Shown: piece by piece, positions 1 to 64,000 of the stretch
How positions within the stretch are numbered: position 1 is the stretch's first letter
Layout of the letters: the number at the start of each line of letters is the position of its first letter
From: Arcobacter sp.
GTDB taxonomy: Bacteria > Acidobacteriota > Terriglobia > Bryobacterales > Bryobacteraceae
DNA: 64,000 bases
Reading direction: 5' to 3'
Assembly (NCBI GenBank): GCA_020723085.1
Contig: DYJN01000013.1
Coordinates: 1 to 64,000, forward strand
The notes under the pieces: generated by a model
The model's input: only the letters and a program-made list of their open reading frames with translations
Database searches by the model: none
What the model was told of the DNA's origin: nothing
Position numbers and translations under genes: made by a program

Positions 1-1
1 C

Positions 2-460
2 TTGGGGAAATTTGGGAAGGAGGCGGATCAGGCTGTCCCCTTTGATCCCCTGGTGGCGTGGATGCGCCGCATCGAAGTCTGGGTGGAGGAGAGGCAGGAG
101 AGGATGGTGTTTCTGACCAACCAGCTCCAGTTGGCCGCCTCGACGATCGCCGCCGTGTACCGGGACCGGCAGCGGATCGAGCAGTTCTTCCAGGCGCTGA
201 AACAGTCGTTGCGGATCCAGACCTTCGCGGGGACCTCAGCCAACGCCGTGCTGGTGCAGATTTGGACAGCACGGATCGCCATGCGGCTGGTCAGGTCCCT
301 GCAGCTGCGCAGCAGCTTCGGCTGGAGCCTCTCCAAGCTGGCGGCTCTGCTGCGGCGGCAGGTGTTTGTTTCCAGGGACTGGATGACGTGGCTGAACGAG
401 CCGTTTGCATCCCCGCCGGACTTGTTCACGGCCGAGCAGTTGACGCTGGAGTTGAGATGA
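2..460 (+). mobile_element. IS4-type transposase, C-terminal fragment (5' end outside the window)
   Basis: Translated DDE-family C-terminal region: YRDRQRIEQFFQALKQSLRIQTFAGTSANAVLVQIWTARIAMRLVRSL...; ORF runs off the left edge. Confidence 0.85.
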
Positions 461-837
461 GTTGGACAGCATGCGGCCGGCCAGAAGGGAACCTGGTTTG
501 ACGGGAGGCAGAATTCAACTGCAGAAGCCTTTTGTTATCAACCCGTCCAACAGCGGCCTCAGCCTAGTTTGGACAGCACTGAACGTCCAGACAAGCTCTC
601 TTCAGCCAGGCGCAGATTCCGACCGTTTTTTTAGTCGAAAGAGCAACGTCAGGCTGGCTATCCAGTCAACCGCTGGCCGCTGCGATCTTCTTGAAATCGA
701 ATCTTCTTCTGCGACAGTGAGTTAAGACTTTTCTCGCAATACGCCCGCCGCGCCGCCTTTTGCAATGCCCGTTCCCGGCGGCAGGAATCCCGCCGGCAAT
801 GCCGCTGCCAATTCTGCCCCCTCAGGCAGGACCATGC

Positions 838-2686
838 TCACAGCACGACCCGCCGGTCTCCCTCGCGGCGCGTCACGCGCTCCCGGTCCAGGTATTCGAG
901 CAGCGGAATCGCATACTTCCGGCTGACTCCCGTCCACTCCTTGAACTCGCCCACGCCGAACCGCTGCCCTTTGCGCTCTCTCACCAGCGCCTTCAGCCGC
1001 TCCACGGCTTCGCGGTGCAGCAGCAGCTCAGACCCAACCCGAACCAGCCGTCCGTCCTTGAGCAACAGTTGCAGCAAAGTCCTCGCCCTCGCCTCGTCCA
1101 GCCCCGCCTTCGCCAGCGCCTCGCGCGCCGGCGGCGCCTCCAGCCCCGCCTCGCGGAACACACGCTCGATCCGCTCCTCCGCCTCCGATTCCTCCGCTTT
1201 CTTCCTCGGCGCGAATCCCCGCAACCGCAACATCTCTCCCTCCGCGACGAGTTCCCTTTCGGTTTCCAGCACCGCCTCCAGCCACCCGGCATCCATGCCC
1301 GCCGCCGCCCTCGGCATGCCCCCAAGCAGCGGATTCTCCTGATGAAACTGCGCCAGCCGCTCCCGCAGCTTTATTGCCTCTTCCTCGACGCGCCGCCGCA
1401 ACGCCACCCTCGGGCGTTCGCCACGAATCCAAACAAGCCTTGCCACCGGCGCCAGCTCCCGAAGCGTCTCCACCGTGACGCCGGCGCGCCCCGCGAGCGT
1501 CGCCGCATCGACGCCCCACGGCGTCTCCTCCGCCCACAGCGCCAGCTTCCTCTCTACCGGCGCCTGCTCCAGTTCGGCAAGCCTCGCTGCCGCCGCCTGT
1601 CTCCTCATCTTGAACGGCGGCTGTGGATCGATCACGACCCCCGCCGATCGTCGTCAGCGGTGAAAACTGCCGCAGGATGAACCTGTCGCCAGGCTTCAGC
1701 AAGACCGGATGCCCAAGCAGAAGCCGGGCGAACCCCGCCTGCCCCGCCTCCAGCGGCTGCCCCGCGTCGAACAGCCTCACCTCAGCCGTCGTCTCCGCCG
1801 TCCACGCATGGAAATGCACCGGCGCGCCGTGACGCAGCGGCGGCGCCGCAGCCAGCAGCTCCACCCGGCAGTCCACGGCATCCGTCGCCTGCCAACGCCC
1901 CGGCGCCGTCAGCGTCATTCCGCGGCGCAAATCGCTCGCCTCGACTCCGGCAAGGTTCACGGCGGTCCGCTGTCCTGCCACCGCCTCCTCCACCGCTTCG
2001 CCGTGCACCTGCAATCCGCGGATCCTCAGCCTCCTTCCGCCGGGCTGCGCCTCCACTTCTTCGCCCGCCCGCAGCCGCCCCGCCACCAGCGTCCCGGTCA
2101 CCACGGTCCCGAAGCCGCGCAGCGTGAACGACCGGTCGACCGGCAGCCGCGGAATCCCGGCTACGTCCCGCTCCGGGATCCGCGCCGCCAGGAGAACCAT
2201 CTGCCCGCGCAGTTCTTCCAGCCCTTCCCGGGTCGCCGCGCTGACCGCCACCACCGGCGCGCCCTCCAGAAACGATCCCTTCACCAGCTCCGCCGCGTCC
2301 ATCCGCGCCACTTCCAGCATCTCCGCATCGGCAAGGTCTTTCTTCGCCAGCACCACCAGCCCGTGCCTGATCCCCAGCAGCCGGCAGATCTCGAAATGCT
2401 CCCGTGTCTGCGGCTTCACGCTTTCGTCGGCGGCGATCACCAGCAGCACCATGTCGATGCCGCCCGCCCCGGCGAGCATGTTCTTCACGAACCGCTCATG
2501 CCCCGGCACGTCCACAAAGCCGAACCGGACGCCGCCGGCTTCCAAGTGTGCAAATCCCAGGTCGATCGTGATGCCGCGCCGTTTCTCTTCTTCCAGGCGG
2601 TCCGGGTCGATGCCCGTCAGCGCCCGCACCAGCGCCGTCTTGCCGTGATCGATGTGGCCTGCCGTGCCGACGATAATGTGTTTCAT
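838..2686 (-). CDS. selB: Selenocysteine-specific translation elongation factor SelB, apparently split by a frameshift near position 1640
   Basis: N-terminal [48 protein letters not shown] (GTPase) in one frame. The C-terminal winged-helix region ([21 protein letters not shown]...[18 protein letters not shown]) continues in another frame after TTIGGG. Confidence 0.9.
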
Positions 2687-3653
2687 GAGTTCTGCTGCGG
2701 CCCGCTTCCTGTCTCCCCCGGGCCCCCTGCTTCTCATCCTCGCCGTCCTCGCCCTGCCCGCGCAAACCCCGCCGCAGGAAGAGCCGCCCGTGTTCCGCTC
2801 GACAACGGCGCTCGTCAGCGTCGATGTCCTCGTCACGCAGGACGGAAAGCCGGTCACCGGCCTCCGCGCCGAAGATTTCATCGTTCGCGAGGAAGGTGTG
2901 CCGCGCCCCGTGGAATCCTTCGCTCATGACGCCGCGCCGCTCCAGGTGCTGCTGCTGCTCGATGTGTCGGGCAGCATGGGCAGGCTGTTGCGCGCGGCCG
3001 CCGAAACCGGCCGTCAGGCCCTGGCGCAACTGGCGCCGCAGGACGAAGTGGCCGTCTTCTTCTTCGCCCGGCGGGCGCGGCTGCAACAGGAACTCACCCG
3101 CGAAAAAGACCTCGCCGCGCGTGCCCTCCGCGAGGCCGCCGTCGAATCGGGCCTCGGCGCGGGCACCTCGCTCAACGACGCCCTGCTCGAAGCCGCCGCG
3201 TATCTCGAAAAACTCCCGCCCTTCCCCGGCCGCCGCGCCCTCATCGTCCTCACCGATAACGGCGGCGTCCACTACCAGCTCCCCGATGAAACCGTCATCC
3301 GCGCCCTCTCACGCGTCAACGCCGTCGCCAACGCCATCGTCCCCGAAGGCGTCCGCCCGCCGCGGCCTCCTGACGGCGCGGCCAACCCGGATTTCACCCC
3401 CGCCAACATCTTTCTCATCGCCGATTCCACCGGCGGCGAAGTCATCCGCTCCAACGACGCCGGCCGCCGCCTCCGCCAGCTCCTCGAGCGCATTCGGCTG
3501 CGCTACAACCTCCTGATCCGCCCCTCCCCTGCTCCCCCGGGCGCCTACCGCCGCCTCTCCGTGGAACTCAGCCCCTCCGGCGCCGCCCGCGCCCGCGGCG
3601 CGGTCATCCGCTGCCGCTCCGGTTACTACGCCCCCGGAGAACCCGGCCCCTGA
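2685..3653 (+). CDS. VWFA-related Acidobacterial-type domain protein, secreted
   Basis: Signal peptide, then [44 protein letters not shown] and [11 protein letters not shown] (MIDAS); start overlaps the selB start divergently. Confidence 0.85.
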
Positions 3654-3672
3654 GCTTCCCCGGCGCAGCCCT

Positions 3673-4170
3673 TCAACGGAACCTCTCCGCCGCGGACAGG
3701 TCCAGCGCGCACCGGAAGCCTCTCCCGCCCGCCAGCCCCCGCACTCCGTATATGCTCACGTCGTTGTCCGGCGTCGAGCCCCGCCCTGCCTTGGCGAGCT
3801 CATCCGGCGAAGGCAGCCGCTTGCCGGCCTGCTCGCAGAAAGCCCGCTCGTCCTCCACCGTAATGTGATCCCCATTTCTGCCCGTGGCTTCCGCAAATCG
3901 TCTGTAATCTTCCCGCGGAACCGGGTCCTTGTCAATGTAAAAGGCTGGCAATTGTGGCGGATTTTCCCAGGATGGCGCCTGAAATTCGCCTTCCGGAACG
4001 ATCACCATCCCCCCGCCAGGCGTCTTCAGGATCGGCCTCGGGCTGCGCCGCACAGCCACCGACGTCCGGATCTTGTCCAGGTTGGCCAGCGTCAGACCGA
4101 TAAACAGCAGCGTGACTCCCCCCGCCGCTACGGCGAGCGCCGTCACCACCTTCTTCCCCGCCACCGCCAT
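3673..4170 (-). CDS. Small membrane-anchored SUMF1/formylglycine-generating-enzyme-like protein
   Basis: N-terminal TM helix; GGGMVIVPEGEF...FYIDKDPVPREDYRRFAEATG...FCEQAGKRLPSPDELAKAGRG...RGFRCA resembles a compact FGE-sulfatase domain. Confidence 0.6.
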   Translation of the reverse strand: MAVAGKKVVTALAVAAGGVTLLFIGLTLANLDKIRTSVAVRRSPRPILKTPGGGMVIVPEGEFQAPSWENPPQLPAFYIDKDPVPREDYRRFAEATGRNGDHITVEDERAFCEQAGKRLPSPDELAKAGRGSTPDNDVSIYGVRGLAGGRGFRCALDLSAAERFR

Positions 4171-4174
4171 TCGC

Positions 4175-5185
4175 TCACTTCCCCAGCCGCTTCAGCACAA
4201 TGCCATAGCCCACGCCCGCTTCGTCCGCGGTCCTCGCAACCTGGAACGCCAGGAGCCTGCCATCCGTGCTCACTACCGGATTGGATGCCTTCCATCCTTC
4301 GTAATCGTTGAAAAAGGTCAGCCTCTCAAAACTCTTCCCGGTTCCATCCAGGCGCAGCTTCCAGATGTCGATGTCCCGGAACTTCTCTGTCTTGCCCCGA
4401 AGCACAGCCTGCCTGTCGCTCTCGACGCAGGTGTGCAGCCCGCCGGGGAAGATGCCTTCCGCCTCGTTGTAGCTGCCGATCGCCTGCGAGTGGTTCACCC
4501 GCTCGCCCGTCTCCAGATCGGCTGTCCAGACGGAAGCCCCTCCGCCCCGCTCATAGCACGAGTAGGTCAGCTTCCGGTCGTTCTCGAAGAAGTCCTGCGC
4601 CTCCAGCGTGCACCCCTCGTCCGGACTCTCCACCACAATCCGCCGGTTTTTCAGCGCCGCCGCCTCCACATCCACGTCCGCCACCCAGATCCGCGAGCGC
4701 CGCGGCGCCAGTTCGGGATTCTGCGCCGCCGTTTCGGCAAACGCGATCCGCAACGCGCGCTTGGAAACCGCCGCTCCTTCGCTCATCTTCCGCCCCAGCC
4801 GCACGGGTTTCGCACCAGCGGTGCGCCGCAGCAGCCACAGTTCGTTGTCGCGGCGCCGCCCCGTCCGGATGTCGGTGAACCTCTCTGGTCCTATCAGCAG
4901 ATAGTCCCCGTTCGCCAGGTGCATGACGCGCAGAAACGCAGCGCCCGGCACGTTGCACGTCAGGCACCGGATGATCCGCGTCTCCAGGTCGATGACGAAC
5001 GCGTCCCCGAAACTCTTCGCCATGAACGCCACGCGGCGGTTGTCGGGCGAAAAATCCGCGCGCTCGCCGAAATGGGTCAGGATCTGCGTGTCTTTCGGCA
5101 AAGCGTCGAGTGGGCTGCCTTTTTTCAGCGGCGCCTGCGCCCAGACAGCCGCGCCCATCAATACGGACCATGCGAGCTTTCTCAC
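4175..5185 (-). CDS. Secreted TolB/WD40-type beta-propeller-like protein
   Basis: Signal peptide; repeated propeller-like blades (DFSPDNRRVAFMAKSFGDAFVIDLETR...; PVVSTDGRLLAFQVAR). Confidence 0.6.
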   Translation of the reverse strand: MRKLAWSVLMGAAVWAQAPLKKGSPLDALPKDTQILTHFGERADFSPDNRRVAFMAKSFGDAFVIDLETRIIRCLTCNVPGAAFLRVMHLANGDYLLIGPERFTDIRTGRRRDNELWLLRRTAGAKPVRLGRKMSEGAAVSKRALRIAFAETAAQNPELAPRRSRIWVADVDVEAAALKNRRIVVESPDEGCTLEAQDFFENDRKLTYSCYERGGGASVWTADLETGERVNHSQAIGSYNEAEGIFPGGLHTCVESDRQAVLRGKTEKFRDIDIWKLRLDGTGKSFERLTFFNDYEGWKASNPVVSTDGRLLAFQVARTADEAGVGYGIVLKRLGK

Positions 5186-6174
5186 GGCAGAGTCTCCCCG
5201 AATCCGATATATTGCACTTCCTCTTCCAGCTCGATCCCAAACCGCTCCCGTACGCGCCGCTTCAGCTCGGCAACCAGCGCGCGGAATTCCGACGCCGTCC
5301 CGCCGCCCGCATTATACAGAGTGTTGGCATGCTCTTCGGAAACCCGGATGCCGCCCCGCGCCATCCCCCTGACCCCGGCACGGTCGAGGAACCATGCGGC
5401 AGGAACCTTGCCGCCCTTGACCACCTCCGGAGGTACGGCCTCCCGCGCCCCGGGCGGAAGCCTGTCGAAGAAAAGATTCTTGAAAATACTGCCTGCGCAC
5501 TTCATGTCCGGCGGATATTTCCGGTTCCGGATAGCAAGAATTTCATCGGCTTTTCGCCGCATTTCCCCGCCGTCTCCCGCAGGAAATGCGAACTCAGCCG
5601 AAAGGCTGAGCCACGGCTCGCCCCGCAGCCGGCGCCGCTTGAATTCGCTTTCCCGGTAGCGGAACCCGCAGCCTGCCCGGTCAGTCTCCCGGATCTGCTC
5701 CCCGTCGAAGAACCGCACGCGAACAATCCGGTCGGAAATCGACGCCCCGTAAGCCCCTGCATTGCCGTAAATCGCCGCGCCCACGTTGCCCGGGATCCCG
5801 GTCATCGGCTCATATCCCTGCAACCCTGCGCGGATCGTTGCGTCCACCAGCGCTTGCAGCGGCGCTCCCGCCTGAGCCGTCACGAGTCCGCCGTGGATCT
5901 CGATCCGCGCCCCATCGTAACGCAGCACGATCCCCGGAAAGCCCTCATCCGCCACAACCAGGTTGGTTCCCATCCCGATCACGCCCCACGGCAGCCCGCT
6001 GCCCCGCGCCTCCCGCAGCGCTGCAACAAACGCCGCTTCATCCGGCGTGCAGGCGAAGACCGCCGCTTCGCCGCCCAGCCCGAAACGAGTGTGCCGCGAC
6101 AGCGGCTCGTTCAGAGTAACCTGTAACAGTGGGATTTCGGCGAGGCGCATCCGCGCCTCTTCCAGGCCCGTCAT
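5182..6174 (-). CDS. murB: UDP-N-acetylmuramate dehydrogenase
   Basis: PLSRHTRFGLGGEAAVF, GMGTNLVVADEGFPGIVLRYDG, GYEPMTGIPGNVGAAIYGNAGAYG, GSIFKNLF, GFRYRESEFK. Confidence 0.93.
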   Translation of the reverse strand: MTGLEEARMRLAEIPLLQVTLNEPLSRHTRFGLGGEAAVFACTPDEAAFVAALREARGSGLPWGVIGMGTNLVVADEGFPGIVLRYDGARIEIHGGLVTAQAGAPLQALVDATIRAGLQGYEPMTGIPGNVGAAIYGNAGAYGASISDRIVRVRFFDGEQIRETDRAGCGFRYRESEFKRRRLRGEPWLSLSAEFAFPAGDGGEMRRKADEILAIRNRKYPPDMKCAGSIFKNLFFDRLPPGAREAVPPEVVKGGKVPAAWFLDRAGVRGMARGGIRVSEEHANTLYNAGGGTASEFRALVAELKRRVRERFGIELEEEVQYIGFGETLP

Positions 6175-6202
6175 CGCTCTCAATTGTAGGGGACTCTTCG
6201 CC

Positions 6203-6937
6203 ATGCCTGCCAGCTTTGCCGGCTTCCCTCCTGAGGCACTGAAGTTCCTCCGGCAGCTCGAGCGCAACAACCGGCGCGACTGGTTCGAGGAGCGCAAGCA
6301 GACCTTCCTCGAGAAGGTTCGCGCCCCTATGGAGGAGTTCGTCGCCGCCGTCGACGCCGCCCTCGCCACGTTCGCTCCGGAAGCCGTCACGCTGCCGGAA
6401 CGCGCCATCTACCGCATCTACCGCGACACGCGCTTCACTTCCGACAAGAGCCCGTACAAGACCCACATCGCCGCCTCTTTCTTTCGCTCCGATCTCGGAC
6501 GCCACGTCGCCGGCGGCTACTATGTCGAAATCTCGCCCCGCCATGTCGGCGTCGCCGGCGGCGTCTACATGCCCACGCCCGGCAATCTCCGTCTCATCCG
6601 CCTGCACATCCTCGAACACCACCAGCGCTTCGACGCCGCCGCCCGGGAGAAAAAGCTTCTCGCCGCCATGGGCCCTCTCGCCGGCGACCGCCTCTCGCGC
6701 CCTCCCAGGGGATTTCCTCCCGATCACCCCGCCGTCGAATGGCTCCGCTTCAAACACTGGTACTTCTGGAAAGAACTCCCCGCCGAACTCGCCACCTCGC
6801 GCCGGCTCCTGCCGGAAGTCGTCCTCCGCTTCCGCCTCATGAAGCCGGTGATCGACTTCTTCAACGAGCCCCTCCTCGCCGCCCGCAAAAAGCGTCTGCC
6901 TCTTGACGGCGCCAGAGCGCGGCTTACGGGTGGCTGA
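6203..6937 (+). CDS. DUF2461 domain protein
   Basis: FPPEALKFLRQLERNNRRDWFEERKQTF...IYRIYRDTRFTSDKSPYKTHIAASF...GGYYVEISP is typical of the DUF2461/TIGR02453 family. Confidence 0.85.
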   Translation: MPASFAGFPPEALKFLRQLERNNRRDWFEERKQTFLEKVRAPMEEFVAAVDAALATFAPEAVTLPERAIYRIYRDTRFTSDKSPYKTHIAASFFRSDLGRHVAGGYYVEISPRHVGVAGGVYMPTPGNLRLIRLHILEHHQRFDAAAREKKLLAAMGPLAGDRLSRPPRGFPPDHPAVEWLRFKHWYFWKELPAELATSRRLLPEVVLRFRLMKPVIDFFNEPLLAARKKRLPLDGARARLTGG

Positions 6938-7970
6938 ACTCGTGCGCCCGCGGGATCAGCTCGCGGTACACATCCGAAGGCACGTGCGTCTGCCAGTGCC
7001 CGGCATACATCGCCCATCCCGTCGCCCCGCAGAAGATCACCACAATCGCCGCGGCCATCGCCCACGCCGGCGCCCGCCGCTTCGCGCCTGTCACCTGCAT
7101 GTCCAGCGTGTCCTCCACCGGGCACGCCGCCACGCACTCCAAGCACCCGATGCACTCCGCCGAGCGGATCTGCACCAGTTTGTCCACCGGCAGCCTCTCC
7201 GGGCATGCCTTCGCGCACTTCCCACAATCAATGCACGTCGCCGCGTTGCGCCGGATCCGCAGGGGGCTCAACAGCGCCGCCAGTCCCATCAGCGCTCCGT
7301 ACGGGCACAGATAGCGGCACCAGAAGTTCTGCACGAAGATTGACGCGATCACCAGCGCAGCGATCACTACAGCCGCCGTCACCCCCATGTGGCGGAAGAA
7401 ATTCAGCATCTTTACCTCCGCCACAATCCCGTAAGGCGATCCGAGAAACTGCTGGATCGCCGCCGCCGGCATCGTCCCCACCGCGTACACGAACAACCCC
7501 AGCAGCACGTACTTCAGGCTCCGCAGCCCGGTGTCCAGCCACCGCGGCAGGAAGAAATTGCGCCGGAAGGTGTCGCGTCCCAGTTTCCACAAGTACTCGG
7601 AGACCGTCCCCACCGGGCACAGCCACCCGCAGAACGACTTGCGCAGCAGCAGCGACAGCCCCGTGAATGTCAGGAACAGCACCATCGCAGCCGGGTGCAC
7701 CGCGGGCACGCGCCCGGTCTCGAAGAAGTACTTCGTGTTCATCATCCCGGCGATCGGCAGCCAGCCTTCCACGCCGGGCGGGCGCCCCGCCGCCGGCGCC
7801 GCCCCCGTTTCGTACGCCCTCACCCACAGGTAGAACTCCACGCCGATCCACACGTTCAGCAGCAGAAAGGCCGCTTGCACGGCTCGCCGGATCTGCTGCG
7901 AGCGGTCCTTCGCCGTCCGCCTGCGGCAGGCCTTTTTCTCGCGGCGGACCTGTGGAGGCGCTGCCGTCAT
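6924..7970 (-). CDS. NapH/NosR-type membrane polyferredoxin (4Fe-4S binding protein)
   Basis: Multiple TM segments; CGWLCPVGTVSEYLW and CRYLCPYGALMG motifs; two ferredoxin motifs CIDCGKCAKACP and CIGCLECVAACP. Confidence 0.85.
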   Translation of the reverse strand: MTAAPPQVRREKKACRRRTAKDRSQQIRRAVQAAFLLLNVWIGVEFYLWVRAYETGAAPAAGRPPGVEGWLPIAGMMNTKYFFETGRVPAVHPAAMVLFLTFTGLSLLLRKSFCGWLCPVGTVSEYLWKLGRDTFRRNFFLPRWLDTGLRSLKYVLLGLFVYAVGTMPAAAIQQFLGSPYGIVAEVKMLNFFRHMGVTAAVVIAALVIASIFVQNFWCRYLCPYGALMGLAALLSPLRIRRNAATCIDCGKCAKACPERLPVDKLVQIRSAECIGCLECVAACPVEDTLDMQVTGAKRRAPAWAMAAAIVVIFCGATGWAMYAGHWQTHVPSDVYRELIPRAHEFSHP

Positions 7971-8082
7971 GATTCCAGCTTGCCTCTGCCCGGCCGCCCA
8001 CTCAGTGACTGCGGTCACCACGCGCTTCCGCACTCTGGCACAATGAGAAGCCTGACCCAATCCCAGCAGTAGGAGGGATTTC

Positions 8083-8544
8083 ATGACCCGCGAACAACTC
8101 ATCGCCAAGATCGAAGCGCTTCCCGCCGAATTGCGCCGCCTTGTGGCCGGAGCCTCTTCCGCGCAGCTTGACCGTCCGTACCGCCCCGGAGGCTGGACCT
8201 CCCGGCAGGTCGTCCATCACCTCGCCGACTCGCACATGCACGCCTACATCCGCTGCCGCCTCATCCTGCTCGAGAACGACCCGCCGCTCAAGCCCTACGA
8301 TCAGGACGCCTGGGCGCTGCTGCCCGATGCCGCGCATGGCTCCATCGAGCCTTCGCTCTCCATTCTCGACGGACTCCACGCCCGCTGGACAGCCTTCTTC
8401 CATTCCGTGCCCGAAGACGCCTGGCCGCGCAAGGGCTACCACCCGGAATACGGCGCCGTGACGCTCGAACGCCTGCTCGAAACTTACGCCGCCCACGGCG
8501 AGAAGCACTTGAACCACATCCGCGCCGGACTCGCCCAGGGATGA
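8083..8544 (+). CDS. DinB-superfamily (YfiT/BstA-like) putative metal-dependent hydrolase/transferase
   Basis: YRPGGWTSRQVVHHLADSHMHAYIRCRLIL...YAAHGEKHLNHI, with conserved His residues of the YfiT family. Confidence 0.85.
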   Translation: MTREQLIAKIEALPAELRRLVAGASSAQLDRPYRPGGWTSRQVVHHLADSHMHAYIRCRLILLENDPPLKPYDQDAWALLPDAAHGSIEPSLSILDGLHARWTAFFHSVPEDAWPRKGYHPEYGAVTLERLLETYAAHGEKHLNHIRAGLAQG

Positions 8545-8572
8545 TCCCCGGCCCGTGCAGGCTGCGCTTCAG

Positions 8573-8610
8573 AAAAAACGGCGCCCGGGCGCAGACCGCG
8601 CCCAGGCGCC
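8573..8610 (-). terminator. Rho-independent terminator for the TonB-receptor gene
   Basis: 13-bp stem GGCGCCCGGGCGC / GCGCCCAGGCGCC with 5-nt loop and one mismatch; read on the minus strand it is followed by TTTTTT. Confidence 0.85.
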
Positions 8611-8628
8611 CAGGGGTCCATGTGTCGA

Positions 8629-11600
8629 TCAGAAATAAATCCGCGCCCCGATGCGGAGCGCCCGCCCCGCGTAATTGTTGAATTGCGCGGTGTTGTTCGG
8701 ATCGATTGGGGTGGACTGCGTCGCCGGAGCGAAGGTCCGTTGCTCCGCATTCCACGTGTACGGCGCCGGGCGGTTGTTCGGATTGGCGAAGAACACAGGG
8801 TGGTTGGCCACGTTGAGCGCGTCCACGCGCAACTGCAGATACCGCTTCCCTTCGCTGTCCAGATCGATGTTCTTGAACAACGACACGTCAGCCGAGGTCA
8901 CGCGCGGGCTGCGCCCGTCCGGCAAGGTAGGACTTGAGTTACCCAGCGCCGGCGCGCCGTCCGAACCCGGCACGGCGAAAGCCTGATAATTGTGATACGA
9001 GCGGCGGAAGGGATCGTCGCGCCAGTTCGATGTGATCGGGTCCGGTCCCGGCGCGCGGTCCGGCCGCAGAGTGAAGCCGTCCAGCCCGTTCCCTCCTCCA
9101 CGCGACTCCCACCAGCCGTTGTTGTTCATCCGCACAACCAGCGGATAGCCTGCCATGCTCCGGAAGAATCCCGCAATGTTGTATCCGCCGATCAGCCGGT
9201 TCAGCCAAGGTCCCGCGCCGCTTCCGATCCACTGGCCCCTGCCGAAGGGAAGCCGCCAGGAGTAGGCGAGGTTGAACTTATGAGGGATGTCAAACGTCGA
9301 CAGGCTCCGTTGCAGCCTCCGGATCGGTTCCTGCGGGAACACCAGCCCGAAGACGTCGGCCACATCGTTGGTCTGCAGATTCGAAGCGCCCGAATCGTCG
9401 ATCGACTTGGACCAGCTGTAGCTGCCCTGCAGCGTCAACCCGCCGGACATCCGCTTCTGGAAACCCACATTCAGCCCGTGGTAGATCGAATTCCCCGAGC
9501 GGTCGAAGGCGGTCACGAATCGCTGGCTGAAGAACTGCGGATAGGGCCGCAACGAAGGCACCAGCGTCGTGGTGATCACGTTGCCCGCCGAGTTGAGGAT
9601 GCCCAGCCGGTTGTATTCCGCCTTCCGCGCGTTGAAGTCGGCTCCCTGCGCCACCAGAGGCGCCGTCACGGAGGGGGGCGCGTAGTTGAACGGCATGCGT
9701 TGCGTGAACAAGTGGGTCCCTTTCAGCCCGTCATAGCCCACCTCTACGGACCAGTCCCGACCGACTTGGAACTGCACGCCCGCATTCCACTTCTGCGCGT
9801 ACGGCATCGCGCTGTTCTGCGGAATATGGAACATGGTGAACGTGACGGCGTCGTTCATGAAGAGCACTGGGTCGCGCGGCAGCTCGTAGGGCGCCGGCAG
9901 CGGAGCGATCGGGTTCGTGATCAGGTTCACCGGCCCCGGCTGCACGCCGCCTGTGCCCGCATTCGTGTTCACGCTGCCGCGGTTCAGGTTCAGGTCCGGC
10001 CAGATGTCCTGTCCCGTGCCCGTGATCGGCGCCCGAAGAACGTTGTAGGACAGCCGCAACGCCACGTTGGGCCGCCACGCATAAGCCATGCCGATTCTCG
10101 GTTGGAACCCGCGGTAGTTGACAGGCCACAGGTTGCGCTGCTGCCCGCTCGTGCCCGAAAACACCCAGGCCCCGGTCACGGGAAAACCATTCACAGTTCC
10201 GCTGAAGCCCGGGACGAACGTCCCCTGCCTGTCGTATTTCTCCGTGCGCGGCGTCTCCACGTCCCACCGCAGACCGAGGTTCAGCGTCAGCTTCGGCGTC
10301 ACCTTCCAATCGTCCTGGAAATACGCGGCGGTGTAGCGCCACCTGTAGTAAGCGTTCGTCTGGAAGGTTTTGAACGTGTAAGTGTTCACCGACCCCGTGA
10401 TCAATCCTCCAAGTTCGTTGAGGATGCCGTGGATCGAACCCGTGTTCGGGGTGATCTGTCCGCCGAAACTGTAAGCGCCTCCCGTCAGCCCGCCGAACGA
10501 CAGCCGGTTCAACTGAATCCTCCGGTGTTCGCCGCCGAAACGCAACGCATGCCTGCCTCGGACAACCGACATGTCGTCGCCGATGCCCGCATTCACGTCC
10601 ACTGACCGGCCCAGCGTCGCGCCCTCCCCGTCATAGCCCCGGTTCAGCCCGGCCAATCTTGGGAAGCCCACGCCCGTTACGGCGGGCACCAGGCCGATTT
10701 CCTTGCCCCAGTCCCGCGACAATGCCGCGTCGCTCGGTCCCCGCAGTCCGTCGCCGCGGGAGTAGGTCACCCTGAGCTCGTTGATCACTGTCGGCCGCAA
10801 AATGTGTGTATAGCCGAAGGCGGCGTTGCGCGAATGGATCTTGTCCTGCGGCAGCGGATTCGCCGGATCGTCCGGGCCGCCGAACCATGTTCGGGTGCCC
10901 GTGACCGGCGCATCGGAGTAACGCGCGTAAAACCGTGCGTTGGAACCCGCCGTGTGATCCACCTTGACGCTCCAGCGGTTGTCCACCGTGTCCACGCCGC
11001 GCGCAAAGATGGCATTGTTGCCATCGGTCTCCCAAAGCCCGTCTGGCCTCAACCAATGAATGTAAGGCGTGTCGCGCCCCGGCGTGAACGGATACAGCAG
11101 CGGGATCAGCTTCTGCGCGATCGGGTTTCGCGGCAGCAGGTAGCTCAGATCGTTGTTGAGGATCGGATCCCGCTGCGCTGTCGGCAGAATGGGCCCGACG
11201 GGGAAACCGTCTGCGTTCCGGGCATAGTGCCACCGGAGCTGGTTCGTCCGTACCGGCGAGGCGATGGCCGCATCCACATTCTGCTGACGCAGCGCCGGAT
11301 CGAGAAAGTCCCGGCTGTTGGCGAAATTCCCGCGCAGCTCGTCCGCCGTCGGCAGCCGCGTCCGGCTCGCTCCGAAAAACAGCTTCTGCCGCTGCGGCTC
11401 GCCGGTCGCCCAGAAAAACGTCCTGTTGCGTCCGTCATAGATCTTCGGAATCACTACCGGTCCGCCCACCGCAGCCGCAAACGCGTGATAGCGGTTCGAC
11501 GGGTTGAACGCCGCGCCCAGCGCGCGCGTCTGCAGGAACGGATTCAGATGCATCCAGCTGGCGTTCCCCCGCAATTCATTGCCCCCGCTCTTGGTCGCCT

Positions 11601-12273
11601 GGTTGATCACCGCTGACGTCGTGCGCCCGTACTGCGCGGGCACGCCGTTGGCCATCACCGTCACTTCCTGCACCTGGTCGCCCGAGAACGTCATCACCGA
11701 CCGCGCGTAGCCCGCCGACGTGACGTCGGAGCCGTCCACCAGCACCGACGCGCTGCCCGGCCGGCCTCCGCTCACCGAGACGGACGCGCCCGGCGTCACC
11801 GGCTGGATGAAAATGCCGGGCAGTTCGCTCTGTATGCCCCCGTTGTATTGCGGATCTCCCTGCGCCCCCGGCGTCAGCAGCACCACCTGCATCATGCTGC
11901 GGTCCACAAACGGCAGGTCCTGGATGATCTGGTTGGTGACATTGGTCACCACGGCCGCTGAGTCCGGCCTCACCAGCGGCGTTTCGGACGTCACGCTGAT
12001 GCTCTCCGCCACCTCGCCCAGTTCCATGGACACATTCCGTGTCGTCACGGTGGCGGCCATCACCTGCACGCCCCTGTATGCCACCGTCTTGAAACCCGCC
12101 ATGCCCGCCGTCACCGTGTACAGCCCCGGCGGCAAAGAAGCCACCGCAAAACGGCCCAGTTCTCCTGTCACCGTCTCCGTCCGCGCCGCCGTCGCTTCGT
12201 TCACGATTTCGACCCGGGCGCCTACCACTGCCGCTCCTGACGGATCCGTGATGATGCCCGTGATTGTCCCCAA
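8629..12273 (-). CDS. Oar-like TonB-dependent receptor with N-terminal carboxypeptidase-regulatory-like domain; no obvious signal peptide
   Basis: GTITGIITDPSGAAVVGARVEIVNEATAARTETVTGELGRFAVASLPPGLYTV (CarboxypepD_reg-like), plug-like VSVSGGRPGSASVLVDGSDV, C-terminal outer-membrane beta-barrel ending ...ALRIGARIYF. Confidence 0.88.
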   Translation of the reverse strand: MGTITGIITDPSGAAVVGARVEIVNEATAARTETVTGELGRFAVASLPPGLYTVTAGMAGFKTVAYRGVQVMAATVTTRNVSMELGEVAESISVTSETPLVRPDSAAVVTNVTNQIIQDLPFVDRSMMQVVLLTPGAQGDPQYNGGIQSELPGIFIQPVTPGASVSVSGGRPGSASVLVDGSDVTSAGYARSVMTFSGDQVQEVTVMANGVPAQYGRTTSAVINQATKSGGNELRGNASWMHLNPFLQTRALGAAFNPSNRYHAFAAAVGGPVVIPKIYDGRNRTFFWATGEPQRQKLFFGASRTRLPTADELRGNFANSRDFLDPALRQQNVDAAIASPVRTNQLRWHYARNADGFPVGPILPTAQRDPILNNDLSYLLPRNPIAQKLIPLLYPFTPGRDTPYIHWLRPDGLWETDGNNAIFARGVDTVDNRWSVKVDHTAGSNARFYARYSDAPVTGTRTWFGGPDDPANPLPQDKIHSRNAAFGYTHILRPTVINELRVTYSRGDGLRGPSDAALSRDWGKEIGLVPAVTGVGFPRLAGLNRGYDGEGATLGRSVDVNAGIGDDMSVVRGRHALRFGGEHRRIQLNRLSFGGLTGGAYSFGGQITPNTGSIHGILNELGGLITGSVNTYTFKTFQTNAYYRWRYTAAYFQDDWKVTPKLTLNLGLRWDVETPRTEKYDRQGTFVPGFSGTVNGFPVTGAWVFSGTSGQQRNLWPVNYRGFQPRIGMAYAWRPNVALRLSYNVLRAPITGTGQDIWPDLNLNRGSVNTNAGTGGVQPGPVNLITNPIAPLPAPYELPRDPVLFMNDAVTFTMFHIPQNSAMPYAQKWNAGVQFQVGRDWSVEVGYDGLKGTHLFTQRMPFNYAPPSVTAPLVAQGADFNARKAEYNRLGILNSAGNVITTTLVPSLRPYPQFFSQRFVTAFDRSGNSIYHGLNVGFQKRMSGGLTLQGSYSWSKSIDDSGASNLQTNDVADVFGLVFPQEPIRRLQRSLSTFDIPHKFNLAYSWRLPFGRGQWIGSGAGPWLNRLIGGYNIAGFFRSMAGYPLVVRMNNNGWWESRGGGNGLDGFTLRPDRAPGPDPITSNWRDDPFRRSYHNYQAFAVPGSDGAPALGNSSPTLPDGRSPRVTSADVSLFKNIDLDSEGKRYLQLRVDALNVANHPVFFANPNNRPAPYTWNAEQRTFAPATQSTPIDPNNTAQFNNYAGRALRIGARIYF

Positions 12274-12324
12274 AGCGCTCTGCGCTCCCGCCGGCGTTCC
12301 ACCGCAACTTTCCGCCAGCCGCCG

Positions 12325-13536
12325 TTACCACTCATAGATGGCGATCAGCTTCGGCGAGCCGGGGGTATGATTCACCACACGCACATGAAACAGCATCTGC
12401 AGGTTCCGCCTCTGCCAGCCGGGCTTGGCGCCGGACATCGCAGCCCGCAGCAGGGACGGGTTTGTCACGATCTCCCCAGCCGCCTGCGAGCCGTATTGCG
12501 TCAGCCCCGCCACCACCAGAACCCCGTGCCCGCTTTCGCTTGCCAGATTCCGCGTCACCAGAACATAGTCCTCGTCCGTCCGCCCGTTGTCCTGAAGCTT
12601 CGGCAGTTCCCAGCGCTGCCCGGTTCCCCGATGCACGATCCTCGATTTTCCGTCCTTGCCCAGTTCCGGCGCCAGCGGAAGATTGCGCGAAGCGTCGAAC
12701 ACCCACCGGTTGGCGAAACTGACGAGCACCGCAGGCGCCTGCCGCAAGTCTGTGAACGAAATGTCGTCCCCGAACCGGATGTCCGTCTCCTTGCCCTTGG
12801 AAGCGAGGAAGGAGACGATCCGCGCCGTCGCGTGCGCCGATCCGAGCCCGATGTATTGATCCGGGATCGCCACGATGTCCCTGCCCGATATGGTTTCCTC
12901 GGGGCGGAGTTGGATCACGGCTGTCTGTTTGGTGAGAAAATCCGCTCCCATCCGGCGGAACAGGAAATCCGTCGTAAAACGGTACACCACGGGATGCCCC
13001 GTGCATACGATCACCTTGCCCTCCGCCCCCGTCACCGGCGCCCAGAATTCGTCCTCGATCTTTGGCCTCCGGTGGCTGATCAGGAACGCCGCGCCCGCCG
13101 CCACCACTCCCAGCAGGACGAGCAGCACCCGTTTTTGAGAGAATGCTCGCCGGTGCTCCCGGATTGCCGGCGGCGCCTCTTCCGCTTTCTCCTGCGCCGT
13201 CCGGAATTCCACGCGGTACGCGCCCGCAGGCAACTCAAGCCGCACTGGCGGCGCCTCCGCAAGCCCTTCGTAATACCGGGTCAGCCGTTTCCTGACTTCG
13301 GTGGCGCGGACACGCACGATCGGATCCTCGTTCGTGTCGAACCCAGGCTCCCGTCCGAACAGTTCGACCGCAATCGCCCGCTCCTTCAGTTCGTCGAACC
13401 GCCCCGCCAAGCTTCGCTCCACCAGGTGCCGCAACAGCCGCTGCGATTGCAGACTGTTGCGGAAATGGGGGCTTTCGAGGATCTTCTCCAGTTCCGCGAG
13501 GACCAGGCTCTTCCAATCAGAGTCTTGCCGGTCCAT
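12325..13536 (-). CDS. Membrane-anchored putative regulator of a type common in Solibacteres (winged-helix-like N-terminal region, one TM, extracytoplasmic domain)
   Basis: N-term ILESPHFRNSLQSQRLLRHLVERSLAGRFDELKERAIAVELFGREPGFDTNEDPIVRVRATEVRKRLTRYY; TM VLLVLLGVVAAGAAFLI; in-frame with and immediately upstream of the TonB receptor. Confidence 0.6.
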   Translation of the reverse strand: MDRQDSDWKSLVLAELEKILESPHFRNSLQSQRLLRHLVERSLAGRFDELKERAIAVELFGREPGFDTNEDPIVRVRATEVRKRLTRYYEGLAEAPPVRLELPAGAYRVEFRTAQEKAEEAPPAIREHRRAFSQKRVLLVLLGVVAAGAAFLISHRRPKIEDEFWAPVTGAEGKVIVCTGHPVVYRFTTDFLFRRMGADFLTKQTAVIQLRPEETISGRDIVAIPDQYIGLGSAHATARIVSFLASKGKETDIRFGDDISFTDLRQAPAVLVSFANRWVFDASRNLPLAPELGKDGKSRIVHRGTGQRWELPKLQDNGRTDEDYVLVTRNLASESGHGVLVVAGLTQYGSQAAGEIVTNPSLLRAAMSGAKPGWQRRNLQMLFHVRVVNHTPGSPKLIAIYEW

Positions 13537-13840
13537 TCCAGCGAGGATGGGCCGGACCTTGTCACCTCTCAAAGGCCCCGCGCCAGTCACGGCTCCATTA
13601 TCCCCCCTTCCAGCCCCAAGCGCCTGCGCCCGCCGCCAGTCGGCGCCGTCGCCCAAGCCGGCAATCCTTGCGGCAGAACAGGAAGCCTGCCTCCTTCATA
13701 AGACCGCCGAATTCCCGCAGACTCCCGCCGCCGATCCCGGCATCCGCACAAAGAGACTTCGCAATCCTGCTGCCACCAGGCGACTCCACTGTCCGCGCGG
13801 CAGACGAGAAAACCCGCCCTTGCCTCGAGCCCCTCCGCCG

Positions 13841-13863
13841 CCTGCAACGCGCGTTGTTGCAGG
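13841..13863 (-). terminator. Hairpin just 3' of nuoH, possible nuo operon terminator
   Basis: CCTGCAA...TTGCAGG inverted repeat 12 nt past the nuoH stop; no T tract. Confidence 0.35.
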
Positions 13864-13875
13864 AAGGCTCCGGAC

Positions 13876-15060
13876 TCACCTCGCCGCCCGCGCCATCCCC
13901 ACCACCGCGTTCAGCAGAATTGCGCCAAGCGCCGTCGGGATCAGCACCTTCCACCCGATGTTCATGAGCTGGTCATAGCGGTAGCGGGGGAACGTCGCCC
14001 GCAGCCAGATGAACACGTACAGCACCGCCACCAGCTTGATCATCCACCAGAAGACCGGCGCCGCCTCGCGGTTGAATGCCGGAATCAGGAACACAAGCGC
14101 AACCAGCCACAGCAGCGCGCCGACTCCCGCCAGCCCCAATGCGTAACCCCGGATCGGCTGCTTCCGCACCAGGTAGAAGCACAGCAACCCGAACGCGCCG
14201 AACACCGCCAGCGGACCGCCGTAGTTGAACGGGATCTCCAGCGCCGCCACGTTCGGGAATGGACGCAGCCAGCCGCCGAAAAACAGAGTCACCAGCACGC
14301 TCCCGATGGCGAACATGCTGATGTACTCCGACAGCATGTAGACGCCCCAGCGGAAGCCGCTGTATTCGGTATGGAACCCCGCCACCAGTTCGCTCTCCGC
14401 CTCCGGCAGGTCGAACGGCGCGCGGTTGGTCTCCGCCACGGAAGCGATGAGAAAGATCATCGTCGGGATCAGCATCAGCCCGAAGTTGTCGAAGGCGAAC
14501 CACACCCCGCGCTCCAGTTGCGTCCGTACGATGCCCTGCATCGACAGCGTGTTCGCCATCATCACGCCGCACACCAGCGACAGCCCCAGCGCCACTTCAT
14601 AGCTGATCAGCTGCGCGCCCGAGCGCAGCCCCCCCAGCAGCGAGTAGTGCGAGTTCGACGACCACCCGCCGAGAATGATCCCGAGAATGCCCACCGACGA
14701 CATCGCCGTGATCACCAGTAGCCCCACGTTCGTATCCGTCACCTGAAAACGGTGCGAAAACGGGATCACCGTCAGCGTCGTCGCCGCCGTGAAGAACGTC
14801 ACCACCGGCGCCAGCCGGAACAGGACGCGGTTGGCCTCCGCGGGCACCGTGTCCTCTTTCATCAGCAGCTTCACCGCGTCGGCGATCGTCTGCAGCAACC
14901 CCTGCGGACCCACGCGCATCGGTCCCAGCCGCGCCTGCATGTCGGCCAGCACCTTGCGCTCCAGCAGCACCGTGAACGCCACCGCCAGCGGCGACAGCAG
15001 CAATATGCAGGCGCCCACGATCAGGGGAATCAGCCACGGCTGCGAAAAGAACCCGCTCAT
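13876..15060 (-). CDS. nuoH: NADH-quinone oxidoreductase subunit H
   Basis: LLERKVLADMQARLGPMRVGPQGLLQTIADAVKLLMKED; ETNRAPFDLPEAESELVAGFHTEYSGFRWGVYMLSEY. Confidence 0.97.
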   Translation of the reverse strand: MSGFFSQPWLIPLIVGACILLLSPLAVAFTVLLERKVLADMQARLGPMRVGPQGLLQTIADAVKLLMKEDTVPAEANRVLFRLAPVVTFFTAATTLTVIPFSHRFQVTDTNVGLLVITAMSSVGILGIILGGWSSNSHYSLLGGLRSGAQLISYEVALGLSLVCGVMMANTLSMQGIVRTQLERGVWFAFDNFGLMLIPTMIFLIASVAETNRAPFDLPEAESELVAGFHTEYSGFRWGVYMLSEYISMFAIGSVLVTLFFGGWLRPFPNVAALEIPFNYGGPLAVFGAFGLLCFYLVRKQPIRGYALGLAGVGALLWLVALVFLIPAFNREAAPVFWWMIKLVAVLYVFIWLRATFPRYRYDQLMNIGWKVLIPTALGAILLNAVVGMARAAR

Positions 15061-15073
15061 CGCTTAATCTTCC

Positions 15074-16543
15074 TTACCGCGAAATGCTCATCTGCGCCAG
15101 CCGCAGAACCGGCTCCGGATACACGCCCACCAGCAGCGTCAGCACGCCCGTCACTGCCAGCGCCACCCGCGTGCCCAGGCTCACCGTCAGCGGGCCAGCC
15201 CCCGCCTCTTCCGGCTCTACGAACACCGCCTTCACAATCCGGAAGTAGTAATAGATCGCCACCACCGCGTATACCGCGCCGATCACCGCCAGCGTGTAAT
15301 GGCCTGTTTCGATCAGCGCCCAGAAGATGAAAAACTTGCCGATGAAGCCCGCCGTCGGCGGAATCCCCGCCAGCGAGACCATGAACACCAGCATCCACAG
15401 CGCGTGCCCCGGCGCCCGCTTCATCATCCCGCGCAGGTCGTTGATGTCGTCGCCCGCCATGCCCTGCCGCGCCAGCGATGTCAGCACCAGGAACGCGCCC
15501 AGCGTCATGAACGTGTACACCAGCAGGTACACGAGCACTCCTTTGATCCCCGTCGGCGAGCCCGCCACCAGCCCCAGCAGGATGTAGCCCGCGTGGCTGA
15601 TGGAGCTGTACGCCAGCAGCCGCTTCGTGTTTGTCTGCGTCACCGCCGCCAGGTTGCCAATGGTCAGCGACAGCACCGCCGCCGCCGCCAGCAGCGGCTC
15701 CCAACTCTCCCGCGCCGCGCCCAGCGGTCCCACAAACAACCTCAGCAGCAGCGCAAACGAAGCCGCCTTCGACGCCGTCGCCAGGAATCCCGTGATCATC
15801 GTCGGCGCGCCTTCGTACGCGTCCGGCGCCCACATATGGAACGGCGCCGCCGCAATCTTGAACAGCAGACCTGCGCCCGCCGTGCCGATCGCCAGCACCA
15901 GCACCGGATCCCACGCGTCGCGCGCCGCCACCGCCGCCGCAATCTCGGTCAGCCGCGTCGATCCGGAAATCCCGTACAGCACCGAAAAACCGTACGCCAG
16001 AAAGCCCGAGCTCAGAGAACCCAGGATCAGATACTTCAGCGCCGCCTCGTTCGAGCGCCTGTCGGCGCGCAGAAATCCGACAAGGATGTAAAACGTGATC
16101 GCCATCGTCTCCAGCCCGACGAACAGCGTCACCAGTTCCGTTCCGCTCGCCAGGAAAAACATCCCCGTCTGCGCCAGCATCAGCAGCCCGTAATACTCCC
16201 CGTGGTGCTCGTCCCGCACCTCGAGATAGCGGTAGCTCATCAGGCCCGTGATCAGCGTCGCCGCCAGAAACAGCCAGTGGAAGAACAGCGCGTAATGGTC
16301 GATCACCAGCGCCCCGCGGAACGCCGTCAGGTTCCCTCCGTGCTCGAGCAAGAACGCCTGCTGCCGCCAGAACGCCACGCCCGCGAACGCCTCGCCCATC
16401 ACCAGAAACACCAGCAGCCACCGCCGCTGCTTCGCCTCCGGGAAGATCAGGAAATCGAACAGCAGCGTCGCGCAGCCGAACAGCGCCAGCAGAATCGCCG
16501 GCAAGAGCACGAAATGGTCCGTCGCCGTGTAATACTGGCTCAT
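15074..16543 (-). CDS. nuoN: NADH-quinone oxidoreductase subunit N
   Basis: NuoN antiporter-like; KIAAAPFHMWAPDAYEGAPTMITGFLATASKAASFALLLRL; LAYSSISHAGYILLGL. Confidence 0.96.
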   Translation of the reverse strand: MSQYYTATDHFVLLPAILLALFGCATLLFDFLIFPEAKQRRWLLVFLVMGEAFAGVAFWRQQAFLLEHGGNLTAFRGALVIDHYALFFHWLFLAATLITGLMSYRYLEVRDEHHGEYYGLLMLAQTGMFFLASGTELVTLFVGLETMAITFYILVGFLRADRRSNEAALKYLILGSLSSGFLAYGFSVLYGISGSTRLTEIAAAVAARDAWDPVLVLAIGTAGAGLLFKIAAAPFHMWAPDAYEGAPTMITGFLATASKAASFALLLRLFVGPLGAARESWEPLLAAAAVLSLTIGNLAAVTQTNTKRLLAYSSISHAGYILLGLVAGSPTGIKGVLVYLLVYTFMTLGAFLVLTSLARQGMAGDDINDLRGMMKRAPGHALWMLVFMVSLAGIPPTAGFIGKFFIFWALIETGHYTLAVIGAVYAVVAIYYYFRIVKAVFVEPEEAGAGPLTVSLGTRVALAVTGVLTLLVGVYPEPVLRLAQMSISR

Positions 16544-18081
16544 CGCGAAATCGCCTCCCGCGCCGTCCCGCCCGCCTGCGCCACCGCCGTCGACGTCTGG
16601 TGCACGCGGTGCACGATCTGCGCCACCGGCTTCTCAAGAATGTCAAAGTAGGGCTTCGGATACACGCCGATCGACAGCGCCCAGATCATCAGCGGCACAA
16701 ACACCGCCCACTCGCGCCAGTTCAGATCCGGCAGCCCCTTGTTCTTCTCGTTCGTCACTTCCCCGAACATCGTCCGCTGATACAGCCACAGCAGGTACGC
16801 CGCCCCGAACACCACCCCGGGCACGGCGAACGCCGCCCACCACCGGTTCGCCTGGAACGCCCCCTGCAGAATCGTGAACTCGCCCACAAACCCGTTCAGC
16901 AGCGGCAGCCCCGCGCTCGACAGCATCGCGAACGCGAACACGATCGCATAGTTCGGCATCACATGCGCCAGCCCGCCGTATTCCGCGATCATGCGCGTGT
17001 GCCGCCGCTCGTAGATCACGCCCACGATCAGGAACAGCATGCCTGTCGAGATGCCGTGGTTGAGCTGCTGGATCACCGAGCCGGCGATCCCCGCCTCATT
17101 CAGCGCAAAGATGCCCAGCGTACAGAAGCCCAGGTGGCTTACCGAGGAGTACGCCACCAGCTTCTTCCAGTCCTGCTGCATCAGGCTGACCAGCGCCCCA
17201 TACAGAATCCCGATCAGCGACAGCACGATCAGCACCGTCACGATCGTCTGGTCCGCGCTCGCCCGCGGCAGCAGCGGCAGCGAGAACCGGATGAACCCGT
17301 ACGTGCCCATCTTCAGCAGCACCGCCGCCAGAATCACCGATCCCGCTGTCGGCGCCTCCGTGTGCGCGTCCGGCAGCCAGGTGTGGAACGGGAACATCGG
17401 CACCTTGATCGCAAAGCCGAGGAAGAACGCCCAGAACACCCACTGCTGCATCCCGAGCGGCAGGTTCAGCTTCATCAGTTCCGTGATTTCGAACGTGTAG
17501 CGCCCGTACTGCGCCGCGTACTGGAAATAGAGCGTCAGGATGCCCAGCAGCATCAGCACGCCGCCAGCCAGCGTGTACAGGAAGAATTTGATCGCCGCAT
17601 ACAGCTTCCTCGGACCGCCCCACACGCCGATGATGAAGTACATCGGCACCAGCACCAGCTCCCAGAAGATGTAGAACAGCAGAAAGTCCAGCGAGATGAA
17701 CACGCCGATCATGCCCGTCTGCTGGAGCAGGAACATCGCGTAGTACTCTTTTTCCCGAGTCTTGATCACGTCCCAGGAATAGAAGATCGCGATCATTCCC
17801 ATCGCCGTCGTCAGCATCACCAGCAGCAGGCTGATGCCATCGATGCCGAGGAAGTAACTGACCCCCAGCGACGGGATCCATTCCCGCTTCTCCACGAACT
17901 GATACCCCTCCGCCGCCCGGTCGAACCGCACGAGCAGCGGCAGCGATACGAGAAAACCCGCCGCCGCCGTCAGGTTCGCCCACCATTTGATCAGCGCCGT
18001 TTTCTCGCGCGGAATGAACAGCAGCACCACCAGCCCGGCGAGCGGCGTCAAGAGGACGAGGGAAAGCAGATTCGAGGTCAT
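16540..18081 (-). CDS. nuoM: NADH-quinone oxidoreductase subunit M
   Basis: FAIKVPMFPFHTWLPDAHTEAPTAGSVILAAVLLKMGTYGFIRFSLP; KLVAYSSVSHLGFCTLGIFALN. Confidence 0.97.
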   Translation of the reverse strand: MTSNLLSLVLLTPLAGLVVLLFIPREKTALIKWWANLTAAAGFLVSLPLLVRFDRAAEGYQFVEKREWIPSLGVSYFLGIDGISLLLVMLTTAMGMIAIFYSWDVIKTREKEYYAMFLLQQTGMIGVFISLDFLLFYIFWELVLVPMYFIIGVWGGPRKLYAAIKFFLYTLAGGVLMLLGILTLYFQYAAQYGRYTFEITELMKLNLPLGMQQWVFWAFFLGFAIKVPMFPFHTWLPDAHTEAPTAGSVILAAVLLKMGTYGFIRFSLPLLPRASADQTIVTVLIVLSLIGILYGALVSLMQQDWKKLVAYSSVSHLGFCTLGIFALNEAGIAGSVIQQLNHGISTGMLFLIVGVIYERRHTRMIAEYGGLAHVMPNYAIVFAFAMLSSAGLPLLNGFVGEFTILQGAFQANRWWAAFAVPGVVFGAAYLLWLYQRTMFGEVTNEKNKGLPDLNWREWAVFVPLMIWALSIGVYPKPYFDILEKPVAQIVHRVHQTSTAVAQAGGTAREAISR

Positions 18082-18096
18082 CGCCGCACGCCTCCT

Positions 18097-20133
18097 TTAC
18101 CGCGCCCACCAGTAGTAGCCGAAGATGGCCAGCACCCCGGCCAGAAACATAAGCGCATAGGAATGGATGAATCCTGTCTGGAAAAACCGCACGGGAAACG
18201 ACAGCGCCCGCACCGTGAACGCCCCCAGGTTCACCAGCCCGTCCACGATCCACGTGTCGTACCAGATCGAAATCTTCGACACCAGCCGCGTCGTCCACGC
18301 CGTCCCGTTCACGCCGCCGTCCACCACCGCCGCGTCGAACCGCGCCATCGCCCCGCCGCCGCCTTTGGCCAGCCCTTCCACGAGCAGGGCGTTGTACACC
18401 TCGTCGACGTACCACTTGTTGTACAGCACCGGATAGAGCGCGCCGCCCGTAGGACGCTCGTGCTCCTGCAGCCGCAGATATACGTGCCGTGCAATCAGAA
18501 TGCCGCCGATCGCCACCCCGATCGACAGCCCCATCAGCGCCCATTCCATCGTCGCGTCATGATGCGCCGCTTCGTGTGCGCCGTGCATGGCGCGCGCCGC
18601 CGCTTCAAACACCGGCTCGAGCCAGCGCTCGAACGCCTGCTGGAATCCCGTCTCGCCGAAGACCTTCGGCATTCCGATCCAGCCCGCCACAACGGATCCG
18701 GCAGCCAGCACCGTCAGCGGCACGGTCATCGAACGCGGCGATTCGTGGATGTGATGCCGCGTGCGCTCGTCCATGCGCCCTTCCCCGTAAAACGTCATGA
18801 ACATCAGCCGCCACATGTAGAACGCCGTCATCGCCGCCGTAATCCAGCCCACCGTCCAAAGCGCTTTCGATCCCAGCGGGCTGCTCCACGCCTGCCACAG
18901 GATCTCGTCCTTCGAGAAGAACGCGGCAAGCGGCGGAATCCCCGCAATCGTCAGCGACGCCACGAACATCGTGCGGAACGTCACCGGAATCTTGTCCTTC
19001 AGCCCGCCCATCCGCCTCATGTCCTGCTCGCCGCTCATCGCGTGGATCACGCTTCCGGCGCCCAGGAACAGCAGGGCTTTGAAAAACGCGTGCGTGTATA
19101 GATGGAAGATCGCCGCCCAGTAGGCGCCCACTCCCACCGCCACGAACATGTAGCCGAGCTGCGACACCGTGGAATATGCCAGCACCCGCTTGATGTCGTT
19201 CTGCACCAGCCCGATCGACGCCGCCAGAATCGCCGTCGCCGCGCCCACCGCCGCGATGATGTGCGACGTCTCCGGCGTCAGCGCCAGCAGCGCGTTCGAC
19301 CTCGCGCACATGTACACGCCCGCCGTCACCATCGTCGCCGCATGGATCAGCGCGCTCACCGGCGTCGGACCTTCCATCGCGTCCGGCAGCCACACGAACA
19401 GCGGGATCTGCGCGCTCTTGCCCGTCGCTCCCACAAACAGCAGCAGCGCCGTCAGGCTCAGCAGCCCGAACACGCCCGCCTCCGGCGCGAACCGCGCCGA
19501 AGCCAGCGCTTCGTTCACCTCCGTGAACCGCAGCGAGCCGGTCGCCGTCCACAGGAAAAACATCCCCAGGAGGAAGCCCGCGTCGCCGATGCGGTTCACG
19601 ATGAACGCCTTGTTCGCCGCGTCCGACGCGCTCTTCTTGTGGAAGTAGAACCCGATCAGCAGGTACGAGCACAGCCCCACGCCTTCCCATCCCACGAACA
19701 GCAGCGGATAGTTGTTCGCCAGCACCAGCGTGAGCATGAAAAAGACGAACAGGTTCATGTACCCGAAAAACCGGTAGTAGCCTCCGTGATACGGACCGTG
19801 CTCGTGCGCCATGTAGCCGGTGGCGTAGACGTGGATCAGAAAACCGACCACCGTCACCACCAGGATCATCACCGACGACAGCGGATCGAGCAGGAACCCC
19901 CAGTCGGCGCCGATCAGCGGCAGCCATTGGCACAGGATCACCTCGTGCGACTTCTTCTCCAGCCCGGCCAGTTGCGCCACCGCCCCCAGCGAGAGCAGCA
20001 GGCTCAGACCCACCATGCCCGGACCGATGGCGCGGATCGCCGTCATCGAAAGACGCCGCCCGAAAAACAGCATCACCGCGGCGCCGGCGAGCGGAATCAG
20101 CGGAATCAGCCAGATCAGATCCAGGAAGTTCAT
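18097..20133 (-). CDS. nuoL: NADH-quinone oxidoreductase subunit L
   Basis: GATGKSAQIPLFVWLPDAMEGPTPVSALIHAATMVTAGVYMCAR; KRVLAYSTVSQLGYMFVAVGVGAY. Confidence 0.97.
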   Translation of the reverse strand: MNFLDLIWLIPLIPLAGAAVMLFFGRRLSMTAIRAIGPGMVGLSLLLSLGAVAQLAGLEKKSHEVILCQWLPLIGADWGFLLDPLSSVMILVVTVVGFLIHVYATGYMAHEHGPYHGGYYRFFGYMNLFVFFMLTLVLANNYPLLFVGWEGVGLCSYLLIGFYFHKKSASDAANKAFIVNRIGDAGFLLGMFFLWTATGSLRFTEVNEALASARFAPEAGVFGLLSLTALLLFVGATGKSAQIPLFVWLPDAMEGPTPVSALIHAATMVTAGVYMCARSNALLALTPETSHIIAAVGAATAILAASIGLVQNDIKRVLAYSTVSQLGYMFVAVGVGAYWAAIFHLYTHAFFKALLFLGAGSVIHAMSGEQDMRRMGGLKDKIPVTFRTMFVASLTIAGIPPLAAFFSKDEILWQAWSSPLGSKALWTVGWITAAMTAFYMWRLMFMTFYGEGRMDERTRHHIHESPRSMTVPLTVLAAGSVVAGWIGMPKVFGETGFQQAFERWLEPVFEAAARAMHGAHEAAHHDATMEWALMGLSIGVAIGGILIARHVYLRLQEHERPTGGALYPVLYNKWYVDEVYNALLVEGLAKGGGGAMARFDAAVVDGGVNGTAWTTRLVSKISIWYDTWIVDGLVNLGAFTVRALSFPVRFFQTGFIHSYALMFLAGVLAIFGYYWWAR

Positions 20134-20144
20134 GCCTCGGGCTC

Positions 20145-20456
20145 CTACCACTTCAGCAGGTCGATCTCGTCCACCTGCACCGTCTCCTTGTTCCGGAACA
20201 GCGCGATCAGAATGCCCAGCCCCACCGCCGCCTCCGCCACCGCCACGCAGATGATGAAGATCGCGAACACCTGCCCTTCCAACTGGTCCAGGTTCCGCGA
20301 AAAGGCGATCAGGTTCACGTTCACCGCGTTGAGGATGATCTCGATCGACATCATCAGCACGATCACGTTGCGCCGCGTCAGGATCCCCACGACGCCGACG
20401 AGCAGCAGGATCGCGCTCAGCACCAGGTAATGAGCAGTCGTGACCGGGGCCAGCAT
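20145..20456 (-). CDS. nuoK: NADH-quinone oxidoreductase subunit K
   Basis: 103 aa, three TM; LTRRNVIVLMMSIEIILNAVNVNLIAFSR...FAIFIICVAVAEAAVGLGILIALFRN. Confidence 0.96.
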   Translation of the reverse strand: MLAPVTTAHYLVLSAILLLVGVVGILTRRNVIVLMMSIEIILNAVNVNLIAFSRNLDQLEGQVFAIFIICVAVAEAAVGLGILIALFRNKETVQVDEIDLLKW

Positions 20457-20466
20457 CTCCGTCTCC

Positions 20467-20976
<510 letters not shown>

Positions 20977-21007
20977 GGACTGCCTCCGCGTCCGGGACGC
21001 GCCCCGC

Positions 21008-21463
21008 CTAATAGCGGTACCGCGCCGGCAGCAGCCCGTTCTCGAGCGTCTGCCGGTCCAGAATCGCGCCCTCCCGCGTGTAACTCGCCATCTCGAAATC
21101 CTGCGTCAGCTCCAGCGCGTCCACCGGGCAGGCGTCTTCGCACAGCCCGCAGAACATGCACCGGCTGATGTCATAGGTGAACGTCACCAACTGCTTCTTC
21201 TTCGTCTCCGGGTTCCTTTCCCACCCCACCACGATCAGGTGCTCCGGACACGCCAGCGCGCACAGGTCGCAGCAGATGCACAGCGTCTCGCCGTTCTCCG
21301 GATTGATGTTCAGCCGCGGCGCGCCCCGGTAGCGCTCGCCGATTTTCGGACGCTCGAACGGATACTGCTCGGTGACGATCTGCTTCGGATGCTGGTGCCG
21401 GAACGTCACCCGCAGGCCCTCGATCAGGTCCGCCAGAAACACTTTCCGCAACAATTGTTTCAT
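21008..21463 (-). CDS. nuoI: NADH-quinone oxidoreductase subunit I
   Basis: Two 4Fe-4S motifs CICCDLCALACP and CMFCGLCEDACP; GAPRLNINPENGE. Confidence 0.96.
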   Translation of the reverse strand: MKQLLRKVFLADLIEGLRVTFRHQHPKQIVTEQYPFERPKIGERYRGAPRLNINPENGETLCICCDLCALACPEHLIVVGWERNPETKKKQLVTFTYDISRCMFCGLCEDACPVDALELTQDFEMASYTREGAILDRQTLENGLLPARYRY

Positions 21464-21494
21464 TGCCCTGCCCCCTCTCCGCGTCTCAGGCCGT

Positions 21495-22604
21495 TCACCG
21501 GTCCACCTCGCCCAGCACGATGTCGGTGGTTCCGATGATCGCCACCACGTCCGCTACCAGCGCCCCGCGGCACATCTTGTCGAGCGCCTGCAAGTTCACG
21601 AAGGAAGGCGGCCGGATCCGCACCCGGTACGGCTGCGTCGATCCGTCGCTCACCACGTAATAGCCCAGCTCGCCCTTGGGCGCTTCGATCGAGACGTACG
21701 CCTCGCCCGCCGGCGGCTTGATCACCTTCCCCACCTTCGCCATGATCGGTCCCGGCGGAATCGCCCCCACCGCCTGCCGCACGATCCGCGCGCTCTGCCG
21801 CATCTCCTGCATGCGCACCATGTACCGGTCGTACGTGTCGCCGTTCGCCCGCGTCGGGATCTCGAAATCGTACTTCTCATAGCCCGAATACGGCTGCGCC
21901 TTGCGGATGTCCCACTTCACCCCGGCAGCCCGCAGCATCGGACCCGTCACCCCGTACTCCTTGCAGTCGTCCGCCGTCAGCACCCCCACGCCGGTCAGCC
22001 GCTGCTTCCAGATCCGGTTCCCGGTGAGCAGCTCCTCGTATTCATCGATTCTTTTTTCGAACAGATCGCAGAACTCGAGGCAGTCCTTTTCGAACCCTTC
22101 GTACGTTTCGTATTGCAGGCCGCCAATACGGAATGCGTGCGTCGTCAGCCGCGCCCCGCAGTATTTCTCATAAATGTTCAGGATCCACTCCCGCTCCCGC
22201 ATGCAGTAAAACAGCGGCGTGATCGCCCCGATGTCCAGCGCATGCGTGCCCAGCCACAGCAGGTGGCTTGCGATCCGGTTCAGCTCCGTCAGAATCACCC
22301 GCACCGCCTGCGCCCGCGGCGGCGCCTCCACCCCCAGCAGCTTCTCCACCGCCAGGCAGTAGCCAAGCCCGTTCGACACCGCCGCCACGTAGTCCATCCG
22401 GTCCACATACGGCGCGAACATCTGCCACGTGCGGTTCTCGGCGATCTTCTCCACCCCGCGGTGCAGGTATCCGATCACGCACTCGGTCCCCAGCACCCGC
22501 TCGCCGTCCAGCTTCAGGATCACCCGCAGCACGCCGTGCGTAGACGGGTGCTGCGGACCCATGTTCAGCACCAGCTCGGTTGAATCAAGAAACGTGTCCG
22601 CCAT
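21495..22604 (-). CDS. nuoD: NADH-quinone oxidoreductase subunit D
   Basis: [62 protein letters not shown]. Confidence 0.97.
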
Positions 22605-22606
22605 CG

Positions 22607-23383
22607 CTATTGCCCGCTTTCAATGCCCAGATTTTCCTGCACCCAATGCTGGTCCATCTTCAGAATGCTGTTCTCTTTCCGCAGCGGAAACGTCGCCCAT
22701 TCCTCCGGCAGCAGAATGCGGCGCATGTCCGGATGGCCCTCGAACTCGATGCCGAACATGTCGTACACCTCGCGCTCCAGCCAGTTCGCCGTCAGATGCA
22801 CAGCCGCCGCCGTGCGCGGCTTCCAGCCTTCCGCAATCCGGATCTTCATCCGGATCCGCTCGTTGCGCGCAAAGCTGTACACGATGTAGACGATCTCGAA
22901 CGGCTCCGGCTTCTCCGGCCAGTGCACCGCCGTCACGTCCACCAAATAGTCGAAATCGTGGTTCTCCTTGAGCGACTCCAGAATCGGAATCGCCGCGTCC
23001 GGCTTCGCCACCAGGAAGTTCTGCCCCAGATACGAGCTGAACTCGAGAATCTGATCGCCGAACTCTTCCTTCAGCGCCCGCGTCAACTCGCTCTCCCAGG
23101 GCGTAGCCGCCATCGTGGGAGGAGCCTTGGGAGCAGCCGCCGCCGGCTTCGCTGCGCCTGAGGCTGCGGCGGCAGCGGCGGGTTTTGCCGCAGGCGCAGG
23201 TTTCGGCGCAGGCTGTCCCCCAGCGGCAGCAGCGGCCGGTTTTTCCGGTGGCGGCGCAGCGGGCGCGCCTTCAGCGGCAGGCTTGGCTTCAGCGGGGGCG
23301 GGCTGCTCAGCCCCGGGGGCGGCGGCCGGTTCGCGCGTGGGTTCGGGCGCTCGAGCGCCCTCCGGCTTCGTGTCGTCGGGCAT
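22607..23383 (-). CDS. nuoC: NADH-quinone oxidoreductase subunit C with a roughly 90-aa Ala/Pro/Lys-rich N-terminal extension
   Basis: NuoC core [14 protein letters not shown]...[34 protein letters not shown]-term low-complexity [38 protein letters not shown]... Confidence 0.94.
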
Positions 23384-23410
23384 CGCAGAATCCTAACTGA
23401 AGTTTCAGGG

Positions 23411-23433
23411 ATATCACGCCCGGAAAATCGGTG

Positions 23434-23437
<4 letters not shown>
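23411..23437 (-). promoter_or_regulatory. Candidate sigma-70-type promoter for the nuo operon
   Basis: Minus strand TTGACA - 15 nt - TGATAT, about 30 bp upstream of the nuoC start and overlapping the stop codon of the EAL gene; spacer slightly short. Confidence 0.4.
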
Positions 23438-25234
<1,797 letters not shown>

Positions 25235-25263
<29 letters not shown>

Positions 25264-26308
25264 ACAGGTCCGCCTCCTCGATCAATGCCTCCGCCTTCGT
25301 CCGCCCCAGCAGCCCCCACATCCACCGGCCCTCCAGCGAAAGCATCACCACGCGCCCGCCGGCCAGCGTCCGGTATTCAAACGGCTCGCCCAGCGCCGCT
25401 TCCAGCCGCTCCCGCACGGCCTCCGCGTTTCCCGGCGCGTCCATCAGCCACAACCGCATCTGCCGCGCCCAGGCGTAAATCCGCCCATCCAGCGCCCGCC
25501 CCGCCACGCGCTCCAATTCAAACGCCGTCATCGCTTCCTCGGCCACCGCTTTGCCATGGCGCGACTCAAGCGCCGGCAGCCGATCGAACACCACCGCCGC
25601 CAGCGCGGTCTCGCCCCCGCGCGCCTCCGCCTCCCGCAGCGCCCGGATCGCCGCCTCCCTCCCACGCCCCTCCGGTTCAGCCGTCCCGCGCCGCTGCCTC
25701 GCTTCTTCGAGCTTGCGCCCCAACGTCTGCGCCTGCGCCGCTGTCTCCGCCCGCTGCGCCTCGCTCGCCGTCCTCAGCGCCTCCGCCGCCTCGTAAACCG
25801 CCGCCCGCATCGCCGGCAGACTCTCCGCCCGCGAGGCGCGCTCCAGCGTCTGCCCAATCCCCGCAAACCGCTCCGCCGCCCGCTCGCCCCCCTCGGTCAG
25901 CGCCAGCACCGCCTGATTGAACGCCGCCAGCAGCCGCTGCATCTCCCGCCGCGCCTGTGCCTCCCGCTGCTCCTGCCCCTCCCTCCACTCAACCGCGCGC
26001 TGCAGAACCTTCTGAAACAACGCATCCCGCGCGCCCGCATCCCGCGCGAGATCCTCCAGGTCCACCCTCCAGTCCGGTTCCTCCCCGGCGCCCAGCCGCT
26101 GCAGAATCGCACCGGCAAACGCCGCACATGACATGGGGCAGTCCCCCTCAGGCCGGCTGCCCGCCTGATCCAGGTACCTGCGCAGTGAGATGAGTTTCAC
26201 GGCTGCTGCCGCTCTCATCGGCGCGCCCGGGCGAAATTTGAGCCGCTGCCGCGCTCCCTGCGGCCGCGGATTCCACCCGGGCGGCATCCTGCGCGCCTCG
26301 TGCCTCAT
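25235..26308 (-). CDS. Coiled-coil protein with C-terminal highly degenerate GGDEF-like domain
   Basis: Long helical region, then LAAVVFDRLPALESRHGKAVAEEAMTAFELERVAGRALDGRIYAWARQMRLWLMDAP, with GGDEF-like spacing but no signature residues; overlaps the start of the EAL gene. Confidence 0.5.
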
Positions 26309-26349
26309 CCAAGCGAATTGCTAACCTGAATTCAGAACGGAGTTGCGCC

Positions 26350-26673
26350 ATGTTCTCTTCCAGAATCATTTTCGTCGCCGCGATGCTCTCGGCCGCAGTT
26401 CCCGCCGCTGCCCAGAAGCCCGCCAACCCGCAGAAGGGCAAAGAGGTCTTCGACCAGTGCGGCGTCTGCCACTCGGCCACGACGGACGAAAAGAAAGTGG
26501 GGCCGTCGCTCAAGGGCCTCTTCAAGAAGGCCAAGATGACCAACGGCCAGAAGCCCACCGAAAGCAACGTCATCGCCATCATCAACAAAGGCAAGGGCAC
26601 GATGCCCGCCTTCGAGGATGTCCTCACCAAGGAGGAGAAGGCGGACCTGCTCGCTTACCTCAAGACCCTCTGA
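26350..26673 (+). CDS. Class I c-type cytochrome, secreted
   Basis: Signal peptide; GKEVFDQCGVCHSATTDEKKVGPSLKGLF...GTMPAFEDVLTKEEKADLLAYLKTL; one CXXCH. Confidence 0.93.
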   Translation: MFSSRIIFVAAMLSAAVPAAAQKPANPQKGKEVFDQCGVCHSATTDEKKVGPSLKGLFKKAKMTNGQKPTESNVIAIINKGKGTMPAFEDVLTKEEKADLLAYLKTL

Positions 26674-26857
26674 CCGGATGGCGCACGGCGCACGGGTACA
26701 AGCCCGGGTGTCGTACGCTCCGGTGTGCCCAAGCCTGGCCCGGACAGCCGCGGACAAACGGTAATGCCGGCGGCCGGCGCCTCGCAGAGAAGTCCAATGC
26801 GCCACGCGCTCCGTCCGGCGCCCGGGCGAGGCGGACTATTCAGAGCCCAGGCTGAAT

Positions 26858-26877
26858 CCGGATCTTGTCCGATCCGG
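26858..26877. repeat. Perfect inverted repeat CCGGATC-N6-GATCCGG in the intergenic region after cytochrome c
   Basis: ccggatcttgtccgatccgg read directly. Confidence 0.7.
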
Positions 26878-27181
26878 GACCGGAGCGCGCCCGGAGAACT
26901 GACGCCAAGGAAGCAATTTCTTCCCCCTTGCGGTCAGGCGCTCGCAAACACGGAGGGGTTTGTGGGCGGAAACGCGATGACCAGTGGGTGACGGCGGACG
27001 GGTCTTCCAGCGATTCCGCAGCGTTTCTGCCGCACGAAATGGTTTTTCCCGCCGCGGCTCGTGTATCATTAGCGGTGGTTTTTTCGGGAACCACGCGCCG
27101 CCTCTTCAGTCTAATTGACTTAAGAACCAGCGGAACTCCATGGAAACCGGTGGTGAAGGCGCGGCGGCAATGGAGTAGGCC

Positions 27182-28939
27182 ATGCACCCGGCAGCACGGC
27201 GAAATCCGGAAGGCAGGAAGCGGGCAGGAGTGCGGGTGGCCATCCTTGCGGGAGGATTTCTATTGTCCGCGGTGGTCCGGACGGCGGCGCAGGAACCCGC
27301 TCGGACGAAGGGCGCAGTGGTAGAGGGTGTCGTCGTCAACGCCCTTACCGGCGAACCTCTCCGGCGCGTGGAGGTTGGGCTGCTGCGATCCGGCGCGCCG
27401 CGGAGCGGCGGCGTGCTGGCGGCGGCTGCGAAGCCCCTGCAGGGGGCGCAGGAGCGGGAACGCGCCAGCGCCAGCGGGCTGTCCGCCTTGACCGGGGCGG
27501 ATGGGAGATTTCTTTTCGAGAATGTGGCGGACGGATTGTACACGGTTCAGGTGCGAAGGCAGGGCATGTTTCCCTGGCGAGGGCGCCAGGGGTTGTCGCC
27601 TTCCCGCATTGAAGTCAAAGGGGGCGTGCCGGTGCGCGGACTGCGCTACGCGTTGGCGCCCTATGCCGTGATCTCAGGCAAGGTGCTCGATGAGGAAGGC
27701 GAGCCGGTGCAGGACGCCGAGGTCATAGCGCACCGCCGCACGTGGTTCCCGGAGCCGCTTCCCTGGTCCCCCAACCGTGGCTCTGCAAGAACCGACGACC
27801 GGGGCGAGTTCCGGCTGCACGGGCTTCCCCCCGGCAAGTACGTTCTTCTGGTCAGGCCGTCCTCTTTTTTTGATCCGATGCCGGGTCTGCCCGGGCGCAC
27901 GGTGTACGCGTCCGCGTCTTATCCCGAGTCGTCCGATTTGAGTCAGGCGCAGCCGATGGAAGTTTCGGCGGGCGAGGAGGTCGCCGGCATTGCCATCCGT
28001 CTGCGGACCGTGCCAGCCCGCTCGATTTCCGGCGCCGTGGTCCTTCCCGACGGGAGTCCCGCCGGGGGATCGTCTGTCTCTGCCAGACCAGTCATCTGGG
28101 ATGGCATTCCTGCCGGAGAGGGCCGGTCACGGCCGGAAGACGCGCCAGGCAAGTTTCGCATCGATGGGCTCGCCCCCGGGCGTTACCGGGTAATCGCGCG
28201 GATGTTCTCGCGGGGCGCCCCCAAAGTGATTCTCCCTGCGGCACGGGAGGTCGACCTGACCGGGGGCGATGCGGAGGGTCTCGAAATCCGGCTTGCGATG
28301 CCCGTAGACGTAAGAGGAAAAGTTGTGATCGAGGGCCCAGGCAGCGAAGCCATGAACGCGCAGTTGAAGAGTCTGCGGGTCTTCATTCGCAACCTGGAGA
28401 CAGGCTCGCTAGGTCCTCCTGTCACGGTCGCGCAGGACGGAGCTTTTCAGGCGGCCTCTCCCGGAACCGGGAAGTCTGTAATCTTTTTCCTCGGCGGGGC
28501 GTTGGACCAGCTCTACGTCGCTGCCATTCAGACCAGCTCCGGCGCCGACGCCAGCGAGGGTCTGGAGGTTACAGAGGGAGGCGCGGAGCAGGTGACGGTC
28601 ATTCTTAGAACAGACGGCGCCCGCCTGACCGCCTCGCGCGCGCCCTCCGGCAAACCGGAGGAGGCATGCACGCCTTACTTTGCCGTGCTCTATGATCCTG
28701 GCCACCGCGGTTCACGGGAGCCGCTGCTGGTACGCAAAGCAGACTTCGGTCTTCCAGCGGTATTTTTCCCTCTCGTCCCGGGCGAGTATGTGATCGGCGG
28801 AGTTTGCGCCAGCGACGTGTCTGGGGGGATAGACGAGGCATTCGTGGGCCGCCTCAGCCGGCAGGGAACGCGGATCCGGCTGAAGCCGGGCGAACAGGCT
28901 TCGGTGGAGCTGAAAGACATCCCGTTCCAGGAGAATTAG
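27182..28939 (+). CDS. Secreted protein with carboxypeptidase-regulatory-like repeats
   Basis: Signal peptide; repeated motifs VVEGVVVNALTGEPLRRVEVGLL, ADGRFLFENVADGLYTVQV, VISGKVLDEEGEPVQDAEV, DRGEFRLHGLPPGKYVLL. Confidence 0.8.
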   Translation: MHPAARRNPEGRKRAGVRVAILAGGFLLSAVVRTAAQEPARTKGAVVEGVVVNALTGEPLRRVEVGLLRSGAPRSGGVLAAAAKPLQGAQERERASASGLSALTGADGRFLFENVADGLYTVQVRRQGMFPWRGRQGLSPSRIEVKGGVPVRGLRYALAPYAVISGKVLDEEGEPVQDAEVIAHRRTWFPEPLPWSPNRGSARTDDRGEFRLHGLPPGKYVLLVRPSSFFDPMPGLPGRTVYASASYPESSDLSQAQPMEVSAGEEVAGIAIRLRTVPARSISGAVVLPDGSPAGGSSVSARPVIWDGIPAGEGRSRPEDAPGKFRIDGLAPGRYRVIARMFSRGAPKVILPAAREVDLTGGDAEGLEIRLAMPVDVRGKVVIEGPGSEAMNAQLKSLRVFIRNLETGSLGPPVTVAQDGAFQAASPGTGKSVIFFLGGALDQLYVAAIQTSSGADASEGLEVTEGGAEQVTVILRTDGARLTASRAPSGKPEEACTPYFAVLYDPGHRGSREPLLVRKADFGLPAVFFPLVPGEYVIGGVCASDVSGGIDEAFVGRLSRQGTRIRLKPGEQASVELKDIPFQEN

Positions 28940-29318
28940 GCATCCAGAACAGAAAGCATCCCGGCAGGTTGCGCAATTCGGGCCCTGCTGAGCGCTCCAC
29001 CGCCTCCCTGTGCGGCATGCTGCCCGGACGGAAACAAGAGACAGCGGAGCGGCGTGGTTGCGGCGGGCGGTACTTGGCCAGAACCTTTCACCCTGCTCCG
29101 GATTTGGAGCTGTCGTTGGGGCAGCTCCCGCGCCGGATTCTGGCGTGCCGGTTCGTAAGTGCTTTGCGCCCCTGGAGGGCTGACGCGTCATCGTCCTGCC
29201 GGACGGTACTGCGCGGCACAGGTGGCGCCGGTGAGTAGCAGCGGCGCCCTCCCAGGAGACTTCGTGATCTGGCGCGCTGGGATCTTGCACTTTGCGGCTC
29301 TGCCGGCTGGTGGTTCCA

Positions 29319-29342
29319 GTATCGGCGTGCGCGCGCCGATAC
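29319..29342. repeat. Perfect 9-bp inverted repeat GTATCGGCG-N6-CGCCGATAC
   Basis: gtatcggcgtgcgcgcgccgatac read directly in a non-coding stretch. Confidence 0.65.
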
Positions 29343-29548
29343 GGCGCTGAACACGGGCGGTCATGGCGGCGCCGGCTGCGATCGGCCGCATTCATAGCCG
29401 AGCCGGGTGAAGCCTTCCCCTGGCGCGATCCGGAAGCCTCATCCTGCTGTGCCAGCCGTTGCGGCAATCCTTCGCGCGTGCCCGCGGATGTCCACTTCTG
29501 CTTGCCTTTACTGGTCCGGGAGGTTCGACAGCGGCGGACTCGGAGGCG

Positions 29549-30538
29549 TCAGTCCCGCGGCGCGTAGTAGCCGCGGCGGACCTGCACGCGGTAATCGCGG
29601 TTCCGGGTTTTCACCTCGATCCGGCGGAAGCCGCCATCGCGCGCCTGATTCGAAGGCGCGTAGGCCGCCGAGTACTGGCTGCGCAGCTCGGTCTGAATCG
29701 TGTCGTAAATGTCGTCGAGCGATTCGCGGCGGCTGACGCGGAAGACGCGTCCGCCGGTTTCTTCGGCCATCCGGCGCATGGCGCCCTCCCCCGACACGTT
29801 GCCGTACTGCCAGGATGTATAGCGCGGGTCTTCAAACAGAATCACGTAGACGATGGCGTCGGATCTGTGGGCCTGCTCGATGGCTTCCTGGAGCTTCACT
29901 CGGCTGCCGACATCGACGCCGTCGGTGATCACGATCAGCGCCTTGCGGCCCACTTCGCCGCGAAGCTGCTCCTTCGCCGCCAGCCAGACGGCATCGTAGA
30001 GCACCGTGCCGCGGCCGCCGCCGGGCAGCGGCAGCGGAGTGCCCGTCGGCGACATGCCGCTGACGCCTGCGTTCAGGCGGAGCCTGTCCAGAGCGCGCGC
30101 CAGAAGCGCGGGCGAGCCGGTATGGTCCTGCAGCAGCTCGGCGTCCACGCCGAAGCTGATCAGGAAGGCCATGTCCTTCTGGCGGAGCACGCGCTCGAAG
30201 AAACGGGCCGACGCCGCGCGCTCGGTCTCGATCAGCGCCTCCTGGCTCCGGCTCACATCCACCAGCAGGCCCAGAGTCAGCGGCTGGTCCGTTTCCCGCG
30301 AGAAGAAGCGGATCTCCTGCCGCTTGCCGTCTTCATACACCGTGAAATCGTCCTTGCCCAGCGTGGAGATGTAGGCGCCCTTGCGGTCCCGGACGCTGAA
30401 GAACAGGTTGACGAGGTTCACCTCGACGCGGATCGCCTGCCCCTCTGGCGGCGGCGCGGGAGCCTGGCTGGAGGGCTGCGCTGCCGCGATCAACGGCGCC
30501 ATCAGGATGGCAAGCGACAGGGCTTTCATGCTCAGCAC
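29549..30538 (-). CDS. VWFA-related Acidobacterial-type domain protein, secreted
   Basis: IRVEVNLVNLFFSVRDRKGAYISTLGKDDFTVYEDGKRQEIRFF; LLVDVSRSQ; ALIVITDGVDVGSRV; RRGYYAPRD terminus. Confidence 0.85.
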   Translation of the reverse strand: MLSMKALSLAILMAPLIAAAQPSSQAPAPPPEGQAIRVEVNLVNLFFSVRDRKGAYISTLGKDDFTVYEDGKRQEIRFFSRETDQPLTLGLLVDVSRSQEALIETERAASARFFERVLRQKDMAFLISFGVDAELLQDHTGSPALLARALDRLRLNAGVSGMSPTGTPLPLPGGGRGTVLYDAVWLAAKEQLRGEVGRKALIVITDGVDVGSRVKLQEAIEQAHRSDAIVYVILFEDPRYTSWQYGNVSGEGAMRRMAEETGGRVFRVSRRESLDDIYDTIQTELRSQYSAAYAPSNQARDGGFRRIEVKTRNRDYRVQVRRGYYAPRD

Positions 30539-31137
30539 GATGGATGCGGTCCGGACGGCGGTTGTTACGCGAAATCCGCGGTCCCGTCAAAGCCCCGGCG
30601 GGGCAGGCAACGGTTGCGGCCGGACTGACGCCCGGCATCCAGCCCGCGGCTTGCGTGCGGGAGGCGCGGCCGGGCGCCCATCCGGCACTGCTGCGGGTGC
30701 AGCGCCGGGGGCGGGGCTCAGCCGGCATCGACGAACGCGGAACCAAGCGGTCCGGCCCGCGATGGATCGGCCCCGCCCGTGTGCAGCCGTCGCCCAGGCG
30801 GGGCGGGGTGCCGAATGGGAAAGGCGGCCGAGGACCGTTCATGGCGGCTCAGCCGGCATCGGTCAGTCCCGCAGGCGAAGCAGTCCAGCGAGGGGCCGCA
30901 GCGGGCGGTCCCCACGCGGCAACCAAGCGGGCGACGGCAAGAGCGCGAACCGAATGTTGAAACCGCCTACAGGCCGCGTTGGAAACCTCCACAGGCAACG
31001 TAACGTACTGGAATCTGGCCACTTACCTGCCCATTCGGGGTTACACGGCTTTTTTCACTGTTGTGATTCGCGACACCGGGCGATGGAGCGCAGGTGGCGC
31101 TCGGTTTGAAAATCAACGAGTTACAGTCATCCTGGCT

Positions 31138-31154
31138 TTGGCACGGCACATGCC
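31138..31154 (+). promoter_or_regulatory. Candidate sigma-54 (RpoN) promoter of the gcvH-like/hybA/hybB/HK/RR operon
   Basis: TTGGCACGGCACATGCC: GG at -24, GC at -12, exact GG-N10-GC spacing; roughly 65 bp upstream of the ATG at 31219; the operon encodes a sigma-54 activator. Confidence 0.7.
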
Positions 31155-31218
31155 TCAGAAAGGGTGCGCGCCGGCCGCGGAATGAAGCCGGCACAGAGTT
31201 CTGAAAAGGAGAAATGTC

Positions 31219-31884
31219 ATGGTCGTCCTACTCGTCATCGTCACTTTCGCGGTTTTCATCGCCATCGATCTGGTGTTGAGCCGCCACCGGGTTCCGATTG
31301 CCGCCGTTGCGGCGCAGGAAGCGGAGAAGGTTGCGGTCGGACAAGAGGTCTTGAGCGGATTCCATATTCCCGCGAACCTGAAGTATCATCCTGGCCACAC
31401 CTGGATGCAGAAGGAGCGTAAGAACGTGCACCGCGTGGGCGCCGATGAACTGGCGGCGGTGCTCGCTGGACCGGTGGACCGCATCGAACTTCCAACGCCG
31501 GGCCAGTGGGTGCGGCAGGGACAGAAGGTGTTCGCTTTCTTCCGCGGCGGAGAAAAGATCGAGATGATCTCGCCGGTCGAAGGCGAAGTCGTGGAAGTGA
31601 ACCGCGAACTGGCCGAAAACCCACGCTTGCTGCTGGAGGATCCGTACGGTCAGGGCTGGCTGATCACGGTGTTCTCGCCTGACGAGGAATCCCCCGCCCG
31701 CAACCTCTTGCCGAGTTCGCTGGTTCCCGCCTGGATCCGCGAGTCCGCTGAAGTCTTCTACAAGTTCCAGCCCCAGTTGGCGGGCGCCACGGCAGCCGAT
31801 GGCGGCAGGGCGTCGAAGGATGCAACGGCCGCGCTGCCGGCGGATCGCTGGAAGGAGGCTGCCCGGCTGCTTCTGCTCAGTTAA
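31219..31884 (+). CDS. Membrane-anchored GcvH-like (glycine cleavage H-fold) protein lacking the canonical lipoyl-lysine
   Basis: N-term TM VVLLVIVTFAVFIAIDLVL; HPGHTWMQKE, FFRGGEKIEMISPVEGEVVEVNRELAENPRLLLEDPYGQGWLITV aligns with the GcvH core. Confidence 0.8.
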   Translation: MVVLLVIVTFAVFIAIDLVLSRHRVPIAAVAAQEAEKVAVGQEVLSGFHIPANLKYHPGHTWMQKERKNVHRVGADELAAVLAGPVDRIELPTPGQWVRQGQKVFAFFRGGEKIEMISPVEGEVVEVNRELAENPRLLLEDPYGQGWLITVFSPDEESPARNLLPSSLVPAWIRESAEVFYKFQPQLAGATAADGGRASKDATAALPADRWKEAARLLLLS

Positions 31885-31962
31885 TGCAGCTTCATTGCTG
31901 AAAATCAGCACAAAAGACCTTAAATTCTGGTATAGAATGAAGCTGGAGGCAGACTGAGCCGC

Positions 31963-32706
31963 ATGGCCCGAGCGATTCTTTTCGACAGCACCCAATGTAT
32001 TGGATGCCGTCAGTGCGAGCAGGCCTGTTCGGAAGGAAAGCATCTCCACTACGACGACAAGATCGCCGCCGAGGAGAAGACGTCCGCGCACAAGCTGACT
32101 GCGATCCGCACTTACGGCGAGCGTTACTCGCGGAAGTTGTGCATGCACTGCCTGGATCCGGCGTGCGTTTCGGTTTGCCCGGTGGCGGCTCTCCAGAAGA
32201 CCGCCGCCGGGCCGGTTGTGTATCTGCCCGAACGCTGCATGGGCTGCCGCTATTGCATGGTGTCCTGCGTGTTCGGAGTGCCCACCTATGAATGGAATTC
32301 CCGCTTGCCGTACATGCGCAAGTGCGATCTGTGCGCGGACCGCGCGCCCAAGAACGAGCCGACGCGCTGCGCGGAGGCCTGCCCGACCGGCGCCACCACA
32401 TTCGGCGACCGCGATCAACTGATCGCCGAAGCCCGCAGGCGGCTCGCCGAAAATCCCGAGAGCTACTATCCGCGCATCTACGGCATCGAGGAAGCCGGCG
32501 GAACTTCGGTGCTGATCCTGTCGGCCGTGCCCTTCGAGCAGATCGGCTATCCGGTGAACGTCGAAAAGACGGCGTTGCCGCAGTACACATGGGCGGCGCT
32601 GAAGCACATTCCCGATGTCGTGGTGATGGGCACGGTGCTGCTCGGCGGCATCCACTGGCTGACGCACCGTAAGGAAGAGGTGGCGCGGAAGGAGGGCAGG
32701 CCATGA
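31963..32706 (+). CDS. HybA/DmsB-type 4Fe-4S ferredoxin subunit with C-terminal TM
   Basis: CIGCRQCEQACS, CMHCLDPACVSVCP, CMGCRYCMVSC, CDLCADR...CAEACP; C-terminal hydrophobic helix. Confidence 0.9.
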   Translation: MARAILFDSTQCIGCRQCEQACSEGKHLHYDDKIAAEEKTSAHKLTAIRTYGERYSRKLCMHCLDPACVSVCPVAALQKTAAGPVVYLPERCMGCRYCMVSCVFGVPTYEWNSRLPYMRKCDLCADRAPKNEPTRCAEACPTGATTFGDRDQLIAEARRRLAENPESYYPRIYGIEEAGGTSVLILSAVPFEQIGYPVNVEKTALPQYTWAALKHIPDVVVMGTVLLGGIHWLTHRKEEVARKEGRP

Positions 32707-33878
32707 TGCATCTGGCGCAGCGCTATTTCTGGCGGGCTCTGTTCGCCGTCCTCATGGCGGCCGGCCTGTACGCGGCGTTTCTGCGCTTCTGGGGCGGGCT
32801 GGGCGCTGCTACCAACCTGAGCGACCGGTTCCCCTGGGGCATCTGGATCGGCTTCGATGTGCTGTGCGGCGTCGGCCTGGCGGCGGGCGGCTTTACGCTG
32901 GCCGCTACGGTGCATATCTTCAACATCAAGTCTTACCACGCGGTGGTGCGCCCGGCGATTCTGACCGCTTTTCTCGGTTACCTTCTGGTGGTGGTGGCGC
33001 TGATGTTCGACCTCGGCCACCCGTACCGCATCTGGCATCCGCTGATCATGTGGAATCCGCGTTCCGTGATGTTCGAAGTGGGCTGGTGCGTCACGCTCTA
33101 CACCACGGTCCTGTTCCTCGAGTTCCTGCCGGTGGTGCTTCAGAAGTTCAAAATGCACACAGCGCTGAAGGTGATGGAAGTGGCGTCCTTGCCGGTCATC
33201 ATCGCCGGCGTGATCCTGTCCACGCTGCACCAAAGCTCGCTGGGCAGCCTGTTCCTGATCATGCCGAACCGGCTGCATCCGCTGTGGTGGACGCCGCTGC
33301 TGCCAGTGCTGTTCTTCATCTCGGCGGTGGCCACCGGGCTGGCGATGACCATCTTCGAGAGCTGGCATAGCTCGAAGGCGTTCGGGCGGCAATTGGAGTA
33401 CGGACTGATCTGCCGCATGACCCGCGTGCTGGCCGTGATCACCGCCATCTACCTGACGATGCGGTTCATGGACCTCAGCCACCGGGGAGCGCTCGCCACG
33501 CTGAACCAGCCTGGGCCCGAACGCTGGCTGTTCGGGCTGGAGATCGTGCTGATGGCGGTGCCGATGCTGATGTTCTTCCGCGAGAAGACGCGGCAGCATC
33601 CGCTGGCGGTGTATCTCGGCGTGGTCATGTTCCTTCTCGGCTTCGTCACCAACCGGATGAACGTCAGCGTCACCGGGCTGGAGCGGGCCGCGGGCGTGAG
33701 CTACTTCCCGAAGTGGAGCGAAATCGCCGTCACGCTGGCGATCATCGCGGCCGGCTTCGCCGTCTTCCGCCTCGCGGCGCATTATCTGCCCGTCTTCGAA
33801 GAAGAGCATGAGGATCACGGCAGCGCGCCGGCAACGCGGATCCCCACCCTGCAGGGCGCGGCGGCGCAGGGAGACTAG
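32703..33878 (+). CDS. HybB/NrfD/PsrC-type quinone-interacting membrane subunit
   Basis: About ten TM helices; GIWIGFDVLCGVGLAAGGFTL, FDLGHPYRIWHPLIMWNPRSVMFEVGWCVTLYT; ATGA overlap with the upstream ferredoxin gene. Confidence 0.9.
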   Translation: MMHLAQRYFWRALFAVLMAAGLYAAFLRFWGGLGAATNLSDRFPWGIWIGFDVLCGVGLAAGGFTLAATVHIFNIKSYHAVVRPAILTAFLGYLLVVVALMFDLGHPYRIWHPLIMWNPRSVMFEVGWCVTLYTTVLFLEFLPVVLQKFKMHTALKVMEVASLPVIIAGVILSTLHQSSLGSLFLIMPNRLHPLWWTPLLPVLFFISAVATGLAMTIFESWHSSKAFGRQLEYGLICRMTRVLAVITAIYLTMRFMDLSHRGALATLNQPGPERWLFGLEIVLMAVPMLMFFREKTRQHPLAVYLGVVMFLLGFVTNRMNVSVTGLERAAGVSYFPKWSEIAVTLAIIAAGFAVFRLAAHYLPVFEEEHEDHGSAPATRIPTLQGAAAQGD

Positions 33879-33886
33879 GAGCGGCT

Positions 33887-35530
33887 GTGGCGTTGCAGCC
33901 CGTCCGGCTGCCGAGGTTCGGCCTGGCAGTGAAGCTCGCCGCCTGGCTCGTGGGCGGGGTGATGCTGTGCTTTGTTCTCTTCAGCTACGCGAGCCAGCGG
34001 CTCGAGCAGCGGCATCTCGAGTCGCTGGTGTCGCTTTCGGCGCAGCGCGTGGCAGACGTGGTGCACTTCTCCGCCTGGCAGGCGATGCTGCGGAACGACC
34101 AGGAGATGCTGTACACGATGATCCGCGACATCGGCCGCGAGCCAGGCATCCGGCGGCTGCGGATCATCAACGAAGTCGGCCTGGTGCGGTATTCCACCGA
34201 CACGGCCGAGATCGGCACGATGGTCGACAAGCAGGCCGAGGCCTGCTACGCCTGCCATGCGCAGGCACGGCCTCTCGAGCGGCTCCAGCGCAAGGACCGC
34301 ACGCGCATCTTCCGGGGCGAGCGCGGCCACCGCGTGCTCGCCGTCATCCTGCCCATCGAAAACCACCCGGACTGCAGTTCGGCGGCCTGCCATGCGCACC
34401 CGGCGTCGAAGCGCATCCTCGGCGTGATTGACGCCCACCTGTCGCTGGACGCCGTGGACGAGCAGCTCGCCGAGCACCGGCAGCAGATGTACGGCTTCAC
34501 TTCCGGCGCGGCGGTGATCGGCTGCCTGATGGCCATCGTGTTCGTATGGTTTTTCGTCCACCGGCCCGTGCATGACCTCGTCGCCGGCACCATGCGCCTG
34601 GCATCCGGCAACCTCGGCCACAGGATCCAGGTCCGCTCTCGCGACGAACTGGGCGTGCTGGCCGAGTCCTTCAACTTGATGGCCGAAGATCTCGAAAAGA
34701 CGCACCGCGAGCTGACGCAATGGGCCGACACGCTCGAAGAGCGCGTGCGCGAAAAGACGGCGGAGCTGGAGGCGGCGCAGAAGGGCCTGATTCACACCGA
34801 GAAGATGGCTTCCCTGGGACGGCTGGCGGCCACCGTGGCGCACGAGGTGAACAACCCGCTGTTCGGCATGCTCACTTACGCACGGCTCGTGCTGAAGGAT
34901 CTTCAGAAATCCGATCTCGACGACGCCACGCGGCAGCGAATGACGGACAACCTGCGCATCATCGAGCGCGAGAGCCGCCGCTGCGGCGATCTGATGAAGA
35001 ACCTGCTGGCATTCGCCCGGCAATCCACGCCGCAGCGGTCGCGCGTGCAGCTCAACCAGGTGGTAGAGCGCGCCGTGCGGCTGCTCACGCACCAGTACGA
35101 TCTGTCGCAGATCGCCCTGCGCGTCCATCTGGACGATTCGCTCCCCGAGATCGACTGCGACCCCGGCCAGATCCAGCAGGTGCTGATCGTGCTGCTGGTG
35201 AACGCGCAGGAGGCTCTGGGCCGCGGCGGCGAGGTGACAGTGGAAACCCGGCGCGCCGGCGGCGGAATCGAGATCGTCGTGCGCGACAACGGGCCCGGCA
35301 TTCCGCCCGAGCTCCAGCTCCAGATCTTCGAGCCGTTCTTCTCCACCAAGGACGATCCGCACCGCACCGGACTCGGACTCGCCGTCGCCAAGGGCATCGT
35401 CGAGCGCCACGGCGGCAGGATCCTGCTAAAATCGGCGCCCGGGCAGGGAGCGGAGTTCATCGTCGAGCTGCCGCTGGAAGCCAAGGAGCCGGAGTCGGAG
35501 ACGGAAGCCATCATGAAGGGAGAAGCTTGA
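33887..35530 (+). CDS. Sensor histidine kinase with periplasmic domain carrying two c-type heme motifs (CYACH, CX4CH)
   Basis: Two TM; ACYACHAQ and CSSAACHAH between TMs; HAMP; HisKA LGRLAATVAHEVNNPLFGML; HATPase DNGPGIP...TGLGLAVAKGIVERHGG. Confidence 0.9.
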   Translation: MALQPVRLPRFGLAVKLAAWLVGGVMLCFVLFSYASQRLEQRHLESLVSLSAQRVADVVHFSAWQAMLRNDQEMLYTMIRDIGREPGIRRLRIINEVGLVRYSTDTAEIGTMVDKQAEACYACHAQARPLERLQRKDRTRIFRGERGHRVLAVILPIENHPDCSSAACHAHPASKRILGVIDAHLSLDAVDEQLAEHRQQMYGFTSGAAVIGCLMAIVFVWFFVHRPVHDLVAGTMRLASGNLGHRIQVRSRDELGVLAESFNLMAEDLEKTHRELTQWADTLEERVREKTAELEAAQKGLIHTEKMASLGRLAATVAHEVNNPLFGMLTYARLVLKDLQKSDLDDATRQRMTDNLRIIERESRRCGDLMKNLLAFARQSTPQRSRVQLNQVVERAVRLLTHQYDLSQIALRVHLDDSLPEIDCDPGQIQQVLIVLLVNAQEALGRGGEVTVETRRAGGGIEIVVRDNGPGIPPELQLQIFEPFFSTKDDPHRTGLGLAVAKGIVERHGGRILLKSAPGQGAEFIVELPLEAKEPESETEAIMKGEA

Positions 35531-36882
35531 TGGGCGAACCAAGCATCCTCATCGTGGACGACGACATCGTTGTGCGGGATTCGCTCGGCAAATGGTTCGA
35601 GAGCGAGGGATTCCAGGTGTCGATCGCGCCGGGCGCGGCGGCGGCGCTCGAAATGCTGGCCGGCCGCCGCTTCGACCTCGCCCTCGTCGACATTAAGATG
35701 CCGGGCGTCGACGGCATCGAACTCCAGGCCAAGCTGCGGGAGATCGATCCCTCGATGCCGGTGATCATCATGACGGGCTTCGCCAGCGTGGAGACCGCCG
35801 TGCGCGCGCTGAAGAACGGCGCTTACGATTACATCACCAAGCCGTTCGACCCGGACGAACTCGTCCACCTCGTCAACAAGGCCATCTCCCACAAACGCGC
35901 CGAGCGCGAAGTCTCGCGGCTCAAGGAAAACCTCGACGAAATCTTCCCGGAAACGAAGCTGATCGGCCAGAGCCCGGCGATGAAGCGCGTCATCGAGCTC
36001 GTGGAAACGGTCGCGCCCACCGACGCTACCGTGCTCATCACCGGCGAAAGCGGCACCGGAAAGGAAGTGGTGGCCCGCGCCATCCATGCCTTGAGCCCGC
36101 GCCGCTACAACCCGATGGTGGTCATCCACTGCGGCGCGCTCACCGAGTCCCTGCTCGAAAGCGAGCTCTTCGGCCATGAGCGCGGCGCCTTCACCGGCGC
36201 TCAGGCGCGCAAGAAGGGCAAGTTCGAAGTGGCCGACGGCGGCACCGTGTTCCTCGACGAGATCAGCGATATCAGCCTGCGCGTCCAGACCGACCTCCTG
36301 CGCGTGCTCCAGGAGAAGGAGATCGTGCGCGTCGGCGACACGATGCCCGTGAAGGTGGACTTCCGCGCCATCGCCGCCACCAACAAGAGCCTGGAACGGC
36401 TGGTGGAGGAGCGCGTCTTCCGCCCCGACCTGTACTACCGGCTCAACGTGTTCGCCATCAACATCCCGCCGCTGCGCGAGCGCAGGGAAGACATCCCGCT
36501 GCTGGCGGCGCATTTCCTCGAAAGGTTCGCGCGGCAGATGAACCGCCCGCAGCAGCGGCTGGCCGCGGACACGCTGGACCTGCTGATGCAGTACGAGTGG
36601 CCGGGCAACGTGCGCGAGCTGGAAAACGCCGTCGAACGCGCCCTGCTGATGCGCCGCGAAGGCGACCTCAGGCCGGAGGATTTCCCGTTCCAGATGCACC
36701 CTGCGGCCCCGATGTTGTCCACCGGCCGGCGGCTGGAGGACATCGAGAAGGCGCATATCGAGCGCGTGCTGGCCGAAACCCGCTGGAACCTGTCGAAGAC
36801 GGCACGGATCCTCGACATCGACCGCACCACGCTCTACAACAAGATCCGCAAGTACGGCCTGCGCGAGCCCGCCGGCCGCTGA
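35530..36882 (+). CDS. NtrC-family sigma-54-dependent response regulator
   Basis: Receiver ILIVDDDIVVRDSL...LALVDIKMPGVDG; AAA+ GESGTGKE, GAFTGA, Walker B GGTVFLDEI; Fis-type HTH NLSKTARILDIDRTTLYNKIRKYG; TGATG overlap with the kinase gene. Confidence 0.95.
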   Translation: MGEPSILIVDDDIVVRDSLGKWFESEGFQVSIAPGAAAALEMLAGRRFDLALVDIKMPGVDGIELQAKLREIDPSMPVIIMTGFASVETAVRALKNGAYDYITKPFDPDELVHLVNKAISHKRAEREVSRLKENLDEIFPETKLIGQSPAMKRVIELVETVAPTDATVLITGESGTGKEVVARAIHALSPRRYNPMVVIHCGALTESLLESELFGHERGAFTGAQARKKGKFEVADGGTVFLDEISDISLRVQTDLLRVLQEKEIVRVGDTMPVKVDFRAIAATNKSLERLVEERVFRPDLYYRLNVFAINIPPLRERREDIPLLAAHFLERFARQMNRPQQRLAADTLDLLMQYEWPGNVRELENAVERALLMRREGDLRPEDFPFQMHPAAPMLSTGRRLEDIEKAHIERVLAETRWNLSKTARILDIDRTTLYNKIRKYGLREPAGR

Positions 36883-36890
36883 GGCTCGCC

Positions 36891-37448
36891 GTGGTCGAAG
36901 CGCTCACCTTCGTGAGGCTGGGGCTGGCCAACTCCGACGGGCTTCCATCGCCCGATCTTCTCGACCGCCTGGCGGCGGAGGCGGCGCGGCTGCTCGGCGC
37001 CTCCTGCCGCATCGATCCGGAGCCGCTCGACATCACCTTCAGCTATGACGAGCTGCGGCGGCAGGCGTGGTCGACGCCCGTGCTGGCGCGGCTCGCCGCG
37101 CGGCCGCACGCGCCGGGTACGGCCGTGGCCGGCGTGACGGGCCTCGACCTGTTCGTGCCCGTCTTCACGTTTGTCTTTGGAGAAGCGCAGGTGGCCGGAC
37201 CCGCGGCCGTCATCAGCGCCCACCGCCTGCGCGAGGAATTCTACGGCCTCCCGCCGAACCCGCCGCTGCTCGTCGAGCGGCTCATGAAGGAACTGCTCCA
37301 CGAGCTCGGCCACACGCAGGGGCTGCGCCATTGCGGCGACTGGCGCTGCGTCATGAGCAGCGCGCACACGGTGGAACGGATCGACGTCCGCCAGGCCGCC
37401 TTCTGCCCCGAGTGCGCCCGGCTTCTCCGCAGCCGCCCGCGCTCCTGA
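36891..37448 (+). CDS. Archaemetzincin-like metalloprotease
   Basis: [39 protein letters not shown] matches HEXXHXXGX3CX4CXM...CXXC of archaemetzincins; GTG start 8 nt after the regulator stop. Confidence 0.87.
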
Positions 37449-37489
37449 AGGGCAGGCTTCATTTCGGATGCCTGTGGTTGAATAGGAGC

Positions 37490-39091
37490 ATGGCAGAAAC
37501 GGCAATTCTCATCGCCAACGGCGATCTGCGCCTCTCGGCGAATCAGGTCTGCTGGCCGGCACAGCAGGCGGCGGAGCAGAAGGTCATGGAGGCGGTGCGC
37601 AGCCTCGGCTATTCCGTCGAGCGCGGCCATCCCTATGACGAAAACAAGAAGCACGGCTTCATCGACAGCCAGAAGTACGGCATGGAGGTCTTCCGCCACA
37701 TTCCGCCTGCGGCGCCTTTGATCGTCGTCGAAGCCGTCTGGCAGTACTCGCACCACCTGCTGCATGGCCTGTACACGCACCAGGGCCCCATCCTCACCGT
37801 GGCCAACTGGAGCGGCCAGTGGCCGGGGCTTGTGGGCATGCTGAATCTCAACGGTTCGATGACCAAGGCGGGCATCCCCTACTCCACCCTGTGGAGCGAG
37901 AACTTCGATGACGCGTTCTTCCTCAACGGGCTGAAGAAGTGGCTCGAGGGGGAGAAGCTCGTGCATGATACCCGCCACGTCCGGCCTCTCGGCTCGCTGC
38001 GGCTGCCGGCCGACTGCGAGGAGATGGGCGCGCGCATGGCGCGCGAGCTCTACCGGAACAAGGCCATCATGGGCGTCTTCGACGAGGGGTGCATGGGCAT
38101 GTACAACGCCATCATCCCCGACGAGCTGCTCCACCGCACGGGCGTGTTCAAGGAGCGGCTGTCGCAGTCGGCGCTGTATGCCGAGATGCTCGCCGTCAGC
38201 GACGGGGAGGCTCTCGCCGTCCGCCGCTGGCTCGACGCGAAAGGCATGAAATTCGTCACAGGGCCGGATCCGGAGACGGACCTCACCGGCGATCAGATTC
38301 TGCAGCAGTGCAAGATGTACATCGCCGCCCTTCGCATCGCCGACGACTTCGGCTGCGACGCGATCGGCATCCAGTATCAGCAAGGGCTGAAGGACCTGGC
38401 GCCGGCGTCCGACCTCGCGGAAGGCCTGCTGAACAACGTCGACCGCCCGCCGGTGGCTGCGCGCGGCAACGGCCGCATTCTCTACGAGGGCAGGGCGCTG
38501 CCGCACTTCAATGAAGTCGACGAGTGCGCCGGGCTCGATGCGCTGATCACCAACCGCATCTGGACCGCCCTCGGCTACGATCCCGAGACGACCCTGCATG
38601 ATGTCCGCTACGGCGAGGAATACGGCGGCGAATACGTGTGGGTGTTCCTGATCTCCGGCGCCGCGCCGCCGCAGCACTTCATCGGCGGCTACGCGGGTGC
38701 ATCGAGCGAGCGCCAGCCGCCCATGTATTTCCGGCTCGGCGGAGGAACCCTCAAAGGCATCTCCAAGCCCGGCGAAATCGTCTGGAGCCGCATCTTCGTC
38801 GACGCCGGGGTCCTTCGGGCCGATCTCGGCCGCGCCAAAGCCGTGGAATTGCCGCAGGAAGAAACCGAGCGCCGCTGGCGGATCACGACGCCCCAGTGGC
38901 CCATCATGCACGCCGTGCTGTATGGCGTCACGCGCGACCAGATGATGGCGCGCCATAAGGCGAACCATATCCAGGTCGCCTACGCGCCGGACGCCGCCGC
39001 GGCCAACCGCGCGCTCGCCGTCAAGGCGGCCATGCTGCGCGAGATGGGCGTCGACGTCTCGATCTGCGGCACACGGCACGGGCTGGAGTAG
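37490..39091 (+). CDS. L-fucose/L-arabinose isomerase-fold protein
   Basis: 534 aa; [74 protein letters not shown] resemble FucI-like proteins. Confidence 0.6.
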
Positions 39092-39362
39092 CGGCGCCGG
39101 ACGCAATCCGGCCGGCCAGGAGCGCCGGCGGGGACGGACCAGCCGCACTCGCCGGGCGGAAATGGACGAAAATGGACGCGTGCCGCCAGCCCTGCCAACG
39201 GCGGCGGCCGGCTCTGATCTGTGGAATTCCCGCGTCTCGCCGCCGCCAATTTGGCCCCGATGGGTCCGGCGGCGGGGAAAAAGTAGCCGGTGGGAAAGCG
39301 GGGGTTGGCGCTCCTTTTCCTTGTGATCCGAATAGAATGGGCGGTGAGGAGGCAGAGCAGCC

Positions 39363-40118
39363 ATGATTGACACGGGACTTCAGGGCAAAGTCGTGGTGGT
39401 CACCGGCGCGGCTGCCGGCATCGGCCGCGCCACAGCCCTGCGTTTCGCTCTGGAAGGCTGCCAGGTTGCGGCATGGGACATCGTCAGCTGCCAGCACTGC
39501 CCGCCGGATTGGTTCACCCTTCAGGTGGACGTGAGCGACTCCGCCGCGGTGGACGAGGCGGCCAGAACCGTGGCCCATAAGTTCGGGCGCATCGATGTGC
39601 TCGTGAACAATGCCGGGATCCTCCGCGACGGGCAACTCGTCAAGTGCCGCGACGGCGCCGTGATCCACCGGATGACGGACGAGGAATTCGACCGCGTTCT
39701 GGACGTGAATTTGAAAGGCGTGTTCCACTGCACACGGGCGGTCGCGCCCTACATGATCCGGCAACACAGCGGCGTCATTCTGAACGCCTCCTCGGTGGTG
39801 GCGCTCTATGGGAATTTCGGGCAGACCAACTATATCGCCTCCAAGGCCGGCGTCATCGGGATGACCAGAGTGTGGGCGCGCGAACTGGGACGCTACAACA
39901 TCCGCGTCAATGCGGTCGCTCCGGGGTTGGTGGAGACGGATATCCTGAGGAACATGCCGGAGAAAGTCCTCGAAGAGATGAAGCGGCGGACGCCGCTCGG
40001 GCGCCTGGGAAAGCCCGAAGATATCGCCGAGGCGTACGTCTGGCTGGCTTCGAATTCCGCGTCCTTCATCACCGGCGCCGTGCTCCCGGCGGACGGCGGC
40101 ATTGTCACCGGAACCTGA
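39363..40118 (+). CDS. SDR-family oxidoreductase (FabG-like)
   Basis: VVVTGAAAGIGRATALRFALEG; NNAG; YIASKAGVIGMTRVWARELG; PADGGIVTGT. Confidence 0.92.
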   Translation: MIDTGLQGKVVVVTGAAAGIGRATALRFALEGCQVAAWDIVSCQHCPPDWFTLQVDVSDSAAVDEAARTVAHKFGRIDVLVNNAGILRDGQLVKCRDGAVIHRMTDEEFDRVLDVNLKGVFHCTRAVAPYMIRQHSGVILNASSVVALYGNFGQTNYIASKAGVIGMTRVWARELGRYNIRVNAVAPGLVETDILRNMPEKVLEEMKRRTPLGRLGKPEDIAEAYVWLASNSASFITGAVLPADGGIVTGT

Positions 40119-40128
40119 GGAATTCCGC

Positions 40129-41334
40129 ATGAAAAAGATCTATATTGCCGCATATCATCAATCGAAATTCGGGAAACTGCTGGGCATGACCGTCCCGGAG
40201 ATCTTTCGCGCGGCCGTGGAAGGCGCCTGCGGCGAAATCGGCATCCCGCCATCGGCCCTCGACGTGGCCTCCGCCGGCGCCGCCTGCAACCACTCCCTGA
40301 ACCAGCAGGGGCTCCTGTCCGGGCTGCTGGCCGAAATTCCCGGCCTGGCAGGCAAGATGATCGAGAGCGTCGAAAACGCCTGCGCCTCCGGCGGGCAGGC
40401 CGTCCTGAGCGTCGCGCAGAAGCTGCAGCTCGGCTTTGGCGAGACCGGCATCGCCGTGGGCTATGAAAAGATGCGCGGGCCGGACGGAAAGGTGGACGGC
40501 AAGCGCATCGGGGAGGTGCTCGGATATTACTCTCATCCCGATGAAAGGCCTGGAAAGGTTTTCGTATTCCCTCACATTTTCGCCGAAATCATGCAGCAGT
40601 ACATGGCGCATTACGGCGTCACCGAGGAAGATCTGGCGCGGATCGCCGTCGAGGAATACGCCTGCGCCCGCCACAATCCTTACGCGCAGATGCGGGGGGT
40701 AGAGCTGACGCTCGAGCAGGCCATGCGGATCGAAGGCGTCAACCGCTATGTCGTGGAAGGCCTGCCGCTGAAGACCTACGACTGCTCGCAGATCACCGAC
40801 GGCTACGCGGCTCTGATCCTGGCCACGGAAGAAGGGCTCGCCCGGCTGGGCGTCCGGCGCAGGGACGCCGTCGAGCTTGCCGGCTACGGCCAGGCGACGG
40901 ATCCGCTCAGCCGCGCCCGGCGCGACGTGTTGCGGCCGCAGGGCGCGCTGAAGGCGATGCAGAGCGCCTACCGCATGGCGGGCGCGGGCCCTGAGGATGT
41001 GAACGTCGCCGAGATCCACGACTGCTTCACCGTCATGGCCGCCCTCGGCACGGAAGTCATCGGCATGGCGGAACCCGGCCGCGGCGCAAGGTTCTGGACC
41101 GAGGGCCACGCGCGCACCAACGCGCGCTGCGCCATCAACTCCTCGGGCGGCCTGATCGCCAAGGGCCACCCCGTGGGCGCCACCGGCGTGGCCATGATCG
41201 GCTGGTGTTTCTGGCAGCTCACGGGCCGTGCGCCCGCTCCGCTCCAGGTGCGCGAGCCGCGCCTGGCCGCCACCTTCAACATCGGCGGACCCGTCTGCGC
41301 CAGCGTCTGCACCGTGCTGCGGCGCGCGGCCTGA
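40129..41334 (+). CDS. Thiolase-family acyl-CoA acetyltransferase (SCPx-like)
   Basis: ENACASGGQAVLSVAQKL; VAEIHDCFTVMAALGTEVIG; NSSGGLIAKGHPVGATGVAMI. Confidence 0.9.
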   Translation: MKKIYIAAYHQSKFGKLLGMTVPEIFRAAVEGACGEIGIPPSALDVASAGAACNHSLNQQGLLSGLLAEIPGLAGKMIESVENACASGGQAVLSVAQKLQLGFGETGIAVGYEKMRGPDGKVDGKRIGEVLGYYSHPDERPGKVFVFPHIFAEIMQQYMAHYGVTEEDLARIAVEEYACARHNPYAQMRGVELTLEQAMRIEGVNRYVVEGLPLKTYDCSQITDGYAALILATEEGLARLGVRRRDAVELAGYGQATDPLSRARRDVLRPQGALKAMQSAYRMAGAGPEDVNVAEIHDCFTVMAALGTEVIGMAEPGRGARFWTEGHARTNARCAINSSGGLIAKGHPVGATGVAMIGWCFWQLTGRAPAPLQVREPRLAATFNIGGPVCASVCTVLRRAA

Positions 41335-41364
41335 GCCGCCGCCGCCCGCGCTAGACTCGGTTTC

Positions 41365-42249
41365 ATGAAGGTATTTGTCACCGGCGCAACCGGCTACATC
41401 GGTTCGGCAATCTGTGATGCGTTGCGCGCCGCCGGCCATCAGGCGCTTGGACTCGCCCGCTCCAGCGGGAAGGCGGCGGCACTCTCCAGCCGTGGAGACG
41501 AGCCGCTGCTGGGCAGCCTCCAGGATCATGAAAGCCTCCGTCAGGGCTGCCGGCAGGCCGATGCCGTGATCCACACGGCCATGTCCTTCACTCCTGATGC
41601 CGGAACCGTGGACCGGGCCGCCGTCGATGCCATGCTCGACGCGCTACAGGGGTCGGGCAAGCCGTTCATCTACACGAGCGGAATCTGGGTCTACGGCGAC
41701 ACCGGGGACCGCATGCTCGGCGAGGTGGCGCCGCTGAATCCCCCGCCTCTGGTGGCATGGCGCCCGGCAGTGGAAGAGCGCGTGCTTGAGGCGAACGAGC
41801 ACGGCGTCCGCACCATGGTCTTCCGGCCGGGTATGGTCTTCGGCCGCAAGGGCGGTTTCCTGAAGGGTTTCTTTGAGGACGCGCGGACGCACGGCGCCGT
41901 CCGCGTGATTGGCGACGGCAAAAACTACTGGTCTTGCGTCCACGCCGCGGATCTGGCCGGCCTGTATGTCCGGGCCGTGCTCCGCCCCGCCGGCGGCCAG
42001 CTGTTCGTCACCTGCGGCGGAATGCCGCAGCAGGTGATCCGGATCGCCGAAGCCGTGGCGGAAGCCTGCGGCGTGCCGGGCAAGGTGGAGCACATTCCGA
42101 TCGAAGAGGCCCGCGAGCAAATGGGGCCCTTGGCAGACTGCCTCGCCATGACCTGCAAGGCCGGCTCGACGAAACCTGCCAGATTCTTCGGCTGGATCGT
42201 CCGCCACCCATCGGTGTTTGATGAGATCGCTTCCGGATCGTACCTCTGA
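41365..42249 (+). CDS. NAD-dependent epimerase/dehydratase (atypical SDR)
   Basis: MKVFVTGATGYIGSAICDALRAAGHQALGLARS; YTSGIWVYGD. Confidence 0.88.
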   Translation: MKVFVTGATGYIGSAICDALRAAGHQALGLARSSGKAAALSSRGDEPLLGSLQDHESLRQGCRQADAVIHTAMSFTPDAGTVDRAAVDAMLDALQGSGKPFIYTSGIWVYGDTGDRMLGEVAPLNPPPLVAWRPAVEERVLEANEHGVRTMVFRPGMVFGRKGGFLKGFFEDARTHGAVRVIGDGKNYWSCVHAADLAGLYVRAVLRPAGGQLFVTCGGMPQQVIRIAEAVAEACGVPGKVEHIPIEEAREQMGPLADCLAMTCKAGSTKPARFFGWIVRHPSVFDEIASGSYL

Positions 42250-42562
42250 CCGGCTGATAGCCCTGACAGTGGGGAAGCCGGGGGAAGGGCTGGAGTCCCT
42301 TCGCTGACCGGCCGCCCGGAGCGGCCCCGGATCCGGTCCGCCACGTTCCTCTCCACGGCCAGCCGGGGAACAGCCAGCCGGGTAAATGAGACGCCGATTC
42401 AGGCGCCTGTCGACGCCACCGCTCCTTTTTTCAGCCTCCAGGTAGAGATTGGGCGAGAATTTTCCTCTGATAGAGCCACTCTACAAACGCACCTGCTTGA
42501 GAGTTCTGCATTCGCCCCCCTGTTTGCTTGGGGACGGGGGGCCGAAAGAGTGCCGCCGTGCA

Positions 42563-43273
42563 ATGCAGGAAGGAGCCGCGTTGACGGGTCTATACTGGGA
42601 CGAGGATGACAATCAGGAGGGCCTCTTGACGAGAAGGTCCCCGGAGCAATGCCTCTCGGAGCAGGAGATCGAGGACTTTCTTTTCCAACGCCTTTCCGGC
42701 GTGAGCCGGGAAGCCGTTGAGGAGCACCTGCTCATCTGTGAGAAGTGCCGGCAGCAGGTGGAAGAAGAGGAAAAGGTGGCCGAGGCCATGCGCGGGGCTG
42801 CCGAGCGCCTGGAACTGGATTCGATCCACGCGCCGGAAACCGTCGAGGAGAAGCCGCGCGGCGCCCGCAGCAGATTCTCGCCGCCGAAATGGGCGGTGGC
42901 CGCATCACTCGCAGCCGTGCTCGTGGGTGGCGCCGTGGCGGTAAAGATGTTTCAGCCCCAAGGCGCCGCAGAGGTCGTCTTGCGCGCGGAGCGGAGCGCC
43001 GCTCCGGCGGCTGGCGATCTGCCGCTCGCGGGGCAGCCCGTCCTGCTCGCCGCCGACCTGCGCGGGCTCCCCCCTCTGCCCTCCTTCCGGTGGACCGTGG
43101 TGGATCTGACCGGAGCCGTGGTGGCGGACGGCGTCGTGGAGCGGGAGCAGGAGACCGCGAGGATTCATCTGGCGCGCGGGCTTTCCGCCGGGCGCTATTG
43201 GGTGCGGATCCAGGACCCCGAGTCCGGCATTCTATTGCGGGAATTCGGCCTGGAAGTCCGGGAAAAACGGTAG
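42563..43273 (+). CDS. Membrane protein with N-terminal zinc-finger anti-sigma-like domain, orphan
   Basis: SREAVEEHLLICEKCRQQVEEEE (HX3CX2C), TM WAVAASLAAVLVGGAVAV, extracytoplasmic Ig-like tail. Confidence 0.7.
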   Translation: MQEGAALTGLYWDEDDNQEGLLTRRSPEQCLSEQEIEDFLFQRLSGVSREAVEEHLLICEKCRQQVEEEEKVAEAMRGAAERLELDSIHAPETVEEKPRGARSRFSPPKWAVAASLAAVLVGGAVAVKMFQPQGAAEVVLRAERSAAPAAGDLPLAGQPVLLAADLRGLPPLPSFRWTVVDLTGAVVADGVVEREQETARIHLARGLSAGRYWVRIQDPESGILLREFGLEVREKR

Positions 43274-43279
43274 CTTCGC

Positions 43280-43306
43280 CGCCTGCGGCGGTTCCGCTCG
43301 CAGGCG
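43280..43306. repeat. Perfect inverted repeat CGCCTGCG-N11-CGCAGGCG between convergent genes (possible bidirectional terminator)
   Basis: Read directly; occupies the 34-bp gap between the stops at 43273 and 43308. Confidence 0.55.
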
Positions 43307-43307
43307 C

Positions 43308-43970
43308 TCAAAAAACCCGCCGCTTCAGCCGGGCCACGTTGAACTTCGCCGTTTCGGCCACCGCCATCACGGTCATCACGCCCGCCTGAACCGGATCGCT
43401 CACCACAAGGTCCGCAGCCTCCGGGACGCTGCCGGCCATGTTCAGGCTCACCACCAGCAGGCCCTGCGCGCGCACCTCGCGCACCGCTCTCTCGATTTCG
43501 CCGCCCATCAGCGATCCGGCCAGCACCAGCGCCTTGGCGCGCGGCAGCCTGGCCACCGCCCGCACGGCTGCGGCCAGCGCCTGCTCGCCCACCAGGGGAA
43601 TCGTGTCCACGCTGATGTGTTCACCGCGGATGTTGTGGCGGTCGGCCTCGCTGATGGCGCCGATAGCCACCTGCCCCACCTGCGCCCCGCCGCCCATGAT
43701 GATGATCCGCTTGCCGTAAATCTTCTGCAGGCTCGGCTCCTGCGTCGCGCATTGCACGCCGGGCGCCGCGCCGAGCTCTTTCAGCAGCGCTTCCGGCTGC
43801 GGCACTTCTTCCAGTTCGAAATAGATCCGCGACAGCCCCTCCACCGGGCTGTCCAGAATTTCCACGCTCGCGATGTTGGCGCGGTGCCGCGCAATCACCC
43901 CTGTCAGCTGATGCAGCACGCCCGGCTCGTTTCGGGCTTCGATGGCGACTCCAATGCGCTCGGGCTTCAT
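43308..43970 (-). CDS. ACT-domain protein, C-terminal DUF5612-like domain
   Basis: MKPERIGVAIEARNEPGVLHQLTGVIARHRANIASVEI (ACT), then GKRIIIMGGGAQVGQVAIGAISEADRHNIRGEHISVDTIPLVGE. Confidence 0.7.
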   Translation of the reverse strand: MKPERIGVAIEARNEPGVLHQLTGVIARHRANIASVEILDSPVEGLSRIYFELEEVPQPEALLKELGAAPGVQCATQEPSLQKIYGKRIIIMGGGAQVGQVAIGAISEADRHNIRGEHISVDTIPLVGEQALAAAVRAVARLPRAKALVLAGSLMGGEIERAVREVRAQGLLVVSLNMAGSVPEAADLVVSDPVQAGVMTVMAVAETAKFNVARLKRRVF

Positions 43971-43973
43971 GGC

Positions 43974-44528
43974 TCAGATCACTTCATAATGGCGCAGGAT
44001 CCGCTCCCACCGGCCCTGCGCTTCCAGAATCAGCTCCGTGGCCTCGCGCACGGCGCCCGAACCGCCCGGCGCGGCGGTGACGTAGTGCGCCATCGCTTTC
44101 ACCTCGGGCACGGCGTTGGCCACGGCTACCGCCAGCCCCACCCGCTTCATCAGGATGGCGTCGGTCAGGTCGTCGCCGATGTAGGCGATCTCCTCGGGCG
44201 CGAGACCGGAATCGGCAAGGATCTCCTGGAAGATGGGCAGCTTCTCCGTGTTGCCCATGTAGCAGTACGCCATGTGGCTCGTCCGCGCGCGCTCCCCCGT
44301 CGATTCCGCGTCGCGACCGCTGATCAGGCCGGTCCTGATCCCCTCGCGGTGCAGCCATTGCAGGGCGATCCCGTCCTGCGAATCGAACATCTTCACCTCG
44401 AAAAGCCCGCCCTGCGGATTCGGCACATGAAAGTACTTTCCGTCGGTGAGGACGCCGTCGACGTCCATCAGAACCAGGCGGATGCGCGAGGCGCGGGCGC
44501 GGATCTCGGGGTTCATTTGCGGTGGCAT
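43974..44528 (-). CDS. kdsC: 3-deoxy-D-manno-octulosonate 8-phosphate phosphatase (KdsC, HAD-III)
   Basis: IRLVLMDVDGVLTDGKYFH...FDSQDGIALQWLHREGIRTGLISGRDA...AYIGDDLTDAILMKRVGLAVAVANA. Confidence 0.9.
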   Translation of the reverse strand: MPPQMNPEIRARASRIRLVLMDVDGVLTDGKYFHVPNPQGGLFEVKMFDSQDGIALQWLHREGIRTGLISGRDAESTGERARTSHMAYCYMGNTEKLPIFQEILADSGLAPEEIAYIGDDLTDAILMKRVGLAVAVANAVPEVKAMAHYVTAAPGGSGAVREATELILEAQGRWERILRHYEVI

Positions 44529-44613
44529 GGGTGGATGTGAAACCAGTTTCGGTTACGGCCGTCCCCCGGCGTGGCCCGGGTTCCCGGCGGCCTCCGGCCT
44601 AAAATGGGATCGG

Positions 44614-45966
44614 GTGCTCGTCGACAGAGTTCGAGGGACTATTCTCCGTTATAACATGGCGCCCGAGGGCGCCCGGCTCGGCGTCGCCGTCTCCGGCGGG
44701 GCCGATTCCGTCGCTCTGCTCGACATCCTCCAGCGGCTCGGTTACCCGCTCCACATCCTGCATGTGAACCATCAGTTGCGCGGCGTGGAGTCCGACGGCG
44801 ACGAGCAGTTTGTCCGCCAGCTCGCGCGCGGGCGCGGCCTCCCCGTGGACGTCCTGCGCGCCGCGCCGCCTTCTCCCGGCGAAAATCTCGAGCAGGCGCT
44901 GCGCCGCATCCGCTACGGCTTCTTCGATCAGGCGCGGCGCAATCTGCGGCTGGAGCGCGTCGCCACGGGACACACGCTCTCCGACCAGGCTGAGACCGTG
45001 CTGCTCCGGCTCGCCCGCGGTGCGGGGGCGCAGGGGCTGAGCGGCATCCATCCCGTCACCCGTCACGGCGTCGTCCGCCCGCTGCTCGAAACACGGCGCG
45101 AGGAGATCCGCGCCTACCTCCGGCGAAGAGGCTTGCCGTGGCGCGAAGACTCCTCCAACGCCGATCTGCGGCTGGACCGCAACCGGATTCGCGGAGAGAT
45201 CCTTCCGCGCCTGAAGGAAGCCTTGAATCCCCGCGTCGAGGAGGCTCTGGCGCGAGCCGCCTCGCTTGCGTGGGAGGACGAGCAGGACTGGCAGCGGCGC
45301 GCCGCGCAGGCGGTGGAGCAGCTTGAGCCGCTGCACGCGCCGCTCGCGGTGGAAACCGCCTGGCTGCGGGGGCTTGGACCGGCGCTTGGCCGCCGCGTCA
45401 TCCGCCGTCTGCTGGCCGCGGCTGCCGGATCGGACCGCCGCCTCACTCTCCAGCACGCCGACGCCGTCTGGCGCCTGGCAGCCGCGCCGGAAGGCAGCGG
45501 GCGCCTGCGCCTGCCGGGCGCGGAGGCCTGGCGGTCGCTCGGATGGATCCGGTTCGCTCCCCTTGGCGGGGCGCCCCCCTCTCAGCCGGGCGAAGTCGTG
45601 CTGGAGACTTGCGGCCAGGCTCGGCTGGGCGGCTGGCGCCTTCTGGTCAGCCAGGGCCCGCCCCCGGAAGCGGGCGCCTGTTATGCTGAAATCAGCGAGC
45701 TGGACGGCGCGGCGGCAGCGTTTCCTCTGGTGCTCCGGTTCCGCCGCCCGGGTGACCGCTTCCAGCCGGCCGGCCGCGAGGCTCCGCTGAAGGTGAAAGA
45801 ATTGCTCCAAAGGGCGGGCATCCCCTCATGGGAAAGGGCCGAATGGCCGATGGTGGAATCAGGCGGGCGCCTGGTCTGGTGTCGGGGCTTCGGCCCGGCG
45901 GCGTGGGCGCTTCCCCGGCCGGATTCCCGGAGCCGGTTCTGGATCGCAGCCGCCTGGGAGGAATAG
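44614..45966 (+). CDS. tilS: tRNA(Ile)-lysidine synthase
   Basis: LGVAVSGGADSVALLDIL (PP-loop); HVNHQLRGVESDGDEQFV; RVATGHTLSDQAETVLLRLARGAGAQGLSGI; FRRPGDRFQP. Confidence 0.93.
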   Translation: MLVDRVRGTILRYNMAPEGARLGVAVSGGADSVALLDILQRLGYPLHILHVNHQLRGVESDGDEQFVRQLARGRGLPVDVLRAAPPSPGENLEQALRRIRYGFFDQARRNLRLERVATGHTLSDQAETVLLRLARGAGAQGLSGIHPVTRHGVVRPLLETRREEIRAYLRRRGLPWREDSSNADLRLDRNRIRGEILPRLKEALNPRVEEALARAASLAWEDEQDWQRRAAQAVEQLEPLHAPLAVETAWLRGLGPALGRRVIRRLLAAAAGSDRRLTLQHADAVWRLAAAPEGSGRLRLPGAEAWRSLGWIRFAPLGGAPPSQPGEVVLETCGQARLGGWRLLVSQGPPPEAGACYAEISELDGAAAAFPLVLRFRRPGDRFQPAGREAPLKVKELLQRAGIPSWERAEWPMVESGGRLVWCRGFGPAAWALPRPDSRSRFWIAAAWEE

Positions 45967-46108
45967 GCGACTAAATATCGGCTTCAGATGTGCTTACGCG
46001 CGCCAGGGGATGAATCGGAAACGCTTCCGGCGGCGTCTGAAGTAGTGTAGAGTGCAAAGAAAGGCGTTGGGGCCGGCGATTTTCGCTCGGTCCGGCGCTG
46101 GAGCAGGG

Positions 46109-48036
<1,928 letters not shown>

Positions 48037-48040
<4 letters not shown>

Positions 48041-48669
48041 TCCCGCCCTTCCAGTTGTACCTGTTCGACGTCGACGGCACGCTCGTCGACTCGGCTTCCG
48101 ACATCTGCTCGGCCGTGAGGCAGGCGCTGGCCGAAGCCGGAGTCGATTCGCTGTCGGAGGAGTATCTCCGCAGCTTCATCGGCCACCACCTGTTTGATCT
48201 ATTCCGGGAAGTCTTGCCGGAAAGCACGCAGCAGGACCAGGAACGTCTGCTGGCCCGCTACCGCGCCATCTACCTGGCCCGCCGCCACGCCTCCACCCGC
48301 GTCTACCCCGGCGTCGAGCCGGTGCTCGCCGCGCTCGGCGGGCTGAAGTCCACCGCCACCACCAAGAGCAGCGAAACCGCCCGCCAGGTGCTCGAACTCT
48401 TCGGGCTCGCCCGTTACTTCGATCACATTCAGGGCACGGACGGCTTCCCCTCCAAGCCTGCGCCGGACGTCATCCTCAGGTCGCTCGAACGCCTTGGCGT
48501 CCGCCCCGAAGACTGCCTGCTGGTCGGAGACGCGGCTCCCGACATGGAGGCTGGACGCCGCGCCGGCGTGCGCACCTGCGCCGTCACCTGGGGCTACGGC
48601 GACCTGAAAGCCATGCGGATCCACCAGCCCGACTTCTGGATCGGCGCCCCCGAGGAATTGCTATCATAG
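48037..48669 (+). CDS. HAD-family hydrolase (phosphoglycolate phosphatase-like)
   Basis: [21 protein letters not shown]...[30 protein letters not shown]...[29 protein letters not shown]. Confidence 0.9.
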
Positions 48670-48687
48670 CGGGCGGAATACCCCGCC

Positions 48688-49560
48688 ATGCAGTCCACAC
48701 GCAGGACTCTTCTTTCTTCTCTCGCAGCCGCTCCTCTCGCCGCCGCGGCGCCCGCCCCGGGCCGCTTCAAGGTATCCCTCGCCGAGTGGTCCATCCATCG
48801 CCTCATCCAGCAGGGCAAGGCCACCAATCTCGACTTCCCGCGGATCGCCCGGGAGAACGACTGCGAAGGGCTCGAATTCGTCAATACGCTCTGGGGGTCC
48901 CCGACCGCCGGCTACATCGCGCGCCTCAAGAAGCGCATGGCCGAGACCAACACAAAAGCCGTCCTCATCATGGTCGACGACGAGGGCCAACTCGGCCACT
49001 CCGACCCGGCTATCCGCCGCAAAGCCGTCAAGAACCATCACAAGTGGGTCGATATCGCCGCCGAGCTCGGCTGCCATTCGATCCGCACCAACATGCACTC
49101 CGACGTCACGCCGAAGTCGCCGGCCGAGAACGAAACCGTCCTCGGATACTGCGCCGACAGCTTCCGTTCTCTCTGCGAGTATGCGCGGCAGGCCAATCTC
49201 TCGATCATCATCGAAAACCACTGGGGCCTTTCCTCCGATCCGGACGCCGTCGTCGCCCTCATGAAGAAAGTGAATCTGCCGAATTTCGGCACCCTGCCGG
49301 ATTTCGGCAATTTCCCGCCGAATGTGAACAAGTACCAGGCCGTCGCCAAGCTGGCCGCCTACGCCAAGGGCATGAGCTTCAAGTGCTACTTCGAAGGCCC
49401 CGAAGGCGCCGAGGACCGCTACGACTTCCGGCGCATGATGCAGGTGGTGGAGGCCTCGAAATACTCCGGCTACATCGGCATCGAGTATGAGGGCCGGAAG
49501 CTTGGCGAGCTCGAGGGCGTCGCCCGGGCGCGGAAGCTGCTGAAGGACTACGGCATCTGA
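48688..49560 (+). CDS. Exported sugar phosphate isomerase/epimerase (TIM-barrel)
   Basis: Signal peptide with RR (STRRTLLSSLAAAPLAAAAP); FKVSLAEWSIH...IIIENHWGLSSDPDAVVALM...LPDFGNFP...YIGIEYEG. Confidence 0.85.
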   Translation: MQSTRRTLLSSLAAAPLAAAAPAPGRFKVSLAEWSIHRLIQQGKATNLDFPRIARENDCEGLEFVNTLWGSPTAGYIARLKKRMAETNTKAVLIMVDDEGQLGHSDPAIRRKAVKNHHKWVDIAAELGCHSIRTNMHSDVTPKSPAENETVLGYCADSFRSLCEYARQANLSIIIENHWGLSSDPDAVVALMKKVNLPNFGTLPDFGNFPPNVNKYQAVAKLAAYAKGMSFKCYFEGPEGAEDRYDFRRMMQVVEASKYSGYIGIEYEGRKLGELEGVARARKLLKDYGI

Positions 49561-49712
49561 CGGGCTGCCGCCGGCCCCCGCGGCCGCCGCCGGCGCGGCG
49601 CCCGCTTCATGGCCTGCCGCCTGCCACGGCCCTGCTGCCTCTCTAGGCCCTGCCCCGATAACCGCGGCAGGTTCGCGTGGGCCGGTCTTCGCAAGCATAT
49701 CTCCGGTCCGCG

Positions 49713-49732
49713 CGGCTCCCCCCAGGGAGCCG
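49713..49732. repeat. 8-bp stem hairpin CGGCTCCC-CCCA-GGGAGCCG in a 490-bp intergenic region
   Basis: Read directly. Confidence 0.6.
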
Positions 49733-50049
49733 TCCGGCCGCCGGAAAGCATGAGGCTGCCCCGCCGCTGTCATTCTCGATACACGCATCCATTTCCCCGG
49801 TTTCTTGACGCCGCCCCTAAGGCCTATCGCCGGGTTTCTGCTGGAAAAATCCCTTAAAACCGGGACGGAGCCGCCTTTCGGTGTAGACGAGCAGACCGCT
49901 TTCCGCGATAGTACTTGCAGAGGAGTTCTTCGCGGCGGTTCCGCACGGCCCTGCCGGCCCGGGCGGCCGCCGCGCAAGCGATGGCGAACCTGCCGCCGCA
50001 CACAAAGGCGGCGCGGAAGGTGGCTGAGAGCCGGCCTGGAGGTAAGCGG

Positions 50050-51129
50050 ATGCTGCACAAGCGACAAAGAACGCTGAGGCAGGGCGGTTTCGCTCTGGTG
50101 ATGACCGCCATCTGCATTATCCTGCTCATCGGAATGATGGGGCTCACTGTGGATCTGGGACGGGCGTTTGTGGTGAAGAACGAAGCCCAGGCCTTCACGG
50201 ACTCGGCGGCGCTCGCTGCTGCCATACAGCTGAACGGCAGCTCCAAAGGTGTCGCGAACGCCAAGACCGTGGTGGCCTCGCTCTCCAGCAGCAACAAGTG
50301 GCAGTTCAACAAACGCACGTTCACCAGCGTCCTGCTGGAATTCAGCGAGAACAAGTCGACCTGGACCGAAAACCCGGCGTCGGCCACAAACATCAAGTAC
50401 GCGCGGGTGACGGCCACGGTCAGGGATCTGCCCTCTTACTTCATGCCGCTGGTGGGCGCAGCGCGCCTGATGCGGGTCTCGGTGCGCTCCATGGCTGGTT
50501 CCGAGCTGCCCACATCTTTCCCGCAGGGCGTGTTCCCCTTCGCTCCTTTCGCAAAGAATAATACACCGCCGGACTTCGGCTACAACTACGGGGATGAGCT
50601 CACGCTGCTGTGGCCATCCAGCATCGGCAGCAACGGTCCAGTCAAGATGAACAATCTTTGCAAGGCGGATCAGAACCAGGCGGCGCTGGACGCCGTGAAG
50701 GAGGGCGTCACCGCCGAGCGCGGCTACATCATGGAAAACAGCACAGACGCCATCCGCGCGGCGGTCGAGGACGACCGCGCAGACTACACCGTGGAGCTCG
50801 GCATGCCTGTCGAGCGCACCACGGGCGTCAAGCACACGGTTGTGAAGGACAGCCTGGCGGACCGCGTGGCGCAGGACTCGTTGCCTGACGTCTGGAACTA
50901 CCAGCAGTATCTGGACAGCCACGACGCGGGTCCGATGCGCCGCGTGGTGATCGTGCCCATCATCAGCGACGCGAACAGCGCGATCGTACTCGGTTTCGCC
51001 AAGGTCTTTCTTCCACCGTCCCAGCCGAAAAATCCGAACGACGCCAAGTGCGCCATCTACATCGGACCGGCCACCGGCCCCGTCGGCAACATCGCCACCG
51101 GCGCCAACTTCGTGAGGTTGCTCGAATGA
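50050..51129 (+). CDS. TadG-like (Flp pilus assembly) protein
   Basis: RQGGFALVMTAICIILLIGMMGLTVDLGRAFVVKNEAQAFTDSAALAAAIQL, a Tad/TadG N-terminal pattern. Confidence 0.8.
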   Translation: MLHKRQRTLRQGGFALVMTAICIILLIGMMGLTVDLGRAFVVKNEAQAFTDSAALAAAIQLNGSSKGVANAKTVVASLSSSNKWQFNKRTFTSVLLEFSENKSTWTENPASATNIKYARVTATVRDLPSYFMPLVGAARLMRVSVRSMAGSELPTSFPQGVFPFAPFAKNNTPPDFGYNYGDELTLLWPSSIGSNGPVKMNNLCKADQNQAALDAVKEGVTAERGYIMENSTDAIRAAVEDDRADYTVELGMPVERTTGVKHTVVKDSLADRVAQDSLPDVWNYQQYLDSHDAGPMRRVVIVPIISDANSAIVLGFAKVFLPPSQPKNPNDAKCAIYIGPATGPVGNIATGANFVRLLE

Positions 51130-51599
51130 GAAACGCACGGAACAGCCGCCGCCGCGGCAACGCCTTCATCGAGTTCGCTCTCGCCGCCGGACTGCTCCTG
51201 CCCGTGATGATGGGCACATTCCAGTTCGGCTACACCCTCTACACTTACAACTTGCTGCAGTCTGCCGTCTCCAACGGCGGGCGCTACGCCGCTTACCGCA
51301 CCTACCGCGCCGCGTCCGGGCAGACCGACGTGAACAAGTTCCGTCTGGCGGTCCAGAACATGACCGTGTATGGATCGCCCTACCCGGCGTCGAATTCCGT
51401 CGCTGTCGTCAAGGGGCTGAAGCCGGCTGACATCGACGTGCTCTTCACCCTGACGGCGACACAGATTCCGACCGCCGTGACCGTGCGGGTGAACTCCTAC
51501 ACCGTCGATGGCGTCTTCGGAAAGTACACGTTCGCGGGCTACCCCACATTCACCATGCCTTACTTGGGACGTTATGCGCCAGAAGAATCCGAACCGTAA
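51126..51599 (+). CDS. TadE-like pseudopilin
   Basis: RRRGNAFIEFALAAGLLLPVMMGTFQFGYTLYTYNLLQSAVSNGGRYA; ATGA overlap with tadG-like. Confidence 0.82.
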   Translation: MRNARNSRRRGNAFIEFALAAGLLLPVMMGTFQFGYTLYTYNLLQSAVSNGGRYAAYRTYRAASGQTDVNKFRLAVQNMTVYGSPYPASNSVAVVKGLKPADIDVLFTLTATQIPTAVTVRVNSYTVDGVFGKYTFAGYPTFTMPYLGRYAPEESEP

Positions 51600-52026
51600 A
51601 ATCCAAGCCAGGCGGCGCGGGCAGGCTCTGATCGAGTCCGCGCTGGTTCTGATCGTGGCCATCTCCACGATCATCGCCATCCTCGACTTCTCGCAGCTCA
51701 TGTTCACGCATCAGCTCCTCGTGGAGCGGACGCGCAACGCGCTCCGCTGGGGCATGATCCACGAATGGGACGGTACGGGCGACGCGATCGCCGGCATGGT
51801 CATGTACGGAAAGCCCGCCGGGGGTACGGGACTTGGCGTGCTCGGGCTCACCCGCTCGAACGTCCGCGTCGTTTTCACCCCGGGCACAGCAGCCAATCCG
51901 AATGACGCCCGCCTCACCGTGGCGATCGTCGACTACGACTACCGCTTCTTCACGCCCTTTATCGCCGGCAAGTTCCGGAACAACTTCGCCGTGGTCGAAT
52001 CCTCGCCGTATACGTATCTGGATTGA
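51574..52026 (+). CDS. Second TadE-like pseudopilin
   Basis: RRRGQALIESALVLIVAISTIIAILDFSQLMFTHQLLVERTRNALRWG; overlaps the preceding gene. Confidence 0.78.
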   Translation: MRQKNPNRKIQARRRGQALIESALVLIVAISTIIAILDFSQLMFTHQLLVERTRNALRWGMIHEWDGTGDAIAGMVMYGKPAGGTGLGVLGLTRSNVRVVFTPGTAANPNDARLTVAIVDYDYRFFTPFIAGKFRNNFAVVESSPYTYLD

Positions 52027-52096
52027 CCCGTGCCCTGCCCATGCGCGTACGCCCAAGGGGACGCCCCGTCCCCGCCCGTCCCGCGAAATCCGCCCT

Positions 52097-53440
52097 TCAG
52101 TCCACGGTGGCGCGGAGTTCGTCTTCTTTGAGCCGGATCCGCAGCTTCGACCCCGAAGGCGCATCCGCCGCCACGCGCACGATGCGTCCATCGGCGCGCT
52201 TCACGATGGCGTACCCGCGTTCCAGCACGCTCAACGGGCTCAGCGCCTCCAGCCGCGCCCGCGCCAGTCTCTCCATCTGCTTCGCTGTCTCCAGATGGCG
52301 CTGAACGCATTCCGGCAACCGCCCCGCCAGCAGTTCCAGCCTGAGCCGGCGCTCATGCAGCAGGGCGCGTACGCGATCGCCGGCGCGGCGTTCCAGCTGA
52401 TCCAGAAGCGCCCCGCTCGAAGCCAGCCGTGTCCGCGGATCGCCCCGCCGCAGCCGCTGATCCAACTCATCCAGCTCCTGCCACAGCAGCGCCACGCGCC
52501 GCCGCGCCAGCGTCGCGGCGCGGTCGACTCCCCGCTCCTGCAGCCGGTTCCTCGCCGCGCTCGCATGCAGCTGCACGGCGCGCCAAGCGCGCCGCAGCAG
52601 ATCGCCGAGCTGCCGCAGCAGATCCGCCCGGTTCTTCACCACGAGTTCCGCCGCCGCCGAGGGCGTCGGAGCGCGCAGATCGGCGACGAAGTCCGCAATC
52701 GTAAAGTCCGTCTCGTGGCCCACCGCCGAAATCACCGGCACCGGGCACGCCGCGATGGCGCGCGCCACGGCTTCTTCATTGAACGCCCACAGGTCCTCAA
52801 GCGAGCCTCCGCCCCGCCCCACGATGACCACATCCGCCCACGGGTGCCCGGAAAAATACCGCAGCCCCTCCACGATGCCCTCCACCGCGCCCTCGCCCTG
52901 CACCGCCGTCGGATACAGCCGGATGTGGAGCCCCGGGAACCGCCGCCCCAGGATGTTCAGCATGTCCTGGATCACCGCACCCTGCGGCGAAGTCACGATG
53001 CCGATCCGCCGCGGGTACGGCGGCAGCGGGCGTTTCCGCGCCGCATCAAACAGCCCTTCGGCGGCGAGCTTCTGCTTCAGTTGCTCGAACGCCACCTGAA
53101 GCGCGCCCGCCCCCTGCGGCTCCAGTGAGGTGACGATCAGCTGATACTCGCCACGCTCCTGCCGCACCTCAACCGCGCCCCGCGCCACCACCGCCATCCC
53201 GTCTCCCGGCGTGAACTTCAGATAGCGCAGCACCTGCCGGAACAGCACGCACCGGATCTGCGCCCCGTTGTCCTTCAGCGTGAAGTAGGCATGCCCCGAC
53301 GTCCACACCTTGTAACCGGAGATCTCGCCCATCACCCGCACGTCGTCAAAGTGCGCTGACAGCACGCGGTGGATCGCCGCCGTCAGGCTGGTCACCGTGT
53401 AAATCTTCGGCTCGATGCCGAAAAGCTCCTGCTGCGCCAT
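52097..53440 (-). CDS. xseA: Exodeoxyribonuclease VII large subunit
   Basis: YTVTSLTAAIHRVLSAHFDDVRVMGEISGYKVWTSGHAYFTLKDNGAQIRCVLF; PPYPRRIGIVTSPQGAVIQDML; IVGRGGGSLEDLWAFNEEAVARAI; SAVGHETDFTIADFVADLRAPTPSAAAE. Confidence 0.97.
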   Translation of the reverse strand: MAQQELFGIEPKIYTVTSLTAAIHRVLSAHFDDVRVMGEISGYKVWTSGHAYFTLKDNGAQIRCVLFRQVLRYLKFTPGDGMAVVARGAVEVRQERGEYQLIVTSLEPQGAGALQVAFEQLKQKLAAEGLFDAARKRPLPPYPRRIGIVTSPQGAVIQDMLNILGRRFPGLHIRLYPTAVQGEGAVEGIVEGLRYFSGHPWADVVIVGRGGGSLEDLWAFNEEAVARAIAACPVPVISAVGHETDFTIADFVADLRAPTPSAAAELVVKNRADLLRQLGDLLRRAWRAVQLHASAARNRLQERGVDRAATLARRRVALLWQELDELDQRLRRGDPRTRLASSGALLDQLERRAGDRVRALLHERRLRLELLAGRLPECVQRHLETAKQMERLARARLEALSPLSVLERGYAIVKRADGRIVRVAADAPSGSKLRIRLKEDELRATVD

Positions 53441-53533
53441 CCGTGTTAACAGCCTCTCACAACCCGCGCCGCCTTGCCCGGCCGGGCGCCCATCCTGTAT
53501 GATTCCGTCAAGCCCATTAAAGGAGGTGGCTGT

Positions 53534-54082
53534 CTGAAACGAAGATCGTTCCTCGCCGGCTCTCTCGCCGCTGCCTCCGCCTGCAGGAGCAAGCCGGCGC
53601 CCGCCGCCGGATACCGGTTCCTCACGCAGGCGGAGGTGGCCACGCTCGGGGCGTGGGTGGACACGCTGATTCCGCCCGATGAAGATCCGGGCGCGCGCGG
53701 CGCGGGAGTCGTCCGCTACATCGATCTCCAGCTCACCCGCTGGTTCCGGCGTCATCAGAGCAGCTACCGCGAGGCGCTCGCGCGGATCGACCGTTGGGCG
53801 CGTTCGCGCGCCGGGCGCGGTTTCGCGGAGTTGCCTCCCGACACCCGCGAAGAGTTGCTCTCCCTGATGGAGCAGGGCGAAGCCGACCGCGATCATTTCC
53901 CGGACGGCGGCAAGGGCGCTTTCGAACTCGTGCTCGCTCATGCGATGCAGGGGTTCTATGGAAACCCCCGCCACGGGGGCAACCGCGGTTACGCCTCCTG
54001 GAAGATGATCGGCGTGCCGCCCGTGCCCGTGCGCGGGCGCGAGCACTACGAAGCCGCGCGGACATTCCCGGAAAAGAGCTGA
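53534..54082 (+). CDS. Gluconate 2-dehydrogenase subunit 3-like protein, Tat-type signal
   Basis: KRRSFLAGSLAAASAC; FLTQAEVATLGAWVDTLIPPDEDPGARGAGVVRYIDLQL; strong SD AGGAGG but only a CTG codon at correct spacing. Confidence 0.82.
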   Translation: MKRRSFLAGSLAAASACRSKPAPAAGYRFLTQAEVATLGAWVDTLIPPDEDPGARGAGVVRYIDLQLTRWFRRHQSSYREALARIDRWARSRAGRGFAELPPDTREELLSLMEQGEADRDHFPDGGKGAFELVLAHAMQGFYGNPRHGGNRGYASWKMIGVPPVPVRGREHYEAARTFPEKS

Positions 54083-55743
54083 TGCCCCTGCCCAAAGTCG
54101 ATGCCGTCGTCATCGGGGCGGGCGCCGCCGGCCCCATCGTCGCCAAAGAGCTCGCCTTTGCCGGCTGGCGCGTCGTGCTGCTCGAAAAAGGCCGCTGGCA
54201 CACGTCCGCCGATTGCCGCAAGGACGACCTGCGCAACCAGCGCAATCCCACGCTCGGCTATCCGTTCGGCCCTGAGGAAGAGGGAAATCCCCGCGTCTTT
54301 GTCGATCTCAACGGGCGCGAGCGCATCGTGAAGCCGTCCGAGCCGGGCTACAACAACAACGCCTTCTGCGTCGGCGGCGGCACCCTCTCCTACGGCGCCA
54401 TGGCTTGGCGCTTCCACCCCAACGACTTCCGCATGCGCAGCACATATGCGGCGAAAGTCCCCCGCGCTTTCGAAAATTCCACGCTCGAAGACTGGCCCAT
54501 TTCCTATGAAGACCTCGAGCCGTTCTACGAAAAAGCGGAATGGGAGATCGGCGTCAGCGGCGACTTGTCCGGCGATCCTTTCAAAGGGCCGCGCCGGCGC
54601 GCCCTGCCGATGCCTCCGCTGCCCCCCACGCGCGAGCACGAGATTCTGGAGAAGGGCGCCCGCCGCCTCGGCCTGCACCCGTTTTCGATCCCGATGCTGC
54701 GCAACTCGGTGCCGTACAATGGCCGTCCCGCCTGTATGAGGTGCCGCTGGTGCGTCGGCTTCGCCTGTGAAGTGGACGCGAAAAACGGCACGCAGAATAC
54801 GGTCATTCCCGCCGCCTTGGCCACGGGAAATCTCGAGCTCCGCACGGAGTGCTCCGTCCGTGAAATTCTTCTCGATGAGAAGGGCGACGCCGCCGGCGTT
54901 GCCTACTTCGACCGCGAAGGGCGCCCGTGGGAGCAGCCCGCCCGCTACGTCGTCGTCTCCTGCGGGGCCATCGAAAGCGCCCGCCTGCTGCTGAACTCGC
55001 GTTCGCGCCTCTACCCGCAGGGCTTGGGCAACCGGTTCGATTGGGTCGGGCGCAATCTCCAGGGGCACACCTACACGGGCGCGAACGGGCTGTTCGAGGA
55101 GATCGTCTACGACGACCTCGGCCCTGGCGCCAGCATCGCCATCTGCGACTTCAACCACGGCAATCCTGGCCTTGCGGGCGGCGCCATGCTCGCCAACGAG
55201 TTCATCCGCCTCCCCTATCAGTTCGTCTCCGGCATCCGCGCCCCTGGTGTGCCCCGCTGGGGCCGCGCCCACAAGGAATTCGTGCGCCGCGCTTACCGCC
55301 GCATCATCCCCGTGCTGGGCCCCACGCAGGAGATTCCCGTCTTCGATTCGCGCGTCACGCTCGACCCGCGCGTGCGCGACCGGTTCGGCATCCCCGTGGC
55401 CCGCATCTCCGGCTACCGCCACCCGCACAGCATCGAAGTCTCCGAATACATGGCGGAGCGCGCGGCTGATTGGCTCCGCGCCTCCGGCGCCGTGAAAGTC
55501 TGGCTGCGGCGCGCCGGCCGCGGCGTCAGCGGCGGCCAGCATCAGGCCGGCACCTGCCGCATGGGCAGGGATCCGAAGACCTCCGTGGTCGATCCGTGGT
55601 GCCGGGTCCACGACACCGCCAACGTGTACGTGGTCGACGCCAGCGTCCACGTGACCAATGGCGGCTTCAATCCCGTGCTCACCATCATGGCCATCGCCTA
55701 TCGCACAGGCGCGCATCTGGCGCGCGCGGGGAGGCGCGCGTGA
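54082..55743 (+). CDS. GMC-family FAD oxidoreductase (gluconate/sugar dehydrogenase-like large subunit)
   Basis: VDAVVIGAGAAGPIVAKELAFAGWRVVLLEKG; CMRCRWCVGFAC cluster; HQAGTCRMGRDPKTSVVDPWCRVHDTANVYVVDASVHVTNGGFNPVLTIMAIAYRTGAHL. Confidence 0.92.
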   Translation: MPLPKVDAVVIGAGAAGPIVAKELAFAGWRVVLLEKGRWHTSADCRKDDLRNQRNPTLGYPFGPEEEGNPRVFVDLNGRERIVKPSEPGYNNNAFCVGGGTLSYGAMAWRFHPNDFRMRSTYAAKVPRAFENSTLEDWPISYEDLEPFYEKAEWEIGVSGDLSGDPFKGPRRRALPMPPLPPTREHEILEKGARRLGLHPFSIPMLRNSVPYNGRPACMRCRWCVGFACEVDAKNGTQNTVIPAALATGNLELRTECSVREILLDEKGDAAGVAYFDREGRPWEQPARYVVVSCGAIESARLLLNSRSRLYPQGLGNRFDWVGRNLQGHTYTGANGLFEEIVYDDLGPGASIAICDFNHGNPGLAGGAMLANEFIRLPYQFVSGIRAPGVPRWGRAHKEFVRRAYRRIIPVLGPTQEIPVFDSRVTLDPRVRDRFGIPVARISGYRHPHSIEVSEYMAERAADWLRASGAVKVWLRRAGRGVSGGQHQAGTCRMGRDPKTSVVDPWCRVHDTANVYVVDASVHVTNGGFNPVLTIMAIAYRTGAHLARAGRRA

Positions 55744-56792
55744 AAGCCGCTGCCGCCGCCCTGGTGCTGGGGCTCGCCCTCCTGCTCATGATTCCCGCGG
55801 CGAGCTTTCTCTACGAGGCTGGCGGGCCCGATGCCTGCGCCCGCTGCCACGAAATGGGAGCGCCCGTGGGCGAGTGGCGCCATTCCACGCACCGCGGCAC
55901 GCCCTGCAGCGCCTGCCACGGCGACGCCCTCACCGCCGGCGCCCGCTTCCATCTCGCCAATGCCCGCCGCGTGGTCCAGCACTGGCGCGGCGAAGCCGGC
56001 GAGCTCGCGCCGCTCGGCCCTGAAGGGATCCGCGCCATGCTGCCCCGCTGCCAGAAATGCCACCAGCAGGAGTTCGCCTCCTGGTCGAGCGGTCCCCACT
56101 CGATCACCTACCGCAGCATCTTCCTCGACGAAAAGCACAACTCCACGCGGCACTTGATGGACGATTGCCTCCGCTGCCATGGCATGCACTTCGATGGCGG
56201 CATCCGCGATCTCGTCGAACCGCTCTCCATCAAAGGCCCTTGGCGGCTCCGCCGCCCAGAACTGCTCGAAGAGCCCGCCATCCCGTGCCTCGCGTGCCAC
56301 TCCATCCACCGCCGCGGCGCCCTGCACGAAGAGCGCCGCCTGGAAGCGAAAATCGCCGGTCCGCGCCAGGAGAAGTTCCGCCCGTCCCTCGTCTTCTTCG
56401 ACCGCCGTTCGATGGCGCCCGTGGACGTGGCTCTGCTGCCCTTGCCCGCCATGATCGACGGCGCGCGTCCGGTGAAGACGAGTCCCGACCCGCGGCAGGC
56501 GCTCTGCTATCAGTGCCATGCTCCTCTGAGCACGCGGCAGGTGTTCTCAGGCGACGACCGCACGCCCGCCGGCGTGCACGAGGGAATCTCCTGTCTTGCC
56601 TGTCACGACAAGCACCGCCAGACCACGCGCGCCTCATGCGCCAACTGCCACCCGCGCCTGTCCAATTGCGGCCTCGACGTCGAGAAGATGGACACGACCT
56701 TCCTCAACAAAGATTCGAGGCACAACATTCACACGGTCAAGTGCGCCGACTGCCACCCCAGGGGAGTGCCCGCCCGCCGCGCTCGTCCCTAG
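55740..56792 (+). CDS. Nonaheme c-type cytochrome
   Basis: Nine CXXCH motifs counted: CARCH, CSACH, CQKCH, CLRCH, CLACH, CYQCH, CLACH, CANCH, CADCH; N-terminal signal/TM helix; GTGA overlap with the GMC gene. Confidence 0.93.
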   Translation: MKAAAAALVLGLALLLMIPAASFLYEAGGPDACARCHEMGAPVGEWRHSTHRGTPCSACHGDALTAGARFHLANARRVVQHWRGEAGELAPLGPEGIRAMLPRCQKCHQQEFASWSSGPHSITYRSIFLDEKHNSTRHLMDDCLRCHGMHFDGGIRDLVEPLSIKGPWRLRRPELLEEPAIPCLACHSIHRRGALHEERRLEAKIAGPRQEKFRPSLVFFDRRSMAPVDVALLPLPAMIDGARPVKTSPDPRQALCYQCHAPLSTRQVFSGDDRTPAGVHEGISCLACHDKHRQTTRASCANCHPRLSNCGLDVEKMDTTFLNKDSRHNIHTVKCADCHPRGVPARRARP

Positions 56793-56847
56793 CATCAGGG
56801 ACACCACGAGTGGAGCGTTCTGCACGACCGTGCCGGGGACGCATCGC

Positions 56848-58002
56848 TCAGTTCGGGCCGTCCCCTGCGCCGGAGCGAAGAAAGCGGCCGTCGGGCAGGA
56901 GTTCGTACCGCCGTCCGCGCCAATCGATCGTATTGCCGAAGAAGCCCGCCACCCAGAAGGCGAAGCTCACAAGGTCCTGGACCGGAATCAGCAGCCCGTA
57001 GCGGCGGCACAGCGGATCGTGCAACGCCGCCTGCGAAACCGCCCACGCCGAGAGGGCGCGCAACAAGACCGCCGCCGCCAGCAGTGGCGCCGCGTATGCG
57101 GGCAACGCCGCCGCCGCGGCGAGCGCCGGCGGCAGCGGATTGGTGAAAATCTGCCCTGCATATCCCCATGGCCGCGAGCGCCGCGTCGAGCGGTTCCAGC
57201 GCAGGCGGTGGGCGAAGTTCGCCCGCCAGGGCTGCGAGCCGATCCGGTGTTCGATCACACAGGAAGACAGAATCACGCCGTGGCCCCGCGCCGCCGCAAA
57301 CTGGCCGAGCACGAAGTCCTCCGCCAGATACTCGCTGAGCCGCCTCCAGCCGCCGATGTCTTCAATGACGCGCCGGCGTGCGGCGATCGTCGGACCCACG
57401 GCGAAGCGCACCCCGCGCTCCACCAGCCGCGCCGTGAACGCCCCGCCCCAGAACTCCGTGTTCATCCCCAGGGCTTCCAGCAGAGACCAGAAGCTCGCGC
57501 CCGGAACCGCCCGGTACGGACACGTGGCCACGCCCAGGCTCGGCTCGGCGAACTCCGCGGCGATCACGCTCAGCATGTCCTTCCCGGCGCGGATGTCGGA
57601 GTCGCTCATCACCAGCAGCTCATGCGCCGCCTCGCGCATCATGATCTCCAGGCTCCACACCTTCGCGTTGGCGTAAGGCGGCTCGCCGGTGACGAAGAAC
57701 CGCGCCGGCACGCGCGGGTATTGCCGGCTCAGACTCCGCGCGAGCGCGAGTCCCGCATCATTCTCCTGGCGCGCGGCGAAGAGGAGTTCGAAGGAAGGAT
57801 GATCCTGTTCGAAAAACGACCGCAGATTTTCTTCGAGACCGTCGTCCAGCCCGTGCAGCGGCTTCAGAACGGACACGGGCTCGGCGGCGGGCAAGTGCGG
57901 CGGGCGGACGCGCCGCCAGTGGTACACAGCCCAGACCGTCAGCAGGCAGTAGGCCCACGAACCGGCGGCCAGGGCGAGCAACGGCCAGGCGAGCCAGTCC
58001 AT
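56848..58002 (-). CDS. HpnI-like glycosyltransferase (ceramide-glucosyltransferase-type GT21)
   Basis: VSVLKPLHGLDDGLEENLRSFFEQDHPSFELLFAARQENDAGL; NAKVWSLEIMM; LVMSDSDIRAGKDML; LEALGMNTEF; AEDFVLGQFAAARGHGVILS. Confidence 0.82.
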   Translation of the reverse strand: MDWLAWPLLALAAGSWAYCLLTVWAVYHWRRVRPPHLPAAEPVSVLKPLHGLDDGLEENLRSFFEQDHPSFELLFAARQENDAGLALARSLSRQYPRVPARFFVTGEPPYANAKVWSLEIMMREAAHELLVMSDSDIRAGKDMLSVIAAEFAEPSLGVATCPYRAVPGASFWSLLEALGMNTEFWGGAFTARLVERGVRFAVGPTIAARRRVIEDIGGWRRLSEYLAEDFVLGQFAAARGHGVILSSCVIEHRIGSQPWRANFAHRLRWNRSTRRSRPWGYAGQIFTNPLPPALAAAAALPAYAAPLLAAAVLLRALSAWAVSQAALHDPLCRRYGLLIPVQDLVSFAFWVAGFFGNTIDWRGRRYELLPDGRFLRSGAGDGPN

Positions 58003-58013
58003 GGCGGCGGGCG

Positions 58014-59957
58014 CTAGTCCTCAGCCGCCCGCGTGCGGCTCTTTTCAGCGATCATGGCCACCACTTCTTCTACGCCGCGCGCCCCGAGGTCGCCGCCCTT
58101 GCGCGTCCGCAGCGCAACCTGCTGATTGGCCGCCTCGCGGTCGCCGACGACGAGCATGTAGGGGATCTTCTGCAGCTGCGCTTCGCGGATCTTGTAGTTG
58201 ACCTTCTCGCTCCGCTCGTCCACCTCGGCGCGCAGCCCTTCGGCGGCAAGCCGGTCCCGCACCCGGCGGGCGTATTCGATGTGCCGGTCGGCGATGGGCA
58301 GCACAACTGCCTGCACCGGCGCCAGCCATACGGGGAACGCGCCCGCGTAGTGCTCGAGCAGGATGCCGAAAAATCGCTCGACGCTGCCATACAGCGCGCG
58401 GTGAACCATCAGCGGCTGGTGTTTCGCCCCGTCCTCGCCCACGTATTCGAGCTCGAAACGCCGCGGCAGCGTGAAATCGAACTGCACGGTGCTGAGTTGC
58501 CACGGGCGGTCCAGCGCATCGACGAGCTTCACGTCGATCTTGGGTCCGTAAAACGCCGCCTCGTCCTCCATCACCTTCGCCTCCAGCCCGACCCGCTCCA
58601 CGGCGCGGTTCAGGGCGCCTTCGGCGAGCTTCCACTGATCCGGCGTGCCGTCATACTTGCCGCTGGCGCCGCCGTCCCAGGTGGAGATCTCCGCCTGATA
58701 GCGGTGGAATCCGTAGGTCTTCAGCACGTCCACGGCGAACTCCAGGCAACTGACGATCTCGTCTTCGATCTGGTCCGGACGGCAGAAGATGTGCGCGTCG
58801 TCCTGCGTGAACCCGCGCACGCGGAACAGCCCGTGCAGCGTGCCGGAGCGCTCGTAGCGGTACACCGTGCCGAGCTCGCCCAGGCGGACGGGCAGGTCGC
58901 GGTAGCTGCGCTGCCGGTCCCGGTAGATCAGAATGTGGCCCGGGCAGTTCATCGGCTTCAGCCGGTAACGGGCGTCGTCGAGCTCCATCGCCGCATACAT
59001 GTTCTCGGCGTAATGGCTCAGATGGCCGCTGATCTGCCAGAGCTGTTCGCGCATCACGTGCGGCGTGCTCACCAGGTCGTAGCCGCGCTTGAGGTACTGC
59101 TCGCGCATCCAGTCCTCCAGCAGCTTGCGCACCAGCGCCCCTTTGGGGTGGAAGAAGATCAGCCCGGGACCTGCCAGTTCCTGGATCGAGATCAGGTCGA
59201 GCTGCCTGCCGAGCGTGCGGTGATCGCGCTTCTTCGCCTCTTCCAGCTTCTGAAGGTAGGCTTCAAGTTCCTTCTCGGTGAACCACGCCGTGCCGTAAAT
59301 GCGCTGGAGCTGCTGGCGGTGTTCGTCGCCCTTCCAGTAGGCGCCGGCCACCGAGAGCAGCTTGAACGCCTTCAGCTTGTTCGTGCTCGGAACGTGCGGC
59401 CCGCGGCAAAAGTCGATGAAGTGCGGCCCGAGCGTGTACTCGCTGAAGACCGCATCGGCGCGCTCGTCGATGAGCTCGCACTTCATCTCTTCGTTCATGG
59501 CGCGGTACTTCGCCAGCCCCTCGTCTTTCGGCGTCAGCCTGCGCTCGAAGGGAAGATCGCGGTCGCGCAGTTCCCGCATCTTCTTTTCGATCCGCTCCAG
59601 ATCCTCAGGCGTGAACGGCTCGCTTCTCTCAAAATCGTAATAGAAGCCGTCCTTGACAGGCGGACCAATGCCAAGCTTGGTGCCCGGGAACAGCTCCAGG
59701 ACGGCGGCAGCCAGCAGGTGTGCGGTAGAGTGCCGGTAGACCTCCAGCGCCTCCGGGTCTTTGGACGTCAGGATCTCGACGCGGGCGTCGCCCTCCAGCG
59801 GGCGCGCCAGATCCCACAGCTCGCCATTCACCCGGGCGACGATGGCGTCGCCGGCCAGGCGCCGGCTGACCGAGCGGGCTACTTCGAGAGGCGTCGTGCC
59901 AGGAGGAAATGAGTGCTGGCTGCCATCCGGCAGCGTCACCTGAATCATACTGCTCAT
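58014..59957 (-). CDS. thrS: Threonyl-tRNA synthetase
   Basis: TGS domain MIQVTLPDGSQHSFPPGTTPLEVARSV; FYYDFERSEPFTPEDL; MNCPGHILIYRDRQRSYRDLPVRLGELGTVYRYERSGTLHGLFRVRGFTQDDAHIFC. Confidence 0.97.
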   Translation of the reverse strand: MSSMIQVTLPDGSQHSFPPGTTPLEVARSVSRRLAGDAIVARVNGELWDLARPLEGDARVEILTSKDPEALEVYRHSTAHLLAAAVLELFPGTKLGIGPPVKDGFYYDFERSEPFTPEDLERIEKKMRELRDRDLPFERRLTPKDEGLAKYRAMNEEMKCELIDERADAVFSEYTLGPHFIDFCRGPHVPSTNKLKAFKLLSVAGAYWKGDEHRQQLQRIYGTAWFTEKELEAYLQKLEEAKKRDHRTLGRQLDLISIQELAGPGLIFFHPKGALVRKLLEDWMREQYLKRGYDLVSTPHVMREQLWQISGHLSHYAENMYAAMELDDARYRLKPMNCPGHILIYRDRQRSYRDLPVRLGELGTVYRYERSGTLHGLFRVRGFTQDDAHIFCRPDQIEDEIVSCLEFAVDVLKTYGFHRYQAEISTWDGGASGKYDGTPDQWKLAEGALNRAVERVGLEAKVMEDEAAFYGPKIDVKLVDALDRPWQLSTVQFDFTLPRRFELEYVGEDGAKHQPLMVHRALYGSVERFFGILLEHYAGAFPVWLAPVQAVVLPIADRHIEYARRVRDRLAAEGLRAEVDERSEKVNYKIREAQLQKIPYMLVVGDREAANQQVALRTRKGGDLGARGVEEVVAMIAEKSRTRAAED

Positions 59958-60047
59958 GGGGAACCCCGGTAAATTCCAGACTAGCACGCGGCCGCACGCC
60001 AACCCTCCGCCGCCTCGCTGGTATGCTGGAGACGGAGCCACAAGCTC

Positions 60048-60689
60048 ATGCCGGATCAACCCTTGCAGGCTGAACGGGCGCCGGTCTCCGCGGGCGAAGG
60101 CGACCTTGTCGAGCGCGCCAAAGCCGGCGACATGGAGGCGTTCGCCGAACTGGTGCGCCGCTATGAGCGCCGCATCTATCGCATGGCGCGGCAGATCACC
60201 CAGAACGACGAAGACGCCGAAGATGTCCTCCAGGAGAGCTTCCTCAAGGCCTTCGAGCACCTCGATTCCTTCCAGGGGCAGAGCAAATTCTATACCTGGG
60301 TGACAAGAATCGCCGTCAACGAAAGCCTGATGAAGCTCAGAAAACGCAAATCCGATCGAACCGTTTCTCTGGATGAAAACATCGAAACAGACGAGGAGCC
60401 CATCGTGCGGGAGATCGCCGTATGGGACGACACTCCGGAGTCGAAATACAGCCAGGAGGAATTGCGCCAGATCCTGGACCGGGCCATCGACAGTCTGAAG
60501 CCGATCTTCCGGACGGTGTTCATCCTGCGGGACGTCGAGGAGTTGAGCACCGAGGAGACGGCTGAAGTGCTGGGCTTGTCCGTCGCCGCCGTCAAGAGCC
60601 GGCTGCTGCGGGCTCGCCTGCAGTTGCGCGAGAGGCTGACTCGGGTCTTCAAGAGAAAAGGAGACGGGATCTTCGGCTATGCAAAGTAG
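60048..60689 (+). CDS. ECF-type RNA polymerase sigma factor (RpoE-like)
   Basis: AKAGDMEAFAELVRRYERRIYRMARQITQNDEDAEDVLQESFLKAFEHLDSFQG...FILRDVEELSTEETAEVLGLSVAAVKSRLLRARLQLRERL. Confidence 0.95.
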   Translation: MPDQPLQAERAPVSAGEGDLVERAKAGDMEAFAELVRRYERRIYRMARQITQNDEDAEDVLQESFLKAFEHLDSFQGQSKFYTWVTRIAVNESLMKLRKRKSDRTVSLDENIETDEEPIVREIAVWDDTPESKYSQEELRQILDRAIDSLKPIFRTVFILRDVEELSTEETAEVLGLSVAAVKSRLLRARLQLRERLTRVFKRKGDGIFGYAK

Positions 60690-60966
60690 CATGATCACGT
60701 GCAAGGATTTCCTGCGTGAGCTGAGCGATTACCTCGACGGCGCCACCGATCCCGCCCTGCGCGCCGAACTCGAGCGGCATATCAACGAGTGCCCCAACTG
60801 CTGGGTGGTCTGCGACACGGCGCGGAAGACCATCCAGATCTACAAGGGCATGGACCTGCACCCATTGCCGGAGACCGTTCACCAGAAGCTGATGAACGCG
60901 CTGGCGCAGAGGGCGGCGCGCAAGACGGCAAAGCAGGAACCCCAGACGCGCGGGCCTCAGCGCTGA
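60679..60966 (+). CDS. Small zinc-finger anti-sigma factor
   Basis: ITCKDFLRELSDYLDGATDPALRAELERHINECPNCWVVCDT (HX3CX2C); overlaps the sigma gene. Confidence 0.87.
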   Translation: MQSSMITCKDFLRELSDYLDGATDPALRAELERHINECPNCWVVCDTARKTIQIYKGMDLHPLPETVHQKLMNALAQRAARKTAKQEPQTRGPQR

Positions 60967-60969
60967 GGC
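60954..60969. repeat. Perfect 16-bp palindrome GCCTCAGCGCTGAGGC containing both convergent stop codons
   Basis: Read directly; TGA of the anti-sigma gene (+) and TGA of the opposing gene (-) both lie inside it. Confidence 0.85.
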
Positions 60970-62057
60970 GGCTTGACGCCGCCCGTGGCCCCAGGCTCGA
61001 CCTTCTCTTCCCGGAGCTGATCTTCCGGGATCGGTTCCAGATTCGGATCGAAGGTGATGATCGCCTCGGCGCCGAACTTCCGGTAGCTGCGGAACTCCAC
61101 CTGGTTCTTCACCAGCAGCCTTCCCTCCCGCATCCGCATCTCTGAACGCAACGGCAGCAGATACTCGCTGCCCGCGATGTCGACGAAATCGTAGTCGAGC
61201 ATCGTACGGGCTTCCTGGATGGGAAAGGTGGGCGGAAGGTTCACGGCTTCCATGGTGACGCGCAGCACCATGGGGACGTCACGGTCGATGTAGATCAGAC
61301 CCCGGTATCCCGGCACTATGTCCAGTTGCCTCTGCCAGCTGATGTGCCATTTGGACTTCGGCTGCCGGACGCGGAATTGATAGACATGGCAGATGCGCCC
61401 GCGCAGCTTGCCCCACCGCTCCCACTCGAATTCTGCTTCCGTTGCGGGCTCGAAAATCTCCTTGAGCATCGTGCCGAATTCGCCGCTCGAAGTGGCGCCG
61501 CCGAGCTTCCAGCGGTCGGCGTCGGTCCACTTGCCGTTGATCGAAATCAGCTTGTAGTCTTCTTTCTGCTCGAAGTAGCTGAGGCGCTCGGCGACGGTGT
61601 CCATCAGCTGGAACATCTCCAGCCCTGATGGATCCACATAGCGCCGCGTGACCTGCAGGCAGATGAAGTCCGGCAGCCGCTTCGTATATCCGAGCGCCAT
61701 CTCCCGCGCCTCGCTGATCACGCGCGCCTGTACGGTGGAAGGCGGCGGAGGCAGCGGCACTGGCTTCACCGGGGCGGGATCCCTGACTGGCGCAGGCAGC
61801 GAGGCTGTCGCCGGCACAAGTTTGCGCAGTTCGTCGGTGGCGCGGGGACCGAGCCCCGCCTGGAACATCTCCTCCACGTCGCGGTGCGTCAGCCGCTCGG
61901 TCAATTGAATCTTGCGGATGTAGCCGGCCACCTGCCGGTCGTTGTGCTGGAGGCGGATCGAGGAGCGCAGCACGGACTTCAACTGGGCCACGCTCATCTT
62001 CTGCTGCGCGGTGAGAACCAACGCGCCCAGCAGGCAGATCAGGAGCAGGCGGCGCAA
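60957..62057 (-). CDS. Secreted hypothetical protein
   Basis: Signal peptide MLRRLLLICLLGALVLTAQQ; conserved-looking helical N-term and beta-rich C-term; no family recognised. Confidence 0.65.
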   Translation of the reverse strand: MRRLLLICLLGALVLTAQQKMSVAQLKSVLRSSIRLQHNDRQVAGYIRKIQLTERLTHRDVEEMFQAGLGPRATDELRKLVPATASLPAPVRDPAPVKPVPLPPPPSTVQARVISEAREMALGYTKRLPDFICLQVTRRYVDPSGLEMFQLMDTVAERLSYFEQKEDYKLISINGKWTDADRWKLGGATSSGEFGTMLKEIFEPATEAEFEWERWGKLRGRICHVYQFRVRQPKSKWHISWQRQLDIVPGYRGLIYIDRDVPMVLRVTMEAVNLPPTFPIQEARTMLDYDFVDIAGSEYLLPLRSEMRMREGRLLVKNQVEFRSYRKFGAEAIITFDPNLEPIPEDQLREEKVEPGATGGVKPPQR

Positions 62058-62064
62058 CATGCCA

Positions 62065-63135
62065 CTAGAATAGACGCCGCCGGCGCCCGGCTGGTTTTGC
62101 CGGACCAAGGGCTTTCTCGATGGCCGCCAGCGCCAGCGGCGCCATGATGCGGTAGCCGGCGGCGTTCGGGTGCAGCCCGTCGTCGGCCAGGTTCGGCGCC
62201 ATCTGCCCGTCCGGTCCGGCCAGTGCCGGATAGTAATTCAGATGCACGTAGCCGCGCTGTTCGCAAAACCTCTGGATCCAGCGGTTCATCTCCAGAATCG
62301 CCGGCAGCGGGCGGAGTTTCGTCCGCTCGTAGGCCGGATGGACGTCCTTGTGGTGGTCGGAGACGGGAAGGATGGAGGCGAGGATCACCTTGATTTTGTG
62401 CGCGTCGGCGAGTTCGCACATCATCGTCAGATTGTTCTGGATCGTCTCCGGCGCCACGCCGCGCGCGATATCGTTCGTGCCGGCCAGAATCACCACGCCG
62501 GCCGGCTTCAGCGCAATTACGTCGGCATAAAAGCGGCCGAGCATCTGGCCGGTGATCTGTCCGCTGATGCCGCGGTTGACGAAGTCGCGGCCCGGGAAAT
62601 ACTCGTTCAGCCGCCATATGTCGGTGATCGAATCGCCGAGAAAGACGACTCGCGGACGGGCGGGGTTCGGCGGGCCAAGGGTGAGGTTGGCGTCGCGGTA
62701 CCGGCGCAGGTTGTCGCGGTCGGGTTGGCGGAGATCGTTCTCCAGCCGCTCGATCAGCGCCAGGAAGTACGCCTCGATGCTGAGCGAGTGGTCGCGGAGC
62801 TCGGCCAGTTGCTGGCGCGCCATGGCGGGAAAGTTCACAGGCTTGGGCACGGACTCGGCCAGCAGCAGGTACGCCCTCAGGTTGGCGAGAAACCGGTAGT
62901 GAAGCTGCGGCTGCCGCACGCCGAGGAATTTCAGGCTCTCCAGCGCCATGCGCATGTTCTCGGCCAGCGGCACGCCCGCGCGCCCGAGTTCCGGGCTGGC
63001 GACGCCGCCGGCTTCGATCAGCTGAAGGCAGCGCTCGTACAGGGGCAGGATCTGCTGGTCTGTCGGAGGCTTGGCCTCCGGCTGCGCTGCGGCGGAGACG
63101 CCCAGCAGAACGGCGAAGATCAGGCTCTTCCACAT
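62065..63135 (-). CDS. SGNH/GDSL-family hydrolase, secreted
   Basis: PRVVFLGDSITDIWRLNEYFPGRDFVNRGISGQITGQML; VVILAGTNDIARG; DGLHPNAAGYRIMAPL. Confidence 0.9.
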   Translation of the reverse strand: MWKSLIFAVLLGVSAAAQPEAKPPTDQQILPLYERCLQLIEAGGVASPELGRAGVPLAENMRMALESLKFLGVRQPQLHYRFLANLRAYLLLAESVPKPVNFPAMARQQLAELRDHSLSIEAYFLALIERLENDLRQPDRDNLRRYRDANLTLGPPNPARPRVVFLGDSITDIWRLNEYFPGRDFVNRGISGQITGQMLGRFYADVIALKPAGVVILAGTNDIARGVAPETIQNNLTMMCELADAHKIKVILASILPVSDHHKDVHPAYERTKLRPLPAILEMNRWIQRFCEQRGYVHLNYYPALAGPDGQMAPNLADDGLHPNAAGYRIMAPLALAAIEKALGPAKPAGRRRRLF

Positions 63136-63138
63136 GGC

Positions 63139-63870
63139 TTATTCGACCCTCTCGAGTTGCAGTGTGACGGTGCCGATGTAAAACGGCATCTGGACGCGGA
63201 TCTGCACGGGCAGGCGGCGCTCGTCTTCGCTGATCCAGACGAAGAGCCGGCCTTTGCGGCGGTACAGGACGCCGCTCATCAGGAACGCCTGGTAGCGGAT
63301 GGCCTGGAATTCCCCCACGGGCGTGCGGATGCGTTCGCGCCTCTGCGCCTCCACGCGCGCCATCACGGCTTTCTTGCCGTCGCTGACCGGCAGCTCCATC
63401 ACCACCCCGGGCTCCGGCAGCAGCTCCCGCAGGCGCTGCAACCCCGCGGTGACGTCGTGCACGCAGGCAGGGATGTCGATGCTCTTCTGAGTGACGACAG
63501 CATCCTTCGCCAGATCGCGCTCCAGATAATGCGCCTTGCGCTCCGCGGAGTCGAAGCGGACCTTCGTCTCGCGGTGGCGCTTGCCCTCGTGCGCGATCAG
63601 TTCCGTGGCTTCCGCGCACCAGCCGGGGCGGTAGGAAGCATGGAATTGGTTGTCGACCTTGACGAAGGCGCGCACCAGACCTGCCGTGCGGAGCTGCATC
63701 CTGAGGCTTTCCGCCGCGCTGGTCTCCACCTCGACATCGCCGGCGTGCACCAGCCGCCATTCGGCCTTGAAGCTCAGCTTCTGCGCCGCCGGCGGCTGCC
63801 ATGCGGGCGCCTGAGCGAAAACGGCGGAAAAAACAAGCAGCGCCTGCCACGGCGCCCGGCGGAACGGCAT
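63139..63870 (-). CDS. DUF3108 domain protein, secreted
   Basis: LSFKAEWRLVHAGDVEVETSAAESLRMQLRTAGLVRAFVKVDNQFHASY...RRKGRLFVWISEDERRLPVQIRVQMPFYIGTVTLQLE. Confidence 0.8.
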   Translation of the reverse strand: MPFRRAPWQALLVFSAVFAQAPAWQPPAAQKLSFKAEWRLVHAGDVEVETSAAESLRMQLRTAGLVRAFVKVDNQFHASYRPGWCAEATELIAHEGKRHRETKVRFDSAERKAHYLERDLAKDAVVTQKSIDIPACVHDVTAGLQRLRELLPEPGVVMELPVSDGKKAVMARVEAQRRERIRTPVGEFQAIRYQAFLMSGVLYRRKGRLFVWISEDERRLPVQIRVQMPFYIGTVTLQLERVE

Positions 63871-63917
63871 CGCCCTTCCAGTCTCGCAGACAGCTCGAGA
63901 AAGCCGCAAACGCGCGC

Positions 63918-64000
63918 TCAGCTCAGCAGCGCATGAGCGATCCAGGCGCACGCGTAGGCGAGCGCGTTCATGTAGAAAAACTGGATCGCCGGCCATTTCC
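63918..64000 (-). CDS. C-terminal end of a probable membrane protein running off the right edge
   Basis: Minus-strand frame ...KWPAIQFFYMNALAYACAWIAHALLS-stop. Confidence 0.35.
   Translation of the reverse strand, partial: KWPAIQFFYMNALAYACAWIAHALLS

Follow-up and report, generated by a model that had tools for sequence, protein, structure and literature searches.

Three overlapping genes encode, in that order, a subunit 3 protein, a GMC flavoprotein and a nonaheme cytochrome c on the forward strand of the window (53534-56792), the window being the whole 64,000-nucleotide stretch of DNA analysed. On balance, we think that this cassette specifies one exported heterotrimeric dehydrogenase, in which the nonaheme cytochrome replaces the triheme subunit and probably feeds quinone. 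Gene order, domains, conserved residues and strict linkage are direct observations. Within a known dehydrogenase class, the cassette, which occurs in soil Acidobacteria, seems to be a variant not described before, and no description of it was found in the literature searched (mostly without subscription papers). The genes and their signals are as follows.

53474..53503, +: match to a sigma-70-like promoter, TTGCCC-18-TATGAT (consensus match only)
53519..53526, +: strong Shine-Dalgarno sequence, AAAGGAGG (GGAGG spacing conserved among CTG-start loci)
53534..54082, +: subunit 3 gene (CTG start, TGA stop; Gluconate_2-dh3, PF13618)
54082..55743, +: GMC FAD-dependent dehydrogenase, catalytic subunit (Pfam GMC_oxred_N and GMC_oxred_C)
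55740..56792, +: nonaheme c-type cytochrome, whole gene (GTG start; nine CXXCH)
55740..56183, +: N-terminal anchor and predicted NrfH-type tetraheme module of the cytochrome, residues 1-148 (hhalign, PDB NrfH profile match)
56184..56789, +: C-terminal pentaheme part of the cytochrome, c7/c3-like (Pfam Cytochrome_C7, E 4.7e-13)

The operon and its dehydrogenase subunits

The subunit 3 and GMC frames meet at TGATG, with a one-base overlap, and the GMC and cytochrome frames at GTGA, with a four-base overlap. One sigma-70-like consensus match was found before the operon, against 0.2 expected in shuffles; 31 nt separate it from the start codon of subunit 3. Translation of this subunit appears to initiate at CTG, a rare start codon. 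CTG occupies the start position in 12 loci including the window (the others being L032-L038, L048, L054, L062 and L106), GTG is found in L139 and ATG in the others, and of the 12 CTG-start loci, window included, all but one have GGAGG at an identical, ideal distance from the start. In L034 an in-frame stop lies shortly 5' of the subunit 3 gene, and the possible starts there are ATT or CTG only. A regulatory role is possible for the conserved CTG start combined with its strong ribosome-binding sequence.

Upstream, the divergent neighbour is presumably xseA, named from its sequence, and a convergent glycosyltransferase gene lies downstream of the cassette. Elsewhere in the window (49915-52026, +), Tad/TadE-like pilus-assembly proteins are encoded in a row. 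The source genome is that of a Bryobacteraceae-type acidobacterium. Neither a second Gluconate_2-dh3 protein nor a second GMC enzyme was found in it; the cassette is therefore its only system of this class.

Subunit 3 has a Gluconate_2-dh3 domain (PF13618, E 5.9e-28). This "hitchhiker" subunit carries a twin-arginine signal (KRRSFL), and the twin arginine is also seen in the aligned homologues (72). Its Cys17 resembles a lipobox cysteine, and nearly all of the 72 homologues have a Cys just past the hydrophobic stretch. Since a Tat signal is combined with a conserved Cys after a hydrophobic stretch, subunit 3 is probably a Tat-exported lipoprotein.

Searched as a single sequence, the GMC protein had FAD glucose dehydrogenase as its best PDB match (6a2u, E 1.7e-53), and its profile matched FAD glucose dehydrogenase in the PDB with E 2.8e-81; the best solved-structure matches were the large subunits of FAD glucose dehydrogenase and fructose dehydrogenase. 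None of the NCBIfam equivalogs fits the protein. Its catalytic pair His487/Asn530 aligns with the conserved His/Asn pair of the class, which in the glucose dehydrogenase (GDH) of B. cepacia is His476/Asn519, the cluster ligands of that enzyme being Cys212, Cys218 and Cys222 (PMC6719666). At the Fe-S ligand positions of B. cepacia GDH, the window protein has Cys218, Cys224 and Cys229, with a one-residue difference in spacing and a further cysteine, Cys221. Across 24 homologues Cys218, Cys224, Cys229 and Asn530 are invariant and His487 nearly so. The three cysteines would hold a surface Fe-S cluster, which in the known heterotrimers is of the 3Fe-4S type. Cys221 was considered as a marker of the cytochrome-bearing GMC clade and rejected, being present also in most cytochrome-less sister enzymes. 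The substrate class would be a sugar, polyol or related alcohol, and periplasmic sugar/alcohol oxidase seems a reasonable description of the enzyme.

The nonaheme cytochrome and its linkage to the dehydrogenase

The cytochrome is 350 residues long, with CXXCH at residues 33, 56, 104, 143, 183, 256, 285, 300 and 335. All nine motifs are kept in 80 of 82 homologues, which places the set far beyond chance. A single hydrophobic helix is found at the N-terminus (best 19-residue Kyte-Doolittle window 2.43, at residue 6), and after residue 40 no such window exceeds 1.2. Pfam found no monoheme cytochrome c domain in the protein, which with its nine CXXCH is not of the triheme type.

Judging from profile comparisons, the cytochrome is an NrfH-type tetraheme module fused to a c7/c3-like pentaheme tail. 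Residues 22-148 align with canonical acidobacterial NrfH proteins from within the same family (hhalign probability 99.2, E 2.5e-19), and the profile of the cytochrome gave PDB NrfH 2j7a as the best structural relative (E 1.4e-7). NrfH structures (2j7a and 2vr0) were also the top Foldseek matches of the structure model, below significance (E 0.18); the model (pLDDT 67.5, its C-terminal half mostly 35-60) is too weak in the tail to place hemes. The pentaheme tail carries the family signature HPxLSNCGxDVEKMDTTF, and the best-conserved stretches of the cytochrome lie in it. Nine His outside the motifs are at least 88% conserved (H51, H81, H120, H133, H190, H280, H292, H328 and H331), about one per heme, so that bis-His, low-potential hemes fit.

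At the variable residue of the heme-1 motif CXXCHXM (CARCHEM in the window protein), 40 of the 82 cytochromes have Met and 42 have Ile. Lys82 and Asp89 of the NrfH quinol site (D. vulgaris numbering), treated as diagnostic by other authors (PMC10654088, PMC4683180), are aligned by hhalign with a gap and with Arg77, in a loop where the alignment is uncertain. Since the heme-1 Met is half lost and Lys82 and Asp89 have no counterpart, quinone reactivity of the cytochrome is without residue-by-residue support. The NCBIfam NrfH equivalog TIGR03153 scored 42.5 bits, below its cut-off of 134.2. By these comparisons the cytochrome is NrfH-like in layout, and we class it neither as NrfH nor as an established quinone enzyme.

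The GMC gene lies directly 5' of the cytochrome gene in 79 of the 80 loci from named genomes, the exception being at a contig edge, and every locus with enough contig also has subunit 3. About half of the GMC/cytochrome gene pairs have the identical four-base overlap. Across 150 genomes of the bacterial family, the cytochrome was found in 56 and a GMC protein with at least 64% identity in 55, all of them within the 56; in the remaining cytochrome-bearing genome, which has no close GMC, the cytochrome is at a contig edge. The next GMC group (56-60% identity, 18 genomes) is without the nonaheme cytochrome, except for one genome with both kinds, and at the seven sister-type loci inspected subunit 3 and GMC are encoded, but the several kilobases around them have no multiheme gene. 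The cytochrome-bearing GMCs cluster in a FastTree phylogeny, with L141 as the sole cytochrome-less member among them. Most simply, the cytochrome would have been acquired once, close to the root of this clade. The three cassette proteins also diverge in correlation (rho 0.58-0.67; 0 of 500 permutations).

A preliminary description made from the DNA letters had proposed a GMC dehydrogenase complex with its own membrane-anchored nonaheme cytochrome instead of a triheme one, and the domains and linkage support it. Its coordinates and strand for the three genes, the GTGA overlap, the nine CXXCH and the membrane anchor were all confirmed, and the search that it suggested for GMC, subunit 3 and multiheme synteny yielded the linkage reported here; DUF1348, which it had named beside the subunit 3 domain, has no part in the cassette.

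A comparison of the flanks of 66 loci revealed no conserved neighbours beyond the three genes, antisense shadows apart. A wider cluster holding clues to the substrate was considered and rejected, as these flanks generally hold just the three genes. A Tat-signal protein without Pfam match is found upstream of the cassette in about 10 loci, and a GFO/IDH/MocA oxidoreductase cluster beside it in eight; neither is general. The cytochrome was present in only 5 of 396 genomes of a phylum-wide sample, and no plasmid homologues were found.

Our search also identified matches outside the cassette. A free-standing C-terminal module was considered and rejected, since the match in genome G074 is a decayed remnant and that in G096 is cut by the contig end. 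The G074 remnant (L168, 7711-8149) derives from the C-terminal part of the cytochrome and is not surrounded by an operon, which suggests that the gene was lost recently. Genome G390 encodes a divergent nine-heme paralogue (L194, 3254-4306) with 36% identity and the same C-terminal signature. Its 4.7-kb contig has no GMC or subunit 3 gene, which counts against the proposed complex, and a wider family of nonaheme cytochromes may therefore exist.

Proposed electron path and alternatives

In the complex that we infer, subunit 3 with its Tat signal (probably a lipoprotein) would take the GMC flavoprotein, already folded, across the membrane. The flavoprotein would oxidise a sugar, polyol or related alcohol by means of FAD and the His/Asn pair, and FAD would pass the electrons to the surface Fe-S cluster (Cys218, Cys224, Cys229), two steps suggested by conserved residues and homology. 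From the cluster the electrons would reach the nonaheme cytochrome. The conserved pentaheme tail would dock on the dehydrogenase, as its conservation and linkage suggest. The NrfH-type tetraheme module, with its one transmembrane helix, would most likely pass the electrons to (mena)quinone. A quinol-dehydrogenase module would then run in reverse, a step suggested by the ancestry of the module and by the reported precedents of cytochrome cM552, a quinone reductase in ammonia oxidisers (PMC3701875), and CymA, which operates in both directions (PMC6295460). Three COX1-type oxidases in the source genome could respire the reduced quinone. The more specific proposal, an undescribed (sugar/polyol):menaquinone oxidoreductase with the reversed NrfH-type module as the quinone-reducing end of a GMC-fed nonaheme chain, is a tentative one, which we doubt slightly more than we believe.

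The flavoprotein-cytochrome dehydrogenases known from this class have triheme cytochromes. The hemes of fructose dehydrogenase are reported to lie at 143-545 mV (PMC6472588). With menaquinone at about -70 mV, hemes at such potentials could not reduce it. A low-potential multiheme replacement would show menaquinone-using soil bacteria wiring the same dehydrogenase to respiration. If true, the cassette would represent a low-potential acidobacterial solution where acetic acid bacteria rely on high-potential triheme cytochromes, and it would be a clear case of NrfH-type modules re-used to collect, not donate, electrons. For biosensors and bioelectrodes, multiheme-wired enzymes resembling glucose dehydrogenase would likewise be directly relevant.

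The same dehydrogenase complex might instead pass electrons through its cytochrome to periplasmic or outer-surface cytochromes (e.g., for Fe(III) reduction), the NrfH-type part serving as anchor and wire only. The cytochrome does not conserve the NrfH residues of the quinol site, nine hemes are long for a quinone connection, and one host of the cassette, Paludibaculum fermentans P105T (GMC, 76%, and cytochrome, 67%, at 7574854-7577540), is facultatively anaerobic, reduces Fe(III) and is rich in multiheme cytochromes (PMC8407742). However, no conserved porin or other cytochrome gene accompanies the cassette in 66 loci, and the MtrB/PioB match in the source genome is borderline only. The NrfH-type module, moreover, stems from a quinone-reactive family, and the NrfH-type N-terminal half favours the quinone pool over an outward wire. 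We regard the outward route as possible, if unlikely. Since P. fermentans P105T is a cultured, facultatively anaerobic and Fe(III)-reducing isolate that carries the cassette, both the quinone and the outward route are testable in it.

Less probable still is that the genes are co-expressed but yield two separate units, namely a GMC/subunit 3 enzyme (soluble or with a lipoprotein anchor) that donates to a general acceptor, and a cytochrome required in the same circumstances. Sister GMC/subunit 3 pairs (55-60% identity) without a nearby multiheme cytochrome, presumably functional, are consistent with such an arrangement. Against it, the GMC/cytochrome pair is never split in the 55 genomes of the cytochrome-bearing clade, the reading frames often overlap, and the cytochrome tail is among the most conserved parts, as expected of a docking surface.

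Finally, we strongly disfavour, to the point of giving it hardly any credence, the reading of the cytochrome as a quinol dehydrogenase of the NrfH/NrfB kind for nitrite or another periplasmic reductase, with its place after GMC incidental: it has N-terminal similarity to NrfH and weak C-terminal similarity to NrfB/DmsE, but the source genome keeps it without NrfA (no PF02335 match), NrfA-bearing relatives have a separate four-heme NrfH adjoining NrfA, 35 of the 56 cytochrome-bearing genomes lack NrfA (150 genomes: both 21, cytochrome only 35, NrfA only 21, neither 73; p = 0.06), and its linkage to GMC is virtually complete. On this genome content (NrfA absence, separate NrfH) a disguised NrfB or NrfH was rejected.

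These results also bear on what the preliminary description had said of function. Its suggestion of nitrogen-oxide respiration is not supported, given the missing NrfA of the source genome and the separate canonical NrfH by NrfA in relatives that have NrfA, and its alternative of extracellular respiration gained no positive evidence, with MtrB/PioB borderline only and no conserved porin or cytochrome neighbour. It had named an NrfB/NapC-like cytochrome found independently of GMC genes as contrary evidence; independence is contradicted by the strict linkage, and the NrfH-type nature of the N-terminal half had been overlooked.

Elsewhere in the source genome (L172, G000:C60 near 68454-68693), a NapC-like protein has five CXXCH in a 496-aa frame, and its gene adjoins that of a multiheme protein with apparent transmembrane helices. 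This region is possibly a separate quinone-linked cytochrome system.

Comparison with known systems

In Campylobacter jejuni, the gluconate dehydrogenase Cj0414/Cj0415 has two genes, of the subunit 3 and GMC types. Its electrons reportedly enter at the level of cytochromes c (PMC5656828), and, in contrast to the cassette, no nonaheme cytochrome is fused or operon-linked to it. ImcH and CbcL are inner-membrane multiheme quinone oxidoreductases with 6-10 and 3-23 motifs, respectively (PMC6295460); the cassette cytochrome differs in having one predicted helix, no b-type domain and a dehydrogenase operon (ImcH being set apart by description). The C-terminal b-type cytochrome of the CbcL/MtrH/MtoC type, with about six transmembrane helices, is absent, there being no hydrophobic helix past residue 40.

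With the tetraheme quinol dehydrogenases NrfH, NapC, CymA and cM552, the cytochrome shares the N-terminal signal-anchor helix and four CXXCH in order, with a profile match over residues 22-148. Unlike them, it has five extra C-terminal hemes and an insertion between hemes 3 and 4, keeps the heme-1 Met in half of its members, has no counterparts of Lys82 and Asp89, and is partnered by a GMC dehydrogenase.

The closest comparison is with the flavoprotein-cytochrome heterotrimers: FAD-GDH of B. cepacia (PDB 6a2u, 8grj), fructose dehydrogenase (7w2j) and gluconate 2-dehydrogenase. The cassette has in common with them a GMC protein with the His/Asn pair and putative Fe-S cysteines, a Tat hitchhiker subunit and, as the third gene, a membrane-bound c-type cytochrome. 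The putative Fe-S loop of its GMC protein reads C-x2-C-x2-C-x4-C, in contrast to CC-x4-C-x3-C in the known heterotrimers, whose cytochrome anchor is C-terminal rather than N-terminal. Their cytochrome is triheme, whereas that of the cassette is a nonaheme protein of the NrfH/c7 type with many conserved extra His, and because of this difference we regard the cassette as a variant, rather than a member, of the gluconate/fructose/FAD-glucose dehydrogenase class.
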